A stretch of 64,000 nucleotides of DNA from Nitrosopumilus adriaticus (GCF_000956175.1 NZ_CP011070.1:310001-374000); one strand, 5' to 3'. Numbered from the stretch's first letter, positions 1 through 64,000 are shown. Program-made: numbers and translations. The notes: generated by a model not told the origin, from the letters alone.

Positions 1-851
1 CCCGAGAGGCATCACGCCATCACATAGAACACAGCTCTTCTGTATTATCTGAATGCCTAAAAGAAGCAAACTCATCCATCAGAGATTTGGATATTATTTC
101 TTATGCTGCAGGACCTGGATTGGGTCCATGCTTACGTGTAGGTGCTGTAGTTGCAAGATCTTTGTCTTCATTTTATAAAATTCCAATTTATCCTGTAAAT
201 CATGCAATAGGACACATTGAATTAGGAAAATTACTTACTGGCGCATCAAATCCATTGGTACTTTTGGTATCTGGGGGACATACGATGCTTTTGGCATTTC
301 TAAATAAACAATGGAGAGTTTTCGGTGAAACTCTTGATATTACACTTGGTCAGCTTCTTGATCAATTTGGAAGATCCATTGGATTTCCTTCACCCTGTGG
401 AAAAAATATTGAAGAGTTGGCATCTACATCATCAAACTATGTTACCCTTCCATATTCTGTAAAAGGAAATGATGTCTCTTTTTCAGGACTATTATCTGCT
501 ACAAAAGCTGTTGCTAAAAAAAGTAAAATCGATGCATGTTATTCTCTTCAAGAAACTGCTTTTGCAATGATTAGCGAAGCTGTTGAACGTGCATTATCAT
601 TTACTCAAAAAAGAGAATTAATGATAGTAGGAGGAGTTGCAGCAAACAAAAGATTGTCTGAAATGCTCAAAGATGTTTGCAAACGTCACAATTGCAAATT
701 TTTTGTAGTACCATTACGTTATGCAGGTGATTGTGGTAGTCAAATTTGTTGGACTGGACTTTTAGAATCTCAAGTAAAATCAGGATCATCTCTAAAAGAT
801 ACCTTTGTAACTCAATCTTGGAGATTAGATACTGTCAAAGTTAATTATTGA
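1..851 (+). CDS. kae1: KEOPS subunit Kae1 (tRNA t6A synthesis), 5' truncated by window edge
   Basis: This is the catalytic ASKHA-fold subunit of the KEOPS complex, which transfers threonylcarbamoyl to A37 of ANN-decoding tRNAs. The frame is open to base 3, where it encodes REASRHH, the first metal-binding His pair region of the family. A TTG at 87 is therefore an internal codon, not the start. NHAIGHIE supplies the second His motif, and LLVSGGHTML, GGVAANKRL and YAGDCG are typical nucleotide-binding segments. About 40 N-terminal residues lie outside the window, judging from the usual family length. The bud32 kinase follows 360 bp downstream as a separate gene, whereas some archaea fuse the two. 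The 3' end overlaps a convergent small gene by 7 bp. Confidence 0.95.
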   Translation, partial: REASRHHIEHSSSVLSECLKEANSSIRDLDIISYAAGPGLGPCLRVGAVVARSLSSFYKIPIYPVNHAIGHIELGKLLTGASNPLVLLVSGGHTMLLAFLNKQWRVFGETLDITLGQLLDQFGRSIGFPSPCGKNIEELASTSSNYVTLPYSVKGNDVSFSGLLSATKAVAKKSKIDACYSLQETAFAMISEAVERALSFTQKRELMIVGGVAANKRLSEMLKDVCKRHNCKFFVVPLRYAGDCGSQICWTGLLESQVKSGSSLKDTFVTQSWRLDTVKVNY

Positions 852-1171
852 TTTTTGTATTCAGCTATTTGTTTTTCAATAGTTTTAGTCCAATCTTTTG
901 TATTAAAAACTCCAAACTTGTAAGTTTGTTCACCCTCATTTGTTTTTGCAGTAAAACATACTTTTTTCATTAGTAATCCCTCTTTCCATACTTTGATGAC
1001 ATCATCTAATTTGATATCTAATATGGTATCCCCAAAATGTTTTGAAAAATCCATAATTCTCGCATTAGTTTTGTCAAATGCTAATCTCTTATTTGTTAAT
1101 GTTAGAATTCCAGCTCCTAAATTATCTTCACCACAATCCTCTTGTTTTATTTTATTTTCCCCTTTTTCCAT
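845..1171 (-). CDS. Small PH/GRAM-like domain protein
   Basis: A 108-residue protein with no signal peptide or membrane segment. The stretch GILTLTNKRLAFD, followed by alternating short beta strands and a C-terminal helix (DWTKTIEKQIAEY), resembles the bacterial PH/GRAM fold, in which a strand carrying L-TNKRL is diagnostic. It lies on the opposite strand between kae1 and bud32 and overlaps the kae1 stop by 7 bp. The function is unknown. The fold assignment rests on pattern only; the reading frame itself looks real because it fills the gap fully and has an ATG start. Confidence 0.6.
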   Translation of the reverse strand: MEKGENKIKQEDCGEDNLGAGILTLTNKRLAFDKTNARIMDFSKHFGDTILDIKLDDVIKVWKEGLLMKKVCFTAKTNEGEQTYKFGVFNTKDWTKTIEKQIAEYKNQ

Positions 1172-1208
1172 GATTAATTTTTATTGAATTCCTCAGGATA
1201 TAACGTTA

Positions 1209-1829
1209 ATGAAATTAATCAAAAAAGGTGCAGAAGCTGATATCTACCAAACTATGTGGCAAAACTCTAAAGCAATATTAAAAATTCGAAAAGTAAAAAA
1301 TTATCGTAACCCCTCACTTGATGCAAAAATACGTAAACAAAGAACTATTAAAGAATCTCAAATGATATCTAATGCTCGAACATTTGGAATACCTACACCA
1401 TTAGTTTATTTTGTAAATTTAAAAAAATCATATATCATAATGCAAGAAATTCCTGGAACACCAGTTCATGATTTATCTGAATCTAAAATTATTAAATTCT
1501 CAAAAGAAATTGGAAATCTGGTTGGGAAATTACATCAAAACGGTATCATGCATGGTGACTTGACAACTTCGAACTTTATTCTATTCAAAAATCTGGTCTA
1601 TGTCATTGATTTTGGATTGTCTCAAAATTCAATAAAACCTGAAGATCATGCAGTTGATTTGAGACTAATCAAAGAAATCCTTAACAGCGCTCATGCTAAA
1701 ATTATGAAAAATGCTTGGAAAAATTTTCTTCTAGGTTACAAATCTGTAGTAGGTGACTCATATCATACAAAAATTGCTAAATTGGTTGCAGAGATAGAAA
1801 GTCGTGGTAGATATGCAGAAGTCGTTTGA
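1209..1829 (+). CDS. bud32: KEOPS-associated kinase/ATPase Bud32
   Basis: Atypical small RIO-like kinase of the KEOPS complex, which supports Kae1 in tRNA t6A formation. It is 206 residues, the normal length for a stand-alone Bud32. Visible motifs are the N-terminal glycine-containing GAEADIY, a catalytic Lys at about K25 (AILKIRK), the catalytic loop HGDLTTSN (115-122) and the metal-binding DFGL (134-137). The C-terminus RGRYAEVV is of family type. It has an ATG start, with an AT-rich TATA-like stretch upstream. The next gene (RdgB/HAM1) begins inside its 3' end, so the two are probably co-transcribed. Pcc1, another KEOPS subunit, is encoded at about 23.5 kb. Confidence 0.96.
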   Translation: MKLIKKGAEADIYQTMWQNSKAILKIRKVKNYRNPSLDAKIRKQRTIKESQMISNARTFGIPTPLVYFVNLKKSYIIMQEIPGTPVHDLSESKIIKFSKEIGNLVGKLHQNGIMHGDLTTSNFILFKNLVYVIDFGLSQNSIKPEDHAVDLRLIKEILNSAHAKIMKNAWKNFLLGYKSVVGDSYHTKIAKLVAEIESRGRYAEVV

Positions 1830-2361
1830 TCTATTCTTTGTATCTTCAAATAATCACAAGTATGTAGAAGCCAAAAGCATTCTAGAAACTTTTGGAATCA
1901 AACTTGGTTTTCTAAAATCAGAGTTGGAAGAAATTCAATCAAATTCTCTTGATGAGATAGCAATGAGAAAAGCAAAAGATGCATTTTCTAAATTTAAAAA
2001 ACCTGTAATTATTGAAGATGATGGATTATTCATCAATTCATTGTCTGGTTTTCCTGGACCTTATTCATCATACGTTTTCAAAACTATTGGCAATGATGGA
2101 ATTCTTAATTTGTTAAAAAATAACAGAAAAGCAAAATTTGTTTCAATTATTACATATTGTGATAAAACAAATTTCCAATCGTTTACTGCAAAACTAGATG
2201 GAATGATATCTAAATTCCAAAAAGGGAAAGGTTGGGGGTATGATCCGATTTTTATTCCAAAAAATTCACAAAAAACGTTTGCTGAAATTAATGAGAAAAA
2301 TAAATTATCTCACAGATACAAAGCTTTGAAAAAATTTTCTAATTGGTATTTGCATAAGTAG
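1813..2361 (+). CDS. Non-canonical purine NTP pyrophosphatase, RdgB/HAM1 family
   Basis: Hydrolyses ITP, dITP and XTP to the monophosphate, cleaning the nucleotide pool. It is about 182 residues from the ATG at 1813; a GTG at 1804 is also in frame but gives an extra VVD not seen in the family. The N-terminal FFVSSNNHKY corresponds to the family's nucleotide-binding T-(S/N)-N-x-x-K loop, and EDDGLFINSLSGFPGPYSSY is the highly conserved central motif. GKGWGYDPIFIP and SHRYKAL complete the signature. The start lies inside bud32 (17 bp overlap), and the end overlaps convergent TYW1 by 23 bp. HAM1 next to KEOPS genes is common in archaea. Confidence 0.93.
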   Translation: MQKSFDLFFVSSNNHKYVEAKSILETFGIKLGFLKSELEEIQSNSLDEIAMRKAKDAFSKFKKPVIIEDDGLFINSLSGFPGPYSSYVFKTIGNDGILNLLKNNRKAKFVSIITYCDKTNFQSFTAKLDGMISKFQKGKGWGYDPIFIPKNSQKTFAEINEKNKLSHRYKALKKFSNWYLHK

Positions 2362-3367
2362 GAATAAAACGATCAATATATCGTTCATTATTTTGTAAAA
2401 TAGAAATTCTTGATACTATACTTTCATCCATTATTGAAAATATCTTACTTTGTTTTGCAATTTCCTCACTAAATTTTCTCACTTCTTCCATTTCTAACAT
2501 GTTTGCATGCTCCAATCTATTTGTAGAACGGCCAATGTGCATGTATGATTTCAATTCAATAAAATGAGGACTTGCTTTTCTAAACATTTCAGCAAAAGCT
2601 GGAATAACTTCTTTTTGGTCGTTATAATTTCTGATTAATGTGACTCTAAGTACTGTTCTTGTATTTAGATCCTTTAACATATCCAAAGTTCTATTCCATC
2701 TTTCCCATGAATCATCATATTTTGGCTTGTTAATTCTGATAAATGATTCATAATCTGCAGCGTTTGTAGACAAATACAATTGGGTAGGTAGTGCATCTTC
2801 ATCTTGTAATTTTTGAATCATATCTGGCTCTTGTCCATTTGTTACAAGGAAAATTGATTTTGTTGCCTCTAACGAATTTAGATATTTAATTAATTCTGGT
2901 AATTTTGGATACATTGTTGGTTCACCAGATAAAGAAATTGCGTAATGACTTGGTAGTAATGATTCATCTAATCTCTGTTTATCATTTCTTGAATCTCCAT
3001 AATATCCATTGATCAGTTTTTTTCTTTCAGCCATTAATTTTGTCAAGATCTCTTTTGGTTCTGCAACTTGTTCTGGTTCCATTTTCATTGAATCATAAAA
3101 TTCCATGGGTCTCCAGCAATATACACAACGATTCTCACAATGCATACCAGCTGGAGAAAACTCCATGCATCTGTGAGTTGAAATTCCATAAAATTTGTGT
3201 TTGTAACAACTTCCTTCATGTTTGAATGATTTTTTTGTCCAATGACATAATTCTACTGTAGAATGATCAGCAACACCATACTTTGCTTTTTTTAATTGAG
3301 CAGAGATTGCAGGCTTTATCTGAATTAATGGATCATCTGCTTCTACTACTTCGCCTGAACAACTCAT
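2339..3367 (-). CDS. taw1: 4-demethylwyosine synthase TYW1/Taw1 (radical SAM)
   Basis: Radical SAM enzyme that builds the tricyclic imidazopurine of wyosine derivatives at G37 of tRNA-Phe from N1-methylguanosine and pyruvate. The 342-residue protein carries the SAM cluster motif CENRCVYCW (C77, C81, C84). It is preceded by the FYGISTHRCMEFSPAGMHC segment typical of TYW1, with extra upstream cysteines (C41, C54, C67) that can hold the second Fe-S cluster. SLSGEPTMYPKLPELI and LSTNAADYESFIRINKP are further family segments. There is no flavodoxin domain, as expected for archaeal Taw1. The start is ATG. It overlaps convergently with the RdgB/HAM1 gene. Confidence 0.94.
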   Translation of the reverse strand: MSCSGEVVEADDPLIQIKPAISAQLKKAKYGVADHSTVELCHWTKKSFKHEGSCYKHKFYGISTHRCMEFSPAGMHCENRCVYCWRPMEFYDSMKMEPEQVAEPKEILTKLMAERKKLINGYYGDSRNDKQRLDESLLPSHYAISLSGEPTMYPKLPELIKYLNSLEATKSIFLVTNGQEPDMIQKLQDEDALPTQLYLSTNAADYESFIRINKPKYDDSWERWNRTLDMLKDLNTRTVLRVTLIRNYNDQKEVIPAFAEMFRKASPHFIELKSYMHIGRSTNRLEHANMLEMEEVRKFSEEIAKQSKIFSIMDESIVSRISILQNNERYIDRFIPTYANTN

Positions 3368-3504
3368 TATTCCAAATCTTGTTCTGGTTTACTTAAATTG
3401 ATCGAGTTTTTCTCCAAGATGGAAAATATTTCCAAAATTATTAAAAATCTGAGCCGATTTCAGAGTGAGGTTTAATTACTGGATCCTCTGGGTAATTTTA
3501 GGCA

Positions 3505-5940
3505 TTGAAAAAAATACACATTTTACCGTTCCTATTGTTGCTTGTAACTACATTAACCAGCATGCCTATCAGTCCAGCTTTTGCTGATGATGACTTGGAT
3601 AAAGATGGCGTTGATGATTCAATTGATGCTTGTCCTAATCTGAAAGAAGATTATGAAGGTACAATTGACGGTTGTCCATCAAATTTTGTTCCATGGTATG
3701 ATGAAGACTTTGATGGAATAGAAGATCATCTTGATCAATGTCCAACTCTTAAAGAAAGATACAATAAATTCCAAGATGAAGATGGTTGCCCAGATTTATC
3801 CCCAAGTGGAGGACCTGGTGGTTTACCTGATTCTGACGGTGATGGCATTGTTGATACTATTGATAATTGTCCTAACCAACCAGAAACTTTCAATGGTATC
3901 TTAGATACTGATGGATGTCCTGATGATTTTGGTAAGGGTGATAGAGATAGAGATGGAGTTCCAGATGCAGCTGACAAATGTCCTCTAAGTGCTGAGACTT
4001 ACAATAGATTCCAGGATGAAGATGGTTGCCCTGATTCTGTAAATGATTTTACTTTTATTGATACTGATAATGATGGTTTACAAGATAAAGTTGATTTATG
4101 TCCAAAAGAACCTGAAGTGTATAACGGGTATAGAGACACAGATGGTTGCCCTGATGTTGTTTTAGATACTACCTTTAATGATAAAGATGGTGACGGAATT
4201 GCAGACAAGTTTGATATTTGTCCTAACCAACCAGAAACTTTCAATAGATTTGCAGATTATGATGGTTGCCCTGATTCGGCTCCTGCACTTGATGGAGTTC
4301 TAAATGATGCAGATGGTGATAGAATAAAAGATATTGATGATGTTTGTCCATTAGAACCAGAACGATACAACGGATTCCAAGATGAAGATGGATGTCCAGA
4401 TATTCCTCCTTATTCAAGTGATGTAGATTCTGATCTTGATGGAATTCCTAATAGCATTGATCAATGCCCTGACGTTAAAGAGACTTACAATAGATTCCAA
4501 GACAATGACGGCTGTCCTGACTTTGTTGGTGTTAACAAAGGAATGCCAGACACTGACGGTGATGGCATAAATGACTATGTTGATCTTTGTCCTAACCAAC
4601 CAGAAACTTTCAATGGTGTATTTGATAGAGACGGTTGTCCTGATACACTATCTACACAAGACAGAGATAGAGATGGTGTTGCAGATGGTGTAGACAAATG
4701 TCCAACCGCAAAAGAAACTTACAACGGATTCCAAGATGAAGACGGTTGTCCTGACAGTGTTTCTGGATTAGGCAACTTTGACTTTGATAGAGACGGAATT
4801 TCTGATTTGACTGATAAATGTCCACTTCAACCTGAAACTGTAAATGGATATCATGACTTAGACGGTTGTCCTGATGTTGCAGTATTAGATTCAGATGGGG
4901 ATGGAATTAGAGATGATTTAGACAAGTGTCCAACATCACCTGAAACTTGGAATAGATTCCAAGATCATGACGGTTGTCCTGATAATCCATCAGAAGCAGA
5001 TTCTGACTTTGATGGTATTTTAGATTCAGTAGATCAATGTCCACTTGATAGAGAACGATACAATGGATTCCAAGATGAAGATGGCTGCCCTGATTACCCT
5101 GATTATATCACTACTTTAGATTCTGATTATGATGGAATAGCAGATGATAAGGATCAATGTCCATTAGCTCCTGAAACTTACAATAAATTCCAAGACTTAG
5201 ACGGATGCCCTGATTTTGTTGCAGATAACAAAGGAGTTCCAGATACTGATGGTGACGGTATAAATGATTACAATGATCATTGTCCTAACCAACCAGAAAC
5301 CTATAATGGAATTCTTGATAGAGACGGATGTCCTGATAATTACATTGGAAAGAATGACCGAGATCTAGATGGTATTCCAGACGCAATTGATGCATGTCCA
5401 ACTGCTAAAGAAACTTACAATAAATTCCAAGATGATGACGGTTGCCCAGATACTGTCTCAAAATCATTTGTAGTTGATACTGATAATGATGGTATCAATG
5501 ATGTCTATGATGATTGTCCACTGGTAGCTGAAAATTACAATGGATTCCAAGATGAAGACGGCTGTCCAGACGTTGATGATACCCAACCTGATACTGATGG
5601 TGATGGTGTACCTGATGTAATGGATTTGTGTCCAAAACAAAATGAAGTTTGGAATAATTATGTTGATTATGACGGTTGTCCTGATACATTACCAATTGGA
5701 AATCTAAGAATTGATACTGATGGTGATAGAATATTTGATGATAATGATATGTGTCCAAACGAACCTGAAACATGGAACAAGTATTTAGATAGTGACGGTT
5801 GCCCAGATATTGCTCCTGAACAATCAAGATTCAAGCATGATTCTGACTTGGATGGAATTCCAAATGACTATGATTTCTGTCCTTTGGAACCTGAAGATTA
5901 TGATGGTGATACTGATTCTGATGGATGCCCTGACCAATAG
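3505..5940 (+). CDS. Secreted thrombospondin type 3 repeat protein, copy 1 (20 modules)
   Basis: An 811-residue exported protein made almost entirely of calcium-binding thrombospondin type 3-like modules. The TTG start gives a clear signal peptide (basic MKK, hydrophobic core, cleavage near PAFA-DDD). I count 20 modules of about 37-45 residues, each with the pattern D-D-DG-D-D-CP-PE-YN-F-D-DGCPD. Asp triplets would bind Ca2+, and there are two Cys per module. The modules form a higher-order repeat with a period of six: the DTDGDGI-CPNQPET module is number 3, 9 and 15. No C-terminal membrane anchor or sorting domain is visible; the protein ends in DSDGCPDQ. Two paralogues follow directly. A surface, cell-envelope or Ca2+-sequestering role is inference. 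Confidence 0.9.
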   Translation: MKKIHILPFLLLLVTTLTSMPISPAFADDDLDKDGVDDSIDACPNLKEDYEGTIDGCPSNFVPWYDEDFDGIEDHLDQCPTLKERYNKFQDEDGCPDLSPSGGPGGLPDSDGDGIVDTIDNCPNQPETFNGILDTDGCPDDFGKGDRDRDGVPDAADKCPLSAETYNRFQDEDGCPDSVNDFTFIDTDNDGLQDKVDLCPKEPEVYNGYRDTDGCPDVVLDTTFNDKDGDGIADKFDICPNQPETFNRFADYDGCPDSAPALDGVLNDADGDRIKDIDDVCPLEPERYNGFQDEDGCPDIPPYSSDVDSDLDGIPNSIDQCPDVKETYNRFQDNDGCPDFVGVNKGMPDTDGDGINDYVDLCPNQPETFNGVFDRDGCPDTLSTQDRDRDGVADGVDKCPTAKETYNGFQDEDGCPDSVSGLGNFDFDRDGISDLTDKCPLQPETVNGYHDLDGCPDVAVLDSDGDGIRDDLDKCPTSPETWNRFQDHDGCPDNPSEADSDFDGILDSVDQCPLDRERYNGFQDEDGCPDYPDYITTLDSDYDGIADDKDQCPLAPETYNKFQDLDGCPDFVADNKGVPDTDGDGINDYNDHCPNQPETYNGILDRDGCPDNYIGKNDRDLDGIPDAIDACPTAKETYNKFQDDDGCPDTVSKSFVVDTDNDGINDVYDDCPLVAENYNGFQDEDGCPDVDDTQPDTDGDGVPDVMDLCPKQNEVWNNYVDYDGCPDTLPIGNLRIDTDGDRIFDDNDMCPNEPETWNKYLDSDGCPDIAPEQSRFKHDSDLDGIPNDYDFCPLEPEDYDGDTDSDGCPDQ

Positions 5941-5949
5941 GTGCTAAAG

Positions 5950-8121
5950 ATGAATAAACAATTTCTTTTAGGCTTTTTGATTTTACTAACATCAACCATT
6001 GGTATGTTACCCAGTGGTATTTCTGCTGCTTCAGAAATTGATACTGATGGAGATGGTGTTCCAAATAATTTAGATCAATGTCCTAATCTTAAAGAGGATT
6101 ATGATCCACAATATGGTAATAACATAGACGGATGCCCTGCTGATTTTGTTCCATGGTATGATGCTGATATGGATGGAATAGAAGATCACATTGATGATTG
6201 TCCTACTGTGAAAGAAACTTACAACAGAATCCAAGATGATGACGGTTGTCCTGATTTATCTATCTATGCTGAACAAAAAATAGCTGATACTGATAATGAT
6301 GGTTATCCAGATTATATGGATTTATGTCCTAACCAACCTGAAACTTTCAATGGAATTGATGATAAGGACGGTTGTCCTGAAAATTATCAAACAATAAGGG
6401 ATTCTGATAGAGATGGTATTTCTGATTCATTAGATGAATGTCCACTTGAGCAAGAAAACTACAATAGATTCCAAGATTGGGACGGTTGCCCAGATATTGC
6501 CGATTCTGTTACTCTACAATATCAATTCCCAGATACCGATGGTGATGGAATTATTGATAGATGGGATTCCTGTATTGATGAGCCAGAGAACTTTAATGAT
6601 TATTTAGATTGGGATGGTTGTCCTGACATACCTGGTGCATTGTCTTTGGAGGCACCTGATGCTGATTATGATGGCATTCCAGATGATAAGGATCAATGCC
6701 CATTAGACCGTGAAAATTATAATAAATTTGAAGATAGTGATGGATGTCCTGATGTTATTATTTACAAAACAGTTGGTGATGTAGATGGTGACGGAATCCT
6801 AGATCAAAATGATTTGTGCCCATTTAGTCCTGAAACTTACAATAAATTCCAAGATGAAGACGGTTGTCCTGATTATGTAGCAGACAACAAATTTGCATTT
6901 GATACTGATGGTGATGGAATTATTGATAACCTAGATTCTTGTCCTAACCAACCTGAAGTCTACAATAAATTCCAAGATTCAGATGGATGCCCAGACAGTT
7001 TTGATCCTAAATTAGATTCTGATATGGATGGAATACTAGATGTCTATGATGATTGTCCTAACCAACCTGAAACTTACAATAAATTCCAAGATTGGGACGG
7101 TTGCCCAGATACTGCTGATTCGACAATTCTACAATACCAATTCCCAGATACTGATGGTGATGGAATTGAAGACAGATGGGATTCATGTATTGATGAGCCA
7201 GAGAACTTTAACGATTATTTAGATTGGGATGGATGCCCAGACATCAAAGGAACAACTGCTGGTGATATGCTTGATGCTGATTATGATGGAATAGCAGATC
7301 ATCTGGATGAATGTCCTACAATTGCTGAGCGATATAATAAATTCCAAGATGAAGACGGTTGCCCAGACAGTGTTGATTTCCAAACAGTAGCTGATGCTGA
7401 CTTTGATGGTATCTATGATGATTTAGATCAATGCCCATTTGCTAAAGAAACTTACAATAAATTCCAAGATGAAGACGGTTGTCCTGATTATGTAGCAGAC
7501 AACAAATTTGCATTTGATACTGACGGTGATGGAATTATTGATAACCTAGATTCTTGTCCTAACCAACCCGAAACTTACAATGGATTCCAAGACAAAGACG
7601 GTTGCCCAGACAGACTTAACTCTTCATTAGATTCTGATATGGATGGAATTGCAAATATCTTCGATGATTGTCCTAACCAACCCGAAACTTACAATAAATT
7701 CCAAGATTGGGACGGTTGCCCAGATACTGCTGATTCAACAACTCTACAATACCAATTCCCAGATACTGATGGTGATGGAATTGAAGACAGATGGGACGCA
7801 TGCATTGATGAACCTGAAAACTATAATGATTATCTAGACAAAGACGGTTGCCCAGATGTTCCTGGTGCTGAATCAACAACACCTGTATATGCTGATTCAG
7901 ATCGTGACGGTTACCCAGATGTACTTGATTCTTGTCCAAACAAGCCTGAAACATGGAACAAATATCTAGATTGGGACGGTTGCCCAGACATTGCTCCTGA
8001 ACAACAGAGATTTGTTCATGATGATGATCTTGATGGAATAATTAATGATCTTGATCTATGTCCCAAAGATCCTGAGGATTATGATGGTGACAGAGATGAA
8101 GATGGATGTCCAGATCCATAG
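5950..8121 (+). CDS. Secreted thrombospondin type 3 repeat protein, copy 2 (17 modules)
   Basis: A 723-residue paralogue of the preceding gene. I chose ATG 5950 (MNKQFLLGFL) over the GTG at 5941 because copy 3 starts with the matching MEKQFILGFL. The signal peptide ends near GISAA. Seventeen CP/DGCPD modules follow. The module with QYQFPDTDGDGI and RWD-CIDEPEN replaces the usual CP-PET motif and recurs as module 5, 10 and 15, giving three five-module super-repeats. The start lies 9 bp after the stop of copy 1, so co-transcription is likely. The last 25 or so residues (PEQQRFVHDDDLDGII...) are nearly identical to copy 3, also at DNA level. Role inferred as extracellular Ca2+ binding. Confidence 0.9.
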   Translation: MNKQFLLGFLILLTSTIGMLPSGISAASEIDTDGDGVPNNLDQCPNLKEDYDPQYGNNIDGCPADFVPWYDADMDGIEDHIDDCPTVKETYNRIQDDDGCPDLSIYAEQKIADTDNDGYPDYMDLCPNQPETFNGIDDKDGCPENYQTIRDSDRDGISDSLDECPLEQENYNRFQDWDGCPDIADSVTLQYQFPDTDGDGIIDRWDSCIDEPENFNDYLDWDGCPDIPGALSLEAPDADYDGIPDDKDQCPLDRENYNKFEDSDGCPDVIIYKTVGDVDGDGILDQNDLCPFSPETYNKFQDEDGCPDYVADNKFAFDTDGDGIIDNLDSCPNQPEVYNKFQDSDGCPDSFDPKLDSDMDGILDVYDDCPNQPETYNKFQDWDGCPDTADSTILQYQFPDTDGDGIEDRWDSCIDEPENFNDYLDWDGCPDIKGTTAGDMLDADYDGIADHLDECPTIAERYNKFQDEDGCPDSVDFQTVADADFDGIYDDLDQCPFAKETYNKFQDEDGCPDYVADNKFAFDTDGDGIIDNLDSCPNQPETYNGFQDKDGCPDRLNSSLDSDMDGIANIFDDCPNQPETYNKFQDWDGCPDTADSTTLQYQFPDTDGDGIEDRWDACIDEPENYNDYLDKDGCPDVPGAESTTPVYADSDRDGYPDVLDSCPNKPETWNKYLDWDGCPDIAPEQQRFVHDDDLDGIINDLDLCPKDPEDYDGDRDEDGCPDP

Positions 8122-8205
8122 ACCTGTTTCTTTAATTTTTAATTTCTGAAAAGAATGTATTTAACGCGAGACTTAATAAATACTTGATAATAGCGGAGTC
8201 ATAGA

Positions 8206-10377
8206 ATGGAAAAACAGTTTATTTTAGGATTTTTACTTTTACTTACTTCTACAATTGGGATGTTGCCAGGTAGTGTTTATGCAAATGAGCAAATTGATAC
8301 TGATGGTGATGGAGTTCCAAACTCTATTGATTTTTGTCCTAATCTTAAAGAGGATTATGATCCACAATATGGTAATAACATAGACGGATGCCCAGCTGAC
8401 TTTGTTCCATGGTATGATGTTGACTATGATGGAATTCAAGATCATATTGACGGTTGTCCAACTGTCAAAGAAACTTACAATAGGTTCCAAGATGAAGACG
8501 GTTGTCCTGACTTGGCACCAGATTCTGGAAAAGTGATAGCTGATACTGATAATGACGGTTACCCAGATTACATGGATTCTTGTCCTAACCAACCTGAAAC
8601 ATTCAATGGAATTGATGATAAAGACGGTTGTCCAGATGATGCTTCTAGTTTAAGAGATTCTGATAGAGATGGAATTTCTGATTCAATAGATCAATGTATC
8701 CTAGAATCTGAAACATACAATTTTTTCCAAGATGAAGACGGTTGTCCAGATGCTGTAGATGATGTGTATTCACCATATAATTTCCCAGATACTGATGGTG
8801 ATGGAATTGATGATAGATGGGATCAATGCTTAAACCAACCTGAAAACTATAATGGTTACCTTGATTGGGACGGCTGTTTTGATGTACTTGGTGCATCAGC
8901 CAATGGATTAATTGATTCTGACTATGATAGTATTCTTGACTCTGTCGATATGTGTCCTTTTGACCGTGAAAATTTTAATAACTTTCAAGATGAAGACGGC
9001 TGTCCTGATGAAGTTGAATATTCTGTATCTGGTGACACTGACCGTGATGGAATTTTAAATGAATTTGATGCTTGTCCATATAACAAAGAAACTTACAATA
9101 AATTCCAAGATGAAGACGGCTGTCCTGACTTTATTGGGGATAATGCTTCTACTTATGATTCTGATGGCGATGGAATTGTTGATAATTTAGATCATTGTCC
9201 TAACCAACCTGAAACTTACAACGGAGTTCTGGATTCAGACGGGTGCCCAGATAATGTAAATTCTACACTTGATTCTGATATGGATGGTATCCCAAATACT
9301 TTAGATGCTTGTCCACTAGAACCTGAAACTTATAATTTTTTCAAAGATGGTGACGGCTGTCCTGATACAACTACTTCTATCGTTTCATCTTATATTTTCC
9401 CAGATACTGATGGTGATGGAATAGATGATAGATGGGATGCATGCATTAATGAACCTGAAAATTATAATGATTATCTAGACAAAGACGGTTGTCCCGATGT
9501 TCCTGGAATATCAAAATCCGCATTATCTGATATTGATTATGATGGTATACCTGACATATTTGATCAATGTCCGACAATTGGAGAAAGATATAATCAATTC
9601 CAAGATGAAGACGGTTGTCCAGATACTTTAGCTTATGATTCCTTTGGAGATTCTGATAGAGATGGAATTCCTGATAACATTGATCAATGCCCTCAATCTA
9701 GAGAAACTTACAATCGCTTCCAAGACTCAGACGGTTGCCCTGATTTAATTTCTGATAATAAACCAACAGCTGATTCAGACGGTGATGGAATTGTTGACAA
9801 CATAGATTCTTGTCCTAACCAACCAGAAACCTTCAATGGATTCAAAGACAAAGACGGTTGCCCAGATACCCATCATTCAACTCTTGATTCTGATAGGGAT
9901 GGAATTATTGATTTGTCTGATGCATGTCCGCTAGAGCCTGAAACTTACAACCATTATCAAGATGAGGATGGATGTCCTGATGCTACTGGTTCAAGTGTTT
10001 CATCATTTGCTTTCCCAGATACTGATGGTGATGGAATAGATGATAGAAAAGATGCATGTATTGATGAGCAGGAGAACTTTAATGGATACTTGGATTGGGA
10101 TGGATGTCCTGATGTTTTAGCTGCTCAATCAACAACCCCAACAAAAATAGATTCAGATGGTGATGGATATCATGACGGAATTGATTCTTGTCCAAATCAA
10201 CCTGAAACATGGAATAAATATCAAGATTGGGACGGCTGCCCAGACATTGCTCCTGAACAACAGAGATTTGTTCATGATGATGATCTTGATGGAATAATTA
10301 ATGATCTAGATCTGTGTCCTTTAGATCCTGAGGACTATGATGGTGACAGAGATTCAGACGGCTGTCCTGATAACTAA
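8206..10377 (+). CDS. Secreted thrombospondin type 3 repeat protein, copy 3 (17 modules)
   Basis: A 723-residue third paralogue, collinear with copy 2. Signal peptide MEKQFILGFLLLL, cleavage near VYA-NEQ. Seventeen modules again show three five-module super-repeats, each with an F-PDTDGDGIDDR module (5, 10 and 15). One module reads DGCFD instead of DGCPD. Unlike copy 2 it has its own promoter-like sequence (TATA-like acttaataaatac at about 8172), about 84 bp after the previous stop. Strong DNA identity with copy 2 in the first module and the last 60 bases suggests recent duplication or gene conversion. No membrane anchor. Confidence 0.9.
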   Translation: MEKQFILGFLLLLTSTIGMLPGSVYANEQIDTDGDGVPNSIDFCPNLKEDYDPQYGNNIDGCPADFVPWYDVDYDGIQDHIDGCPTVKETYNRFQDEDGCPDLAPDSGKVIADTDNDGYPDYMDSCPNQPETFNGIDDKDGCPDDASSLRDSDRDGISDSIDQCILESETYNFFQDEDGCPDAVDDVYSPYNFPDTDGDGIDDRWDQCLNQPENYNGYLDWDGCFDVLGASANGLIDSDYDSILDSVDMCPFDRENFNNFQDEDGCPDEVEYSVSGDTDRDGILNEFDACPYNKETYNKFQDEDGCPDFIGDNASTYDSDGDGIVDNLDHCPNQPETYNGVLDSDGCPDNVNSTLDSDMDGIPNTLDACPLEPETYNFFKDGDGCPDTTTSIVSSYIFPDTDGDGIDDRWDACINEPENYNDYLDKDGCPDVPGISKSALSDIDYDGIPDIFDQCPTIGERYNQFQDEDGCPDTLAYDSFGDSDRDGIPDNIDQCPQSRETYNRFQDSDGCPDLISDNKPTADSDGDGIVDNIDSCPNQPETFNGFKDKDGCPDTHHSTLDSDRDGIIDLSDACPLEPETYNHYQDEDGCPDATGSSVSSFAFPDTDGDGIDDRKDACIDEQENFNGYLDWDGCPDVLAAQSTTPTKIDSDGDGYHDGIDSCPNQPETWNKYQDWDGCPDIAPEQQRFVHDDDLDGIINDLDLCPLDPEDYDGDRDSDGCPDN

Positions 10378-10431
10378 AATTAATACAGATATCTTAAAAT
10401 GGTAAATATATTCATCAAGTAAAGTTATTTC

Positions 10432-11394
10432 ATGCTCCCAAAATTCTCAACTCAAGCATTTCTAGCTCCTATGGCAGGAGTAAGTGATCCTGCATTAAGA
10501 TTACAATGCAAGCAAATGGGAGCTGGGTTAGTCGTAACTGAATTTACTAGTATTCATAGCATTATAGCAAAAGAAAAACAACTCAAAGAAAACATGCAAA
10601 CTATTCAGGAGTTCATTGAATATTCTGAAGAAGAACGTCCTCTATCAGTTCAATTATTTGGTTCTGATCTTGTAGCGTTAGAAAAAGCTGCAAAAATTGT
10701 AGAACCATATTTTGATATTATTGATTACAATATGGGCTGTCCTGCACCTCACATCACTCAACAAATGGCAGGTGGTGCTCTTTTACAAGAAGTCAATCTG
10801 ACTCAACAAATTTTCAGTACTCTTGTTAATGCTGTAAAAAAACCTGTGACTTTAAAGATTCGTTCTGGAGTCACTAATGCGAGCCAATATCTTTTTCGAG
10901 ATATTGCTGAAATTGCAGAAGATGAAGGAATTCAAATGATTACTCTTCATCCAAGAACTGTTAGTCAGGGATATTCTGGAAATGCCGATTGGAAAATGAT
11001 CAAAGAGCTTAAAGAAATTTCTAGCATCCCAATTGTTGGAAATGGAGATATCACTACTCCTGAAGATGCAAAGGAAATGTTGGATTATACTGGATGTGAT
11101 TATGTGATGATTGGCCGTGGAGCTATGGGAAATCCCTTTTTATTTGAACAAATCAATGACTATCTGAAAACAAACTCTTATCATGAATATTCTTTCAAAG
11201 ATAGATTGGATTCTTTTTTTGACTACATGCATCTAACTGCAAAATATAAAATCAAATTTGCAAATATTAAGAGTCAGGCAATGAGGTTTACTAAAGGAAT
11301 GAAAGGAGGTTCCAAACTTCGCTCCAAAATCACCATTTCAAAGAATATTACTGAATTGGAAAAAATAATGAATGATGCATATTCTGTATCTTAG
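10432..11394 (+). CDS. tRNA-dihydrouridine synthase (Dus family)
   Basis: FMN-dependent reductase that converts uridine to dihydrouridine in tRNA D-loops. The protein is 320 residues, the usual length. FLAPMAGVSDPALR starts the TIM barrel, DYNMGCPAPHITQQMAGGALL carries the catalytic Cys, and KIRSG, TLHPRT, VGNGDI and VMIGRGAMGNP form the FMN phosphate-binding region. It has an ATG start shortly after a TATA-like element (aaatatattc) and stands alone on the plus strand after the repeat-protein cluster. DusB-like, but the target position cannot be read from sequence. Confidence 0.93.
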   Translation: MLPKFSTQAFLAPMAGVSDPALRLQCKQMGAGLVVTEFTSIHSIIAKEKQLKENMQTIQEFIEYSEEERPLSVQLFGSDLVALEKAAKIVEPYFDIIDYNMGCPAPHITQQMAGGALLQEVNLTQQIFSTLVNAVKKPVTLKIRSGVTNASQYLFRDIAEIAEDEGIQMITLHPRTVSQGYSGNADWKMIKELKEISSIPIVGNGDITTPEDAKEMLDYTGCDYVMIGRGAMGNPFLFEQINDYLKTNSYHEYSFKDRLDSFFDYMHLTAKYKIKFANIKSQAMRFTKGMKGGSKLRSKITISKNITELEKIMNDAYSVS

Positions 11395-11534
11395 AAATTT
11401 ATAAAATCATTCGATTTTACTTTACATTTGTTTATGTTATTTCGAGAATTAATATTGAATTTTTAAACAATTTGGACTAATCTTATATATTTCATAATGG
11501 CATTTTATGTATGAAAATTGGAGTTGAATCGTAA

Positions 11535-11774
11535 TTGGCAACAGCTTATGTTCTCATAAACTGTGAACTTGGTTCTGAAGAAGCAGTAATCTCAGAATTA
11601 AAATCCATTGAAGGAGTAGTTGAAGTACATGGTACATTTGGTGCATATGATATTCTTGCCAAAGTTGAATCAGGTCAAGTTGAAGCATTACGCGAAACCA
11701 TTACTTGGAAAATTAGAAAAATTCCAAAAATCCGTTCTACATTGACCCTGATGGGTATTGAAGGCCAGCAATAG
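11535..11774 (+). CDS. Stand-alone Lrp/AsnC effector (RAM) domain protein, copy 1
   Basis: A 79-residue protein consisting only of the alpha/beta ligand-binding and oligomerisation (RAM) domain of Lrp/AsnC regulators, without the DNA-binding HTH. Diagnostic segments are ELGSEEAVISEL, VHGTFGAYDILAKVE and TLTLMGIEG. It probably forms oligomers that sense amino acids or other small ligands, alone or with full-length Lrp proteins. The start is TTG at 11535, chosen because the paralogue at 43715 starts with the same MATAYVLINCE. A good TATA box (cttatatatt, 11482-11491) lies 44 bp upstream. Confidence 0.88.
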   Translation: MATAYVLINCELGSEEAVISELKSIEGVVEVHGTFGAYDILAKVESGQVEALRETITWKIRKIPKIRSTLTLMGIEGQQ

Positions 11775-11817
11775 GTCTCATCCTCTTTTGCTTTTATACT
11801 TAGATTGCAATACAATG

Positions 11818-11851
11818 TATCCCTTCAAAAAACATGTCCCCCAAAGGGATA
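11818..11851. repeat. Inverted repeat (stem-loop), 8-bp stem
   Basis: TATCCCTT at 11818-11825 pairs perfectly with AAGGGATA at 11844-11851, with an 18-nt loop. It lies between the convergent AsnC-like and P-II genes, right before a second hairpin. It could be a terminator or mRNA 3' end structure for either gene, or part of a small RNA. Confidence 0.6.
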
Positions 11852-11856
11852 ACACA

Positions 11857-11881
11857 CTGAGAGGAGTAGTTAACCTCTCAG
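11857..11881. repeat. Inverted repeat (stem-loop), 8-bp stem
   Basis: CTGAGAGG at 11857-11864 pairs perfectly with CCTCTCAG at 11874-11881 with a 9-nt loop. It is the second of two tandem hairpins in the same convergent intergenic space. Confidence 0.65.
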
Positions 11882-11927
11882 TAGCACATTTAAAAAATAA
11901 TCTTTTGAATTTTATAAAATAAAATAA

Positions 11928-12269
11928 TTAGAGGGCTTCAGAACCGCTCTTTTTGGATGCAATGTTCAAAACACTATCTACATTTTCTACAACGATGATT
12001 CCATCTCCACCTTTTCCTGTAAAAGCTGCATCAGCAATTGCGTTTGAAACCTTTTCTACATCTGAGTCATCAACAATTGTACTAACTGTTGCTACTGAAT
12101 TGTAGTCTTTGGTTATTGAACCTGTTCCTCTGCCAGATCTGACTTGTTGTCGTATTCCAGATCCTCTGCCTTTTCCTTCCAGAATGGTAAATCCACCAAC
12201 AAGGTCATTAATTGCCTCAGTGACAGCTCCCATTTTGGTTGCTTGAATAGTTGCCTCAATTCGTTTCAT
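11928..12269 (-). CDS. P-II family nitrogen regulator (GlnB/GlnK-like)
   Basis: Trimeric signal protein that reads ATP/ADP and 2-oxoglutarate and controls nitrogen uptake or assimilation partners. The ATG at 12269 gives MKRIEATIQ, the normal family N-terminus; ATG 12275 (MKMKR) is an equally possible start. The central part GRGSGIRQQVRSGRG is the ATP-binding start of a divergent T-loop, and TGKGGDGIIVVENVDSVLNI is the conserved C-terminal signature. I see no equivalent of the uridylylated Tyr51 of bacterial GlnB in the T-loop, as in several archaeal P-II proteins. It is divergent from a small HTH gene and convergent with the AsnC-type gene. Confidence 0.9.
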   Translation of the reverse strand: MKRIEATIQATKMGAVTEAINDLVGGFTILEGKGRGSGIRQQVRSGRGTGSITKDYNSVATVSTIVDDSDVEKVSNAIADAAFTGKGGDGIIVVENVDSVLNIASKKSGSEAL

Positions 12270-12391
12270 TTTCATTTGTTTTTTTGTATTGGTTAAAAAC
12301 AATCATATGTTTTTATTCCTATTTTATGATACAATTGGGGTTGTTGGTTATTTCATTATCCGCTGAGCTTTTTAGTATTGGAAAAAAAGGT

Positions 12392-12574
12392 ATGATTATG
12401 AAAAGTGATGAAAGAAGATCTCATAGACTAAATTATCTTTTAAAATGTTATTTGACAAATCCTAAAGAAAATGACCTCTATCTTAGGGCAAAACAGATGG
12501 GAATTTCTGATTCTACTGCTAAGGATTACATTAGAACAGTAATTATTCAAGCCCAAAAAATCTATTCACGATAA
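12392..12574 (+). CDS. Small helical, possibly DNA-binding protein
   Basis: About 60 residues from ATG 12392 (MIMKSDERR) or 58 from ATG 12398. The longer open frame back to 12251 overlaps the P-II start region and reads as low-complexity hydrophobic sequence, so I reject that extension. The C-terminal half, RAKQMGISDSTAKDYIRTVIIQAQKIYS, looks like a winged-helix recognition region (turn GISDST followed by a helix). It is divergent from the P-II gene, so a local regulatory role is possible but inferred. Confidence 0.6.
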   Translation: MIMKSDERRSHRLNYLLKCYLTNPKENDLYLRAKQMGISDSTAKDYIRTVIIQAQKIYSR

Positions 12575-12678
12575 ATTCTAAAAATATGAAGAAATTTTAA
12601 ATTTCTATATCTTCAAGAATGACTCAATCGAAATCTTAAACAAGGTATTCATAAATAAACAATAGGAGAGAAAAATAC

Positions 12679-13374
12679 ATGAATGATTCTTTGCTTGATG
12701 ATGTCAAGGCACTTTTAGATAAAGACTTTGGGGATGATAGAATTCTTAAACAAATTTGTCGAGCTTGTGAAAATAATGAAGTAATTAGTAATTATGAAAG
12801 AACTTATGTTGAAAAACTTGCTCAAAAACATCTGGGAAAAAGACCTCAAGTTACTCCAACCCCAACAATAGAAAAGCAGCAATCAATTCCTGATGTTGTA
12901 ATTCCTGAAACCCCTTCTATTCAAAAAATGCAAACATATCAATCCACAACTCCAAAAACTCGTTCAAATTCAAAAAACTCCAAAGCAATTATGGGGATAG
13001 CCGGTATTGCTTTGGTGATAATCATTGCAGTTGCAGTTAGTTTTAGTGGAACTGCTGATATAACTACAAAAGTAGAAACCCCAAAAACCCCTGTACCAAT
13101 TACATTATCAATACAATCTGATTTAGCATCATACAACAAAAAAGATTTAATTTCAATTAGTGGAACATCTAATACATCTGGAACTATAAATTTGTCAATT
13201 GAAAATTCAAAGAATGAATTAGTATGGGCAGAGCAAGTAACTATAAAAAATAATGGACAATATTCTACATTAGCTATTGCTGGTGGTGAAGGATGGGAAA
13301 ATTCTGGCATTTATACAATAAAAGCGGACAATGGCAAAGAAACAAAATCTATTACTTTTTCATTTAAAGCCTAA
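12679..13374 (+). CDS. Membrane-anchored protein with C-terminal Ig-like domain
   Basis: A 231-residue protein. The N-terminal 60 residues are predicted helical (LLDDVKALLDKDFGDDRILKQICRACENN). A Pro/Thr/Ser-rich linker follows, then one transmembrane helix (IMGIAGIALVIIIAVAVSF, about 110-130), then a beta-rich Ig-like domain (SYNKKDLISISGT..., SGIYTIKADNG). The domain resembles the one in the secreted protein at 35738. The topology suggests cytoplasmic N-terminus and extracellular C-terminus. A ribosome-binding-like ggagag precedes the ATG. The function is unknown. The 3' end overlaps the next, convergent gene by 11 bp. Confidence 0.7.
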   Translation: MNDSLLDDVKALLDKDFGDDRILKQICRACENNEVISNYERTYVEKLAQKHLGKRPQVTPTPTIEKQQSIPDVVIPETPSIQKMQTYQSTTPKTRSNSKNSKAIMGIAGIALVIIIAVAVSFSGTADITTKVETPKTPVPITLSIQSDLASYNKKDLISISGTSNTSGTINLSIENSKNELVWAEQVTIKNNGQYSTLAIAGGEGWENSGIYTIKADNGKETKSITFSFKA

Positions 13375-13951
13375 CTTTTTCAAACTCTTTCCAATGAGAG
13401 TCTACTAAATCTCTAAGTTTTTCTACACTTACTTCGTGCATATATTCCCTATATACAATGAATTTATTTTTCCTACTTGATTCTTCACTGTAAATATCAC
13501 TTGTATTTTGAGGAATTACTCCTGCTTTCCATTGACTCATTTCAAATATCCATACTGTTGAATCTGGATCTGAAAAATCAATATCATCACATCCTACAAC
13601 ATACAGGTAGCACTTTGTAGACTGATTTAATTTCTCATGTAATTTTTCATATGCTATCATTTGACCTTTAGCAATGTTGATCTTATCATTGTGAAACCCC
13701 TTGAATTCCAAGATTACAAAACCCCCTTTGTGCTCAATTAGCCAGTCAATATCTGTTCCACCTGATGCTATCATACCATGAACAATAAGATCACCTAAAA
13801 CCTCTCTTCCACGAGTAAACTCTAACTCGTCAAAAATCTGATATTTGGCCTTTGGACTTTTACGAATAATTCTTTGTGGGGTACTTTCAGGTTGAATTGA
13901 ATTATCCTTTTCATATAATGTATCAATCAAATCACTGGTCTCATTGGCCAT
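13364..13951 (-). CDS. Putative PD-(D/E)XK-fold nuclease-like protein
   Basis: A 195-residue soluble protein. MIASGGTDIDWLIEHKGG followed by FVILEFKGFHND gives an acidic residue (DID) and an E-x-K pair on adjacent strands, the arrangement expected for the PD-(D/E)XK nuclease core (GTDIDW ... ILEFKG). A helix with AKGQMIAYEKL follows, as in many members. No methylase or specificity gene is next to it, so a classical restriction system is not supported. ATG start. The fold assignment is based on motifs only; it may be a repair, RNA-processing or inactive member. Confidence 0.5.
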   Translation of the reverse strand: MANETSDLIDTLYEKDNSIQPESTPQRIIRKSPKAKYQIFDELEFTRGREVLGDLIVHGMIASGGTDIDWLIEHKGGFVILEFKGFHNDKINIAKGQMIAYEKLHEKLNQSTKCYLYVVGCDDIDFSDPDSTVWIFEMSQWKAGVIPQNTSDIYSEESSRKNKFIVYREYMHEVSVEKLRDLVDSHWKEFEKVRL

Positions 13952-14012
13952 AAATTTGAAAGTTTAAAACTGAATGATAAGAGAGTTTGTAAAAATTAGT
14001 ACAGTTTCTGAT

Positions 14013-14234
14013 TTATCTGCAGAAAAATTCTCCTCCTGTACCCATATACAAAACAAAATATTCTTCTGGATTCTTTTTGTCTTTTTTAGCATTTAGAGCG
14101 TCTTGATACATATCAAAATGCTCTACTAGATACAATTGCTCATCAGAATCTGTAAAATAATCAATTGCCACCAAGTTGAATCCAGTTTTAGGAGTTAACT
14201 TTATTTTTTCATCTTTAAATTCTTCGTCTGTCAA
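14013..14234 (-). CDS. Small conserved-type hypothetical protein
   Basis: A 73-residue soluble acidic protein with a TTG start at 14234; an ATG eight bases upstream is out of frame and runs into a stop. The sequence alternates predicted strands and a helix (FNLVAIDYF, EQLYLVEHFDMYQDALNAKK, EYFVLYMGTGGEFF), consistent with a small alpha/beta fold. It lies between the nuclease-like gene and TBP on the same strand. Family not recognised. Confidence 0.5.
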   Translation of the reverse strand: MTDEEFKDEKIKLTPKTGFNLVAIDYFTDSDEQLYLVEHFDMYQDALNAKKDKKNPEEYFVLYMGTGGEFFCR

Positions 14235-14271
14235 TTTTTCATTTTTTTAAAATATGTGAATTGTGAAATAA

Positions 14272-14835
14272 TCATTGATCATAAATCATTAGATTCTTTT
14301 CTTCTAATAATGCGTGTAAATTATGAACAGAACGATATACATCTGATTCTTTTTTGGCGCCAGTACAAACCAATTTTCCAGAAGCAAATAACAAAATCAC
14401 TGTTTTAGGATCTAACATCCTGTGAATAAGTCCAGGAAATTGCTCTGGTTCATACATGCTTCTTGGTAAAGTTCTTGCAGCTTTTTCTAAGTGAATTTTT
14501 CCACCAAGATTAATTGCTGCAACTATATTTTGAACAGTGATAACTGCATCTTTTTTAATCTTAATCTTCCCCTTTCTTAATTTCTGAACAACTGTGTTTA
14601 CAGCTTTTATTGCCATCTCTTCAGATTTAGCGCCAGTACAAACCATTTTACCTGTTCTAAAAATTAATGTCGCAGTTCTAGGACTCTTTAATCTAAAAAC
14701 CAGTCCAGGAAATTGTTCTGGATGGTATTCTGTATCTGGAAATTTTTCTGTGATGTCATTAAGATCAATCTTTTGGTCTACTGATGCTGAAGCAACAACG
14801 TTTTCAACACTAACAATAGGCTTTGTTTGAGGCAT
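14272..14835 (-). CDS. tbp: TATA-box-binding protein (TBP)
   Basis: General archaeal transcription factor that binds the TATA box and recruits TFB and RNA polymerase. The 187 residues form the saddle-shaped direct repeat: EYHPEQFPGLVFRL and MVCTGAKSEE in the first half, and MYEPEQFPGLIHRM and LVCTGAKKES in the second. ATG start. On the minus strand, two AT-rich TATA-like elements lie 20-45 bp upstream (around 14848-14875), compatible with a short leader. Nitrosopumilus-type genomes often have more than one TBP; only this one is in the window. Confidence 0.97.
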   Translation of the reverse strand: MPQTKPIVSVENVVASASVDQKIDLNDITEKFPDTEYHPEQFPGLVFRLKSPRTATLIFRTGKMVCTGAKSEEMAIKAVNTVVQKLRKGKIKIKKDAVITVQNIVAAINLGGKIHLEKAARTLPRSMYEPEQFPGLIHRMLDPKTVILLFASGKLVCTGAKKESDVYRSVHNLHALLEEKNLMIYDQ

Positions 14836-14899
14836 AACGAGGGACTTTAAATAGCGCCTTTATATATACTAGTCATATTTTTTTGGATCTTTATGAGTC

Positions 14900-15355
14900 T
14901 TAATGATGTCCAATCCACTGATAGCGATATTCTTCATCAATAATATCTGAAACAATTTCGGTGTTTTTGATTTTTGTTTTTGGTAAATCAACATCAAAAA
15001 ATCCTAGTTGGCCTTTCCATGGGATTGGAATTCTCAATGCTTTTGCATTTTTTAATTTAAATCCAAAAATTCTATCATGAAAATTTTTTGATGCTAAATG
15101 TGATTTTTGATCCATTTTTACTTCTTTGATTGAATTATATTTTTTAACATCATAAATCTCAGCTTTTCCAATAATTGCTCCTGTGACAAATTTCATATTC
15201 ATTTTCAATCTCTTACAATCATCTGTCCTGATTTTAATTGGTGCATGAATTAAAAAATCTCCACGAAAATTAGTATTCCATTTTCGTAATTCTATAGTTT
15301 TTTTTCCAGAAATTATTAAATTAGCAAATGGTTGAGAAACTGAAAGACATTTCAA
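14900..15355 (-). CDS. ASCH-domain protein
   Basis: A 151-residue protein that begins with the ASCH signature: MKCLSVSQPFANLIISGKKT, then IELRKWNT and RGDFLIHAP. ASCH domains have a PUA-like RNA-binding fold, and some are RNA-binding factors or nucleases of modified nucleosides. GAIIGKAEIYDV and the PWKGQLGFFDV end are typical. It starts 3 bp after the stop of the PLP-enzyme gene, so the two are probably one transcript. The substrate is unknown. Confidence 0.85.
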   Translation of the reverse strand: MKCLSVSQPFANLIISGKKTIELRKWNTNFRGDFLIHAPIKIRTDDCKRLKMNMKFVTGAIIGKAEIYDVKKYNSIKEVKMDQKSHLASKNFHDRIFGFKLKNAKALRIPIPWKGQLGFFDVDLPKTKIKNTEIVSDIIDEEYRYQWIGHH

Positions 15356-15358
15356 ATT

Positions 15359-16909
15359 TTATTCAGTAGCTGCTTTGATGAATTGCCCTGGGTTTTTACC
15401 TCTTCCTTCAGGCAAATTTGTAATTCCTCCAGTTAGACTTTGAGTAACAATTCCTTTACTGGCCAAAACTTGTGCAGTCATCAGTGAAGTATTTCCAGCC
15501 ATGCATACTAGCAACGCTTTTCCTTTTGCCCCATTCAGTTCGTTATTGAGCTCTTCTGGAATTTGCTGTGTTGATAATAAATCATTGATTGTTCTTGCTT
15601 TAGGTATGGATATTTTTGTTTTATCAACCCCCAATGATCTTGCAATCATTTCTATACCTTCTTCTTTTGGAGTATATTGAGTGTGAACCCAAATAATTCT
15701 ATCATAATCATCTGCAATTGATGCAGCTTCTTGTAATGAAATTGTAATTGGAACTTGATTTTTTGATATTTGTTCAAAATTCTTCTTATATTTTCCAATC
15801 CCATCAGCTACAATTACTACAAATTTACTATGAACTCCTGAACTTACCATTTGTATCACAGAAAACAATGCTAAGGCTGTACTTTCTCCTATATCGTGAC
15901 CTTTGTCTACAAAGAACTTCAAAAGGAATTTTGCCTTTTCATAATCTATTTCGTGTTCTGCAGCAAATGTTTCAGGCTTGTAGAGTGTTAATCCTGTAGC
16001 CTTGGCTTTAGTTCTAATTCCTGCAACATCTTGTCCTGGACTAGGAAAAACAACATGTATTGATTTTTTATCATATTTTTGAGCAACATATTGACTCAAA
16101 CCTCCAGAAGTTCCCCCAGTACCAAATGAACAAACAATTTGATAATCTTCTAAGGAATCTCCATTTTCATGTAATTGTTGATCAATCTCAACACCTGTAA
16201 CTGTTCTATGAATCTCTGTGTTTAATTCATTATCATATTGTTTTGGACAAAATAAATCGTAAATTTTTGCTAGTAATCTTGCTAGATTTATGATATCTTG
16301 TTTGGCCAACAATGATTCGATCTCTTGAATATTTATGTCAAAAATTTCGGGATTAAATCCAAGCTCTGATAACTGTGAACGAATATTTCCTGCAGTTGCT
16401 TTTGCAGCTAATTCATCAGCTTTATTTTCCATTCCTGGTGCTGGGCAAATATCCATATCCAAATCCATAATTCGAATGTTTTCGTTTCTTAATTCTTTAA
16501 ACACACCTTCTTGTAATTTTCTAGATACAAGTGCAACAACATTTACTCCAATTTTTGATAATTGTCCAAGTGCAATTCCAAAGTTACCCGAAGTGGCTTC
16601 TATCACTGTTTGATTCCCTTTTAATTTTCCTGAAACAATTGCATCATGAATGATGTGAGCTGCAGCTCTTACTTTTATTGAACCGCTAAGTAATGTAGAA
16701 TCAAATTTTCCATAAATTTTTAAATTTTTATCATCAAGATCTAATTTGTAGACTTTTTTGGCGCATTCCTTCAAATCTTCTGTTAAATCAACCAATGGCG
16801 TTGGGTTTACTATTTTGCCATTTTCAAGATGGGGGATTTTATTCCATATTTGCTCTTCAAATTTCTGTAATAGTTCATTATCAATTTCATTTCTCTGATT
16901 TTCATCCAT
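15359..16909 (-). CDS. PLP-dependent cysteine synthase-like enzyme fused to a rhodanese-like domain
   Basis: A 516-residue two-domain protein. Residues about 30-390 are a fold-type II PLP enzyme (cysteine synthase / cystathionine beta-synthase superfamily): SGSIKVRAA with the likely Schiff-base Lys79, the substrate loop EATSGNFGIALG, and the PLP-phosphate loop CSFGTGGTSGG. Residues about 395-516 resemble a rhodanese domain with active-loop LLVCMAGNTSLMTAQVLASKG (candidate Cys469) and LTGGITNLPEG. The combination suggests sulfur transfer or cysteine/persulfide chemistry, but the substrate is not readable. A long insertion (about 125-225) separates the usual motifs. It is upstream of, and probably co-transcribed with, the ASCH gene. 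Confidence 0.85.
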   Translation of the reverse strand: MDENQRNEIDNELLQKFEEQIWNKIPHLENGKIVNPTPLVDLTEDLKECAKKVYKLDLDDKNLKIYGKFDSTLLSGSIKVRAAAHIIHDAIVSGKLKGNQTVIEATSGNFGIALGQLSKIGVNVVALVSRKLQEGVFKELRNENIRIMDLDMDICPAPGMENKADELAAKATAGNIRSQLSELGFNPEIFDINIQEIESLLAKQDIINLARLLAKIYDLFCPKQYDNELNTEIHRTVTGVEIDQQLHENGDSLEDYQIVCSFGTGGTSGGLSQYVAQKYDKKSIHVVFPSPGQDVAGIRTKAKATGLTLYKPETFAAEHEIDYEKAKFLLKFFVDKGHDIGESTALALFSVIQMVSSGVHSKFVVIVADGIGKYKKNFEQISKNQVPITISLQEAASIADDYDRIIWVHTQYTPKEEGIEMIARSLGVDKTKISIPKARTINDLLSTQQIPEELNNELNGAKGKALLVCMAGNTSLMTAQVLASKGIVTQSLTGGITNLPEGRGKNPGQFIKAATE

Positions 16910-16995
16910 TTTTGTTTCTCTGATTTTGCATCATTTCTAATCTCATATAAATTTCTCATAAGAAAAATAGTGTGAAATAAATTTTTGATTTTTAT

Positions 16996-18558
16996 TTACA
17001 CATCTAAAATTCTAATTACCTTGCTAGGAATATCTTTTAACCTACTTACGGCCATAGTTTTTTCATAACCTAAATGCTTTAGGTTATTTGCAATTGTGGT
17101 TGCCCTTACAGTATTGGGACCGAGGCCTAAAGATACCATGTTGATACCTAATCCTTTGAATGATTTGGTCATTAATCTAACTGCATCAGGATCTGAAGGC
17201 TCACCATCTGTTAACGTCAAAAAAATATCTGGTCTTTTTGATTGTAAAATTGGAAACATCTTATCGTACACCTCTGCTAGTGGAGTGGAACCATTAGCTA
17301 CAATTTGAGCTAATCTTTTTGCAGTAATGCTGTTCCATTTTACATTGTCTGGTTTAACTGACCAGCATACAACGGCTCTATTTTCCGTACTAAATGCATA
17401 TACTGCAAATTTTACTTTAAGATAAGATAAAACTTCACATAAAGATAGTGTTGCTTTTTTGTATTCCATTGCATCTGAAGCGATACTTGAAGAATGATCT
17501 AACAAAATCACAATTTTAGTCTTAATAGATTTTTTTACATCTGTAAAGAATGGCTCATTACCTTCAATGTAATTTTCCTCATCAAACTCATCTCCAGTTC
17601 TTAGATGTTGTTCTTTCCAACCTGTTTTCCATTCTTTAAATTTGATTTTTAATCCATTTATCAAACTCATATCGTAAATTACTGTTTCATCAACATTTTT
17701 TGTAGAAGGAATTTGAACTCCTATTGCTTCTGGATTCAATCCTTTGTTTTCTGTTTTTTTATTTTCGTCTAGTAATACCTTGTATTCATCAAATACATTC
17801 TCTCCTCTCATTATAGATGCAGGATCTATTGATCCAAAATCACCTTCTTTGTTCTTTGAAACTATCTTTAGAACTTTTAATAATTCTTCTTCAGATAATG
17901 CCATTCCCGCTTTCATAAAAGGCAAAGATATGGGAATTGTAAGAAGTGAATCAATATCTAAAATCTTAATTATTTGACTAACATTTTCCTCAAGCCATTC
18001 AGTATCATGATTTTCATCAATTGCTTTATTGACTATTTTATTTGCAAATGCTGATGCTTTTTTTATTTGCTCGAATTGGCTAGACTGAATTTCTCCTTTA
18101 ATTGCTCCAAACATAAAGTATTGATAGAATGCTTCAACTATCCTTGCTTTTCCATAAACTGAATGTAGTTGTGGCCGTGCAACAAGCATGTAGGTGTAAT
18201 TAAAGATAATCTCATCATCCATTCCTTTCCAAATTTCTCTACCTAGTTTTTCTACTCTTTGTGTTTCCAGTGTATTCAGAATAAACCCAAATGCATGATC
18301 ATTACTAAGAATTTTTTTGCAGAATTTAACCCTCATTGCTTCATACCATAATGACGTTCTAAATTGACGATATTTTTGAAAATCATTCCCAATTCTTTTT
18401 TCTAGAGGTGTTAAGATTACTTTATTTTCATTTAATCTTGTTCTTGTTTCAACCTTATCTGAAATTTCTACAATCATTTTCTCTTTTTCAGCCCATCTTC
18501 TTACAAGAAAAGTGGCAATCTCTACTATAGATTCTGTTTGAAGTTGAATTGCTTGCAT
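16996..18558 (-). CDS. VWA-domain protein (CoxE/NorD-like), partner of MoxR ATPase
   Basis: A 520-residue protein. The C-terminal von Willebrand A domain has a complete MIDAS: DHSSS (about 352-356), the Thr in NGSTPLAEV, and the Asp of LTDGEPSD. The N-terminal 300 residues are helical and charged, as in CoxE/NorD/CbbO-type proteins. These pair with MoxR AAA+ ATPases to activate or insert metal centres into partner enzymes. The gene starts immediately after the stop of the MoxR-type gene (no gap), so the two form a unit. A partner is not encoded directly beside them; AMO, 9 kb away, is only a speculative client. Confidence 0.87.
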   Translation of the reverse strand: MQAIQLQTESIVEIATFLVRRWAEKEKMIVEISDKVETRTRLNENKVILTPLEKRIGNDFQKYRQFRTSLWYEAMRVKFCKKILSNDHAFGFILNTLETQRVEKLGREIWKGMDDEIIFNYTYMLVARPQLHSVYGKARIVEAFYQYFMFGAIKGEIQSSQFEQIKKASAFANKIVNKAIDENHDTEWLEENVSQIIKILDIDSLLTIPISLPFMKAGMALSEEELLKVLKIVSKNKEGDFGSIDPASIMRGENVFDEYKVLLDENKKTENKGLNPEAIGVQIPSTKNVDETVIYDMSLINGLKIKFKEWKTGWKEQHLRTGDEFDEENYIEGNEPFFTDVKKSIKTKIVILLDHSSSIASDAMEYKKATLSLCEVLSYLKVKFAVYAFSTENRAVVCWSVKPDNVKWNSITAKRLAQIVANGSTPLAEVYDKMFPILQSKRPDIFLTLTDGEPSDPDAVRLMTKSFKGLGINMVSLGLGPNTVRATTIANNLKHLGYEKTMAVSRLKDIPSKVIRILDV

Positions 18559-19404
18559 TTAATTACCAAACATCGAAGTAATGATGTCACTTACTTTTTG
18601 ATATTCTATACTTCCCCATTGTGTGTAAACATTTCCAAAAACAAATTTTGCAGCGTCTTTTGCAGACATGCCTTTGTCTAACAATTTTGCAAAAGCAATA
18701 GTTTCTCGTAAGCTAGGTGAATAAAATAATTCTTCAACAGCAGCTGCTTGCCTTAATGTATTTGCTAATTTTATTGCCTGAATAATTTCTGATTCGTGTT
18801 CTCCAGAAATATGTTTTTTTACAATTTCTAATTCAATATCTTCTGGAGGATACTCTAATCTAATTCGTACTGGAAATCTACTTAGAATTTGAGGTGGTAA
18901 TTCTTTAGTTCCGCTATGAGTTAATGGATTTATTGTGGCAACTACAAACCAATTCTCTTTTGCTTTGATTAACTCTCCTGTAGATTCTTTTAATACGATT
19001 TGGCGTCTATCATCTAACGCTTCATCAAGTCTAAGTAAAACATCAGCTTCTGCTGCATTAATTTCATCCAAGTATAGCATATTTCCTTCTTTCATTGATT
19101 TGATCAAAACTCCTTCATCAAAGGTAACAGTTCCGTTAGTGAGAGTTTTTGATCCTACCAAATGACTCTCTCTTGTTCTGAGGCTGAAATTAATTGATTG
19201 TAGATTCACATTATTGCTCTTTGCAAAATCTCTGACAAAGGATGTTTTTCCCGTACCTTTTGGTCCAATTATTAAAACAAAAAGACCTGCTTCAAATGCC
19301 TTGTTTAGTATTTCAGTTGAATTATTCCAATCAAGATATTGAACTTGTTCCAAAGTACGTTTTGATTGATTTAAACAATATTTAATATTAGATCTATTTT
19401 CCAA
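18559..19404 (-). CDS. MoxR-family AAA+ ATPase (NorQ/CbbQ-like)
   Basis: A 281-residue AAA+ ATPase. Walker A GPKGTGKT lies at residues 47-54 and Walker B YLDEIN at 111-116. VVATINPLTHSGTKELPPQILSRF holds sensor 1 and the Arg finger region in MoxR style, and a C-terminal helical lid ends the protein. TTG start at 19404, which overlaps the 3' end of the geranylgeranyl reductase gene by 11 bp. The VWA protein follows without a gap. The pair is expected to act as a chaperone that remodels or metallates a target enzyme. Confidence 0.92.
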   Translation of the reverse strand: MENRSNIKYCLNQSKRTLEQVQYLDWNNSTEILNKAFEAGLFVLIIGPKGTGKTSFVRDFAKSNNVNLQSINFSLRTRESHLVGSKTLTNGTVTFDEGVLIKSMKEGNMLYLDEINAAEADVLLRLDEALDDRRQIVLKESTGELIKAKENWFVVATINPLTHSGTKELPPQILSRFPVRIRLEYPPEDIELEIVKKHISGEHESEIIQAIKLANTLRQAAAVEELFYSPSLRETIAFAKLLDKGMSAKDAAKFVFGNVYTQWGSIEYQKVSDIITSMFGN

Positions 19405-20851
19405 ATGCTTCTACTTTTGTAAAAGCTTCGTCTAGTCTTTGATGCAGTGTTTTATTCCATTCATCAAATCCTGATGGATCTTTTGGATAATTGTTGTAGT
19501 GCTCAACTAACCATTGATTTTCTTTAGAAGTATATCTGAGTCCATCTGCAACTGTCTTGTTCATTGCACCTCTAATTATCATTCCAATTTTTCCTAATCC
19601 TGAAAAGTCTGGGTGTTCACCTTTACTAATTGATTCAGCATCAAGTTTACCCAAAAAGTGTTTCATGCCATAACTGATTTGCTCATTAGACATTTGTTGA
19701 ATCAATCTTCTAAAGAGCTCAAGACCTGCAGTTTTGTATCCGTATTCTTTGATGTAATCTAAATTGTATTGCCATAAACCAGCTTCAGAAACATCATTTG
19801 CTTCTAATGCTTGAGCTACATTATTTCCTAAAATTGTACCTGCAATTAATGCTGGTCCTATTCCTCCTGCATCAATTGGTTTTGGCATCCATGCAGAATC
19901 ACCTACCATCATGTATCCCCCTGATACCATACAATCGTTTTGTCTTCTAACTGAAACTTGGAAAACTCCTGAATTGTTGTTAATGTCTTGTGGGTCTTCT
20001 GATAACTTTGCATTTTTGATGGCTACATTTCTTGCAAGATATTCTTTCATCAGTGATTCAACATTATCTTTCTTACCAAGTCGTTTGTTTCGTTTATCTA
20101 GCAGAGATTTTTCTACACCTAATCCAATGTTTACTTTAGTCTCTCCTTTTGGAAACACCCATCCATATCCTCCCGGTGCAATATCTTGATCTAAATGAAT
20201 AATACAATAATCTGGATCAAATTCAGTAAGATCCTTTTTTCCAGGTTCGAAATGCATGATATATCTTCCAGTTGATTCTAAATCTCTTCTGTCTATTCTC
20301 TTTTCTACTTTAGTGGAGTTTTGAAGTCCATTTCTGAGCATGGATGTTACACCTGTAGCATCGATTACAATTTTTGATGTTTTTTTAAATGGCTGTTTAG
20401 TTTTATTATCAATTCCTTGAACCCCTACTGCTTGTTGACCATCATAAATTAGTCCTGTAAGATTTATTTCATATTCAAATTCAATACCCATTTTTCTACA
20501 TCTTTCATTTTGAATTTCTGGTAATTTTTGACGATTAAGCATAAATCCATCGCCATCAAAAGGAATTGCAGTTTCTCTATCTGGTGATAATGCCATGACT
20601 CCTTTAACATCATGTTCGATTTCTGGTCTGGTCCATTCAACTTTGATTCTTTCTGACATAAAGTCTACTGCTTCTTTTGAACATGCATCTCCACATACCC
20701 ATCCAGCTAAGGATTTTCTACCGGGTAAAAATTCTGTATTTCTATCAACAACCAAAATTTTTGTATTTTGGTTTGAATAATGAGAAATTGCCTGTGCTGT
20801 AATTGTACCTGCAAGACCTCCCCCTGCAACTATAACGTCATAATCTACCAC
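19394..20851 (-). CDS. Geranylgeranyl reductase family flavoprotein
   Basis: FAD enzyme that saturates geranylgeranyl chains of archaeal ether lipids (or a related isoprenoid). The 485-residue protein begins with a dinucleotide fold, DYDVIVAGGGLAGTITAQ. It continues with SLAGWVCGDACSKEAVDFM, a family-specific Cys-containing stretch, and GYGWVFPKGETKVNIGLG, which covers the flavin. GDSAWMPKPIDAGGIGPALIAG is the second FAD motif. ATG start. Downstream genes (MoxR, VWA) overlap or abut it, so it heads a minus-strand unit. Confidence 0.92.
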   Translation of the reverse strand: MVDYDVIVAGGGLAGTITAQAISHYSNQNTKILVVDRNTEFLPGRKSLAGWVCGDACSKEAVDFMSERIKVEWTRPEIEHDVKGVMALSPDRETAIPFDGDGFMLNRQKLPEIQNERCRKMGIEFEYEINLTGLIYDGQQAVGVQGIDNKTKQPFKKTSKIVIDATGVTSMLRNGLQNSTKVEKRIDRRDLESTGRYIMHFEPGKKDLTEFDPDYCIIHLDQDIAPGGYGWVFPKGETKVNIGLGVEKSLLDKRNKRLGKKDNVESLMKEYLARNVAIKNAKLSEDPQDINNNSGVFQVSVRRQNDCMVSGGYMMVGDSAWMPKPIDAGGIGPALIAGTILGNNVAQALEANDVSEAGLWQYNLDYIKEYGYKTAGLELFRRLIQQMSNEQISYGMKHFLGKLDAESISKGEHPDFSGLGKIGMIIRGAMNKTVADGLRYTSKENQWLVEHYNNYPKDPSGFDEWNKTLHQRLDEAFTKVEAFGK

Positions 20852-20939
20852 GATAATCCGGTCCGTCTATCCGTATTTAAAATAATACCATGATGATCTG
20901 TGTCGATCTCCAAAACTTTGTTCATTATACGATTAAAAT

Positions 20940-21008
20940 GGGGTCGGTTCGTCGCGGCCTCTTCATAGCTTTAACTCAGACTGGAGCGGCTGTTATTTCC
21001 TCATTCCC
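20940..21008 (-). ncRNA. Candidate C/D-box-like small RNA
   Basis: This GC-rich island lies in a 188-bp intergenic space of otherwise AT-rich DNA. On the minus strand it reads as a C/D sRNA-like order: C-like ATGAGGA (20998-21004), D' box CTGA (20976-20979), C'-like ATGAAGA (20960-20966) and D-like CCGA (20944-20947). The ends can pair as GGG/CCC. Three of the four boxes deviate by one base from consensus, and no target was established, so this is tentative. No open reading frame of note is present. Confidence 0.35.
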
Positions 21009-21039
21009 AAACTGAATTGCCCTGTTATTCCTATTTAAT

Positions 21040-21468
21040 CTAGTTGGCAATCTGAAAAATTTCTCTAAATGTTTTGACTGTATCCTTTTTGTTGTAAATA
21101 GGTGTATGGATTTTTATTTTTATTGTGTCTTTTTCACTAATTATGATGTTTCCGTTGATTAATTCTTGTTTATCTAATCTCATATGGAATCTAGAATCAA
21201 TAGTTCTTTCTTCAATTTGGTCAATTAACTCCTTGATTTGTTGATTTGAGAGTAATTCTAAAAGTTTCATGATGAATTTTTGAGCCTGTTTTTTTACAAT
21301 TTTTGTATTTAACAAAATTATTGGATTTTCAAAATACCCTGTAGTTTCATGAACTGTAAATTCTTCTTCTTTTATTTCTAGTAAGTCATCAAATGATTGA
21401 AAAATTTTTGAAATATCTTCTGTTGCATGAACAATTACATCAATTGTTACTTCAATCTTACCAATCAT
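21040..21468 (-). CDS. RNA-binding protein related to predicted exosome subunit (COG1325-type)
   Basis: A 142-residue soluble protein that starts with IEVTIDVIVHATEDISKIFQSF, the mark of the small archaeal family annotated as a predicted exosome subunit or RNA-binding domain. FTVHETTGYFENPIILLNTKI matches the family's G-H/Y-GNPI-LL segment, and the C-terminus MRLDKQELINGNIIIS also fits. ATG start. It lies 26 bp after the eS1 gene on the same strand, so a ribosome or RNA-processing role fits the context. Confidence 0.75.
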   Translation of the reverse strand: MIGKIEVTIDVIVHATEDISKIFQSFDDLLEIKEEEFTVHETTGYFENPIILLNTKIVKKQAQKFIMKLLELLSNQQIKELIDQIEERTIDSRFHMRLDKQELINGNIIISEKDTIKIKIHTPIYNKKDTVKTFREIFQIAN

Positions 21469-21494
21469 TATTGTAAAAAACTAACTTTGGTTAC

Positions 21495-22106
21495 TTATGC
21501 TTCAAGTAACACTGTTTCTTTATCTGCAGTTCTGATGAGTTTTACTTTCTCAAGACCAACATGTCTAACTCTAATAACTTTCTTAAATGCTGCCATGACA
21601 TCTGAATTAATTTTACTATAACATGTTGCCTGAACAAATTGATCAATTGTCATTTCTGGAATTGTTTTTCTAATAATATCTTGAGCAATTAATCTAAGAG
21701 CATGCTGTCTAGATGTGTTAAGTTGTCTGTGTGTTAGAGCAAGTAATTTGATTCTAAAGATGTAACCATCTTTTGTTTTGATATCTATACTAAAGTTAAT
21801 TTTTGATGAACCACGTCTAACTAAACTACGCAAAAATTCTTTTGAATATTCATATCTCTTAAAGATCGTTGTTGCCTTGTCTCCATCAACCTTATGAATC
21901 TGGAAATATATTTTGTATTGATGTTGTGAAGGATCTCCTTTTAGAATGTCATATAGTGTTACTTCTAAAACTCGACCTACTGCGTTCTCATCATCTGTGA
22001 TTGGAACATAAGCTATTGGTACGTTGTTAAATGAATCTGGTGCATATACTGTAACCCAGCGTTTTTCTCTCCACTTGTCCTTTACTCGACCTTTTCTACG
22101 TGCCAA
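21495..22106 (-). CDS. rps3ae: Small-subunit ribosomal protein eS1 (S3Ae)
   Basis: Component of the archaeal 30S subunit. The 203-residue protein starts from TTG with the basic MARRKGRVKDKWREKRW and shows the family segments GRVLEVTLYDILKGD, QIHKVDGDKA, RSLVRRGSSKI, LLALTHRQLNTSRQHALR and IGRKT-like IIRKTIPEM. It follows serS with 40 bp spacing on the same strand. Confidence 0.96.
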   Translation of the reverse strand: MARRKGRVKDKWREKRWVTVYAPDSFNNVPIAYVPITDDENAVGRVLEVTLYDILKGDPSQHQYKIYFQIHKVDGDKATTIFKRYEYSKEFLRSLVRRGSSKINFSIDIKTKDGYIFRIKLLALTHRQLNTSRQHALRLIAQDIIRKTIPEMTIDQFVQATCYSKINSDVMAAFKKVIRVRHVGLEKVKLIRTADKETVLLEA

Positions 22107-22146
22107 TTATTATCGACCTTTGAACCCAAAATATAAGGGTATGTCA

Positions 22147-23412
22147 CTAGATCTCTTTCTGATTTCCCATGTAACTCTGTAAAACATGAGGGATTTTGAT
22201 GTGCCCATCTTTTGTTTGACCATTCTCCATTAATGCTACCAAAATTCTAGATGTGGCAATTAGTGTACTATTGAGGGTATGCACGTATTGTGTTTCCTCA
22301 TTTGTTTTGTCTCTAAATCGTATCTTCAATCTACGTGCTTGATAATCTAAACAATTTGAACAAGATACTATCTCTCTATAGGCATTTTGCCCTGACATCC
22401 ATGCTTCAATATCATATGTTTTAGCTGAAACTTTCCCCATGTCTCCAGTTGAGAGTAACATTACTCTGTATGGAATTTCTAAATTTTGATAAAATTCTTC
22501 AGCAACTGAAATCATTTTTTCATGCTCATTCCATGAATCTTCTGGTCTAGAAAATACAAATTGTTCAATTTTATCAAATTGATGTACTCTGAAAATTCCT
22601 TTTTGATCTCTTCCATGAGCACCAGCTTCTTTTCTAAAACATGGGCTTACACCTGCATATCTTAAAGGCAAATCTTTTCCCTCTATGATTTCTTTAGCAT
22701 GCATTGCAGCCATAGCATGCTCAGATGTGCCAATCATGTAGAGATCCTCTTCTTCAACTTTGTAAATTACTTCTTCAAAATCATCTGCTATAACTGCCCC
22801 TTCCATTGATTCTCGATTAATCATGTATGGTGGTTGAATTAGTGAATATTCTTTTTTTGCAAGAAAATCTAATCCATAATGAATTAATGATTGATTGAGT
22901 CTTACAAGATCATTTTTTAGATAATAAAATCTTGCACCTGCTACCTTTGCAGCTCTTTCCAAGTCCACCAAATCTAAATTTTCTGAAATATCGATATGAT
23001 CATTTATCTTGAAATCAAATTCTGGAATTTTACCCCATTTTTTCATTTCTTTATTTGCATTTTCATCTGCTCCGACTGGAACTGATTTATGAACAAGATT
23101 TGGAATTGTTAGAGCCAGTCTTGAATATGATTTTTCAATGTTTTCTTGTTCTGACTCTAGTTCTGAAAGTTTTCCTGATACATTTTTCATCTCTTCTAAA
23201 ATCAATGATGCATCTTCTCCTTTCTTTTTTTTCTGTGAAATTTCTAATGCCACTTGATTTTTCTTTTTTCTTAATTCATCTGTTTTGATGATAAATTCAC
23301 GCCTTTTTTGATCATACTCAATTAATCCATCCAAATCAAATTCCATTTCTCTAGCTTTTAGCATCTCTTGAATAATCTGGGGGTTTTCTTTGATTAATTT
23401 TGGATCTAGCAT
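22147..23412 (-). CDS. serS: Seryl-tRNA synthetase
   Basis: Class II synthetase that charges tRNA-Ser. It has the standard length of 421 residues. The N-terminal 100 residues form the long coiled-coil tRNA-binding arm. The catalytic core has GTSEHAMAAMHAKE, the motif 2 loop CFRKEAGAHGRDQKGIFRVHQF, and motif 3 LNSTLIATSRILVALMEN. Its ATG overlaps the stop of pcc1 by one base. It is the standard type, not the rare methanogen SerRS. Confidence 0.97.
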   Translation of the reverse strand: MLDPKLIKENPQIIQEMLKAREMEFDLDGLIEYDQKRREFIIKTDELRKKKNQVALEISQKKKKGEDASLILEEMKNVSGKLSELESEQENIEKSYSRLALTIPNLVHKSVPVGADENANKEMKKWGKIPEFDFKINDHIDISENLDLVDLERAAKVAGARFYYLKNDLVRLNQSLIHYGLDFLAKKEYSLIQPPYMINRESMEGAVIADDFEEVIYKVEEEDLYMIGTSEHAMAAMHAKEIIEGKDLPLRYAGVSPCFRKEAGAHGRDQKGIFRVHQFDKIEQFVFSRPEDSWNEHEKMISVAEEFYQNLEIPYRVMLLSTGDMGKVSAKTYDIEAWMSGQNAYREIVSCSNCLDYQARRLKIRFRDKTNEETQYVHTLNSTLIATSRILVALMENGQTKDGHIKIPHVLQSYMGNQKEI

Positions 23413-23654
23413 TATTCAATCACCTTTAATGCAACTTGGATATGTTCCAACACTTCATCAATTGTTCCAATAAGATGTTTCATGTTCTTCTTACTTTCAA
23501 AATTAAAAACTAGTTTGTTATCAATATTTTCAACATAAAGACTCAATCCTTCTGGAAAATCCACATTGTCAGGTTCTAGTACTTTTTTGACAGTTTGGGC
23601 TTTTTCTTGTGATATGTTATTTAGAACTAGTTGGACTTGACATGTTAACGACAT
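23412..23654 (-). CDS. pcc1: KEOPS subunit Pcc1
   Basis: Small dimerisation and tRNA-binding subunit of the KEOPS complex. Its 80 residues match the family length. The central LEPDNVDFPEGLSLYVEN corresponds to the conserved L-PDN-P motif, and FNFESKKNMKHLIGTIDEVLEHI to the C-terminal strand and helix. The gene lies between the DHH nuclease (38 bp overlap) and serS (1 bp overlap) in a tight minus-strand operon, separate from kae1 and bud32 at the left end of the window. Confidence 0.85.
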   Translation of the reverse strand: MSLTCQVQLVLNNISQEKAQTVKKVLEPDNVDFPEGLSLYVENIDNKLVFNFESKKNMKHLIGTIDEVLEHIQVALKVIE

Positions 23655-25038
23655 TTACTTCTAAATAATTGAGAAATTCGTCCAATTTGTCTTTAGTTAT
23701 TTTTGCCCCTGCTGCTGCGTTATGTCCACCTCCAATCCCATCAAATTTTTCAGCACCAGTTCTCATAATTTCACTGAGATTGATATCCGAATTACAACCA
23801 AAAGATTTTCTTGATGAGAATTTTATTGTATTTTCTTCACCCTTTGTTCTCAAAATTACAATCTTTCCTGAATTTTTTGGAGAGCCTGCAATTAATGATG
23901 ATATAGTTCCAGTCATTGTTTCAGGTACTATATCCTCACCATTTACCATGATGCATGTTTCACTTTCTGAAATTCGCCATCTCTCATTTGATAATATGCT
24001 CATATATTCTCTGATCATTTTTCTATAATCTGTTAGAATTGTTTCCCCTTCTCTGAGTATCTTGTTTCTGTCTCCCATACATATTGCCATTCCAACACCA
24101 GAACGATTAATCCTTCCACAGGAATTTAACATCGTTGAAAACTCTCTTCCGTCTCGGAGGAAACTTCTGTTATCTTCCCTTGGAAATGTATAGGTATATC
24201 CAATAAGTTCAGACATTATTTCTGTAGCATTTTTGCCTGCTGTAAATTTAGAAATTGATTCAATTACTTGTCTTTTTTCCTCCTCGTTTAATTCAGCTGG
24301 AACTCTCCACCTTCCTCCATCTTTTAGCTTAATTCCTGATGAGTTTAGAAGAGAAAGACATGCATCTCTATTCCAGGTGAGGCCCTCAATAAATGGCTGT
24401 GAAGTAAATGCAAGTGCATCTGGAAGAGGTCTAGTCTCTCTACCTACAAGTAATAAATCTAAATCGATATCTACCAGACCCTGTTCTTTTGCAGTATTTG
24501 CAATCTCAAAATTTTTACCAGTAAATGATTTCCTTTCTCCCTGATCTTGTCTGTCTCCTAATGCAGAAACTATAGCAATGGCAGACAAATCTGAATTTTT
24601 TTCATCAAGTGACATAGATGCAAGATATGCCATACCTCCTGCACAAATCTCAACTCCTCCATCCATTCCATATTTCCATGCATTTATGACATTTTGATTA
24701 TCCATTTCTTTATCTGGAATTTGATGATGATCCAATACAATCCAATTATCTCCGAGAGTTGAATCAAGTTCACTTGCAAAACCTCCTCCTAGATCTGTAA
24801 CTATATGAAAGTCTCTAGAGTCTGTTTTGAAGGATTCTACTACATTTTTACTAAATTCTTTTGATGTTCTTACTGTGCAATTTGCACCTGCTCTGATTAG
24901 AGCTTTGGTGATAATACTTCCAGATGTAAGTCCGTCACAATCAATGTGGGTTGTAACAGAAATTGATTTTTTTGATTTAATGCAATCTGAAATTTTATCT
25001 TTGAAATATGATAGTGACTCATCAAGTGATTTTGTCAT
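23617..25038 (-). CDS. DHH-family phosphoesterase, archaeal RecJ/GAN-like
   Basis: A 473-residue single-strand nuclease-type protein, related to RecJ and Cdc45. In archaea such proteins associate with the replicative CMG helicase (GAN) or take part in repair. The DHH domain shows THIDCDGLTSGS, DFHIVTDLGGG and IVLDHHQIP; the DHHA1 domain has GGGHNAAAGAKI near the C-terminus. Catalytic Asp and His residues are present, so it is probably active. Its start codon overlaps the uS15 stop by one base. Confidence 0.9.
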   Translation of the reverse strand: MTKSLDESLSYFKDKISDCIKSKKSISVTTHIDCDGLTSGSIITKALIRAGANCTVRTSKEFSKNVVESFKTDSRDFHIVTDLGGGFASELDSTLGDNWIVLDHHQIPDKEMDNQNVINAWKYGMDGGVEICAGGMAYLASMSLDEKNSDLSAIAIVSALGDRQDQGERKSFTGKNFEIANTAKEQGLVDIDLDLLLVGRETRPLPDALAFTSQPFIEGLTWNRDACLSLLNSSGIKLKDGGRWRVPAELNEEEKRQVIESISKFTAGKNATEIMSELIGYTYTFPREDNRSFLRDGREFSTMLNSCGRINRSGVGMAICMGDRNKILREGETILTDYRKMIREYMSILSNERWRISESETCIMVNGEDIVPETMTGTISSLIAGSPKNSGKIVILRTKGEENTIKFSSRKSFGCNSDINLSEIMRTGAEKFDGIGGGHNAAAGAKITKDKLDEFLNYLEVNVVNMSSPTSSK

Positions 25039-25487
25039 TACTCTAATTGAGCAACCACGGATTTATATTTCCAGGTTTTAGGAATTCTTTCAATTCTCTT
25101 ATAGTATACAGACAACCTGTGAACTTTGGCTTCTATTAATTCCAAAGATCTTACATTTCTATTGTCTCCCTTGTTTTCCTTTAGGTGTTTTTGAAGACCG
25201 ACTGCTTTGTTTACCATATTTTCTAGGTCTTCTGGCATATCTGGTTTCAAATCATTTTCTTCAAGAATTTCACCCATACTTTTCTTAGTAATTGGTTTGA
25301 TTAGTGGAATGGAATGCTGATCTCTAAGTTTAATTCCAATCTGACTTGGGGTTAAACCGTCCTTAGAGTATTTTACAACTAATTCTTCAATCTCTTTAGG
25401 ACTTTGTGTAATCCATGAAGGTGCACGTAATGTAGCTGGTCTAATGGAATGTGACTTTCCATGTCTGTGTGTGTGCATTCTTCCCAT
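25038..25487 (-). CDS. rps15: Small-subunit ribosomal protein uS15
   Basis: I chose ATG 25487, giving MGRMHTHRHGKSHSIRP, the usual archaeal S15 N-terminus; the open frame extends four codons further to 25499. The archaeal N-terminal extension carries DGLTPSQIGIKLRDQ. The S15 core includes NRNVRSLELIEAKVHRLSVYYKRI. About 149 residues. It leads the operon with the DHH nuclease, pcc1 and serS. Confidence 0.96.
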   Translation of the reverse strand: MGRMHTHRHGKSHSIRPATLRAPSWITQSPKEIEELVVKYSKDGLTPSQIGIKLRDQHSIPLIKPITKKSMGEILEENDLKPDMPEDLENMVNKAVGLQKHLKENKGDNRNVRSLELIEAKVHRLSVYYKRIERIPKTWKYKSVVAQLE

Positions 25488-25524
25488 GATTTGACTCATT
25501 AAAATACAGAATTAAACGTTACTT

Positions 25525-25539
25525 ATACTGATCTCGTAC
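25525..25539 (+). promoter_or_regulatory. Shared upstream box (ATACTGATCTCGTAC), copy 1
   Basis: This 15-mer is identical to the one at 25989-26003 and lies 72 bp upstream of the ATG at 25612. TATA-like candidates lie downstream at about 25541 and 25572. It contains a GATC, as do related boxes before amoX, amoA and amoB. Confidence 0.55.
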
Positions 25540-25611
25540 ATTATATCGAAAATTGGGGTTTAGAAGAAAAGTTAAATAACTCACCGGGTTCAAAACGAGC
25601 AGGTAAACGGT

Positions 25612-25944
25612 ATGAATACAAAAATACTCTTAGCAGCATCCTTAGTTGCTGTCTTCACTATGGGATTCTATGCAGAAGATGCAGTAGTATTTGCACAATA
25701 CATGGGAAACGTTGGTAGTGAAGGTGAAACCGGATCATACACTTTAGAGGAAGCACTTGAAATTCAAAGAAGAAGAATTGAAGCTGCTGAAGCAAATCCA
25801 GCCTCTGGTTCAGGAACTCCATATCTTGATGCAAGTGGTGTAGTTGGTGCCTCAGTAATCGCAGGTGCAGTGTTCGGTGGTATTGCAGGAGCATTCTTCA
25901 TTAGAGGAAGATCTGGCAAATACGCAGCAATGGGCAGAGGATAA
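25612..25944 (+). CDS. Small exported membrane protein beside amo, candidate AmoY/AmoZ-type subunit
   Basis: A 110-residue protein with a signal peptide (MNTKILLAASLVAVFTMGF, cleavage near VVFA-QYM), an acidic helical middle part (YTLEEALEIQRRRIEAAEAN) and a C-terminal Gly/Ala-rich transmembrane helix (VVGASVIAGAVFGGIAGAFFI) followed by basic residues. It shares an upstream 15-bp box and a T-rich terminator style with the neighbouring small membrane-protein gene and the amo genes. Additional archaeal AMO subunits named AmoY and AmoZ have been reported as small membrane proteins. I propose this as one of them from size, topology, location and regulation, not by alignment. Confidence 0.75.
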   Translation: MNTKILLAASLVAVFTMGFYAEDAVVFAQYMGNVGSEGETGSYTLEEALEIQRRRIEAAEANPASGSGTPYLDASGVVGASVIAGAVFGGIAGAFFIRGRSGKYAAMGRG

Positions 25945-25949
25945 TCAAA

Positions 25950-25973
25950 CCTCACTTTTCTCTTATTTTATTA
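25950..25973 (+). terminator. T-rich terminator
   Basis: The pyrimidine-rich stretch cttttctcttattttatta follows the stop codon directly. Archaeal RNA polymerase terminates on such oligo-T tracts without a hairpin. Confidence 0.55.
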
Positions 25974-25988
25974 TCTGTATCCTAGTGA

Positions 25989-26003
25989 ATACTGATCTCG
26001 TAC
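25989..26003 (+). promoter_or_regulatory. Shared upstream box (ATACTGATCTCGTAC), copy 2
   Basis: Identical to the box at 25525-25539. Here it lies about 20 bp upstream of a clear TATA element (tgtatatatcg, 26023-26033), the usual place for an archaeal activator site next to the BRE. Confidence 0.6.
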
Positions 26004-26054
26004 TTTCTGATAATAAAAGAAATGTATATATCGCACAAATTGAGCCAAATTATC

Positions 26055-26324
26055 ATGACTCCTATCGTAGGAACTTTCCTAAGCATCCTGTCTTCACTAA
26101 CAGGACAACTGGGACCAAACTATGATCCATTATTCTATGATGTAATGATTTACATCTTCGGAACCATGATGTTCACAGTATTCCTTCTTGGAATTATATC
26201 ATTCTGGTTACGTGTACACGGATGGGCTTACAAAGACAACCGTGAGAGATGGGTCGATGAGTTGGACAGACACTTTGAAAGAGAAGGCATTGGTCTGATT
26301 CCAGACAACGGTAAATACTGGTAA
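26055..26324 (+). CDS. Small membrane protein beside amo, candidate AmoY/AmoZ-type subunit
   Basis: An 89-residue protein from ATG 26055 (MTPIVGTFLSILSSL). The open frame back to 26022 includes the TATA box, so the longer start is unlikely. An N-terminal hydrophobic stretch and a strong transmembrane helix (MMFTVFLLGIISFWL) precede a charged tail, GWAYKDNRERWVDELDRHFEREG, that would face the cytoplasm. The TATA box at 26023-26033 implies a very short leader. Size, location and the promoter box shared with the preceding gene make it a candidate additional AMO subunit; this is inference. Confidence 0.8.
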   Translation: MTPIVGTFLSILSSLTGQLGPNYDPLFYDVMIYIFGTMMFTVFLLGIISFWLRVHGWAYKDNRERWVDELDRHFEREGIGLIPDNGKYW

Positions 26325-26327
26325 AAT

Positions 26328-26356
26328 TACTTCCTTTCTTCTTTTCATTATTTTTA
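26328..26356 (+). terminator. T-rich terminator
   Basis: The pyrimidine-rich run cttcctttcttcttttcatt and the following T tract lie directly after the stop codon, matching the terminator style of the amo genes. Confidence 0.5.
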
Positions 26357-26417
26357 AAATATCTAGTTAATACTATATGCTCACAAAAATTATGATTTTT
26401 TCAAAGTCTGCAAAAGA

Positions 26418-26948
26418 TTAGTTTTCAGGTGGAAGGTAATCCTTGTCCTTACTTTCATCATATGCTTTTGTGGTGAATACGCCTTTGTAGTTATATCCAT
26501 CTTGCAATGGATGATTGATGAAATGAGATGATTCTATTCCGTTAACGTAGATAGTTGATTTACTCTGGTCCATGTCTCTTAAGGGAAAGTCCCACATCCA
26601 CAAAAAGTGACCAATTTCAAATGGGTAATCATCTTCCCATTCTACATAAATCGTCCCATCATCTGTTAGTGTATACATAGTTCTTTTACAATCTCCGTCA
26701 TTTAGTCCCGCGTTAATATTTGCAGGAATCGGTGTTGGGAGACCGTCAATAATTAATTCTAAATTCACTTTCATTTTGTATGGTGTATCTCTATCATTAA
26801 TGCAAACCTTGAGAGGATCATTTTGACTAAATTGACCTTGAGCTATAGTACTTGCAACTCCCACAGATATTGCAATAACTGCAGTAATTGCTAGGAATTT
26901 GAGAGTTTTTTTCCTCTTATAGGGATCCCCCATTCCAGGCCAATTCAT
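26418..26948 (-). CDS. Membrane-anchored extracellular protein of unknown function
   Basis: A 176-residue protein with a basic N-terminus (DPYKRKKTLK) followed by one transmembrane or signal-anchor helix (FLAITAVIAISVGVAS). The exterior domain is rich in Asp and aromatic residues, with two Cys (VCIND, DCKRT) that could form a disulfide. Segments such as PTPIPANINAGLNDG and FEIGHFLWMWDFPLRD suggest a small beta sandwich. Location between the candidate AMO subunits and amoB, and the extracytoplasmic topology, suggest a link to ammonia oxidation or its metal supply, but no family is recognised. Confidence 0.75.
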   Translation of the reverse strand: MNWPGMGDPYKRKKTLKFLAITAVIAISVGVASTIAQGQFSQNDPLKVCINDRDTPYKMKVNLELIIDGLPTPIPANINAGLNDGDCKRTMYTLTDDGTIYVEWEDDYPFEIGHFLWMWDFPLRDMDQSKSTIYVNGIESSHFINHPLQDGYNYKGVFTTKAYDESKDKDYLPPEN

Positions 26949-26986
26949 AATGGAGAATTTAGACAGATTCCTTAAAGTCCTTTCTC

Positions 26987-27301
26987 TTATTCTAGCATTA
27001 TTTCAATTGTGTCAAATCCATCTTGATGATCTGCCAAACAATATGTAATTTCATCTGAGTCAATTTCTAGCCATTCTGATTCGCCTTTGTAAGGAAGATA
27101 ATCTTCCACAAACAAATCATTAGGACCTGTCATTCTAACAATCACTTTCTCACTTTTTGATTTTACCTCAAAAGGTAATTTGAGAACTTTACCTCTTCTC
27201 TGATTTTGTATATTGACTTTGAATTTATCAGAACGAAATTCCACTTCTCCAAAAAAATAACTCTGAAAAATATCTAATTTGATAATTTTAAAACTTAGCA
27301 T
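26987..27301 (-). CDS. Hypothetical beta-rich protein upstream of the amo cluster
   Basis: A 104-residue soluble protein without signal peptide. It is predicted to be mostly strands (FFGEVEFRSDKFKVNI, GKVLKLPFEVKSKSEKVIVRMTG, EWLEIDSDEITYCL) with an acidic C-terminus. ATG start. It sits on the same strand as amoB and the membrane-anchored gene on either side. Family not recognised. Confidence 0.6.
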   Translation of the reverse strand: MLSFKIIKLDIFQSYFFGEVEFRSDKFKVNIQNQRRGKVLKLPFEVKSKSEKVIVRMTGPNDLFVEDYLPYKGESEWLEIDSDEITYCLADHQDGFDTIEIMLE

Positions 27302-27372
27302 GTTTTCAATACTATTTTCTAGAAGATAAAACTTGGTCTAAAATCAATACGTTGCCCGTAATAATTGATTAG

Positions 27373-27394
27373 AAAATGAAAAGGAAAAGGTTGG
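27373..27394 (-). terminator. amoB terminator; half of a 22-bp inverted pair flanking amo
   Basis: On the minus strand this reads as CCAACCTTTTCCTTTT plus CATTTT, right after the amoB stop codon. The same 22 bases follow amoA at 30076-30097 on the plus strand. The oligo-pyrimidine composition fits an archaeal intrinsic terminator. Confidence 0.7.
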
Positions 27395-27399
27395 GTTGT

Positions 27400-27969
27400 T
27401 TAGATTACTTGCCAGGGTCTTGTTGCAAACGTAATGACATATCCAACACCTATGATAATTGATTGATATGCGATGTTGGTATATGGGATTGGTTTGATAA
27501 TTGGTTCGCCTTCAACGACAACTGTTTGACCTGGACCGAGTCCTGGACCAACTTTGGCTACATTGAGTTGGGTGTGTACGTGATATACACCTGCTTCAAG
27601 TGCTTTTGCAGATAGTGAATAATCAACAATAGCGTTACCTGGAATGTCAAAGACGTTTCCTGGTGGATCTCTTGCTAACATTTCCCATCTGTTACCTGCG
27701 TTGGTTGACTCTGAGAAGATAGATAGCCATCCTCTAAGGTCTCTTTCTACAAGACTGACTAGTGTTCCTTGAAGTGTCAAGGTTTCGCCAGTTTGCAGGG
27801 ATTGTCTGTTAAAGGTTTCATCCTCAATTCTGATGAAACGACTCTGGAGTTGTGCTTGGACACCGTGTGCATCTGCAGTTGGAAGAATGGATTCAACCCA
27901 GTTGAAACCTAATGTTCCTAGTGCAAGTACTACAGCTAGTCCAAATACGAAAATTCTTTTTTCGACCAT
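27400..27969 (-). CDS. amoB: Ammonia monooxygenase subunit B (archaeal)
   Basis: Copper-containing AMO subunit exposed on the outer face of the membrane, part of the enzyme that oxidises ammonia to hydroxylamine. I chose ATG 27969 (MVEKRIFVFGLAVVLAL), giving 189 residues; the open frame runs 19 codons further upstream but includes promoter-like DNA. A signal helix is followed by ADAHGVQAQ. Cleavage before His35 would leave an N-terminal His as copper ligand, as in PmoB, with HVHTQ (His130, His132) as the other ligands. A C-terminal transmembrane helix (IAYQSIIIGVGYVITFAT) follows. Archaeal AmoB lacks the second cupredoxin domain of bacterial homologues. It is divergent from amoC. Confidence 0.97.
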   Translation of the reverse strand: MVEKRIFVFGLAVVLALGTLGFNWVESILPTADAHGVQAQLQSRFIRIEDETFNRQSLQTGETLTLQGTLVSLVERDLRGWLSIFSESTNAGNRWEMLARDPPGNVFDIPGNAIVDYSLSAKALEAGVYHVHTQLNVAKVGPGLGPGQTVVVEGEPIIKPIPYTNIAYQSIIIGVGYVITFATRPWQVI

Positions 27970-28223
27970 AGTTATCCCTAATATTGAGGAAATAATGGAC
28001 ATCGTTATATGTTTTACCTTAATCACGAGGATCGATCTTTTGTTCCATGTTAATCATTGATGTTATACAATGAAAATGATAAAAAAACTATGTAATTTCT
28101 TTACTTTTATATTTAAAAAAGAATAATATTTATTAAATTTTTGATATTTATTAAAAAAAATCGGATAGAATCTCTTTATCCTCAAACTCTTACTTTATAT
28201 TCCGAATTCACACCACTGTAAGC
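27970..28223. promoter_or_regulatory. Divergent amoB/amoC promoter region
   Basis: A 254-bp intergenic region. For amoB (minus strand) a TATA-like acatataacg lies at about 28003-28012, with a double GATC (GATCGATC, 28030-28037) just upstream of it. For amoC a TATA-like ctttatat lies at 28193-28200, about 24 bp before the ATG, so the amoC mRNA should be leaderless or nearly so. The middle of the region is almost pure A/T. Confidence 0.7.
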
Positions 28224-28787
28224 ATGGCACAGATGCCCGCATTAATCCCAAAAGAAGTTGAGATTCAGAGACTTAAAAAAATCTGGCTCATCGTTATTGC
28301 TATGGGATCTACTGCAGCATCAGTCGAAGTAGATAACTTCGTTGATGGTTCTCTACATCAGACTTCTATCAGAGATAGTGCATTTACACCAGCACACTGG
28401 TGGTTGTATTCCCACTTCATCACATTACCACTTGGATGGGGTGCAGCAGCAATCTATGATAGAAAAGTTCCAGTTCTTAGAGGTCCTAATAATTCAATGA
28501 ACACTGGTTTGAAGATGACCATTCTTGGTTACCTTGCAACTATGTTTACAATTGGGGTCAATGAGATGTGGCACTTCTGGTTTGTAGAAGAAATATTTGC
28601 GGTTCCAAATCACTGGATGTTTAACATGGGTGTAGTAGTTGCATTCATGGGTGCACTTGCATACGTAGTCAGAGTATATGCTCGACTCGTAGAACTAGGT
28701 GCAGAAACTCCTGGAGAGAACCCATATGTTGCAGAGATGTACAAGATGGCTTTAGAAGGCAAATTGTACAGTAGATCAATTCCATAG
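28224..28787 (+). CDS. amoC: Ammonia monooxygenase subunit C (archaeal)
   Basis: Integral membrane AMO subunit of 187 residues, with several hydrophobic helices (IWLIVIAMGSTAAS, FITLPLGWGAAAIY, TILGYLATMFTIGV, FNMGVVVAFMGALAYVV). The segment RDSAFTPAHWWLYSH contains the conserved Asp and His residues of the membrane copper site region of the AMO/pMMO superfamily. ATG start with a TATA box at the leaderless distance. It has its own promoter, and a T-rich terminator follows, so it is probably transcribed largely alone. Confidence 0.97.
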   Translation: MAQMPALIPKEVEIQRLKKIWLIVIAMGSTAASVEVDNFVDGSLHQTSIRDSAFTPAHWWLYSHFITLPLGWGAAAIYDRKVPVLRGPNNSMNTGLKMTILGYLATMFTIGVNEMWHFWFVEEIFAVPNHWMFNMGVVVAFMGALAYVVRVYARLVELGAETPGENPYVAEMYKMALEGKLYSRSIP

Positions 28788-28805
28788 ACAAATTGTGCAA
28801 TAGCA

Positions 28806-28835
28806 CACTTTTTTCTTATTTTATTATTTTTTAAA
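28806..28835 (+). terminator. amoC T-rich terminator
   Basis: Downstream of the amoC stop, the run cttttttcttattttattat followed by six T is a strong oligo-T terminator candidate; the amoX promoter elements follow directly. Confidence 0.6.
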
Positions 28836-28880
28836 AATGACGTAGATCGTACGGACGCTTCAGTTTAAGAAAGATTTAAA
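28834..28880 (+). promoter_or_regulatory. amoX promoter with GATC box
   Basis: AAAATGACG (28834-28842), also found before amoA, is followed by TAGATCGTACGG, related to the GATCTCGTAC box before the small membrane-protein genes. A TATA-like gatttaaaag follows at about 28870-28880, some 28-38 bp before the amoX ATG. Confidence 0.6.
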
Positions 28881-28907
28881 AGGATTCTGAATCAGAATAA
28901 TTCCATA

Positions 28908-29270
28908 ATGACTCTTCCAAAAGGATTCGGTTCAGGCGGTGGCGGCGGAGCTGGTAGCGCTGATATCGAAAAAATGATTGGACGACGCGTTGAAAATATG
29001 ACCGGTATGATCACAATTTCCTACTGGGCAGCTTTGTTAGCTACTTTTGGTGGTACTGCAGCAGGATACTTCTATTATCCATGGGCATATCCAACAGCAA
29101 GTGGTCACTTTGCATTCATCGTACTTGCAATCATTGAGGCAATAGGTTACATCTTCTGTGTTAAAGTCATGGAAGAAGGTTCCAACAAAAATAGTAATGG
29201 TATAGTTGGTGGTAGTATTGCTGCATCAGTAGCATTCGTACTATTCGTATCATTGTATGTTGGTTGGTAA
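28908..29270 (+). CDS. amoX: AMO-associated membrane protein AmoX
   Basis: A 120-residue membrane protein found only in ammonia-oxidising archaea and recognised as an additional AMO subunit. A Gly-rich N-terminus (GFGSGGGGGAGSADIEKM) precedes several transmembrane helices (ITISYWAALLATFGGTAAGYF, FAFIVLAIIEAIGYIFCV, IVGGSIAASVAFVLFVSLYVG). It lies between amoC and amoA on the same strand, with its own TATA box and a downstream T-rich tract. Confidence 0.95.
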   Translation: MTLPKGFGSGGGGGAGSADIEKMIGRRVENMTGMITISYWAALLATFGGTAAGYFYYPWAYPTASGHFAFIVLAIIEAIGYIFCVKVMEEGSNKNSNGIVGGSIAASVAFVLFVSLYVGW

Positions 29271-29293
29271 TCAGAAGGAAACCCCTTCAGACA

Positions 29294-29316
29294 CTTCTTT
29301 TTCATTTTCATTTAAT
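29294..29316 (+). terminator. amoX T-rich terminator
   Basis: The run cttctttttcattttcattt follows the amoX stop and shares the CTTTTTCATTTT style with the amoA and amoB terminators. Confidence 0.55.
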
Positions 29317-29359
29317 TAAATGAGGACTATAACATATTTTCATTATTTTATCATAGTCT

Positions 29360-29400
29360 AAAATGACGATCTTCTGCATACTCTAAAATTTTATATACTG
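29360..29400 (+). promoter_or_regulatory. amoA promoter with GATC box
   Basis: AAAATGACG at 29360-29368 matches the amoX upstream element and runs into ATCTTCTGCATAC, creating a GATC. The TATA-like ttttatatactg at 29389-29400 lies about 20-25 bp before the ATG, which implies a leaderless or nearly leaderless amoA mRNA. Confidence 0.65.
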
Positions 29401-29419
29401 ACCGTTTCTTTGACTTGAT

Positions 29420-30070
29420 ATGGTCTGGTTAAGACGATGTACACACTACTTATTCATAGTAGTAGTTGCAGTTAACTCAACACTGTTAACAATTAATGCA
29501 GGAGACTACATCTTCTACACTGACTGGGCTTGGACTTCGTTCACGGTATTCTCAATATCGCAAACGTTGATGCTTATTGTAGGTGCTACGTATTATCTAA
29601 CATTTACAGGAGTTCCAGGCACAGCAACGTACTACGCTCTAATTATGACAGTATACACATGGATAGCAAAAGGCGCATGGTTTTCGCTAGGATATCCATA
29701 TGACTTCATTGTCACCCCAGTTTGGTTACCATCAGCAATGCTGTTGGACTTAGTATACTGGGCAACAAAGAAGAACAAGCACTCCTTGATACTGTTTGGC
29801 GGCGTACTGGTAGGAATGTCATTACCATTATTCAATATGGTAAACCTGATAACAGTAGCAGACCCACTAGAAACGGCATTCAAATATCCAAGACCAACAT
29901 TGCCACCATATATGACACCAATCGAACCGCAAGTAGGTAAATTCTATAACAGCCCAGTTGCTCTCGGTGCAGGTGCAGGTGCAGTATTGGGATGTACAAT
30001 GGCAGCATTAGGTGTCAAACTGAACACTTGGACATACAGATGGATGGCCGCATGGTCAAAGTGGGACTAA
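29420..30070 (+). CDS. amoA: Ammonia monooxygenase subunit A (archaeal)
   Basis: Integral membrane AMO subunit, the standard marker gene of ammonia-oxidising archaea, 216 residues. It starts MVWLRRCTHYLFIVVVAVNS and continues with AGDYIFYTDWAWTSF, GTATYYALIMTVYTWIAKGAWF, FIVTPVWLPSAMLLDL and HSLILFGGVLVGMSLPLFN, all characteristic of group I.1a AmoA. The 3' end GVKLNTWTYRWMAAWSKWD is typical. It has its own promoter and terminator. The convergent DNA adenine methylase gene follows 90 bp downstream. Confidence 0.98.
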   Translation: MVWLRRCTHYLFIVVVAVNSTLLTINAGDYIFYTDWAWTSFTVFSISQTLMLIVGATYYLTFTGVPGTATYYALIMTVYTWIAKGAWFSLGYPYDFIVTPVWLPSAMLLDLVYWATKKNKHSLILFGGVLVGMSLPLFNMVNLITVADPLETAFKYPRPTLPPYMTPIEPQVGKFYNSPVALGAGAGAVLGCTMAALGVKLNTWTYRWMAAWSKWD

Positions 30071-30075
30071 AAACT

Positions 30076-30110
30076 CCAACCTTTTCCTTTTCATTTTATT
30101 ATTTTCTCTT
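30076..30110 (+). terminator. amoA terminator; second half of the 22-bp inverted pair
   Basis: Bases 30076-30097 (CCAACCTTTTCCTTTT plus CATTTT) are the exact reverse complement copy of 27373-27394 after amoB, and further T-rich sequence continues to 30110. Confidence 0.7.
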
Positions 30111-30159
30111 AGAGTTTTCTCTAAACTAAATTCTAAAAATAAAATTTAGAAAATTATTT

Positions 30160-31023
30160 TTAATAATTTTTAATTAATAATTCAAAGTGTCCAGTTCGTT
30201 TTTTAGAATTTGAATTAATGGAACGATTAGCATGGATTTTTTTAATTTTCCAAGATTTGCCTGAGAACACATCTGCTACCTCTTTAGAGTCTGAATTTGA
30301 TAATAAAACATTACATCCTCTAGAATCTAATTTCAAACAAAGATCTGCTAGTCTATTGAGATCTTCATATGTGAAATTCTTGTTAGTGTAACTTGTAAAG
30401 TTGGCAGTATCGCTAACTGGCTGATATGGTGGGTCAAAGTATACTAGATCACCTTTTTTTGCATCTCGAAGAACAGATTCAAAATCTCTGCATTTTATTG
30501 CAACTTTGCTTGATTGTAAAATGGAACTTACTGAACGCAAATTTTTCTCATTTACTATATTTGGATTTGTATATCTCCCTAAAGGAACATTGAATTTCCC
30601 TTTGCTATTTACACGATACAATCCATTAAAACAAGTTCTATTCATAAACAGTAATCTTGATGTTTTTTCAATCTCGCTTCTCGGATTGGATTCTCTAACT
30701 GAATAATAATATGATTTAGAATCTTTATGATAGTTTTTTTCGTGATTTTTGAGTGATGAAATTAATTCATCAATTCTGTCTCGAATTGTAGTATATGTCA
30801 AAACTAGGTCAGAATTCAAATCCGAAATACTGCATTTTTGACCCTTTCTTTCAGTAAGGATATGGAAGAGTAATGCACCACCTCCCAAAAATGGCTCAAA
30901 ATATGTTCCAAATGATTTTGAGAGATTCTCATTTAATATTGGAATTAATTGACGTTTTCCACCTGCCCATTTTACAAAAGGTTTTGGGGCAACTGATGAA
31001 ATCTGACTGTATACTTGTTTCAA
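30160..31023 (-). CDS. Orphan DNA adenine methylase (Dam/D12 class)
   Basis: N6-adenine DNA methyltransferase, 287 residues. PFVKWAGGKRQL (15-26) and YFEPFLGGGALLF (41-53) form the AdoMet-binding part, NRTCFNGLYRVN (128-139) is typical of the D12 class, and DPPY (197-200) is the catalytic motif IV. All key motifs are intact. TTG start at 31023. D12 enzymes often recognise GATC, but the specificity is not proven by sequence. No restriction endonuclease gene adjoins it, so it looks like an orphan methylase. It lies tail-to-tail with amoA. Confidence 0.93.
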   Translation of the reverse strand: MKQVYSQISSVAPKPFVKWAGGKRQLIPILNENLSKSFGTYFEPFLGGGALLFHILTERKGQKCSISDLNSDLVLTYTTIRDRIDELISSLKNHEKNYHKDSKSYYYSVRESNPRSEIEKTSRLLFMNRTCFNGLYRVNSKGKFNVPLGRYTNPNIVNEKNLRSVSSILQSSKVAIKCRDFESVLRDAKKGDLVYFDPPYQPVSDTANFTSYTNKNFTYEDLNRLADLCLKLDSRGCNVLLSNSDSKEVADVFSGKSWKIKKIHANRSINSNSKKRTGHFELLIKNY

Positions 31024-31190
31024 TGATTATGATTGCAAAAATCATTAACTGTGCTTTAGATAAAATAATTTGATCTTAAACTAACTTTTTCCTAGTCTTG
31101 GAATAGCTTAAATACAAATTTCGTAAATTGGTCAAAATCCTCAATTATGTGGAATTTAAGAATTGCATTGGAATTAGTGAGAAATGAAAA

Positions 31191-31264
31191 AGCTTCGAAC
31201 GGGATCTGAACCCGCGACCTTTACATTACCAATGTAACGCTCTACCAGGCTGAGCTATCGAAGC
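31191..31264 (-). tRNA. tRNA-Thr (GGT)
   Basis: On the minus strand the 74-nt cloverleaf has acceptor GCTTCGA/TCGAAGC, a D-arm with AGCTCAGCCTGGTAGAGC, anticodon stem TTACA/TGTAA with loop TTGGTAA (anticodon GGT), and a T-arm with GGTTCAGATCC. Discriminator T. No intron. Confidence 0.95.
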
Positions 31265-31355
31265 ACGAAAATTCTCAGTAGAAAATCCTTATAATTCTTC
31301 ATTCTGACCTATATTCTTCTAAACTGTTAAATTTCACACAGATTTCTAGATTTTT

Positions 31356-31477
31356 GGAGGAGTAATCAAGCCTGGCCAAAGTAAGCACTATGTGCTTTTG
31401 GACATGCAGGACTTAAGATCAAATAATGGGTGATCCTGTCTCTCAGGAGTTCGTGGGTTCAAATCCCACCTCCTCCA
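31356..31477 (+). tRNA. tRNA-Leu (TAA) with two introns
   Basis: Acceptor GGAGGAG/CTCCTCC, discriminator A, T-arm GTGGG-TTCAAAT-CCCAC, a long variable arm and anticodon stem CAGGA/TCCTG identify a class II tRNA-Leu with anticodon TAA (31414-31416). A 15-nt canonical intron at position 37/38 spans about 31418-31432. The D-arm is too long by 22 nt. Removing 31382-31403 (TAAGCACTATGTGCTTTTGGAC shortened to its ends TAAG and GGAC) restores D-stem ATC/GAT and an 85-nt mature tRNA. The inserted part can fold into a CCAAA/TTTGG plus AGCAC/GTGCT hairpin with a 3-nt bulge, as expected near a splicing motif. Confidence 0.85.
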
Positions 31478-31482
31478 CTACT

Positions 31483-31869
31483 CTATTTTGGATGCTTTAT
31501 TCCTCTAGAGTTTAGGACTTCGTAGACATCTGGTAATGAGAAAACAAAACCAACATGTACACAATCTTTTTCATCACATAGCTGACAGAACAACTCTCCT
31601 TTTTGAACTGCAACTTCTGCGATTCTATTTTTGATATTATCTTTTAGAATTACACGATCATCATCAACAGAAATCTTTTCAATCTTGGGAGCATATCTGG
31701 CAAAAGTCTTGTCCTTTTGCATCATCTCCTCTAGCATGTAAGTGACATAACCTGAGAAACTATTGACGCCTTTCATTGTAAGGTCGTCTTTACTGTTTTG
31801 ATAAACTTGGTGGAATTTATCATAAACTGTTTCTGAAACTGTGATTGATTTGAATCCGGCTTTTGGCAA
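31483..31869 (-). CDS. Hypothetical protein with Cys-rich C-terminal motif
   Basis: A 128-residue soluble protein. The N-terminal FKSITVSETVYDKFHQVYQNSK resembles a ribbon-helix-helix-type beta strand plus helix, as in small DNA-binding proteins. The C-terminal half has FCQLCDEKDCVHVGF, with three Cys and a His in a short span, compatible with a metal site. ATG start. A transcriptional role is possible but not established. The two-intron tRNA-Leu ends 6 bp from its stop codon. Confidence 0.6.
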   Translation of the reverse strand: MPKAGFKSITVSETVYDKFHQVYQNSKDDLTMKGVNSFSGYVTYMLEEMMQKDKTFARYAPKIEKISVDDDRVILKDNIKNRIAEVAVQKGELFCQLCDEKDCVHVGFVFSLPDVYEVLNSRGIKHPK

Positions 31870-31986
31870 TTTACTTTTCCTTACCGTACAATAAAGTACT
31901 CAAGTATTTAATGTTTTATTTTCAAAGTGATGTTTTGACTGAATTACATACTTTTTCATGTTGGCATTAGGCTGGAATTTTAAAAA

Positions 31987-32382
31987 TTAATTTTGAGCAA
32001 GTGAATTTACTTTCTTCAAAAATAAATCGATTTTGATTGGTTTTGCTGCAACATCGATATTTTTTCCATCAACACTGAATTTTTTTAAAATCATATCCTT
32101 GTTTGCTGTAACAAAAAAAATCTTCTGATTTGGCATCATCTCTAAAATTTTTGCACCTGCTTCAATCCCGTTTAATACAGGCATTGAATTATCACTTACA
32201 ATTAGATCAAAAGGGGGTTGTTGTTCAGATTGATGTGAACACATTTCATTCTCATAAAGTTCAATCTCTTCTCTTCCATCCACTGCAATACTGACTTTAT
32301 GTCCTTCAGATTCTAAGACATCTTTGTAAAACCCTGCTATTGCCTCAGAATCTTCCACAACAAGAATTTTCAAACTATGCAT
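31987..32382 (-). CDS. Response regulator receiver-domain protein (CheY-like)
   Basis: A single receiver domain of about 131 residues from ATG 32382 (MHSLKILVVEDSEAIAG); the frame starts four codons earlier. The acidic pocket is in VVEDSE, the phospho-acceptor Asp is in DLIVSDNSMPVLNG, and the conserved Lys is in VAAKPIKI. It has an insertion between the second helix and third strand (NEMCSHQSEQQPP). There is no output domain, so it would signal through protein contacts. No histidine kinase lies nearby. Confidence 0.88.
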   Translation of the reverse strand: MHSLKILVVEDSEAIAGFYKDVLESEGHKVSIAVDGREEIELYENEMCSHQSEQQPPFDLIVSDNSMPVLNGIEAGAKILEMMPNQKIFFVTANKDMILKKFSVDGKNIDVAAKPIKIDLFLKKVNSLAQN

Positions 32383-32581
32383 AATTTCATACATCCATCA
32401 AATAATACATAGATCTGTATGTCTAAATCAAACATCCTATGAAGATGGCCCTCTGAACTAAAATAATGCCCTCATTTTTTACCCTTAATTCTTCTAATAC
32501 AGGCTATCTGAATCATTTTAAAAATAGCCATACATAAAATTGAAAATTAGTGTTTATACAATACCATAATCCAAAAACATC

Positions 32582-33475
32582 ATGGGTAAGGGCTATTCAA
32601 CAGAATCAATTAGAGCGAAATTGATTTTATCTTTGAAAAATTCTGATACTGGAATGTCGGGAGTTGAGATTTCTAAAAAAATCGGCATTAATAGAATTAC
32701 AATGTCAAAATATCTCAAAATTTTTGCAGCCGAAGGATTGCTTCGCCAAAAAAATATTGGAAATGTGACTTTGTGGTTTTTAGAACCAGGTCAAGAATCT
32801 TTCAACTTTCCTGATGATTATTTCAAAGTGGGACCGGCCTACCTTGAATATCTGGTTAAAGGTACTGATGAACAAGCTCAATCTTTAATTCGAAATTGCT
32901 TGCATTCTGGTGCAACTACCAATCGATTGATTCTTGAAGTGATTTTTCCTGCAGTTGATCATATACAGAATCTATTTGATGACGGAAAAATTGGAACCGC
33001 AGAACTTAATCTGCTAAAAACTACAATTTCAAAATCATTTCAAATATTCAATCAACTTCAGATAGTAACTGATCCAAAAAAGAATGTAGTTGTAATTGCA
33101 GCTGATTCGCAAAGTATCCTGATTTCCGAAGCTGCATCTGCAGCATATCATTCAGAGGGATGGAGGGTCTCTCATTTAGGTGACATGTCTTCGGCAATTG
33201 ATGTTTTATTTGATCTTGATTTTCAAAAATTGGTAGGAAAAATCTGGAAGCAAAAACCTGGAATTTTACTAGTAATAATATTCTCACATTCAAATGAGGG
33301 ATTGAACTTTTTTGCAAATTCTATAAATCCGATTAAAGGAAAATCTGGAAAAAATTTGAAGCTAGTCCTATGTGGTAAAACATCAAAAAAATCTAAAATT
33401 AATTCTGATTTACTTTCTGATAAACTTGAGGATATTTTACAATGGTCCAAAACAACTGCTGACAATCTAAAATGA
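32582..33475 (+). CDS. HTH regulator with cobalamin-binding-like C-terminal domains
   Basis: A 297-residue protein. Residues about 1-75 form a winged HTH (MSGVEISKKIGINRITMSKYLKIFAAEGLL). Residues about 95-165 resemble the helical cap of corrinoid-binding proteins (GATTNRLILEVIFPAVDHIQNLFDDGKIG). A Rossmann-like domain follows (NVVVIAADSQSILISEAASAAYHSEGWRVSHLGD). The B12-binding signature D-x-H-x-x-G is replaced by DSQSIL, so lower-axial His ligation is absent. It may sense corrinoid without the His, another ligand, or nothing. ATG start. The tRNA-Ile gene lies 8 bp downstream on the other strand. Confidence 0.75.
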   Translation: MGKGYSTESIRAKLILSLKNSDTGMSGVEISKKIGINRITMSKYLKIFAAEGLLRQKNIGNVTLWFLEPGQESFNFPDDYFKVGPAYLEYLVKGTDEQAQSLIRNCLHSGATTNRLILEVIFPAVDHIQNLFDDGKIGTAELNLLKTTISKSFQIFNQLQIVTDPKKNVVVIAADSQSILISEAASAAYHSEGWRVSHLGDMSSAIDVLFDLDFQKLVGKIWKQKPGILLVIIFSHSNEGLNFFANSINPIKGKSGKNLKLVLCGKTSKKSKINSDLLSDKLEDILQWSKTTADNLK

Positions 33476-33483
33476 TTAAAAAA

Positions 33484-33558
33484 TGGGCCCGATGTGATTC
33501 GAACACATGACCTTTCGATTATCAGTCGAACGCTCCAGCCAAGCTGAGCTACGAGCCC
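33484..33558 (-). tRNA. tRNA-Ile (GAT)
   Basis: The minus-strand cloverleaf has acceptor GGGCTCG/CGGGCCC (with one G-T-type pair), anticodon stem TTCGA/TCGAA with loop CTGATAA (anticodon GAT), and T-arm TGTG-TTCGAAT-CACA. No intron. Confidence 0.95.
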
Positions 33559-33591
33559 ACGAACAAATCTCTAGGCAGGACTCATTTAAGT

Positions 33592-34146
33592 TTAATTTTC
33601 TTTCCACTTGATTGAGCAACCAATTGATGGGTCAAAATCATTTTCAATTTTTTCACCGGACAATAATTTTTGCATATTGTTGATCATTGTCTTTTCAGTT
33701 GGGGAATCGTCTGGCTTCATAGCATTGTCTATTCTTCCATGAAAAACCAATTGTTTTTGACTGTTAAACAGGAATGGATCAGGTGTGCACATTGCTCCAT
33801 ATTTCTTTGCAACTTCTTGTGTTTCATCCACCAAATAATCGAATTTGAATCCTTTTTCTTTTGCAGTCTCTTTCATAGCTTCAAAACTATCTTCAGGATA
33901 ATCCGTAGAGTCATTACTGTTAATTCCTATAATGGCTATCTCATTTCCAAATTTTTCATACAACTCATTTAACGCATCTACTTTAGCTTTAACATATGGA
34001 CAATGATTACACATGAAAATTACCAAAATCCCTTTGTAGTTACTGTAATCATTTAGGGAATGTTTTTTGTCGTCAATTCCCAGTAATTCGAAATCTGGTG
34101 CAATACTTCCAGTTTTTAGTTTGACTTGAGACTCTAAAAGAACCAT
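33592..34146 (-). CDS. Thioredoxin-fold (AhpC/TSA-Redoxin-like) protein
   Basis: A 184-residue cytoplasmic protein of the peroxiredoxin-like subgroup. GSIAPDFELLGIDDKKHSLNDY precedes the redox site FMCNHCPYVKAK, a C-x-x-C. A second Cys in KKYGAMCTPDPFLFN sits near the cis-Pro. HGRIDNAMKP is typical of the subgroup. It probably reduces peroxides or disulfides. ATG start, lying between tRNA-Ile and tRNA-Ala. Confidence 0.88.
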   Translation of the reverse strand: MVLLESQVKLKTGSIAPDFELLGIDDKKHSLNDYSNYKGILVIFMCNHCPYVKAKVDALNELYEKFGNEIAIIGINSNDSTDYPEDSFEAMKETAKEKGFKFDYLVDETQEVAKKYGAMCTPDPFLFNSQKQLVFHGRIDNAMKPDDSPTEKTMINNMQKLLSGEKIENDFDPSIGCSIKWKEN

Positions 34147-34226
34147 AAAGAATCAATCGTGTTTTCAAATAAAATTCTTGCCAAGAAGACAACAATTAAA
34201 ATCCACAGATTATCCAAAGTTCATGT

Positions 34227-34300
34227 GGGCCGGTAGTATAGCCTGGTAGTATACCCGCCTTGCACGCGGGGGGTCACGGATTCAAATTCCGTCCGGTCCA
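34227..34300 (+). tRNA. tRNA-Ala (TGC)
   Basis: The cloverleaf has acceptor GGGCCGG/CCGGTCC with a G3-T70 pair (the alanine identity element), anticodon stem CCCGC/GCGGG with loop CTTGCAC (anticodon TGC), T-arm ACGGA-TTCAAAT-TCCGT, and discriminator A. No intron. Confidence 0.96.
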
Positions 34301-34347
34301 CTTTTTGGCTAAACCGATCTGTGCTGAATTTCAGATTACTGGATGGA

Positions 34348-34357
34348 TTTAAATAGG
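34348..34357 (+). promoter_or_regulatory. TATA box of 33-residue membrane peptide gene
   Basis: ATTTAAATAG lies about 22-30 bp before the ATG at 34378, so the predicted transcript begins at or very near the start codon. Confidence 0.6.
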
Positions 34358-34377
34358 ATAACTTTGAGTTTTTTTTC

Positions 34378-34479
34378 ATGGCAAGCGCAGCAGACGGATG
34401 GCCCGTATTCATACCACTCATTGTAGGTTTAGCCCCAGGTTTGATTTACTGGATAGCAATTACCGCAAAGAGAAAATAA
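34378..34479 (+). CDS. 33-residue single-span membrane peptide
   Basis: The short frame encodes a hydrophilic N-terminus (MASAADGW), one transmembrane helix (PVFIPLIVGLAPGLIYWIAI) and a basic end (TAKRK), giving a positive-inside topology with the C-terminus in the cytoplasm. A TATA box at the leaderless distance and a downstream T-rich tract (ctctttttattattct) frame it as an independent gene. Its GC content is higher than the surrounding AT-rich intergenic DNA. It could be a small subunit of a respiratory or transport complex; no family is recognised. Confidence 0.7.
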   Translation: MASAADGWPVFIPLIVGLAPGLIYWIAITAKRK

Positions 34480-34609
34480 GAATACATATCATTTTTTAAT
34501 CTCTTTTTATTATTCTAGTTTTAGTGGTAACTAGGTGAATTGATGTTACCTTTCTTGTTGACTATATGTTATGCTAAATGAAATTAATCTGATTTAGCAA
34601 CATCATTTG

Positions 34610-35677
34610 ATGCAGAAACTTGTTTTAGGTATGTTTTTGATTTTGCTTTTGATTCCTTTTTCCCAATCCTATTCCCAAGAAAAAACTGACACGCCCTCTA
34701 CTCTTTCAGTATCTCTTACCAGTGAAACTCCTTTTGTTTTTCAGGATTCAGAGGGCTACACTGTTGTTGTTGGAGAAGTTGAAAACAATGATTCATTATC
34801 CGCTGTAACAAATGTGGTAATTCAAGTAAAATTTTATGATGATTTAGATCCAAATCCTTTAGATATCAATCAAGGTCAAACAACTCTTGAAGTAATTCCA
34901 GCAAGTGGTAAATCTCCATATGCCATTCGTTCTCAAACACCTAATCCAAATATCACTCAGGCATCTGTCTTTCTTTTGGGATTTGATCCTTCAGTATCCA
35001 AACAAAAGGGATTGTCAGTTTATTCTAATGATGTATTTTATGATACATCTTTAAGATTTTCAGGAGTTTTACAAAATGGAGGGGCTCCTAATACTGATAC
35101 TAACGTTTACCTGGCATTTTATGATGGTTTTGAACCATCACGAATTCTTGGGGTTTCTACAATAGAACTTGGTAATGTGGAGTCAAATGCTGAGGTACCT
35201 TTTGAGATAAATGAAGAAATTGATCCTCGAGCTGTAGGATTTTTGTTATTTGCAGAGTCTAATATTTTCAATTCTGATTTTGTTGATGTAAAAATCCCAC
35301 CTCCACAATCAATGTCAAAATTGGTATCCATTTCTAATGTTGCAGTAAAGGACACAAATGGAAACAATCTATCTGAAATTAAGGTAGGTTCAACTGTAAA
35401 TATTGTCAGTAAATCAGTAGTTGAGTTTTCTGGCAAAAAAATTCCAGCTGAAACTCCATACACATATTATGTTCAAATCAAAGAATCTGGAGAATTACCA
35501 TATGTTGAATTTATTGGAAAATTTGACGGGCGATTTATTGGAAATCAACCCCAGTCACAATCAATAGATTGGATTCCAGAAAAAAAGGGATTGTTTTTCA
35601 TTGAAACATTTGTTTGGGATAGAAATAATATTCCTATATCTGAGCAGGGCCCATTTGTCCTAATTCTAGTAAATTAG
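34610..35677 (+). CDS. Secreted beta-rich protein of unknown function
   Basis: 355 residues from ATG 34610 (a TTG directly before it is also possible). Signal peptide MQKLVLGMFLILLLIPFSQS with cleavage near SYS-QEK. The mature part has three repeated beta-sandwich-like regions (about 30-125, 125-225, 230-355) with segments such as VVVGEVENNDSLSAVTNVVIQVKFYDD that resemble FxLYD/CARDB-like extracellular domains. No C-terminal anchor. Likely an exported surface or periplasmic-space protein; partner unknown. Confidence 0.75.
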   Translation: MQKLVLGMFLILLLIPFSQSYSQEKTDTPSTLSVSLTSETPFVFQDSEGYTVVVGEVENNDSLSAVTNVVIQVKFYDDLDPNPLDINQGQTTLEVIPASGKSPYAIRSQTPNPNITQASVFLLGFDPSVSKQKGLSVYSNDVFYDTSLRFSGVLQNGGAPNTDTNVYLAFYDGFEPSRILGVSTIELGNVESNAEVPFEINEEIDPRAVGFLLFAESNIFNSDFVDVKIPPPQSMSKLVSISNVAVKDTNGNNLSEIKVGSTVNIVSKSVVEFSGKKIPAETPYTYYVQIKESGELPYVEFIGKFDGRFIGNQPQSQSIDWIPEKKGLFFIETFVWDRNNIPISEQGPFVLILVN

Positions 35678-35737
35678 ATTTGTTAAAGCAATACAATTCT
35701 ACCCTTTAAATGCAACAAGATATGTTGGATCGTACTC

Positions 35738-36436
35738 ATGAAAATTAATTTCTTTTTCATTATTGCCATGTCTTTACTTGTAGTATCTTTTTCAGGTCAA
35801 AGCGCTTTAGGTTATGGTGGTCCCCCTGAACAAAGTAGTGCAAACAACTACACTGTAGATATCAACACTGAGAAGGAATCATATGATCTTGGAGAATCTA
35901 TAATATTTTCTGGAACTGTAAATAAATATGATGAAGATAGAAATTTACGAATTTCTATTTTTGATTCCAGTAAAAATTTAGTTTCTACTCAAAAAACACC
36001 GATAAATCCTGATAGGACATTTTCATATATTGTTGATCTAAATGAAAAATTTTTTGAAGGGAAATATTTTGTAAAAGCCCAATATGGGAATTCAAAGGCT
36101 ACAGTTGAAAGTATTTCCTTTTTGATAAATTCTGGTTTGGATAATTTGTCCTTAGTTGATGCAAAAATACCTGATTGGATTAAAAGTAATGCTGGATGGT
36201 GGGCTGATGGTCAAATTGATGACAGCTCTTTCGTTGAAGGTATTCAATTCTTGATTAAAGAAGGATTGATGAAAATACCTGTGACTGAACAAGGATCTAC
36301 AACTTCTAATAATAAAATACCTGATTGGATTAAAAGTAATGCTGGATGGTGGGCTGATGGTCAAATTGATGACAGCTCTTTCGTTGAAGGTATTCAATTC
36401 TTGATTAAAGAAGGATTGATGACATTATCTAGTTAA
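35738..36436 (+). CDS. Secreted Ig-like protein with two WIKSNAGWWADG repeats
   Basis: A 232-residue protein. Signal peptide with cleavage near SALG-YGG, then an Ig/MG2-like domain (SYDLGESIIFSGTVNKY ... GKYFVKAQYGN, about 35-130). Two copies of the thaumarchaeal module IPDWIKSNAGWWADGQIDD, continuing SSFVEGIQFLIKEGLM, follow at about 144-180 and 194-230. The two modules are identical over 109 bp of DNA. The same module type occurs in the protein at 51204. The module is probably a small helical extracellular domain with an unknown binding role. Confidence 0.82.
   Translation: MKINFFFIIAMSLLVVSFSGQSALGYGGPPEQSSANNYTVDINTEKESYDLGESIIFSGTVNKYDEDRNLRISIFDSSKNLVSTQKTPINPDRTFSYIVDLNEKFFEGKYFVKAQYGNSKATVESISFLINSGLDNLSLVDAKIPDWIKSNAGWWADGQIDDSSFVEGIQFLIKEGLMKIPVTEQGSTTSNNKIPDWIKSNAGWWADGQIDDSSFVEGIQFLIKEGLMTLSS
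36164..36422. repeat. Direct repeat of 109 bp (two copies, 150-bp period)
   Basis: Bases 36164-36272 and 36314-36422 are identical, including synonymous positions. They encode the two WIKSNAGWWADG modules. Perfect identity points to recent duplication or ongoing gene conversion. Confidence 0.95.
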
Positions 36437-36515
36437 GAAAAAATCTCAAGTAATTTACATTTTAAGCATAATGAAAAAGTAGTAGATTTATTTTCAAAGA
36501 ATTTTATACATATGC

Positions 36516-36992
36516 ATGTCTAAATTTTCACTTGTTGCAATGGGTGGGACTTTTGATATAATCCATAAAGGACATTTGACATTACTTTCAAGTGCATTTG
36601 ATATTTCAGATAAAGTGATAATTGGATTAACTAGTGATGAGCTAGCTAAAAAGAAAGGAAAAATTCTACTTCATGAATATGAAAAACGACTTGAAAATTT
36701 GAGTGTAGAACTTTTAAAAAAATACCCTAGTACTTCTTTTCAAATAAGTAAATTAAATAATGATTTTGGACCTGCAGTTCTAGAAAAAGAAGTTCAAGCA
36801 CTTGTAGTAAGTGATGAAACCAGTAATCAAGGAAATATCTTAAATAAATTACGTTCAGAAAAGAAACTTCCCCCTGTTGAAATTATTACGGTTCCAATGT
36901 TTTTGGCAAAAGATGGAAAAAGAATATCTACCACTAGAATAAAAAATTCTGAAATTGACATTGAGGGGAACTCGCTTTCAATTGACAAGTAG
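36516..36992 (+). CDS. coaD: Phosphopantetheine adenylyltransferase (archaeal CoaD type)
   Basis: Nucleotidyltransferase that makes dephospho-CoA from 4'-phosphopantetheine and ATP. The 158-residue protein has the T/H-x-G-H site in GGTFDIIHKGHLTLL and the KRISTTRIKN motif at the C-terminal end, matching the eukaryote/archaea-type PPAT (COG1019) rather than bacterial CoaD. LVVSDETSNQGNILNKLR is another family segment. ATG start with a short leader. Confidence 0.9.
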   Translation: MSKFSLVAMGGTFDIIHKGHLTLLSSAFDISDKVIIGLTSDELAKKKGKILLHEYEKRLENLSVELLKKYPSTSFQISKLNNDFGPAVLEKEVQALVVSDETSNQGNILNKLRSEKKLPPVEIITVPMFLAKDGKRISTTRIKNSEIDIEGNSLSIDK

Positions 36993-37044
36993 CTTGTCTA
37001 ACTTTGAGTAATTGTAATAAAACAAAATTCTTGGATTTTGTCTC

Positions 37045-37374
37045 ATGGCAATCATAAACCATATGATGAAAAAAATTGATACTGACGTATCAAATCTTAA
37101 ACAGGGACTACACCCTGAGAATCTCTCATTTTGGTATGATAAAATCATCAAAGAAACAATTGAGATGGCTCCTCCATGGCTTCAGGATAAAATCAAAGTA
37201 CATCAAGATCCTATACTTTCAATGAAATTTAATTTAGATATTTCAAAACGTGCAGTAAGATATTTCATGATAGTAGTTGATAATAATATAGATGAGATGC
37301 CATATTCTACAAAACTCTATTTTCTTAAAGTTCAAGAAATAATGTCTGCTGAAATGGATAAATCATTAGTATGA
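37045..37374 (+). CDS. Hypothetical soluble helical protein
   Basis: A 109-residue protein, predicted mostly helical, without signal or membrane segment. Notable stretches are HPENLSFWYDKIIKETIEMAPPWLQDKI and KRAVRYFMIVVDNNIDEMP. ATG start at the end of an AT-rich leader. No family recognised. Its neighbours, CoaD and a zinc-ribbon protein, do not suggest a function. Confidence 0.6.
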   Translation: MAIINHMMKKIDTDVSNLKQGLHPENLSFWYDKIIKETIEMAPPWLQDKIKVHQDPILSMKFNLDISKRAVRYFMIVVDNNIDEMPYSTKLYFLKVQEIMSAEMDKSLV

Positions 37375-37445
37375 TGCGATTTTTTTATTTTAGGCACAAA
37401 TTCAATCTGTAAGTATCTATAACCAAATACCTAACCAAAAATACA

Positions 37446-38162
37446 ATGGAACTCTACAAATCAAAGTACTCCAATAAAAAAAATTCGCGAAGATCTTCCA
37501 CTGGAGATAATGGTCCGTCACGTTCTTTTAGAAACTCTAGTAGGGATAAATATTCACGAGATGATAGAGGTTCACGAAATGACAGTAGAGATGAATCAAC
37601 AACTGTAACTTGTTCTGATTGTGGGACTGAATGTACTGTTCCATTTGTTCCAAGAACTAACAAACCAGTTTACTGTAGTGATTGTTTCAGACAAAACAAA
37701 CCACAAGATTCAGGAAATGATAGATATTCACGAGATGATAGAGGTTCACGATTTTCATCCAAACGAGAGTCTCGTCGAGAAAATAATAGGACTAGAAAAC
37801 CACGAAATGATAAATTTTTGAGAAAACAAGAAAGTTTCTTTTCTAATGGTTCTGACAAATTTTATGAAACCATCAAAGAGAAGTTATATGAAATTTTAGG
37901 TGGGAAAATATGTTCTAATTGTGGTTTTAAGGATGAAAGAGCATTAGGAATTAGTCCAATTTCTGAAAATGTAACTTCTGATAATTCTGGTCGTGGTGGT
38001 GATGCTGCATCTTGGGGGAAATATATTTCAGCACCAGATCTTGCTAGAGAAGAATTAAAGGTATTTTGTTTAAATTGTAATCAGATTAGAGAGCCTATAC
38101 CAAAACGAACAGAAGATAGATCAAGACCAAAATCTAAAAAGAGTAAATACTTTCCTAGATAA
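37446..38162 (+). CDS. Arg/Ser-rich zinc-ribbon protein, probably nucleic-acid-binding
   Basis: A 238-residue protein. A CxxC-x-CxxC ribbon (CSDCGTECTVPFVPRTNKPV followed by YCSDC, about 56-80) matches the C-x-x-C...PF-P...PVYC-x-x-C module found in archaeal RNA-associated proteins. It is flanked by RGG/RS-like, strongly basic low-complexity regions with repeated RYSRDDRGSR. A second metal-binding pair, KICSNCGF and VFCLNCNQ, lies in the C-terminal half. The composition suggests RNA or DNA binding. Only the zinc ribbons are assigned with confidence. Confidence 0.72.
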   Translation: MELYKSKYSNKKNSRRSSTGDNGPSRSFRNSSRDKYSRDDRGSRNDSRDESTTVTCSDCGTECTVPFVPRTNKPVYCSDCFRQNKPQDSGNDRYSRDDRGSRFSSKRESRRENNRTRKPRNDKFLRKQESFFSNGSDKFYETIKEKLYEILGGKICSNCGFKDERALGISPISENVTSDNSGRGGDAASWGKYISAPDLAREELKVFCLNCNQIREPIPKRTEDRSRPKSKKSKYFPR

Positions 38163-38223
38163 TCCTAGAATCATTTTTGAGAATTTATTAACACTTTAAT
38201 TATAATTATTTTAGAATAATATT

Positions 38224-38307
38224 ATGGATGGAGATCAAAAGGCATTGGGAATCGCTATGATCATAATGGTGGGAATAGTAGCTCTATACACTGCTTTTGG
38301 TTCCTAG
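38224..38307 (+). CDS. 27-residue single-span membrane peptide
   Basis: The short frame MDGDQKALGIAMIIMVGIVA, continuing LYTAFGS, has an acidic N-terminus and one hydrophobic helix. It lies in a gap between the zinc-ribbon gene and the convergent small gene at 38309, with AT-rich TATA-like sequence (ttaattataatt) about 25-35 bp upstream. The stop codon lies one base from the neighbouring convergent stop. It could be a small complex subunit or, less likely, an unselected open frame. Confidence 0.5.
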   Translation: MDGDQKALGIAMIIMVGIVALYTAFGS

Positions 38308-38308
38308 A

Positions 38309-38590
38309 TTATCCCTTAACTATTTCTACATTGACATCATTTACTGTAGTAGAGATAATCTTGTGCTCTTTATCAAGAACTGATTGAATAAAATCTGCAA
38401 ATTCTTCTACATGCCCTTCCTCTTTGAACATAATACTATGGGCTGATTTATCTTTCAATAAGATAACCAACTCATTTTTTATTATGTTTAGAATTGCTTT
38501 AATGTACGTCTCCTCTCCATCTTTAATGAAAATTAAACTGGCTAATTTTTGAGCCTCATAGTTGTCATCAAATGTAATGTTTAACTTCAT
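38309..38590 (-). CDS. Hypothetical protein co-transcribed with trpS
   Basis: A 93-residue soluble acidic protein with alternating strands and helices (MKLNITFDDNYEAQKLASLIF, ILNIIKNELVILLKD, HVEEFADFIQSVLDKE). Its ATG overlaps the trpS stop by four bases (ATGA type), so it is probably translationally coupled. No family recognised. Confidence 0.65.
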   Translation of the reverse strand: MKLNITFDDNYEAQKLASLIFIKDGEETYIKAILNIIKNELVILLKDKSAHSIMFKEEGHVEEFADFIQSVLDKEHKIISTTVNDVNVEIVKG

Positions 38591-39699
38591 TTATTCTCCA
38601 AAAGAAATTCATGTATCTTGTCTCTTGCCTTTTCTCTTTTTTCTTGATGGATTAAAAGAAAATCATTAATTTTTTCAATAAGTATTGCTTTTAATTCACC
38701 TGATAGTAATTTCCCTGATTTATAATCTTCATAAATTGTTTTTAATTTATTATCATCTGGTTCAAAAAATATTCTCAAATATTGAAATGAAACATCAATG
38801 TCTGGATTTCCACCAATTTTTCTATGCTCCTCAATATCTGGTTGACCTCCAGAAAATGCATGCTTGTTGATTTTCTTCTTTACAACATTTGGAGAATCAG
38901 TAGTGTAAATTGTTCCATTTTCATCTGATGCTGACATTTTACCTCCAGGTCCTTTTAATGCAGGAATCATAATGTTGTGAATTAATGCAGGTTTTGGCTT
39001 ACCAATTTTTGGAGCTATATCTCTTGTTAGTCTAAAATGAGGATCTTGATCTACCCCTAAAGGAATTAAAACCGGTTTATCTTCAATAAAGCATGGAGCT
39101 GATTGCAATGAAGTATAAAAAATCATTCCAATGTTTGTTTCATTTGTAAAACCAAATGTTGCTTTTGTGTTAGAAAAATTAATTTTTTTTGCAACTTGAG
39201 CTGCAATAGGATAAAGTGTTTGAATATTTTTTGTGTTGATAATAATTTTTGTCTTATCTGGTTTGAAACCTAATGCAATAAAATCAAGAGCATTTTCAAA
39301 AGCGAATTTATTTGTCTCCTCCAAAGTAAGATTTGGTTTTGAAAAAAATTTTTCATCATCTGTAAGCTGAAAATACATATTAACATCAAATTTTTCTTGT
39401 AACCATTTTGCAAATACCCATGGTACTAAGTGTCCAATATGAGTATGCCCAGATGGACCCCTTCCAGTATATAGAAAGAATTTGTTCCCTTTTTCATATT
39501 CATCAAGAATTCTATTCATTTCTCTGTGAGAGAAGAAAATCCCTCTTCTAAGCATAAAATTGTCTTCTCCTGTAATTTTTTTCATTCTCTCCAAAAGTTC
39601 TACTGAAATCTTTTCTGTACCAAATTGCTTGATTAATTTGTCATAATCAATATCACCTTCAACATGCCAAGGAGTTACAATAAAGTCATCAGCTGACAT
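38587..39699 (-). CDS. trpS: Tryptophanyl-tRNA synthetase
   Basis: Class I synthetase that charges tRNA-Trp, 370 residues, archaeal/eukaryal type. The HIGH-like motif lies in YTGRGPSGHTHIGHLVPWVF, and KMSKS is KMSASDENG. YFQLTDDEKFF and LGVDQDPHFRLTRDIA are typical of the type. ATG start. The matching tRNA-Trp(CCA) gene is at 47630-47703. Confidence 0.96.
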   Translation of the reverse strand: MSADDFIVTPWHVEGDIDYDKLIKQFGTEKISVELLERMKKITGEDNFMLRRGIFFSHREMNRILDEYEKGNKFFLYTGRGPSGHTHIGHLVPWVFAKWLQEKFDVNMYFQLTDDEKFFSKPNLTLEETNKFAFENALDFIALGFKPDKTKIIINTKNIQTLYPIAAQVAKKINFSNTKATFGFTNETNIGMIFYTSLQSAPCFIEDKPVLIPLGVDQDPHFRLTRDIAPKIGKPKPALIHNIMIPALKGPGGKMSASDENGTIYTTDSPNVVKKKINKHAFSGGQPDIEEHRKIGGNPDIDVSFQYLRIFFEPDDNKLKTIYEDYKSGKLLSGELKAILIEKINDFLLIHQEKREKARDKIHEFLLENK

Positions 39700-39744
39700 T
39701 CATCTTGACTTAGGTTAAGGTTTAAAAAGTCTTTTTCGGATTCT

Positions 39745-41139
39745 TTGCTGTTGTCGCAAGTTTTTCATGAAATTGAAAAAAAAATTATCCTGTCTCTAAG
39801 AGATAATCCAAAACAATCTCCAGAAACCCTTGAAAAATCTACACAACTTTCGCCTGATCAAATCAGAAGAGGTATTGAATGGCTTCGATTAAAAGATCTA
39901 GCAATTGTCACTGAATCAAAATCAAGCATTATTAGATTAGGAAAAAATGGAATTGAATCATTTCAAAAAGGATTACCTGAAAGAAGACTGTTGAATTTAC
40001 TTAAGACAGGTCCTAAAAAATTATCTGATTTACAAAAAGAATTGGGATTTGTATTTGGCCCTTCAATGGGTTTAGCAAGAAAAAATAATTGGGTAGAAGC
40101 CTCATCAGATCAAATTTCTATCAAAAATATTCCTTCAGAACTTCCAGGAGAAAAAACTATCAAACTAATTGGTGAAAATAAAATATCTAAAGATAAAATC
40201 GACATTGATGATTTAACTACTCTATTAAAAAGACCTGATTTTATAATTGAAGATATTATTACGTCTAAAGAGATTAGTTTATCTGATTCTTCTAAATCCA
40301 TCAAACTCACAGAATCTAGTGGAGAAATTGATGTCGAAGCAAAAGTTCCCGAAACTTTTGTTGCTAGAACCCATCCCCTGAAAGATACTATAGATGAAAT
40401 TCGTGAAATTTTTGTAACATTAGGATTTTCTGAAATTCTTGGCAATATGACTCAATCAAGCTTTTGGAATTTTGATGCATTGTTTACTCCACAAGATCAT
40501 CCTGCAAGAGAATTGCAAGATACATTTTATCTGGATAAAATAAATGCTAAAAAAATTGGAACGGCAGAACAAATTAGAAAAGTTTCTGAATCACACAAAA
40601 AAAATTGGCGATATCAATGGGATATTAGTGAAGCAAAAAAAATGGTTTTGAGAACACACACTACTTGTGTGACAATCAAACATCTTGCTGAAAATAAGCC
40701 TGATGAGGCACGTTTTTTCTCATTAGGACGTGTATTTCGAAATGAAAAAGTAAGTTACAAACATCTTGTAGAATTTAATCAAATTGAAGGAGTTGTTGTT
40801 GGAAAAGATGCATCTTTAAGAAATTTAATGGGAATACAACGAGAGTTTTACAAACGAATTGGTATTACTAAAATAAAATTTTGGCCAACCTTTTTCCCTT
40901 ACACTGAACCCTCTCTTCAAACAATGGTATACAATGAAAAATTAGGTAAATGGATTGAATTGTTTGGAATGGGAATTTTTAGACCTGAAGTCACTAAACC
41001 CTTAGGAATCACGAAACCTGTTTTAGCTTGGGGTGGTGGTATTGAAAGAATTGCTATGCTAAAATATGATTTAGATGATGTAAGAGAATTTTACAATAAT
41101 AATCTTGGTTGGTTGAGGAGTACGACAAAATGCCAGTAG
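39745..41139 (+). CDS. pheS: Phenylalanyl-tRNA synthetase alpha subunit
   Basis: Catalytic subunit of the class II heterotetrameric PheRS, 464 residues, archaeal type, with N-terminal winged-helix domains (residues about 5-110). The catalytic core has HPLKDTIDEIREIF, SFWNFDALFTPQDHPARELQDTFYL, RTHTTCVTIKHL, FSLGRVFRNEKV and AWGGGIERIAML. The start codons TTG-CTG-TTG are all in frame; I take 39745. pheT overlaps the 3' end by 10 bp. Confidence 0.96.
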   Translation: MLLSQVFHEIEKKIILSLRDNPKQSPETLEKSTQLSPDQIRRGIEWLRLKDLAIVTESKSSIIRLGKNGIESFQKGLPERRLLNLLKTGPKKLSDLQKELGFVFGPSMGLARKNNWVEASSDQISIKNIPSELPGEKTIKLIGENKISKDKIDIDDLTTLLKRPDFIIEDIITSKEISLSDSSKSIKLTESSGEIDVEAKVPETFVARTHPLKDTIDEIREIFVTLGFSEILGNMTQSSFWNFDALFTPQDHPARELQDTFYLDKINAKKIGTAEQIRKVSESHKKNWRYQWDISEAKKMVLRTHTTCVTIKHLAENKPDEARFFSLGRVFRNEKVSYKHLVEFNQIEGVVVGKDASLRNLMGIQREFYKRIGITKIKFWPTFFPYTEPSLQTMVYNEKLGKWIELFGMGIFRPEVTKPLGITKPVLAWGGGIERIAMLKYDLDDVREFYNNNLGWLRSTTKCQ

Positions 41140-42773
41140 TGGAATTATCTTATTCGCGACTTCAGAAATTGATTGGTAAAGTCTCAAAAAAACAAATTGC
41201 TGATTCTTTACCTTTTCTTGGATTAGATATAGAGTCAGAAAATCAAGATTTAGTTAGAATTGAATACAGTCCAAATAGACCCGATTATTCAACAGATTTT
41301 GGAATTGCACTTGGACTGCAAGGATTACTTGGAATTAAAACTGGTATTGTGAAACTCAATGTAAAAAAATCTACCAAATACCCAATCATTGTAAAATCTA
41401 GCGTATCTAAAATTAGACCCTTTGTTACTGGTATTGTTGCAAAAAATGGAAAAATTGATGACAAAACAATCAAACAATTAATGACCATGCAAGAAGATCT
41501 TCATTTTGGAATAGGGAGAAAAAGAAAAAAATCATCTATTGGTATACATGATTTAGACAAAATTTCATTTCCTTTAGTTTACACCACTACTGACAGAGAT
41601 CATACATTCATCCCACTAAATTCTGAAAAGGAAATTGCAATAACTGAAATTCTTTCTAAAACAATTGTTGGAAAAGATTATGGGCCTTTACTGGGGCAAT
41701 CTTCACAAGTACCTATAATTTTAGATACGAATCAAAAAACCGTATCTTTTCCTCCGATTATTAATGCTGCAGTCACAACAGTTACTACAAAAACAAAGAA
41801 TCTCTTTGTCGAGGTGACTGGAATCAATAAAGAGGATGCAGAAGATATGCTTTCAGTAGTGGCAACCATTTTACAAAGTGCAGGGTTTTACTTGGAATCT
41901 GTAAAAATTTCTGGATCAAATAATTCTACTCCAAAACTAGAACAAAAGAAAATCAAAGTCAGTTCTTCATTGATTAATCAGATTCTTGGCTTGAATTTAA
42001 CACCATCAAAAATTACTTCATCTTTGAAAAAGTCTAGATTGGATGCATCATCAAAAGGTTCTATCATCACTTGTACTATCCCTGCATACCGTTTTGATAT
42101 TTTTGGTTCTATGGATTTGGTAGAAGAAGTAGCTTTGGGATATGGAATCCAAAATCTTGAACCTACAATCTCTCCATCTCAAACTATAGGAAAAATTAAT
42201 CCAGTATCAATTCAATTAAAATCATTAGATCAAACTATGATAGGATTAGGATTTCTTGAAGCTTTGAATTCTAGTTTGAGTAGTAAACGTGTGTTATATG
42301 AGATGACAAATAGGGATTCTTCAAAAATTATTTCTGTACTTGATTCCAAAAGTCAGGAGCATACAATACTTAGAGATTCTATACTTCCTGGATTATTGGA
42401 AAACCTTTCAAGAAATATTCATGAAACATATCCTCAAAAAATGTTTGAAACTGGAATTGTTTTTGGTCTTGATAATCCTGTATCTGAAAAAATTAATTTT
42501 TCAGGAATTAGTGCTCATAAAGATGCAAACTTTACTGAAATTAAATCAATATTGCAATCTGCGTTAAAAATTGGATTTGGAATTAATATTGAAACTAAGA
42601 CTATCACAAATCCCACTTTTGAAGACGGCCATTGTGCTTCAGTGGTTCTTGATAATTCTCAAATTGGAATTATTGGAAAGATTGATTCAAAAATTATTGA
42701 AAATTATAAAATACGTGTACCTGTAGTTGGTTTTGAAATATCATTATCTGAATCTATTCTCAAATCGCTTTAA
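41130..42773 (+). CDS. pheT: Phenylalanyl-tRNA synthetase beta subunit
   Basis: Second PheRS subunit, with the editing domain. I chose ATG 41130 (MPVVELSYSRLQKLIGK), the family's usual start; an in-frame TTG at 41109 adds seven residues inside pheS. 547 residues, archaeal length. IEYSPNRPDYSTDFGIA, HDLDKISFP and the B3/B5-like regions are visible, as is DLVEEVALGYGIQNL. The last 30 bp overlap the convergent small membrane-protein gene. Confidence 0.95.
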   Translation: MPVVELSYSRLQKLIGKVSKKQIADSLPFLGLDIESENQDLVRIEYSPNRPDYSTDFGIALGLQGLLGIKTGIVKLNVKKSTKYPIIVKSSVSKIRPFVTGIVAKNGKIDDKTIKQLMTMQEDLHFGIGRKRKKSSIGIHDLDKISFPLVYTTTDRDHTFIPLNSEKEIAITEILSKTIVGKDYGPLLGQSSQVPIILDTNQKTVSFPPIINAAVTTVTTKTKNLFVEVTGINKEDAEDMLSVVATILQSAGFYLESVKISGSNNSTPKLEQKKIKVSSSLINQILGLNLTPSKITSSLKKSRLDASSKGSIITCTIPAYRFDIFGSMDLVEEVALGYGIQNLEPTISPSQTIGKINPVSIQLKSLDQTMIGLGFLEALNSSLSSKRVLYEMTNRDSSKIISVLDSKSQEHTILRDSILPGLLENLSRNIHETYPQKMFETGIVFGLDNPVSEKINFSGISAHKDANFTEIKSILQSALKIGFGINIETKTITNPTFEDGHCASVVLDNSQIGIIGKIDSKIIENYKIRVPVVGFEISLSESILKSL

Positions 42774-43007
42774 CAACGATATTATCATCAATCCAATACC
42801 TGTAACAAATAACCCAATTCCAACAGTAATCTCGATCATTAATCTTTGATAAATTGAAAACCTTTCTGCATCTAGACGATAATTTGATTCAGATAACTCA
42901 AAATTTTCTAGATATTGAATTTGTGGATAATCAAAAATTATGATTAGTATTCCTAAAATCAAAACTATAATCCCAATGAAAAATAACGCTTGATTTTTGA
43001 TTTCCAT
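42744..43007 (-). CDS. Small membrane protein with two transmembrane helices
   Basis: 87 residues from ATG 43007 (a second ATG directly upstream gives one more Met). Helix 1 is ALFFIGIIVLILGILIIIF and helix 2 is MIEITVGIGLFVTGIGLMII. They are joined by a charged loop (LSESNYRLDAERFSIYQR) that would lie outside. It ends in basic KRFENRFR. The 3' part overlaps pheT. Function unknown. Confidence 0.6.
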   Translation of the reverse strand: MEIKNQALFFIGIIVLILGILIIIFDYPQIQYLENFELSESNYRLDAERFSIYQRLMIEITVGIGLFVTGIGLMIISLLKRFENRFR

Positions 43008-43030
43008 CAATGGTTTTTAGTAGGAGCAGT

Positions 43031-43212
43031 TCTATAATTAATCGCCCGAGAGCAGGCATGCAGACGGATTAGGATGAGTCGATCGTAATGATACCAGTGA
43101 TTTCTAATTCACCCAGGTGTGCTACATTATGGGCAACCCCGGTTTCAGAACGCGAGGAGGCGTATGGCTATGTACCAATGATTTTGTGCGAGTCAGAACC
43201 GGGGAACATTAT
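43031..43212. ncRNA. GC-rich structured region, candidate non-coding RNA
   Basis: This region has no open reading frame of note but clearly higher G+C than the intergenic background. It contains a perfect 8-bp stem (CCCCGGTT at 43137-43144 with AACCGGGG at 43197-43204) around an internal GC-rich part, a possible outer GCCC (43044)/GGGC (43131) pairing and a GTGA/TCAC hairpin. A T-rich tract follows on the plus side, just before the EVE-domain gene. I compared it with the hallmark motifs of RNase P RNA, SRP RNA and 5S rRNA and found no match. Strand is uncertain; the downstream T tract favours plus. Confidence 0.5.
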
Positions 43213-43251
43213 TTTAAAAAGATAAAACATCCCTTGATTCAGAGAAATTAA

Positions 43252-43671
43252 ATGGTAAACTATTGGTTAACAAAACAAGAACCTAGTGGTCCTAGAGGAT
43301 ACAACTTTGAACAATTAAAGAAAGAAAAAACTACGGTATGGGATGGAGTTCATAACAATCTTGCATTAAAACATATGAGAGAAATGAAATCGGGTGATCT
43401 GGTTTTATTTTATCATACGGGTGATGAGCGACAAGCAGTTGGAATCATGCAAATTACTTCAAAGCCTTATCCAAATCCAAAAGAGGATAATGAACGGTTT
43501 ATTGTAGTTGATGTGAAATATAAAAAAACATTGAAACGTCCTGTTACGCTTGATGAAATGAAAAAAGATAAAAAATTTAAAGACTGGGAACTAATTCGAA
43601 TATCTAGATTGTCTGTAATGCCTGTCCCCAAGCCTCTTTGGGATGCAATCTTAAATATTTCTGAAAAATAA
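43252..43671 (+). CDS. EVE-domain protein
   Basis: A 139-residue single-domain protein with a PUA-like fold that reads modified bases or RNA. MVNYWLTKQEPSGPRGYNFEQL and TTVWDGVHNNLALKHMREMK are the family signature, and GDLVLFYHTGDERQAVGIM is the central binding strand region. LSVMPVPKPLWDAIL ends it. ATG start. A second PUA-like protein (ASCH) is at 14900. A partner cannot be inferred from context. Confidence 0.9.
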   Translation: MVNYWLTKQEPSGPRGYNFEQLKKEKTTVWDGVHNNLALKHMREMKSGDLVLFYHTGDERQAVGIMQITSKPYPNPKEDNERFIVVDVKYKKTLKRPVTLDEMKKDKKFKDWELIRISRLSVMPVPKPLWDAILNISEK

Positions 43672-43714
43672 CTACAATCGGTTTATTGATATAGTCGATT
43701 TGTTTAATGAAAAT

Positions 43715-43954
43715 ATGGCAACAGCTTATGTTTTAATAAACTGTGAACTAGGTTCTGAGGAAGCTATTATTCAGCAACTCAAAGGCTTAGAAGGTGTAAA
43801 AGAAGTTCATGGAACTTTTGGTGCATATGATATTTTGGCCAAAATTGAATCTGATACTGTAGAAAAACTAAGAGAAACAATTACTTGGAAGATCAGAAAA
43901 ATTGAAAAAATTCGTTCAACTCTTACCCTTATGGGTATTGAAGGCCAAACATAA
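43715..43954 (+). CDS. Stand-alone Lrp/AsnC effector (RAM) domain protein, copy 2
   Basis: A 79-residue paralogue of the protein at 11535, about 80 percent identical by eye (same MATAYVLINCELGSEEA start and TLTLMGIEGQ end). I chose ATG 43715; the frame opens five codons earlier. It lacks an HTH. The two copies can be expected to form homo- or hetero-oligomers that sense small molecules. Confidence 0.88.
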   Translation: MATAYVLINCELGSEEAIIQQLKGLEGVKEVHGTFGAYDILAKIESDTVEKLRETITWKIRKIEKIRSTLTLMGIEGQT

Positions 43955-43972
43955 ACACCCTTTTTTCTTATT

Positions 43973-44545
43973 ATGATTTTACATTTTATTTTTGTGATAA
44001 AAGAAGAAGATCGTGAAAAACGAAAATTCGAATTTGAATATATTAAAAAAATGGGCCAATTTTACAAATTATGGATAAAAGAAAAATTTGGTATAGATTA
44101 TGAAATTCAATGCGACGAGTTGGTTACAAAACCAACAAGTATTCTTCAAAGATTAGATACTCATACATTTGTTAGAGACCATGATCAAAGGGGAAAAGAC
44201 ATCTATCACTTTTACCTCACTCATTTCAAACCCTTGTGGACCGACTGCACATGTGATGGATATCATGCTGAAAATTTTGGATTGGTATTTTGGCAACCTC
44301 CAAAACAAGCTGATGATACTTTGTTTCTTGCAGAAAAAAACTGTACAACCGTATCTCATATTTTATTACATGAGTTTTTGCGAAAACTTGGACACAAAAA
44401 ATTCATTCAAGTGGTTCATGATATTTGGACAAAACATCTCTTTGAACAATTAGAATTTGAACAATATGGAGAAGATTTTCAAAAAACAAATGCAAAGCCT
44501 ATGTTTTTAACAATTGACACTTCTCAAGTAAATTTAAAAAATTAA
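43973..44545 (+). CDS. Hypothetical protein with a degenerate zincin-like motif
   Basis: A 190-residue soluble protein. SHILLHEFLRKLGHKKF resembles a zinc-peptidase helix, with H-E-F-L-R in place of HExxH and a further G-H downstream; three more His (VVHDIWTKHL) follow. DCTCDGYHAENFG holds two Cys close together. A metal site is plausible but catalytic activity is doubtful. ATG start, 18 bp after the AsnC-type gene. The stop overlaps the next convergent gene by 4 bp. Confidence 0.6.
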   Translation: MILHFIFVIKEEDREKRKFEFEYIKKMGQFYKLWIKEKFGIDYEIQCDELVTKPTSILQRLDTHTFVRDHDQRGKDIYHFYLTHFKPLWTDCTCDGYHAENFGLVFWQPPKQADDTLFLAEKNCTTVSHILLHEFLRKLGHKKFIQVVHDIWTKHLFEQLEFEQYGEDFQKTNAKPMFLTIDTSQVNLKN

Positions 44546-45174
44546 CACTTTGTTACTGAATAGATATTATTTTCAAAGTTTGCAGTTTTAAAATCTAATT
44601 TGTTTTCGGGATCATTTGTTCTTGATTTACTCAAATTCTCAAGCTCAACTAATGCATCTCCTCTAAACCCTACCGAAGAACCATAAATTGCATCAGTTAA
44701 CATTGTTCCATGATCTCCTTTTTTAATATCATCTACCATTTCATAAAATCTAATTGTCTCTTTTTTATTAACTGGATTTCCAGTTGCTTTGTTATATGCT
44801 ACTGAAATATACATTCCATTATTTTTCACGGCAACAGGAATTTTATGATTCTTACCTGATTCGCCTGGAATTGTTTCGTTAACTAGAACTTCACATTTGT
44901 GATACATGCTTGATACATATGCATAGAATCTATATTGTGCATATTTTCCTGCATCATCTTCTTCGCAACCTACAAAGACTTTGTGTAGTAATTCTAAGGC
45001 ATCATCATTCATACTTTGTAATCTGTCATCTATTCTACCTCTTTCTAGAAGATCTGATTTACACTCTTTAGCAATTAAAACTAGAATAAAATCTGGTAAA
45101 TTATAATTCTTCAAAGCTGCAACAAAGGCTCCAGCTTGCGACATTCCAAATTTTGGAAAACCTTTATTGACCAT
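44542..45174 (-). CDS. Hypothetical soluble protein
   Basis: A 210-residue protein without signal or membrane segments. It is helical in the N-terminal half (GAFVAALKNYNLPDFILVLIAKECKSDLL), with a strand-rich middle (KIPVAVKNNGMYISVAYNK) and several Cys (ECKSD, VGCEEDD, YHKCEV, VTKC). ATG start, divergent from aconitase. No family recognised. Confidence 0.6.
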   Translation of the reverse strand: MVNKGFPKFGMSQAGAFVAALKNYNLPDFILVLIAKECKSDLLERGRIDDRLQSMNDDALELLHKVFVGCEEDDAGKYAQYRFYAYVSSMYHKCEVLVNETIPGESGKNHKIPVAVKNNGMYISVAYNKATGNPVNKKETIRFYEMVDDIKKGDHGTMLTDAIYGSSVGFRGDALVELENLSKSRTNDPENKLDFKTANFENNIYSVTKC

Positions 45175-45329
45175 TTTTGAAAATCACCCTAAAAAACATA
45201 CTACTCCCCAACAATATAGTAAAACATGCTTTTTGCTTATAATTGTTAAGGATTTTGTATGCCTATTTTGCTATTATTTCTAAATTTTAAATTGTAAATA
45301 ATAAATTCAGGAGAAATTCACCGTTTTCT

Positions 45330-47594
45330 ATGGATATTGATTCCACCCCTGAATTAGTTTCAAATGTTTATTCAAAAATCAAAGAGAATATTGTAAAATA
45401 TAGAAACGTAGTTGAAAGACCACTAACTCTTACTGAGAAAATTTTATCTGGTCATCTTTATGAAATTCCTGATAAAACTCTTAATGGTGGAAAAGATTAT
45501 GTTTTTCTAAAACCTGATAGAGTTGCACTACAAGATGTAACCGGTCAAATGGTTATGCTTCAATTTATGCAAGCAGGATTAAAACAATCTGCCTTACCAA
45601 CAACTGTACACTGTGATCATCTGATTAGAGCTGAAGTTCAAGGCGATGTTGATATGAAAGTTTCTCTTGATGAAAATAGTGAGGTTTTCAAATTCTTGCA
45701 ATCTGCATCTGCAAAACATGGATGTGGTTTTTGGAAACCTGGTGCTGGAATTATTCATCAAGTGGTTCTTGAAAACTATGCATTTCCAGGAGGTTTGATG
45801 ATAGGTACTGATTCTCATACTCCAAATGCTGGTGGTTTGGGAATGATTGCAGTTGGTGTAGGTGGATTAGATGCAGCTGAAACTATGGCTGGACTTCCTT
45901 GGGAGTTACTTTACCCAAAAAAAATTGGTGTTAAATTAACTGGAGAACTTAATGGTTGGACCGCACCTAAAGATATCATTCTAAAAGTTGCAGAAGAACT
46001 AACGGTTTCTGGAGGAACAAATTCTATTGTTGAATACTTTGGACCTGGTACAAAATCTATTAGTTGTACTGGTAAAGCAACTATTACAAATATGGGGGCA
46101 GAAATTGGTGCAACTTGTTCAATATTCCCATTTGATGAAAGAATGGAAACTTATCTAAAATATACTAATCGAGAAAAAATCGCTGAATTAGCAAATCAAA
46201 ATAAAGAATTACTGGTTGCAGATCCTGAAGTTGAATCAAATCCAGAAATCTTTTTTGATAAAGTAATTGAAATAAATCTCTCTACATTAGAGCCTCATAT
46301 TGTAGGGCCTCACACTCCTGATTTAGCTAGAACAATTTCTGAATTAGGCGAGGATGTAAAATCAAATGATTATGTTGATTCAATATCTGTTGCGTTAATT
46401 GGAAGTTGTACAAATTCATCTTACGAAGACATGTCTAGAGTTGCAAGTATTGCCAAACAAGCAAAAGAAAAAGGAATCAAATCTAAAATTCCTTTGTTAA
46501 TCACTCCCGGTTCTGAACAAATTCGTGGAACCATCGAACGGGACGGTCAAATGGATTCTCTTAAAGACATTGGCGCAACTGTTCTGGCAAATGCGTGTGG
46601 ACCTTGTATAGGACAATGGAATAGACCTGAATTACAAAATGAAGAGAAAAACACAATCGTTACTACATTTAACAGAAATTTCCCAGGAAGAAATGATGGT
46701 CATAGATCTACTTTGAATTTTATTGGTAGTCCTGAGATGATTATTGCTTTAGCATTAGGAGGTAGATTGTCCTTTAATCCATTAAAAGATGAACTTACTT
46801 CTTCAGATGGTACAAAATTTAAACTGCTACCACCAAAACCTGCACCTGAAGTTCCTGAAAATGGATTTATGATTCCTGAAGGAATTTACATTCCACCTCC
46901 AGAAAACCCAACAGAAGTTGAAGTAATAATTGATCCAAATAGTAAAAGGCTCCAACTTTTAGAACCATTTTCAAAATGGGATGGAAATGACTTTGTTGAT
47001 TTACCAATTCTAGTTAAAGCTAAAGGAAAATGTACCACTGATCATATCTCTCCAGCTGGAGCCTGGTTGTCTCTTAGAGGTCACTTAGATAATTTGAGTG
47101 ATAACATGCTTTTAGGTGCAGTTAATTCGTTTAATGACGAAGTAGGTAAAGGAAAGAATATACTCAATAATCAACTTGAAGGATTTTCAACTATTGCAAG
47201 ACAGTATAAAGAAAAACAGATGAGATGGATTATTGTAGGCGATAATAATTATGGTGAAGGTAGTAGCAGAGAACATGCTGCAATGTCTCCTAGATATCTA
47301 GGATGTGCCGCAGTTATCACCAAAAGTCTTGCTAGGATTCATGAAACTAATTTGAAAAAACAAGGAATTTTAGCACTAACTTTTAACAATCCAGATGATT
47401 ATGAAAAAATTTTAGAAGATGACAAAATCAGTCTTTTGGAATTAAATGAGTTGGAACCAAATAAGCAAGTAAAATGTGTTATTACACATAAGGATGGAAG
47501 TAAAGATCAAGTTTTACTTAATCACTCATACAATAAAGCTCAGATTGAATGGTTTAAAGCTGGCTCTGCACTTAATGTTTTAAGAAATAGATGA
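45330..47594 (+). CDS. acn: Aconitate hydratase
   Basis: Fe-S enzyme that interconverts citrate and isocitrate in the TCA cycle. The 754-residue protein is of the mitochondrial-like aconitase type. It has TTVHCDHLI, FPGGLMIGTDSHTPNAGGLG, SCTNSSYEDMSR and NACGPCIGQW, the last two carrying the three cluster cysteines. The swivel domain has GDNNYGEGSSREHAAMSPR. ATG start. Monocistronic, with a tRNA-Trp gene on the other strand downstream. Confidence 0.96.
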   Translation: MDIDSTPELVSNVYSKIKENIVKYRNVVERPLTLTEKILSGHLYEIPDKTLNGGKDYVFLKPDRVALQDVTGQMVMLQFMQAGLKQSALPTTVHCDHLIRAEVQGDVDMKVSLDENSEVFKFLQSASAKHGCGFWKPGAGIIHQVVLENYAFPGGLMIGTDSHTPNAGGLGMIAVGVGGLDAAETMAGLPWELLYPKKIGVKLTGELNGWTAPKDIILKVAEELTVSGGTNSIVEYFGPGTKSISCTGKATITNMGAEIGATCSIFPFDERMETYLKYTNREKIAELANQNKELLVADPEVESNPEIFFDKVIEINLSTLEPHIVGPHTPDLARTISELGEDVKSNDYVDSISVALIGSCTNSSYEDMSRVASIAKQAKEKGIKSKIPLLITPGSEQIRGTIERDGQMDSLKDIGATVLANACGPCIGQWNRPELQNEEKNTIVTTFNRNFPGRNDGHRSTLNFIGSPEMIIALALGGRLSFNPLKDELTSSDGTKFKLLPPKPAPEVPENGFMIPEGIYIPPPENPTEVEVIIDPNSKRLQLLEPFSKWDGNDFVDLPILVKAKGKCTTDHISPAGAWLSLRGHLDNLSDNMLLGAVNSFNDEVGKGKNILNNQLEGFSTIARQYKEKQMRWIIVGDNNYGEGSSREHAAMSPRYLGCAAVITKSLARIHETNLKKQGILALTFNNPDDYEKILEDDKISLLELNELEPNKQVKCVITHKDGSKDQVLLNHSYNKAQIEWFKAGSALNVLRNR

Positions 47595-47629
47595 TCATTT
47601 TATCGTGGACTGACTAGTATTATTAAAAG

Positions 47630-47703
47630 TGGGCTCGGACGGATTTGAACCGACGACCGATGGTTTTGGAGACCATCGTCCTACCTGGCTAGACTACGAA
47701 CCC
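47630..47703 (-). tRNA. tRNA-Trp (CCA)
   Basis: The minus-strand cloverleaf has acceptor GGGTTCG/CGAGCCC (one G-T pair), anticodon stem ATGGT/ACCAT with loop CTCCAAA (anticodon CCA), and T-arm CGG-TTCAAAT-CCG. It lacks the long intron seen in tRNA-Trp of many archaea. Confidence 0.94.
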
Positions 47704-47793
47704 ACAAGAATCAAAATATTCTGCTTAAATTTTAAGTTACTTTTAATCAAGATTTATTTGAGAATGATAAGAATTTGTATATGTTCATAAATC

Positions 47794-48327
47794 ATGGTAA
47801 AACCAATTTACTTAGCATTAGGCGCAATTCCTGTAATTGTGGCACTTTTAATTTCTGTTCCCTTACTTACCAAAAATGAAATTCCGATGTCGGCAGCTAA
47901 CTCTGTTGATAAAATTGAAATTGAATACACAAAACACCAGCTAAAGAAAATTTCTTATGGTGTTACAGAAAGAACTGGATCACAAAAAACTGAAATTCTT
48001 TTCATAAAAAATGACGGTAATGTCAAATATTCTGTTACTGAACAGGGATACCTACAACCTGACATTCGTTCAAAACTAGATGATAAAAAACTAGAAAAAA
48101 TAAAGGCATTAATTAAAGAAACTGGTTTTATTTCTATTCCTTCTGAATCCTTTTCCATTCTAGAAAATGTAACTGACTATCAGAAATCAAATGTAAAAAT
48201 CACTCTTAATGGTCGTGTAAATCAAATTCATTGGCCTGAACAAAATGCTACTTCGGATTTTATTCCCCCAATTATTACAATGGTTGAATCTGAACTTGAT
48301 AAGATTATTTCTGAAATAGGTGAATAG
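47794..48327 (+). CDS. Membrane-anchored extracellular protein of unknown function
   Basis: A 177-residue protein with an N-terminal signal-anchor (MVKPIYLALGAIPVIVALLISVPLL) and an exterior alpha/beta domain (KIEIEYTKHQLKKISYGVTERTG, EILFIKNDGNVKYSVTEQGY, VKITLNGRVNQIHWPEQNATS). The pattern resembles thaumarchaeal surface proteins of unknown role. ATG start, 30 bp before pdxS on the same strand. Confidence 0.68.
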   Translation: MVKPIYLALGAIPVIVALLISVPLLTKNEIPMSAANSVDKIEIEYTKHQLKKISYGVTERTGSQKTEILFIKNDGNVKYSVTEQGYLQPDIRSKLDDKKLEKIKALIKETGFISIPSESFSILENVTDYQKSNVKITLNGRVNQIHWPEQNATSDFIPPIITMVESELDKIISEIGE

Positions 48328-48357
48328 GTACAAATAGTCTTTAATGAAAATTAGTAT

Positions 48358-49326
48358 ATGCTCCCTTTATCAGGTGAACGATTAGATGCTAAAGGAATCG
48401 TTTCTGATTCTATAAACTCTGTTGATACTTTACGCGGTTCATCTACTGTTAAACGAGGATTTGCTCATATGCTAAAAAATGGAGTTGTGATGGATGTTAC
48501 AACTGTAGAACAGGCTCAAATTGCTGAAGAAGCTGGTGCAGTATCTGTGATGGTTTTAGATAAACTTCCCTCTGAAGTGCGAAAAGCTGGTGGAGTTGCC
48601 CGTACTGCAAGTATTAGAATTATTGAAGAGATTATGGATTCTGTTACTATACCTGTTATGGCCAAATGTAGAATTGGACATGTCAATGAAGCCTTAGTTC
48701 TTCAAGAGACTGATGTCGATATGATAGATGAATCTGAAGTTCTAACACCAGCTGATGAATTTCATCATATTTGGAAATGGGATTTTACAACACCTGTTGT
48801 TAATGGTTCTAGATCTCTTGCTGAAGCTTTACGAAGAATTGAAGAAGGTGCATCAATGATCCGAACAAAAGGTGAACCAGGAACTGGAAATGTTGCAGAA
48901 GCAGTAACTCACATTAAAAAACTAAATGATGAATTAAGAACAATTAAAGCAATTTATGATTCTGGTGATAATCAAGATTTAGTTAGAATTGCAAGAGAAT
49001 TCAAAGTATCTTATGATATTGTTCATCAAACTGCAAAACTTGGAAGATTACCTGTTGTAAATTTTGCAGCTGGTGGAATTGCAACACCTGCTGATGCTGC
49101 ATATCTGATGTCTCTTGGTTGTGATGGTATTTTTGTAGGTTCTGGAATTTTTAATGCAGATGATGCTAAAGAAAGAGCTAGAGCAATAGTTTTAGCTACA
49201 ACTTTTTGGAATGAAACTGATAAAGTAAAAGAAGCACAAAAAATGATTGATGAAAGACAATCAATGATAGGCTTGGATGTAAAAACACTAGAATTACGTA
49301 TGCAAGATCGTGGTGGTTCATCATGA
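48358..49326 (+). CDS. pdxS: Pyridoxal 5'-phosphate synthase lyase subunit PdxS
   Basis: TIM-barrel subunit that makes PLP from ribose 5-phosphate, glyceraldehyde 3-phosphate and ammonia supplied by PdxT. 322 residues including an N-terminal extension. [43 protein letters not shown] and [30 protein letters not shown] are characteristic. ATG start. It overlaps pdxT by 4 bp (ATGA). Confidence 0.97.
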
Positions 49327-49940
49327 GCCTTAATGTTGGTGTTTTATCCATCCAAGGAGATGTTGAAGAAAATCTTTTATCTACTAAAACTGCTTTAGAT
49401 GAATTGGGTTTAGATGGTAAAGTATACGACGTTAAAACCCCTGAGGAGATTTCTCAGTTAGATGGTTTGATAATTCCTGGTGGTGAAAGTACTACCATAG
49501 GACAACTTTCTTTTGTAAATGGATCCCTTAAGGTGATAAAGGAAAAAATTGAAAATGGAATGCCAGTACTTGGAATTTGTGCAGGGATGATTATGCTATC
49601 TAATTCTGCAAGTGATCGTATTATGGGTAAAACTGATCAACCTCTTTTGAACATTCTTGATATTAAATTAGAGAGGAATTCGTTTGGCCGACAAAAAGAA
49701 TCTTTTGAAGCAGATATTTCTTTAGATTCGATTAATATTCCTAAATTTAATGGAGTGTTTATCAGAGCACCATCTGTATCTGATGTTGGTTCAGGTGTGG
49801 ATGTTTTATCGAAATTCAATGAACGTATTGTTGCAATAAAAAAGGATAATGTCATTGGAACTGCATTTCATCCTGAACTTACTCCGGATACGTCATTACA
49901 CAAATATTTCATCAATCTTGTAAAATCTTTTAAAAATTAA
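49323..49940 (+). CDS. pdxT: Pyridoxal 5'-phosphate synthase glutaminase subunit PdxT
   Basis: Class I glutamine amidotransferase of the PLP synthase, 205 residues. [23 protein letters not shown] and GICAGMIML (nucleophile Cys), followed by [11 protein letters not shown] (catalytic His and Glu), are all present. Translationally coupled to pdxS. Confidence 0.96.
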
Positions 49941-49998
49941 CTCACAATGATGATTTGTAAGCAATTCTTTTTAATCATTATCTAACCGAGCTTATAAA

Positions 49999-51207
49999 AT
50001 GGACAAAAAATTTGTATTATTTGGAATATTGGCCTCATTTTTGTTAGGTGGTCTTTTTGGACAATTTTCAATTAACGATTCATTTGCAGATGATAATCTT
50101 TCTGTAAGTAGAGAAGATTCTGATGTATATCAAAAACAAATAGCTTCAGAAGAAGAAAATCAAAAAGCTGAAGAACGACAACAAAAGCTAGATGAAAAAG
50201 AACAAGAAAGAAAGCAAAAAGCTGAAGAACGACAACAAAAGCTAGATGAAAAAGAACAAGAAAGAAAGCAAAAAGCTGAAGAACGACAACAAAAGCTAGA
50301 TGAAAAAGAACAAGAAAGAAAGCAAAAAGCTGAAGAACGACAACAAAAGCTAGATGAAAAAGAACAAGAAAGAAAGCAAAAAGCTGAAGAACGACAACAA
50401 AAGCTAGATTCTGATAGAAAAAAACTTGAGGAAAGATTGTCTAAAAAAATTAACAAATATGAAGAGAAATTAAGAGAGATTAAAGAAAAATATCAAAATA
50501 GAATTGAATCTCAATTTACAGGAGATGCCGAAAAACTTTCAAACGATATTACAAAATTAGAAGATAAATTTACCAAAAAATCAGAAGATATACGTAAAAA
50601 ACTTGAGGCAAAGCAAAAAACATTAGATTCTCGAACTCAGAAAATCCTTGATAAAATCAACAATGGGGATTACTTAGGAGATAAAATTGGAACCTCTACT
50701 ACAATTGAAAGTTATAGTCTTGTTTTTGATTCCGTTCAGGCTACTGGAATTCACAACAAAACTCAATTTTCTACTCTTGAAGGTTTTATGACTTTCAATA
50801 CCTTTGACAAGAGTAAATCTAATTTGAAATTGGAATTAGAGGATTGTAAAATTACTGTGGATGATATTCCTTATAATTGTGGATTTGGAAAAGCTCGAAC
50901 AACTTCAGGAAATTCTGAAGTAAAAGATTCACTTGTGATTCTTGCATTCCTTGAAGATGATGTCATTGAAGAGGTACATTCCACGCTTAAAATTTCATTA
51001 AATGCAGATTTTCCTATCGGTGATATTGATGGATCAAGTCAAGTTTCAATTTTAGGACCACAAAGTAAAATTTCTGGCATGTGGTTTTTAGATGGAACTG
51101 GAACCTTGATTAGGACAGTTTCCTTAAGTGATGATTCAACAGATGATTCTGATGGTAATGAAATTACTGTTGAGTTGGATGAAGACATAGGCGTCAGTGG
51201 GAATTGA
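49999..51207 (+). CDS. Secreted coiled-coil repeat protein
   Basis: A 402-residue protein. Signal peptide with cleavage near SFA-DDN. An N-terminal region of four exact 18-residue repeats (KAEERQQKLDEKEQERKQ) plus a partial fifth, then further charged helices to about residue 215, forms a long alpha-helical coiled coil or single alpha helix. The C-terminal half (about 225-375) is a beta-rich domain with two Cys (LEDCKIT, YNCGFGKA) likely forming a disulfide, ending in an acidic tail. Overlaps the next gene by 4 bp. It could be a spacer or stalk on the cell surface; inference. Confidence 0.78.
   Translation: MDKKFVLFGILASFLLGGLFGQFSINDSFADDNLSVSREDSDVYQKQIASEEENQKAEERQQKLDEKEQERKQKAEERQQKLDEKEQERKQKAEERQQKLDEKEQERKQKAEERQQKLDEKEQERKQKAEERQQKLDSDRKKLEERLSKKINKYEEKLREIKEKYQNRIESQFTGDAEKLSNDITKLEDKFTKKSEDIRKKLEAKQKTLDSRTQKILDKINNGDYLGDKIGTSTTIESYSLVFDSVQATGIHNKTQFSTLEGFMTFNTFDKSKSNLKLELEDCKITVDDIPYNCGFGKARTTSGNSEVKDSLVILAFLEDDVIEEVHSTLKISLNADFPIGDIDGSSQVSILGPQSKISGMWFLDGTGTLIRTVSLSDDSTDDSDGNEITVELDEDIGVSGN
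50161..50409. repeat. Perfect tandem repeat, 54-bp unit (4 copies plus 33 bp)
   Basis: A 54-base unit is repeated without any base difference for 249 bp and encodes KAEERQQKLDEKEQERKQ. Being exactly in frame and perfect at third positions, it is a recently expanded coding minisatellite. Confidence 0.95.
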
Positions 51208-51899
51208 TATTGCCTATCAGAAATTTATTTTTCTTATTTGGCTTTGTTTTTTCAATTTTTTTAATTTCTTCATCTCCATTATCTTTTGGTGATGTAGGTT
51301 CTGTTTCTGTTGAATCATTTGATGTTGATTATAATATCGAAAATGGAGTTCTTGATTCCATTTTCTTAGATCCTGATTTTATTGAATTAATCATAACAAT
51401 GGATACTATATCTGATGGAACTATTGAACTGAAAATTCCAAGAAATTTGTTAGATGCAAAATTTGATACAACCGACGATGTTTTCTTCATCTTAGTTGAT
51501 GGTTTTGAAACTGATTATGCAGAAATTAATTCTAATTCTGATTCTAGAACACTTGTAATTCCTTTCTTTTCTGGAGATTCAGTAATTGATATTATAGGAA
51601 CTGATGCATTAACCCCATTTTCAACAGAATCTGAAATCCCTTCGTGGATTAAGAACAATGCTGGATGGTGGGCTGATGGACAAATAGATGATGTGGCATT
51701 CATTCAAGGAATACAATATTTGATTACTGAAAATATTATGTTTATTCCTGAAACAGAACCTGGAGAGTCCTCTGGAAGTGGAATTCCTTCGTGGATTAAG
51801 AACAATGCTGGATGGTGGGCTGATGGACAAATAGATGATGTGGCATTCATTCAAGGAATACAATATTTGATTACAAATGGAATTTTAGAGGTCAAGTAG
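51204..51899 (+). CDS. Secreted protein with two WIKNNAGWWADG repeats
   Basis: A 231-residue protein with a TTG start overlapping the previous stop. Signal peptide ends near PLSFG-DVG. A beta-rich domain follows (SVESFDVDYNIENGVLDSIF ... ELIITMDTISDGTIELKIPR, about 30-140) of a type seen in thaumarchaeal exported proteins. Two C-terminal copies of IPSWIKNNAGWWADGQIDD, continuing VAFIQGIQYLI, follow; they are identical over 89 bp of DNA. Probably co-transcribed with the coiled-coil protein; both may form one surface structure. Confidence 0.8.
   Translation: MILPIRNLFFLFGFVFSIFLISSSPLSFGDVGSVSVESFDVDYNIENGVLDSIFLDPDFIELIITMDTISDGTIELKIPRNLLDAKFDTTDDVFFILVDGFETDYAEINSNSDSRTLVIPFFSGDSVIDIIGTDALTPFSTESEIPSWIKNNAGWWADGQIDDVAFIQGIQYLITENIMFIPETEPGESSGSGIPSWIKNNAGWWADGQIDDVAFIQGIQYLITNGILEVK
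51639..51874. repeat. Direct repeat of 89 bp (two copies, 147-bp period)
   Basis: Bases 51639-51727 and 51786-51874 are identical and encode the two WIKNNAGWWADG modules. This is the same type of internal identity as in the gene at 35738. Confidence 0.95.
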
Positions 51900-51901
51900 G
51901 C

Positions 51902-54220
51902 TCAATCTATCAGATTGTGCATTGATTTCAAATCTTTTTTGTATGGTTCGAGAATAGAAGGAATTTCAATTTTTATTGAATCTTTTAATGATAATCCCTG
52001 ATCTTTTTTCTCATTCCAGACTTTGGAATTAAATTCAGTAATCTCTTTAGTGATATTACTTTGTTCATCTAGATTTTCAGAATCAACTTGTTTTTCTTTA
52101 TGAATACTTTCTTCTGAATACAAAATCTTCCAAAGATGTTCAGTAATAAAAGGAGTAATTGGAGCTAATAATTTTAAAACTGTTGACAATGTTTTATGAA
52201 GTGTAAATATCGCACCGTTTCTTTCTTCATCGGTAAATTCAATTCCATAAGCTCTAGCTTTTACCATTTCAATATAATGTGCAGCAAACAAATTCCAAGT
52301 GAATTCTCTTATTGCAATTGCAGGAATGAAAAAGTTGTATTCGTCATAACCTTTCTTACATTCTTTAACTAAATTATCTAATTCCGATAAAATCCATTTG
52401 TCTGATGCTGTAATGTTTCCAGATTTAATTACGGGAAAGCTAGACAAAAATCTTGACACATTCCATAATTTACTAAGAAATTTTTTACTTGATTCAATTT
52501 TTTGCTCATTGCATCTAAAATCATAACCGTGATTAATTTCACTTGCACTCCAAAATCTAAAAGTATCAGCTCCTAATTTTTCAATAACTGGTAATGGATC
52601 TATTGCATTTCCTTTACTCTTACTCATCTTCATTCCTTTTTCATCTAAGCCATACCCCATTATCCATGCTTCAGACCATGGTTTTTCTCCTGTTAATTGC
52701 TCACATCTTAGCAGTGTATAGTATAGCCATGTTCTAACAATATCTTTTGCTTGAGGTCTAATCGAAGCTGGATATACTTTATTGAAAAATTCCTCATCTC
52801 TGTTAAATTTACTAATGAAGAGTGGAGATACACTTGAATCCATCCATGTATCAAAGGTTCGTTCCTCGCCCACAAATTCAGTCGAATTACATTTGGAACA
52901 ATTACTAATTGGACATTTCTCATTCCAAGGTCTATAGTACTTTCCAGGCTCAGGAACATGGGGTTCTGAGCAATTTTTACAGTACCAAATTGGGATTTCA
53001 GTCCCATAATATCTTCTTCTTGAAATTGGCCAGTCGATATTGATAGATTCTAACCAATTCATCAAAATCTGTTTATGCATTGTTGGATGAAATGTGATGT
53101 CTTGTCCTAATTTTTTGATTTTTTCAATTGACTCTTTTTGCTTTAGATAATATTCTTCCATTGGAATAATTTCAATTGGAATCTTACTTCTCTCTGAAAT
53201 CGGTGTTCTGTGATTAATATCTTCGATTTTTTCTAAAAATCCCTTTGTCTCTAAATCTTCAATGATTTTTGTTCTTGCTTGTTTTGGTTTTAGCCCTGCA
53301 TATTCACCTGCAACCTCTGTCATTCTTCCATCTAATCCAATTGCAACAATCTCTTCTAGTTCTAATTCTCTAAACAGTGCTACATCGTTTTGATCACCGT
53401 AACTACATACCATTACAGCTCCTGAACCAAATTCTTGTTTTGCAGAATGATGTGTTCTTAATTCCACCTCGACATTTGTTATTGGAACAATTACTTTTTT
53501 TCCAATGTATTTTGCATATCTCTCATCTTCGGGATTAACTATGATAGTTCTACATGCACAAAGTAGCTCTGGTCTTGTACTGGCAATAATTATTTCTTGA
53601 TCTGTATCTTTAATTTTAAATTTCATGTAAACTAGTTTTGTGGGTAAGTCTTCGTATGTTATCTCTGCATCTGCAATAGTTGTACCTGAAACCCAATCAT
53701 AGTTGTTTGGTCTGTTTGCTAAGTACACTTGTCCTTTTTTCCATAATTCTATGAATGTTGATTGTGTGAGACTTCTATATTCTTCTGAGTCTGTTCTATA
53801 GTAATTTGCAAAATCACCACTAATTCCTAAACTTTTCATTATGAGAATCATCTCTGCCTCCAAATCATCTAGTGCTTCTCTACAAAGATTTAGAAATTCA
53901 CCCCTTTCTGTTTCTCTCATTCTAATTTTGTGTTTTTTTTCTGTGTATAGCTCAACTGGTAATCCATTCCTGTCTATTCCTATTGGGAAATAGACATTTT
54001 TTCCATTCATTCTTGCAGTTCGAGCAATCATATCTATTTGTGAATAATGAGCAGCTGCCCCAATATGCCACGGTCTACCTGAAGGATATGGAGGTGGAGT
54101 GTCTATTGTATAATTCTCGTCTTGTGGTGTAAAGTCATAAATTTTTTCATCATCCCACTGTTTTAGAATTTCCTTCTCTAATTCTGGATTCCATGCTTTT
54201 TCTGAAATTTTAGGTTCCAT
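51902..54220 (-). CDS. valS: Valyl-tRNA synthetase
   Basis: Class I synthetase for tRNA-Val, 772 residues, archaeal type with a shortened C-terminus. DTPPPYPSGRPWHIGAAAHY holds the HIGH motif as HIGA, ARTARMNGKNVYFPIGIDRN follows, and KMSKSKGNAIDP is the second motif. The editing domain lies between (IIASTRPELLCACRTI ...). Cys pairs in WYCKNCSEPH and CPISNCSKC suggest a zinc site. ATG start. The convergent secreted-protein gene ends 2 bp away. Confidence 0.92.
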   Translation of the reverse strand: MEPKISEKAWNPELEKEILKQWDDEKIYDFTPQDENYTIDTPPPYPSGRPWHIGAAAHYSQIDMIARTARMNGKNVYFPIGIDRNGLPVELYTEKKHKIRMRETERGEFLNLCREALDDLEAEMILIMKSLGISGDFANYYRTDSEEYRSLTQSTFIELWKKGQVYLANRPNNYDWVSGTTIADAEITYEDLPTKLVYMKFKIKDTDQEIIIASTRPELLCACRTIIVNPEDERYAKYIGKKVIVPITNVEVELRTHHSAKQEFGSGAVMVCSYGDQNDVALFRELELEEIVAIGLDGRMTEVAGEYAGLKPKQARTKIIEDLETKGFLEKIEDINHRTPISERSKIPIEIIPMEEYYLKQKESIEKIKKLGQDITFHPTMHKQILMNWLESINIDWPISRRRYYGTEIPIWYCKNCSEPHVPEPGKYYRPWNEKCPISNCSKCNSTEFVGEERTFDTWMDSSVSPLFISKFNRDEEFFNKVYPASIRPQAKDIVRTWLYYTLLRCEQLTGEKPWSEAWIMGYGLDEKGMKMSKSKGNAIDPLPVIEKLGADTFRFWSASEINHGYDFRCNEQKIESSKKFLSKLWNVSRFLSSFPVIKSGNITASDKWILSELDNLVKECKKGYDEYNFFIPAIAIREFTWNLFAAHYIEMVKARAYGIEFTDEERNGAIFTLHKTLSTVLKLLAPITPFITEHLWKILYSEESIHKEKQVDSENLDEQSNITKEITEFNSKVWNEKKDQGLSLKDSIKIEIPSILEPYKKDLKSMHNLID

Positions 54221-54227
54221 TTCTTAA

Positions 54228-55043
54228 CTATCTTGAAATATTTGAAATAATGTGTGAACCCTTATTGTAACCTTCATAGATGTATACACCAACTGCCTCT
54301 ACATTTGATGGCATTTTTGGTGCTAATAATTTTATAATTTCACTTGATAGATTTTCTACAGTAGCTTCGCCTTCTAAAAGATATGTTGTGTTTTTTGGAA
54401 CTTGTAATTCAAACATTCCTTTAGGACCTTCAAATTGAATTAGAAAATGTGAATCATCTTCTTTCTTGAGATATTTTCTATTGATGAAAAATTTATGATC
54501 AAATATGTTTACAACTTCTTTGATAATCTTTTTGGCTTCTCCAAAATCTAACAGAAGATTATCTTTCATCTGTCCTACAAGCTCTACCATTACAGAAGAT
54601 GTATGTCCATGTAAAATGGAACACTTTTCAACTAAAGGAAGAATGTGTGCATAATCAAATGAGAATGATGCATCTTCTAAAAATATTGAACCTGTTTGTG
54701 GTGTTTTGTCATAAAATACAACATCTTGTAATTCTTTGATCTGTGCAACATATTTTGCATGTCCTATTGCCATTACTTTATCTTGAGGGAAATCTTGCTT
54801 GATTTGTTTGTATTTTTCAATATCTTCATCATTATCAATTACTTCGATTAATCCTTTTTCTGTTTTAAAATCTACATTTACCTCATTTCCATTTTTCAAT
54901 GTAATCTTGTGATTGTATTGATATTCTTGTTCAAGAAATGTCAGCATTTGTGCTACTGTCAATTCTGTTCTTGTTTTGAGCAAATTTCCTTTCTTATCGA
55001 TATATCTAAAATCTGAATCTAGAATTGTTGGACTTGTTGCCAT
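54228..55043 (-). CDS. 6-pyruvoyl-tetrahydropterin synthase/QueD-like protein with N-terminal extension
   Basis: A 271-residue protein. Residues about 125-271 are a PTPS/QueD domain: ASFSFDYAHILPL, CSILHGHTSSVMVELVG (zinc-binding His), LLDFGEAKKIIKEVVNIFDHKFFIN and VYIYEGYNKGS. It probably makes 6-carboxy-tetrahydropterin for archaeosine/7-deazaguanine synthesis or a pterin. The first 120 residues form an extra domain not part of QueD, with LTVAQMLTFLEQEYQYNHKI and VDFKTEKGLIEVIDND, which resembles a nuclease-like alpha/beta domain. DCoH, also pterin-related, is adjacent upstream. ATG start. Confidence 0.82.
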   Translation of the reverse strand: MATSPTILDSDFRYIDKKGNLLKTRTELTVAQMLTFLEQEYQYNHKITLKNGNEVNVDFKTEKGLIEVIDNDEDIEKYKQIKQDFPQDKVMAIGHAKYVAQIKELQDVVFYDKTPQTGSIFLEDASFSFDYAHILPLVEKCSILHGHTSSVMVELVGQMKDNLLLDFGEAKKIIKEVVNIFDHKFFINRKYLKKEDDSHFLIQFEGPKGMFELQVPKNTTYLLEGEATVENLSSEIIKLLAPKMPSNVEAVGVYIYEGYNKGSHIISNISR

Positions 55044-55110
55044 TTGAAGTCATCTGACTTTGGATATAATATAAATTCTGTAATGAATATGCCTAATTCC
55101 TCATTTAGAA

Positions 55111-55386
55111 TCATGCCAAAGAATTTAGAATTTTAGCAAGATTAACATCATTTTTTGTAATGCCTCCAGCATCATGAGTTGTCAGTTCTACTGTGATTCT
55201 ATTGTACACATTAAACCATTCTGGATGGTGATTCATTTTTTCAATCTCCATAGCTGCCCTGGTCATAAAGCCAAAAGCCTGGTTAAAACTTTCAAATTGA
55301 AATTCTTTGTGAAGCTTTTCATTCACAACACTCCAACCTGTCAAATCCTTTAATTCTTCCTCAATATCTGCATCAGATAATCTCAT
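55111..55386 (-). CDS. Pterin-4a-carbinolamine dehydratase (PCD/DCoH)
   Basis: Dehydrates 4a-hydroxytetrahydropterins, 91 residues ([12 protein letters not shown]; a second ATG lies directly upstream). The active-site signature [20 protein letters not shown] and TTHDAGGIT is complete, including the His pair. It lies upstream of the QueD-like gene on the same strand, which suggests a shared pterin link. Confidence 0.95.
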
Positions 55387-55462
55387 CATATTGATAAAGA
55401 AATAATGTTAAATTAAAAGATTGATTTATTACATTTCTATGGGAATTCTGTTGTGATTAATT

Positions 55463-56218
55463 ATGGATATCTCAAATGAAAAACTGCTTGAAAATATTAA
55501 AAATTCTATTTTAGATACTGTAAAAGAAAAGAAAATTGGAATTGCGTTTTCTGGAGGTGTAGATAGTACATTAATTTCAAAAATTTGCTCAGACATGAAT
55601 TTCAATATTACTTTATTGACTATTGGATTTCCTAATTCACATGATATTTTGTTTGCAAAACAAGTAAATGAATATCTCAAATACCCTCATCATATATTTG
55701 AGATTAATTCTGAGACTTTTCCTGCAATTTCCTCAAAAATAAATGAAAAAATACAAACTGAAAATTTATCTTGGAATGAAAATTGTATTGCATTTTATTA
55801 TGTTTCTAAACTTGCAAGCAGCTTGGACCTTGATACAGTAATCACAGCCAATGGAATTGATGAATTATTTTGTGGTTATAATGCATATAGAGAAGCATTT
55901 TCTGGAGGTGAATCTCATATTCTTGAAGTAATGAAATCTAAATTGGATAATGAATTAAAAATGATGAAGGCGGTTAATCTTATTGCATCTGAATTTGGAG
56001 TGAGAATTCTACAGCCTCTTTTGTCTGAAAAATTTATTGAGTATGCAAAAACTATTCCAATATCTGAAAAAATTCATGATTCTGAAGACTTGTATCGTAA
56101 ACACATTATACGAAAATTAGCTAGTGACATTAACGTTCCAGAACTTTCATGCACAAAACGAAAGAAAGCATTACAATATGGTTCTAAAATTCATAAGGCT
56201 TTACTGAAAACTAGATAA
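55463..56218 (+). CDS. Stand-alone asparagine synthase-type PP-loop ATPase
   Basis: A 251-residue protein with AFSGGVDSTLISKICSD, the PP-loop of the AsnB C-terminal domain. TANGIDELFCGYNAYREAF corresponds to the G-D-E-L-G region, and the C-terminal RKHIIRKLASDINVPELSCTKRKKALQYGS is AsnB-like. There is no N-terminal glutaminase domain, so it must use free ammonia or belong to another adenylating activity. In an ammonia oxidiser ammonia-dependent amidation would make sense, but the substrate is not readable. Overlaps purB convergently by 8 bp. Confidence 0.82.
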   Translation: MDISNEKLLENIKNSILDTVKEKKIGIAFSGGVDSTLISKICSDMNFNITLLTIGFPNSHDILFAKQVNEYLKYPHHIFEINSETFPAISSKINEKIQTENLSWNENCIAFYYVSKLASSLDLDTVITANGIDELFCGYNAYREAFSGGESHILEVMKSKLDNELKMMKAVNLIASEFGVRILQPLLSEKFIEYAKTIPISEKIHDSEDLYRKHIIRKLASDINVPELSCTKRKKALQYGSKIHKALLKTR

Positions 56219-57575
56219 ATTTTTTTATTGTATTTTGAACAGATTTTTGCACATTTTTAATTATTGCTGAAGATGCACCAAGGTGTTTTTCTGGAGAAAA
56301 TATTGCACTGATTTCTTTATCAGTCAAGTTTGAAGAGAATGCTTTATCATTTTTGATTGCATCGATGTACTGCATTCCTTTATCATTTGCTTCAAATGCA
56401 ACTCTTTGAACATCTTTGTATGCTACGAATCTTGGTATGCCTTTTTTGATTAGAGCTTCTAAAACGAATTCTGCAAATATCTGTCCCTTTGTAATGTATA
56501 GATTTTCTACAATTCTTTTTTCATTTACCATCAAATTTGAAACAATTCTGGTCATGGTTTCAAGCATTTCATCAACTAAAATCGATACTGTTGGAATCAC
56601 GAATCTCTCATTAGCTGAATTTGAAAGATCCCGTTCGTGCCATAATGGAATATTTTCAAAGGAAACTGCAACTTGACTTCTTACTAATTTAGATAATGAT
56701 GATACTCGCTCACTTTTGATTGGGTTTCTTTTAACAGGAACTGCACTACTGCCCATTTGTCCTTTCTTAAATTGTTCAGCTACTTCCCCAATCTCAGTTC
56801 TCTGCAAATTTCTAATCTCTATAGCAATCTTTTCTAAAGTGGAACCAATTAATGCCAATTCAAATACATATTCTGCGTATCTTTCTCTTGGAACCACTTG
56901 AGTTGTCACTTCTGCAGGAAACAATTTTAATCGTTTTGATGCTCTTTTTTGCACTTCTAATGATTTTGCACCCATCAGTGAGCCAGTACCTACAACACCT
57001 AATGTTTTACAAATTAAAATTCTCTTCTTAATCTCCTCTATTCTTTCTACATGCTTTGCCATTTCAGCTGCCCAATTAGCAAATTTTAATCCAAATGATA
57101 TGATACTTGCATGTTGTCCATGAGTTCTACCAACAGCTGGAATCTTTTCATATTTTACAGCTTTTTTTGCAAGAATTGATGCCATCTTTGCAACTTTGGG
57201 TTCAATGATTTGTAATGCATCTCTCATTTGCATTGAGTTACTTGTATCTACTAAATCGTTACTTGTTAATCCATAATGAATCCATGGTCTTGCACTTTTA
57301 CTACACTTTTCACTTAATGATTCTACAAGAGCTGCAGTATCGTGATCACTTTTAGCTTCTAATTGCTTTATTCTTTTAGCAGTAATTTTACCAGACATTG
57401 CTGCTCTGAAGATTTCCTTACCAACACTTTTTGAGATCATTCCTATCTCACTTTGAGACATTGCAGCAGCTCCTTCGATCTCTAATTGATAATCTACTTT
57501 TCTCTGCTCACTAAAAATATCCATCATTTCTTTAGTTCCATAACGACCATTATCAATAGGTAAAATTGCCAACAT
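56211..57575 (-). CDS. purB: Adenylosuccinate lyase
   Basis: Purine biosynthesis enzyme that acts on SAICAR and adenylosuccinate, 454 residues. LPIDNGRYGTKEMMDIF at the start, HYGLTSNDLVDTSNSMQMRDAL and VGRTHGQHASIISFGLKFANW with the catalytic His are all present. The signature loop reads GSSAVPVKRNPIKSE instead of GSSxMPxKxNP. ATG start. Confidence 0.95.
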   Translation of the reverse strand: MLAILPIDNGRYGTKEMMDIFSEQRKVDYQLEIEGAAAMSQSEIGMISKSVGKEIFRAAMSGKITAKRIKQLEAKSDHDTAALVESLSEKCSKSARPWIHYGLTSNDLVDTSNSMQMRDALQIIEPKVAKMASILAKKAVKYEKIPAVGRTHGQHASIISFGLKFANWAAEMAKHVERIEEIKKRILICKTLGVVGTGSLMGAKSLEVQKRASKRLKLFPAEVTTQVVPRERYAEYVFELALIGSTLEKIAIEIRNLQRTEIGEVAEQFKKGQMGSSAVPVKRNPIKSERVSSLSKLVRSQVAVSFENIPLWHERDLSNSANERFVIPTVSILVDEMLETMTRIVSNLMVNEKRIVENLYITKGQIFAEFVLEALIKKGIPRFVAYKDVQRVAFEANDKGMQYIDAIKNDKAFSSNLTDKEISAIFSPEKHLGASSAIIKNVQKSVQNTIKKFI

Positions 57576-57617
57576 TCTTACTCTTTTTACACAGAAAATA
57601 AATCTACTTGTGAAATT

Positions 57618-57728
57618 TTAATTAATTCTGTCTCGTAACTCGTGACAATCGCATAGACATCCCTTCTGACAATTCATTCTCTTGCAGTCTGAGCACACTT
57701 TTTTGTTCCAATATGGGGCAGTATTCAT
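57618..57728 (-). CDS. 36-residue Cys-rich small protein
   Basis: A short frame on the minus strand from ATG 57728 to TAA 57618, coding MNTAPYWNKKVCSDCKRMNC continuing QKGCLCDCHELRDRIN. Six Cys and a His in 18 residues (CSDC-x4-C-x3-CLCDCH) strongly suggest a metal-binding knuckle. It begins one base after the stop of the upstream small membrane-protein gene, so the two are probably translated from one mRNA. Confidence 0.65.
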   Translation of the reverse strand: MNTAPYWNKKVCSDCKRMNCQKGCLCDCHELRDRIN

Positions 57729-57729
57729 A

Positions 57730-57951
57730 CTAGTATCTCTGCTTTACCTTGAATGTACCTTTCTTTACTTGAAGAAGAATTTTGATCAAATACAACGTCC
57801 AAATCCCCATCAAAATATAATACAAAAAACTAACATCTGGCTTATCTGGAATTTCTTTAGGTTCATCCTCTACAGGCATATCAAATGGTGGCATGTATAC
57901 AATTCCAAGTAAAATTGGAATTCCAACAAGTAAAATAACTGGCATTACCAT
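57730..57951 (-). CDS. Small membrane protein, two transmembrane helices
   Basis: A 73-residue protein: helix 1 MVMPVILLVGIPILLGIVYM, an exterior acidic Pro-rich loop (PPFDMPVEDEPKEIPDKPD), helix 2 VSFLYYILMGIWTLYLIKILL, and a basic tail. ATG start. It lies between the CBS-domain gene and the Cys-rich small gene on the same strand. Function unknown. Confidence 0.68.
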   Translation of the reverse strand: MVMPVILLVGIPILLGIVYMPPFDMPVEDEPKEIPDKPDVSFLYYILMGIWTLYLIKILLQVKKGTFKVKQRY

Positions 57952-57957
57952 GACTTT

Positions 57958-58419
57958 CTAATTATATGGACTATAGTTTGTGTAAATTTTTGCTACAGAA
58001 TGAAAGTACATGTCTCTGATATCCTCCTCTACACTTACTGCCAACAAATTAACAATGTCTGTTGCAGTTATTATTCCAACTACTTTGTCATCATTTAGAA
58101 CTGGGAGTTTCCTTACTCTACGCTCAAACATCAAATCAGCTGCATTTCTTACTGATTCATCAGAGTTTATTGATAATAGCGGAGATGACATTATTTGTTT
58201 AATGGGTGATGAGATTTCATAAGCGTGTGCTGCAACCTTCACTGCAAAATCTTTGTCTGTTACAATTCCTATTGGGACATTGTTTTCCATAATGATAACT
58301 GCCCCCACTTTGGCATCTTCCATCATTTTTGCAGTTTCATTAATTGTCATTGAAGCATCTACAGAAATGACTGATTTTGTCATTACATCTTCAATTGTAA
58401 TAGTTTTTCCATTTTTCAA
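57958..58419 (-). CDS. CBS-domain pair protein
   Basis: A 153-residue protein built of two CBS domains: ITIEDVMTKSVISVDASMTI ... NNVPIGIVTDKDFAVKV, and IKQIMSSPLLSINSDESVRNAADLM ... LPVLNDDKVVGIITATDIVNLL. Such pairs bind adenosyl nucleotides and often regulate other proteins. TTG start at 58419. The universal stress protein gene is divergent from it. Confidence 0.93.
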   Translation of the reverse strand: MKNGKTITIEDVMTKSVISVDASMTINETAKMMEDAKVGAVIIMENNVPIGIVTDKDFAVKVAAHAYEISSPIKQIMSSPLLSINSDESVRNAADLMFERRVRKLPVLNDDKVVGIITATDIVNLLAVSVEEDIRDMYFHSVAKIYTNYSPYN

Positions 58420-58530
58420 TTTACTTTACTATGTATTTTGTATATTTTACCGTCCTTTAGAATATCAAACTTGAAAATCATGCTAGATAATCTATATCGG
58501 CTTTAAATTGAAATTTGATTAATTTTTAGC

Positions 58531-58956
58531 ATGAATTTCAAAATTAAGAAAATTCTTGTTCCATTAGATGGTTCGCCTAATTCATTTCGCGGTTTTGATG
58601 TTGCAATTCAACTTGCTCGGGAATCTCACTCTACAATTACTGGTCTATATGTTCTAGGAATCGTTAAACCTAGACCTAGTGATCCAATTACTCCTTTAGA
58701 GAAAATTTTATTAGAACATGCCCAAAAAATTATGAAAAAAGCAAAATTACTTGCAGCTAAAAAAGGAATTCTATTCATTGACAGACTATCTTATGGAGAT
58801 GATGGAAAAAGAATTGTTGAAGTGGCAGAAAAACAAAATTTTGATCTTATTGTAATTGGTTCAAGGGGAATGGGTGCTGCAAAAGAATTATTCCTTGGAA
58901 GTACTTCAAACTATGTACTTCATAAATCAAAGAAACCTGTACTGATAGTGAAATAA
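58531..58956 (+). CDS. Universal stress protein (UspA family)
   Basis: A 141-residue single Usp domain. KKILVPLDGSPNSFRGFDVAIQLAR begins it, and DLIVIGSRGMGAAKELFLGS with STSNYVLHKSKKPVLIV gives the G-x2-G-x9-G-S/T-type ATP-binding motif. Divergent from the CBS gene, a frequent pairing in archaea. ATG start. Confidence 0.94.
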   Translation: MNFKIKKILVPLDGSPNSFRGFDVAIQLARESHSTITGLYVLGIVKPRPSDPITPLEKILLEHAQKIMKKAKLLAAKKGILFIDRLSYGDDGKRIVEVAEKQNFDLIVIGSRGMGAAKELFLGSTSNYVLHKSKKPVLIVK

Positions 58957-58981
58957 ACAAAACAGAAGATTTTCTTGGATT

Positions 58982-59122
58982 CTAAACATCTATTCCTGTT
59001 GTCACCCATTCTAGAGCCCTAAGAACTCCTTGATAATACTTCATGGCATCCATTGATTCAGTTTCTACAAGCCTCGTTTCTATTTCTTTTCTGTATTCTT
59101 CTATTTCTTTTTCAGTCTTCAT
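58982..59122 (-). CDS. 46-residue small helical protein
   Basis: ATG 59122 to TAG 58982 encodes MKTEKEIEEYRKEIETRLVE continuing TESMDAMKYYQGVLRALEWV. It is a charged helix followed by a second amphipathic helix, with codon use like neighbouring genes. No membrane segment. It fills the gap between Usp and the Lys-rich gene, so I consider it a real small gene of unknown function. Confidence 0.6.
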   Translation of the reverse strand: MKTEKEIEEYRKEIETRLVETESMDAMKYYQGVLRALEWVTTGIDV

Positions 59123-59200
59123 GAATAAGTAATTACAAATTAGTAGATTCTTTAATCTTTAGATGTCGAAAGTGACAATTCATGCAATGTAAAGAATCTT

Positions 59201-59401
59201 TTAACTTCTTGATCTTTTTCGAATAGTTGCTATTTTTTTTGATGATCTAGCTTCTTTTGTTTTTGCATTTGATTTTGCTACTTTGCCTTCAGTTTTGATA
59301 CTTTTTCCACTTCTTCTGGCAGCTCGAGATGCTTCTGCTCTAATTTTTTGTTCTTCTTTTTGTTTTTCAATTTCTTTATCTGTTAGCTTTTTTCTTACCA
59401 T
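59201..59401 (-). CDS. Small Lys/Arg-rich protein
   Basis: A 66-residue very basic protein (VRKKLTDKEIEKQKEEQKIR, AEASRAARRSGKSIKTEGKV), probably a charged helix followed by a disordered tail. It is likely to bind nucleic acid or the ribosome, by composition only. An A8 homopolymer lies near its 3' end. A different frame running on from there encodes a Cys-His motif (see findings). ATG start. Confidence 0.55.
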   Translation of the reverse strand: MVRKKLTDKEIEKQKEEQKIRAEASRAARRSGKSIKTEGKVAKSNAKTKEARSSKKIATIRKRSRS

Positions 59402-59529
59402 ATTTGATAAAACTATTTTATCATAGATAAATTAGATGATAAATTTCTTGTTTGGTGATATTCTACAAATTTCTTTTTCTATTCTTCTGATGATTTAAAT
59501 TGGATTGCAAGGAATTTTTACTAATACTC

Positions 59530-60978
59530 ATGTCATCCTCTGACCCAAAAAAAATCGGCGAAAATCAATATCAAATTGATGCTGATTCTAACCTTGGAAT
59601 GAAAGTACCTGTGAGAATTTATGCAGATGAGCCATTATTACAAAAAATGTTATCTGATAGAACAATTTTACAAGCACGAAATGTTGCATCAATTCCAGGT
59701 ATAGTCAGTCATAGCGTTGTTTTGCCTGATGGGCATGAAGGCTATGGTTTTCCCGTAGGTGGTGTCGCAGCAATGGATGCTGAGGAAGGAATGATCAGCC
59801 CTGGTGGTGTAGGATATGATATTAATTGTGGTGTGAGATTACTTCGTTCAAATTTAGATGAGAATACAGTTCGTTCTAAACTTAAAGAACTTGTCAATGA
59901 TCTATTTAGCTCAATTCCTTCCGGAGTTGGTTCTAAAGGGGCAGTAAAACTTAGTCATTCAGAACTTGATGAAGTTTTAGTTAACGGCGTAAACTGGGCA
60001 ATCGATCATGGATATGGTTCATCAAATGATTCAGATGTTTGCGAAGAAAATGGTCAAATTCAAAATGCTGATCCAAACCAAGTTTCTGATAAAGCAAGAA
60101 AGAGAGGTGCACCACAACTTGGAAGCTTGGGTTCTGGAAATCATTTTCTAGAAGTACAAAAGGTTTCAGAGATTCATGATGAAGAAGCTGCAAACAGAAT
60201 GGGGATTAAAGAAGGAACAATTACTGTTTTAATTCATTGTGGCTCTAGAGGTTTTGGTCATCAAGTGTGTAGTGATTATCTTAGAGTTTCCGAACAAGCA
60301 ATGCAAAAATATGATATTGATTTACCTGATAGGGAACTTGCATGTGTCCCAAACAATTCTGAAGAGGGTGAATCTTATAGAAAAGCAATGTTTGCTGCAT
60401 TAAATTTTGCATGGAGTAATAGACAAATACTCACTCATTGGACTAGGAATTCTTTTGAACGTGTTTTCAATCAATCAGAATCTGATCTTGATATGAAATT
60501 AGTTTATGACGTTGCTCATAATATCGCAAAAGTAGAAAAACACAAAGTTGATGGTAGCGAAAGAAAATTGGTAGTTCATAGAAAAGGAGCAACAAGAGCA
60601 TTTCCTGCAAATCGTGATGAAATTCCATCAAAATATCGTGATTTAGGTCAACCTGTTTTGGTTCCTGGCTCAATGGGTACTGCAAGCTGGATTTTACTTG
60701 GTAAACCAAATTCAATGAATTTGAGTTTTGGTTCTACTGCCCATGGTGCTGGAAGGACTATGTCTAGATCAAAAGCTAGAAGAAACTATACTGAAAATGA
60801 TGTAAAAAAATCTCTTAATGATCAGGGGATCTTTATCAAGGCATTAACACGGGATGGGGTTGTCGAAGAAACTCCTCAGGCATACAAAGATGTTGATGCT
60901 GTAGTTAATGTTTCTCATAATTTAGGAATAGCCACAAAAGTAGCAAAATTAGTGCCTATTGGTGTGATTAAAGGTTGA
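59530..60978 (+). CDS. rtcB: RNA-splicing ligase RtcB
   Basis: Joins tRNA exon halves (2',3'-cyclic phosphate plus 5'-OH) after intron excision, using GTP and Mn2+. I chose ATG 59530 (MSSSDPKKIGENQYQID), giving 482 residues; the frame opens ten codons earlier from TTG. Metal- and guanylate-site segments are visible: SHSVVLPDGHEGYGFPVGG, SPGGVGYDINCGVRLL, LGSLGSGNHFLEVQ, IHCGSRGFGHQV, VVHRKGATRAFPA, VLVPGSMGTASWIL and SFGSTAHGAGR. The neighbouring PDCD5-like gene overlaps its stop. Confidence 0.97.
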   Translation: MSSSDPKKIGENQYQIDADSNLGMKVPVRIYADEPLLQKMLSDRTILQARNVASIPGIVSHSVVLPDGHEGYGFPVGGVAAMDAEEGMISPGGVGYDINCGVRLLRSNLDENTVRSKLKELVNDLFSSIPSGVGSKGAVKLSHSELDEVLVNGVNWAIDHGYGSSNDSDVCEENGQIQNADPNQVSDKARKRGAPQLGSLGSGNHFLEVQKVSEIHDEEAANRMGIKEGTITVLIHCGSRGFGHQVCSDYLRVSEQAMQKYDIDLPDRELACVPNNSEEGESYRKAMFAALNFAWSNRQILTHWTRNSFERVFNQSESDLDMKLVYDVAHNIAKVEKHKVDGSERKLVVHRKGATRAFPANRDEIPSKYRDLGQPVLVPGSMGTASWILLGKPNSMNLSFGSTAHGAGRTMSRSKARRNYTENDVKKSLNDQGIFIKALTRDGVVEETPQAYKDVDAVVNVSHNLGIATKVAKLVPIGVIKG

Positions 60979-61394
60979 GCGAAGAAGATTCTGAACTTGA
61001 AAGATTAAAGGCAAAGCGATTAGCCGAAATGCAAAAAAACATTTCCACAAGAAAAGAAATCAAAGAATCTGCTGAACCACAAAAAGAAAAAATTCCTGAA
61101 AATCCTCGTGCTTCAGTTGTAAAAATTCTTGGATTTCGTGGATTAGAAGTATTAGAAAATGCTGAATCACAGTTTCCAAATGAAACTAAAATAATTATAG
61201 ATAAAATATTTGAATTAATCAAAACTGGTGAAATTAATGAAACTCTTGATGGGGGAAAGTTGCTCACTCTGTTTAGATCAGTTGGACTCAATGTTCGTAT
61301 GGAAACTAAAATTAATGTTGAACAAGACGGAAAATTTGTATCATTAAGTGATAAACTCAGCAAGGACTCATCTGAAAATAGTGATGAAGAATGA
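60975..61394 (+). CDS. PDCD5-like DNA-binding protein
   Basis: A 139-residue protein with a TTG start that overlaps the rtcB stop. The charged N-terminal helix SELERLKAKRLAEMQKNIS and a three-helix core with ILGFRGLEVLENAESQFPNE resemble the archaeal/eukaryal PDCD5 (TFAR19) family. It is translationally linked to rtcB and to the following small gene. Confidence 0.8.
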   Translation: MSEEDSELERLKAKRLAEMQKNISTRKEIKESAEPQKEKIPENPRASVVKILGFRGLEVLENAESQFPNETKIIIDKIFELIKTGEINETLDGGKLLTLFRSVGLNVRMETKINVEQDGKFVSLSDKLSKDSSENSDEE

Positions 61395-61702
61395 GTATTG
61401 TATTAGAAGTTGGAACAAAAAATTATGCTGATGATCTACTATCCATTAAAAAATCACTTTCACATATGGAAAGTCTTCTAGGATGTTATAGTGGATATTC
61501 TGTAAGTGAGCCATCAACAAAATTTGGATGGACTTTTTTTAAATTATCTTTTAAGCCTGAATTACAAACTGGAATTGAAGAAAAGTTTTCTGACATGATA
61601 AAAAAATATCAATGGAGTGATCAAACACAAAAATTTGTTAAATTTATGACAGATTACTTTCTTTCTAGAGGCTGTGATGTTAAAATAAAATTGTCTGATT
61701 AG
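61391..61702 (+). CDS. Hypothetical protein after PDCD5-like gene
   Basis: A 103-residue soluble protein whose ATG overlaps the preceding stop (ATGA). It contains [41 protein letters not shown] and a C-terminal [20 protein letters not shown]. Family not recognised. Operonic with rtcB; the stop overlaps the convergent uS11 gene. Confidence 0.65.
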
Positions 61703-62205
61703 ACTCTTCTTCCTCTTTTTCCACCTTTCTTTCTAGTGGTGTCGTGAGGGATAGGTGTTACATCATCAATTCTTCCAATCTTGAATCCGCCTCTTGCCAA
61801 AGCTCTGATTGCCGCTTGTGCTCCGGGACCTGGAACTCTAGAACCAACTCCTCCTACTGCACGAACTCTGATGTGAAATCCTGTAAATCCTTTAGTTCTT
61901 GCAGATTCTACAACTGCATTTGCAGCTTTCATTGCAGCAAATGGTGATGATTCATATCTGTCAGCATTAACGTGGATTCCACCTGAACTAATTGATACAG
62001 TCTCTGCACCAGTAAGATCAGTCATATGAATAATTGTATTATTGTAACTACTGTAAATGTGGGCAATTCCCCATTTGTCAGGTCCTTCTTTTTTTGTCTC
62101 TGGTTGAGACTTGGTTTCTACTTTAGCCTCAGTTTCTTCTACTTTAGCTGGTGTTTCTACCACTTCTTCTGAAACTTCTTCAACCTGGGCTTCAATTTCT
62201 GACAA
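61699..62205 (-). CDS. rps11: Small-subunit ribosomal protein uS11
   Basis: A 168-residue protein of which about 40 N-terminal residues are an acidic, Glu/Val-rich extension ([20 protein letters not shown]), unusual for S11. The core has [62 protein letters not shown] and the basic [16 protein letters not shown] tail. ATG start. Confidence 0.95.
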
Positions 62206-62322
62206 TGTCTACTCACACCTTAAAGGGTTTAAAAAACATTGATTTTCTAATTTTACCTAAATTTGGTCACTTGACTTCAAAATGCTGATTGTTCATATAC
62301 TATTTTGAACTGGATTTATTTA

Positions 62323-62643
62323 ATGGCCTCCATTCTTTTCTTGGCAATTGGAATTGCAGTAGCTACTGCTTTGGTGGGGTCTGTAGCATTTCAATCTCTA
62401 GCACCTACCAATGATAATGTTTTATCCCCACTTGAAAAAAAATGTCAAGAAATTGCTAATGAGGGATACAGAATTCATTCACTTTATCCGGATTCAAATC
62501 CTGAAGATCTTCTAGAAGATGATATGAATAGATTACTGTATCTTGATAATTTATGGATCAAAGATTGTGTTTCTGTACTTCCTGCAGATTCAATTTTTAG
62601 TATTGTAAATAATGTGGAGCGTGATTTTTCTTATGGTGAATAA
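62323..62643 (+). CDS. Membrane-anchored hypothetical protein
   Basis: About 106 residues from ATG 62323 (MASILFLAIGIAVATALVGS); an in-frame TTG at 62305 is possible. The N-terminal hydrophobic helix is a signal-anchor. The exterior part has two Cys (KKCQEIANEGYRIH, IKDCVSVLP). It lies between uS11 and thiL. No family recognised. Confidence 0.6.
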   Translation: MASILFLAIGIAVATALVGSVAFQSLAPTNDNVLSPLEKKCQEIANEGYRIHSLYPDSNPEDLLEDDMNRLLYLDNLWIKDCVSVLPADSIFSIVNNVERDFSYGE

Positions 62644-63594
62644 TTATCTGAAATGTTTCCATCCCAAGTCTCTAATTCTATTATAATTTCTACCCTCTTT
62701 TAGAAATACTCCGTTACCTGATTCTACTTGTCCTATTTCAATAATGGGTGTTTTAAGAAGTCTAGCATTTTTTTTAATTATTTTTTTATATTTTGGCTGT
62801 ACTGTAAAAACAAATTCGTACTCTTCCCCTCCATGAAAAACCAAAGAAATTAAATCAAGATTATGGGATTTTGCATATTTTTCTAAATCCCTTCTTACAG
62901 GTATGTTGTTAATGACGAATTTTTTCTTACTTTGTTTTGACATTTCATTGAGAGTTGTTGATAATCCATCACTTGAATCCATCGATGATGAAAAATATTT
63001 TTTATTTTTTAATCCAAAACTAATCTTTGGTTTGGGATTCGTCATTGATTTAATTGATTTTTCAGCAAACTTCCCTTTATCATTACGTTTACCCAGAAGT
63101 AAATCTAATCCTATTTTTGTATAGCCAAATGGACCTGTTACAAATACAATATCTCCTATTTTGGAATCTTTTCTAGTAACTATTTTGTTTGAATTACCAA
63201 AAATACTTACATTGAAGACTATCTCCTTACCTGAATTAGTATCTCCACCTAAAATTACAATTCCGTATTCTTTAGCCGCTTTTTTGAATCCTTTTGCAAT
63301 AGATGTGATTTTTGAGTGTGTGATATTATTTGGTAAATTTATTGATATGATTCCAAATTCTGGTCTAACCCCTTTTGAGGCAAAGTCACTTACACAAGCA
63401 ACAATACTTTTTCTTGCAGCATCTTCTAATTCCATTTTTTTTGGAATGTCTGTACTTTCTACAAGTGTATCTGTTTTAGCAATAATTTTGATTTTTCCTA
63501 AATTGAACGTCTCTACATCTTCAGAAACAAATTTTTTATTTCCAAATTCCTTTTGAAAAATTTTGATTATGGTTGATTCATCTAACTTTGTCAT
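62644..63594 (-). CDS. thiL: Thiamine-monophosphate kinase
   Basis: Phosphorylates thiamine monophosphate to TPP, 316 residues of the PurM-like fold. ARKSIVACVSDFASKGVRPEF carries the metal/ATP-binding Asp, and ILGGDTNSGKEIVFNVSIFG, GDIVFVTGPFG, DSSDGLSTTLNEM and FHGGEEYEFVF are family segments. ATG start, overlapping the phosphohexomutase stop by 17 bp. Confidence 0.92.
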   Translation of the reverse strand: MTKLDESTIIKIFQKEFGNKKFVSEDVETFNLGKIKIIAKTDTLVESTDIPKKMELEDAARKSIVACVSDFASKGVRPEFGIISINLPNNITHSKITSIAKGFKKAAKEYGIVILGGDTNSGKEIVFNVSIFGNSNKIVTRKDSKIGDIVFVTGPFGYTKIGLDLLLGKRNDKGKFAEKSIKSMTNPKPKISFGLKNKKYFSSSMDSSDGLSTTLNEMSKQSKKKFVINNIPVRRDLEKYAKSHNLDLISLVFHGGEEYEFVFTVQPKYKKIIKKNARLLKTPIIEIGQVESGNGVFLKEGRNYNRIRDLGWKHFR

Positions 63595-64000
63595 AACTTT
63601 CTTTCACTATTTCTAAAGTGTCCTTTGTAATTTTTTTACATTTTTCTACATCGTTTGATTCTGCTGAAACCCTAATGATGTCTTCAGTGTTTGATTTCCT
63701 AATCAAAACCCAACTATCATCATCAATGATTCCTTTAATTCCGTCTTGCGAATCAACATCTGAATATTCTTTTGAAAATTTATTTTTTATGTCTTCTATT
63801 ACTTTGTCATGAAAATTAGAATCAATTGTAGTTTTTTCTCTAATCTGGAAAAAACTTTTCATGTAATTTAAAATCTCATCAAAATTTGATGTTCCTAACA
63901 TGGATGCAATTAATCCGCTGCTAAGAATACCTTCTCTACAATAATTAAACTCGGGCAAAATAAAACCACCACTACTTCCCTCTCCGCCTGCTTGAGCATT
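63578..64000 (-). CDS. Phosphohexomutase (phosphomannomutase/phosphoglucosamine mutase), 5' part cut off by window edge
   Basis: Only the C-terminal 140 residues are visible; the frame is open to the right edge, so internal TTG codons are not starts. AGGEGSSGGFILPEF holds the GGE substrate-specificity loop, and the C-terminal phosphate-binding loop is RKSNTEDIIRVSAES (R-x-S-x-T-E). The subfamily cannot be decided from this piece. It is upstream of thiL on the same strand with an overlap. Confidence 0.9.
   Translation of the reverse strand, partial: NAQAGGEGSSGGFILPEFNYCREGILSSGLIASMLGTSNFDEILNYMKSFFQIREKTTIDSNFHDKVIEDIKNKFSKEYSDVDSQDGIKGIIDDDSWVLIRKSNTEDIIRVSAESNDVEKCKKITKDTLEIVKESYDKVR

Follow-up and report, generated by a model that had tools for sequence, protein, structure and literature searches.

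Our analysis of 64,000 nucleotides of Nitrosopumilus adriaticus DNA (the window) gives good support, at the level of sequence, to the presence of a conserved cis-regulatory element at the AMO genes whose core is a Dam site, and of a putative orphan GATC methylase that shares this site in its own leader. Moreover, the idea put forward in the original prediction, that the AMO promoters are under methylation-sensitive control, appears plausible.

The block in question reads, from left to right, a recJ-like gene (−), rpsO (−), two small membrane genes (+), two minus-strand genes, amoB (−), amoC (+), amoX (+), amoA (+) and the methylase (−), with the coordinates collected in Table 1. Hodgskiss (2023, PMC10030591) gives Nmar_1506 as amoY and Nmar_1507 as amoZ; combined with the gene order in a genome that we take to be N. 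maritimus SCM1, this makes the gene at 25612 amoZ and the gene at 26022 amoY. Two gene starts call for comment: the listed GTG start of amoB (28026) lies upstream of the conserved ATG, as seen when upstream regions are aligned, and the true start of amoY may be 26055, since a conserved GTATATA sits at the listed one. The GATCs predicted upstream of amoA, amoX, amoB and the two small membrane genes all lie where they had been placed. Two had been claimed for amoB, and both are present, but only the proximal one is conserved. Further to the left in the window, a strongly conserved GC-rich stretch with its flanks (20975–21006, minus strand), upstream of a geranylgeranyl-reductase-like gene (19394–20851), looks like a non-coding RNA; Rfam returned no family over threshold for the stretch and its flanks.

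Table 1. Genes and GATC sites of the amo block, in window coordinates.
Feature	Position	Strand	Basis or remark
amoZ GATC box (GATCTCGTAC)	25530–25533		region common to divergent rpsO
amoZ homologue, small membrane protein	25612–25944	+	synteny with Nmar_1507
amoY GATC box (GATCTCGTAC)	25994–25997		conservation in genus
amoY homologue, small membrane protein	26022–26324	+	synteny with Nmar_1506
amoB	27400–27969	−	Pfam Monooxygenase_B; ATG at 27969 by alignment of upstream regions
amoB proximal GATC box	28030–28033		kept in 0.91 of 11 genomes
amoB distal GATC	28034–28037		mostly unconserved, 0.27 of 11 genomes
amoC	28224–28787	+	family-model match; without GATC box
amoX GATC box (GTAGATCGTAC)	28845–28848		about 30 bp upstream of TATA-like TTTAAAA
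amoX	28908–29270	+	between amoC and amoA, family conservation; name by synteny with PMC10030591
amoA GATC box	29368–29371		22 bp upstream of TTTATATA
amoA	29420–30070	+	Pfam Archaeal_AmoA, 4e-116
Solitary Dam/DpnM-type GATC adenine methyltransferase (predicted)	30160–31023	−	287 aa, TTG start; family models, single-copy
GATC in methylase promoter/leader	31072–31075		49 bp before start codon; alignment

Judged by its sequence, the enzyme is a Dam/DpnM-type orphan with GATC as its predicted target. The claim of an intact D12-class adenine methylase holds: the gene is intact, matches Pfam MethyltransfD12 at 4e-66 and scores 289 bits with NCBIfam 'dam' TIGR00571 (cut-off 115), and its closest solved structure by sequence is DpnM (2dpm, E = 9e-68, full-length). 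The DPPY motif is intact here and in nearly all aligned family sequences. The same is true of K9, L122, R124, P134 and Y138, which we take, from roles assigned in published structures, to be the GATC-contact residues of EcoDam (residue 138 is undetermined in one sequence). In the 1.80-Mb single-contig genome this is the sole PF02086 gene. It was also said to have no partner nuclease, and indeed none is seen among its neighbours, while DpnII-family models find none over cut-off in 95 genus genomes. The methylase itself is present in 80 of these 95 genomes and, family-wide, in 208 of 250 (123 of the 131 good ones), with all 22 genera represented. Beside it, at 31483–31869, lies the gene for a highly conserved protein of 128 amino acids with invariant cysteines at 95, 98 and 103. 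We considered this product as a DNA-binding reader and dropped the idea, as Pfam and PDB sequence and fold searches gave no usable match and model confidence was modest.

For relatives of this strain there are methylome data. According to PMC6329791, the Lake Biwa Nitrosoarchaeum BD3 carries m6A at 9446 of 9618 GATC sites (98.2%) and has one matching lone MTase without a nuclease, and GATC m6A is cited there also for 'Nitrosomarinus catalina' (Ahlgren 2017). Given the enzyme family, the contact residues and these relatives, it is very likely that the window enzyme methylates GATC in this strain. The near-complete methylation reported there argues against stable switching, for which it leaves little room. 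Short-lived hemimethylation would be compatible with it and is possible, as is a factor that requires m6A or can tolerate it.

How well are the GATC boxes conserved? In the window alone the surplus is marginal at best: its amo-block intergenic regions hold 7 GATCs where 3.6 are expected (p = 0.07), and we rejected an excess on that basis. Comparison between species gives a clear answer. One measure is the count of promoters with a GATC within 100 bp upstream, taken over 29–35 genus genomes and over other genera, with the expectation obtained by shuffling. At each of amoA, amoX, amoB, amoY and amoZ, 97% of genus genomes have such a GATC, as against 16–41% by shuffling, and control promoters are mostly at or below their expectation. 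In other genera the site is found at amoA, amoX, amoB and amoY in 79–88% of genomes and at amoZ in 31%. Upstream of amoC it is found in 0% of the genus and in 11% of other genomes. A second measure is alignment of 264 kb from four species (200 kb of it beside the window), with GATC required to be aligned and identical in all four. On this measure all 5 amo promoter regions, one of them common to amoB and amoC, hold a conserved GATC, compared with 5 of 60 other regions (Fisher p = 3e-5). The test assumes that the regions are independent, an assumption that may not hold for neighbouring amo regions. One of the five others apparently falls inside a tRNA gene. Promoters elsewhere with a conserved GATC belong to a divergent pair at 2339/3505 of the window (a wyosine-type radical SAM and a thrombospondin-3-repeat protein), to an AAA_15 ATPase and the gene divergent from it, to a TrmB-like regulator and to a protein whose beginning resembles a zinc ribbon. 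Since other promoters also carry a conserved GATC, the element is enriched at the AMO genes and is not exclusive to them. In the divergent promoter between the radical SAM gene and a run of thrombospondin-3-repeat genes (3370–3504), two GATCs are kept in 11 of 11 Nitrosopumilus genomes. Over whole genomes GATC is depleted in Nitrosopumilaceae, with an observed/expected ratio of 0.62–0.83 compared with 1.02 in Nitrososphaeraceae samples.

The boxes also keep a fixed spacing to TATA. At amoA the GATC stands 22 bp before the TATA box in 67 of 92 genomes, and two genera have 20 bp instead. At amoB the distance to ATATA is 22 bp in 43 genomes, and at amoX the distance to TATA is 30–31 bp in 60. The arrangement GATC-N16-19-TTTATATA occurs just once, at amoA, in 7 of the 11 whole genomes searched, including this one; the remaining four have two copies each, one of them at amoA. 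Similarly, the 10-mer GATCTCGTAC is found in this strain's genome at amoZ and amoY only, and a wider regulon marked by it is thereby rejected. Within the genus the box flanks are conserved together with the GATC. In other genera GATC is the best retained of the genus-conserved 4-mers at amoA (0.68 versus a median of 0.47) and the second best at amoY, whereas at amoB and amoX it is no better retained than the TATA/BRE side. Retention at amoA and amoY points towards a constraint on the Dam site as such, although it is no proof of one.

Our comparison adds a site that the original prediction did not contain, in the promoter of the methylase. In most genomes a GATC stands 49–52 bp before the methylase start codon, and 87–88% of genomes have one within 100 bp upstream where 19–25% are expected. 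It lies within an element, TTTGATTAAAAAATATTGCACA-TTGTGATCTTTT, common to many genera, which travels with the methylase gene in four genomes where that gene is inverted. One Nitrosopumilus subclade, to which this strain belongs, has a different methylase promoter sequence with the GATC at the same place. In eight genomes the amoA box and the methylase-promoter GATC are both missing. Placed on the tree, however, this joint loss involves few independent pairs (p = 0.25), so that co-evolution of the two sites, although in the right direction, could not be upheld.

What does the position of the methylase tell us? Among 173 Nitrosopumilaceae genomes in which both it and amoA were located, the two share one contig in 171, and in 165 the methylase lies less than 500 bp from the 3′ side of amoA, so that the adjacency is a family-wide trait and not a peculiarity of this strain. 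The tail-to-tail arrangement noted in the original prediction is correct for this strain, but it is the minority state: among the 171 genomes the methylase is convergent with amoA in 26 and co-directional in 145, with a median gap of 145 bp. Orientation varies in this way, with about 10 changes on the family tree, and for this reason we reject the view that the two genes are coupled, as a general rule, in an operon or by antisense transcription. The methylase (30160–31023 in the window, and five further loci singled out in our comparison) has been inverted in place about 10 times while still adjoining amoA, and in several cases its promoter element moved with it. Synteny extends family-wide from recJ to a redoxin gene, with the methylase-amoA linkage a part of this block, and in the complete Nitrososphaeraceae genomes that we compared a homologue of about 41–48% identity lies a long way from amoA. 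For these two reasons adjacency by itself is weak evidence of a functional tie, and we do not accept it as proof of function. Three lineages without boxes retain the methylase. A change in the enzyme's specificity is unsupported as the cause of box loss, since the contact residues are intact even where the boxes are lost. In five lineages the amo cluster is disrupted by kilobase insertions between its genes or by rearranged neighbours; these retain the methylase, and the GATC boxes are mostly missing from them.

Taking these results together, we consider the following explanation somewhat more probable than otherwise. An ancestral solitary Dam/DpnM-type enzyme would methylate GATC genome-wide in Nitrosopumilaceae. 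The same GATC would be central to a promoter element that keeps a fixed distance to the TATA downstream of it (22 bp at amoA and amoB, about 30 at amoX) in five of the six AMO subunit genes, and would also stand at a constant place in the leader of the methylase. Most likely a hypothetical transcription factor would bind this element and activate the AMO genes together. Since the element has a Dam site at its centre, this factor would presumably read methylated or briefly hemimethylated DNA. The family of the enzyme, its orphan state and contact residues, the linkage, and the conserved and regularly spaced boxes come from the sequences compared here, and the GATC m6A of relatives comes from the literature; the bound factor, its role as activator and any effect of methylation are what we infer. 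Counting against this explanation are the box-less amoC, the 31% retention of the amoZ box outside the genus, the amoB and amoX GATCs that are no better kept than the TATA side, and the five non-amo regions. As for methylation-sensitive control as originally proposed, the conserved orphan methylase with its contact residues, the GATC m6A of a close relative, the family-wide place beside amoA and the position-locked promoter GATCs, that of the methylase included, speak for it. Against a simple switch speak the highly methylated relative, amoC, the methylases in box-less lineages and those of Nitrososphaeraceae away from amo, the conserved multi-gene block to which the linkage belongs, and the rarity of the tail-to-tail orientation.

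The strongest alternative, to which we would give slightly less than an even chance, is that the boxes are ordinary transcription-factor sites whose core reads GATC by chance, while the methylase has a housekeeping or defence role and is held in place by synteny. The family-wide synteny of the recJ-to-redoxin block fits this well, as do the methylases that exist without boxes or, in Nitrososphaeraceae, away from amo, the conservation of flanks along with GATC within the genus, and the near-complete methylation of a relative (PMC6329791). Against it stand the amoA core, which outlasts its flanks in other genera, the methylase-promoter GATC, which keeps its place despite inversion and promoter replacement, and the genome-wide depletion of GATC. 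A second alternative is Dam-like epigenetic control, in which methylation, or hemimethylation after replication, would alter factor binding and hence transcription of both the AMO genes and the methylase. The same site in both kinds of promoter, the exact Dam site retained at amoA and the frequent absence of the methylase-promoter GATC from lineages without the amoA box all point this way. We nevertheless find it doubtful, in view of the insignificant co-loss on the tree, the extent of methylation in the relative (PMC6329791) and the rule of one GATC per promoter. Equally, we think it rather unlikely that full, hemi- or no methylation of one GATC 22–30 bp upstream of TATA tunes AMO and methylase transcription as a single regulatory system. 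Finally, it is very improbable that the enzyme belongs, as a relic or as a partner, to a restriction-modification or anti-restriction system: genome-wide GATC under-representation would fit a history of GATC restriction, and type II MTase models of PADLOC match too, but PADLOC ranks its 'orphan methyltransferase' model first, no DpnII-family nuclease passes the cut-off in the 95 genus genomes, and the gene keeps a fixed locus in nearly all good genomes and every genus of the family, unlike mobile restriction-modification genes. Our preferred explanation and the first two alternatives overlap in the confidence we give them, because a genuine element is compatible both with a role for methylation and with none.

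The six AMO genes of N. viennensis yielded no common promoter motif (PMC10030591). Our literature searches, with most subscription papers outside their reach, found no report of the GATC box or of the amoA-methylase linkage, and no account of how amo transcription is controlled in ammonia-oxidising archaea. A GATC-cored box at five of six AMO genes, present in most genera examined and locked to TATA, thus offers a concrete element for testing. Since a conserved orphan methylase, which has this site in its own leader too, is expected to act on that core, Dam-like gene control in archaea becomes testable; and since the methylase lies beside amoA and the GATCs are kept at fixed places, so does the idea of methylation-linked control of ammonia oxidation. 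If true, it would be, as far as we know, the first case shown in archaea of a core energy pathway controlled through methylation-sensitive promoters.

It remains to compare our proposal with known systems. Nitrosoarchaeum BD3 and 'Nitrosomarinus catalina' belong to the same group and have GATC m6A, with a lone MTase and no nuclease; these are methylome reports, and the amoA linkage and promoter boxes are not mentioned in the passages of PMC6329791 used. E. coli Dam with its GATC-controlled promoters resembles the present case in its solitary Dam-family enzyme, its promoter GATCs and the contact residues, which are retained here. The differences are that here the promoters are of the archaeal TATA/TFB type, carry as a rule a single GATC and not clusters, and would be served by a hypothetical methylation-sensitive regulator, and that the window methylase is closer in sequence to DpnM. 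DpnM, of the DpnII system, is its closest solved relative over the full length. In that system the gene for DpnM neighbours those for another methylase and for the DpnII nuclease, whereas no nuclease accompanies the methylase here (DpnII family, 95 genus genomes). In Caulobacter, CcrM is a self-regulated orphan methylase with its target site in its own promoter. Its target is GANTC instead of GATC, and in our comparison, made from sequence alone, the methylase likewise has its predicted target site in its own promoter.
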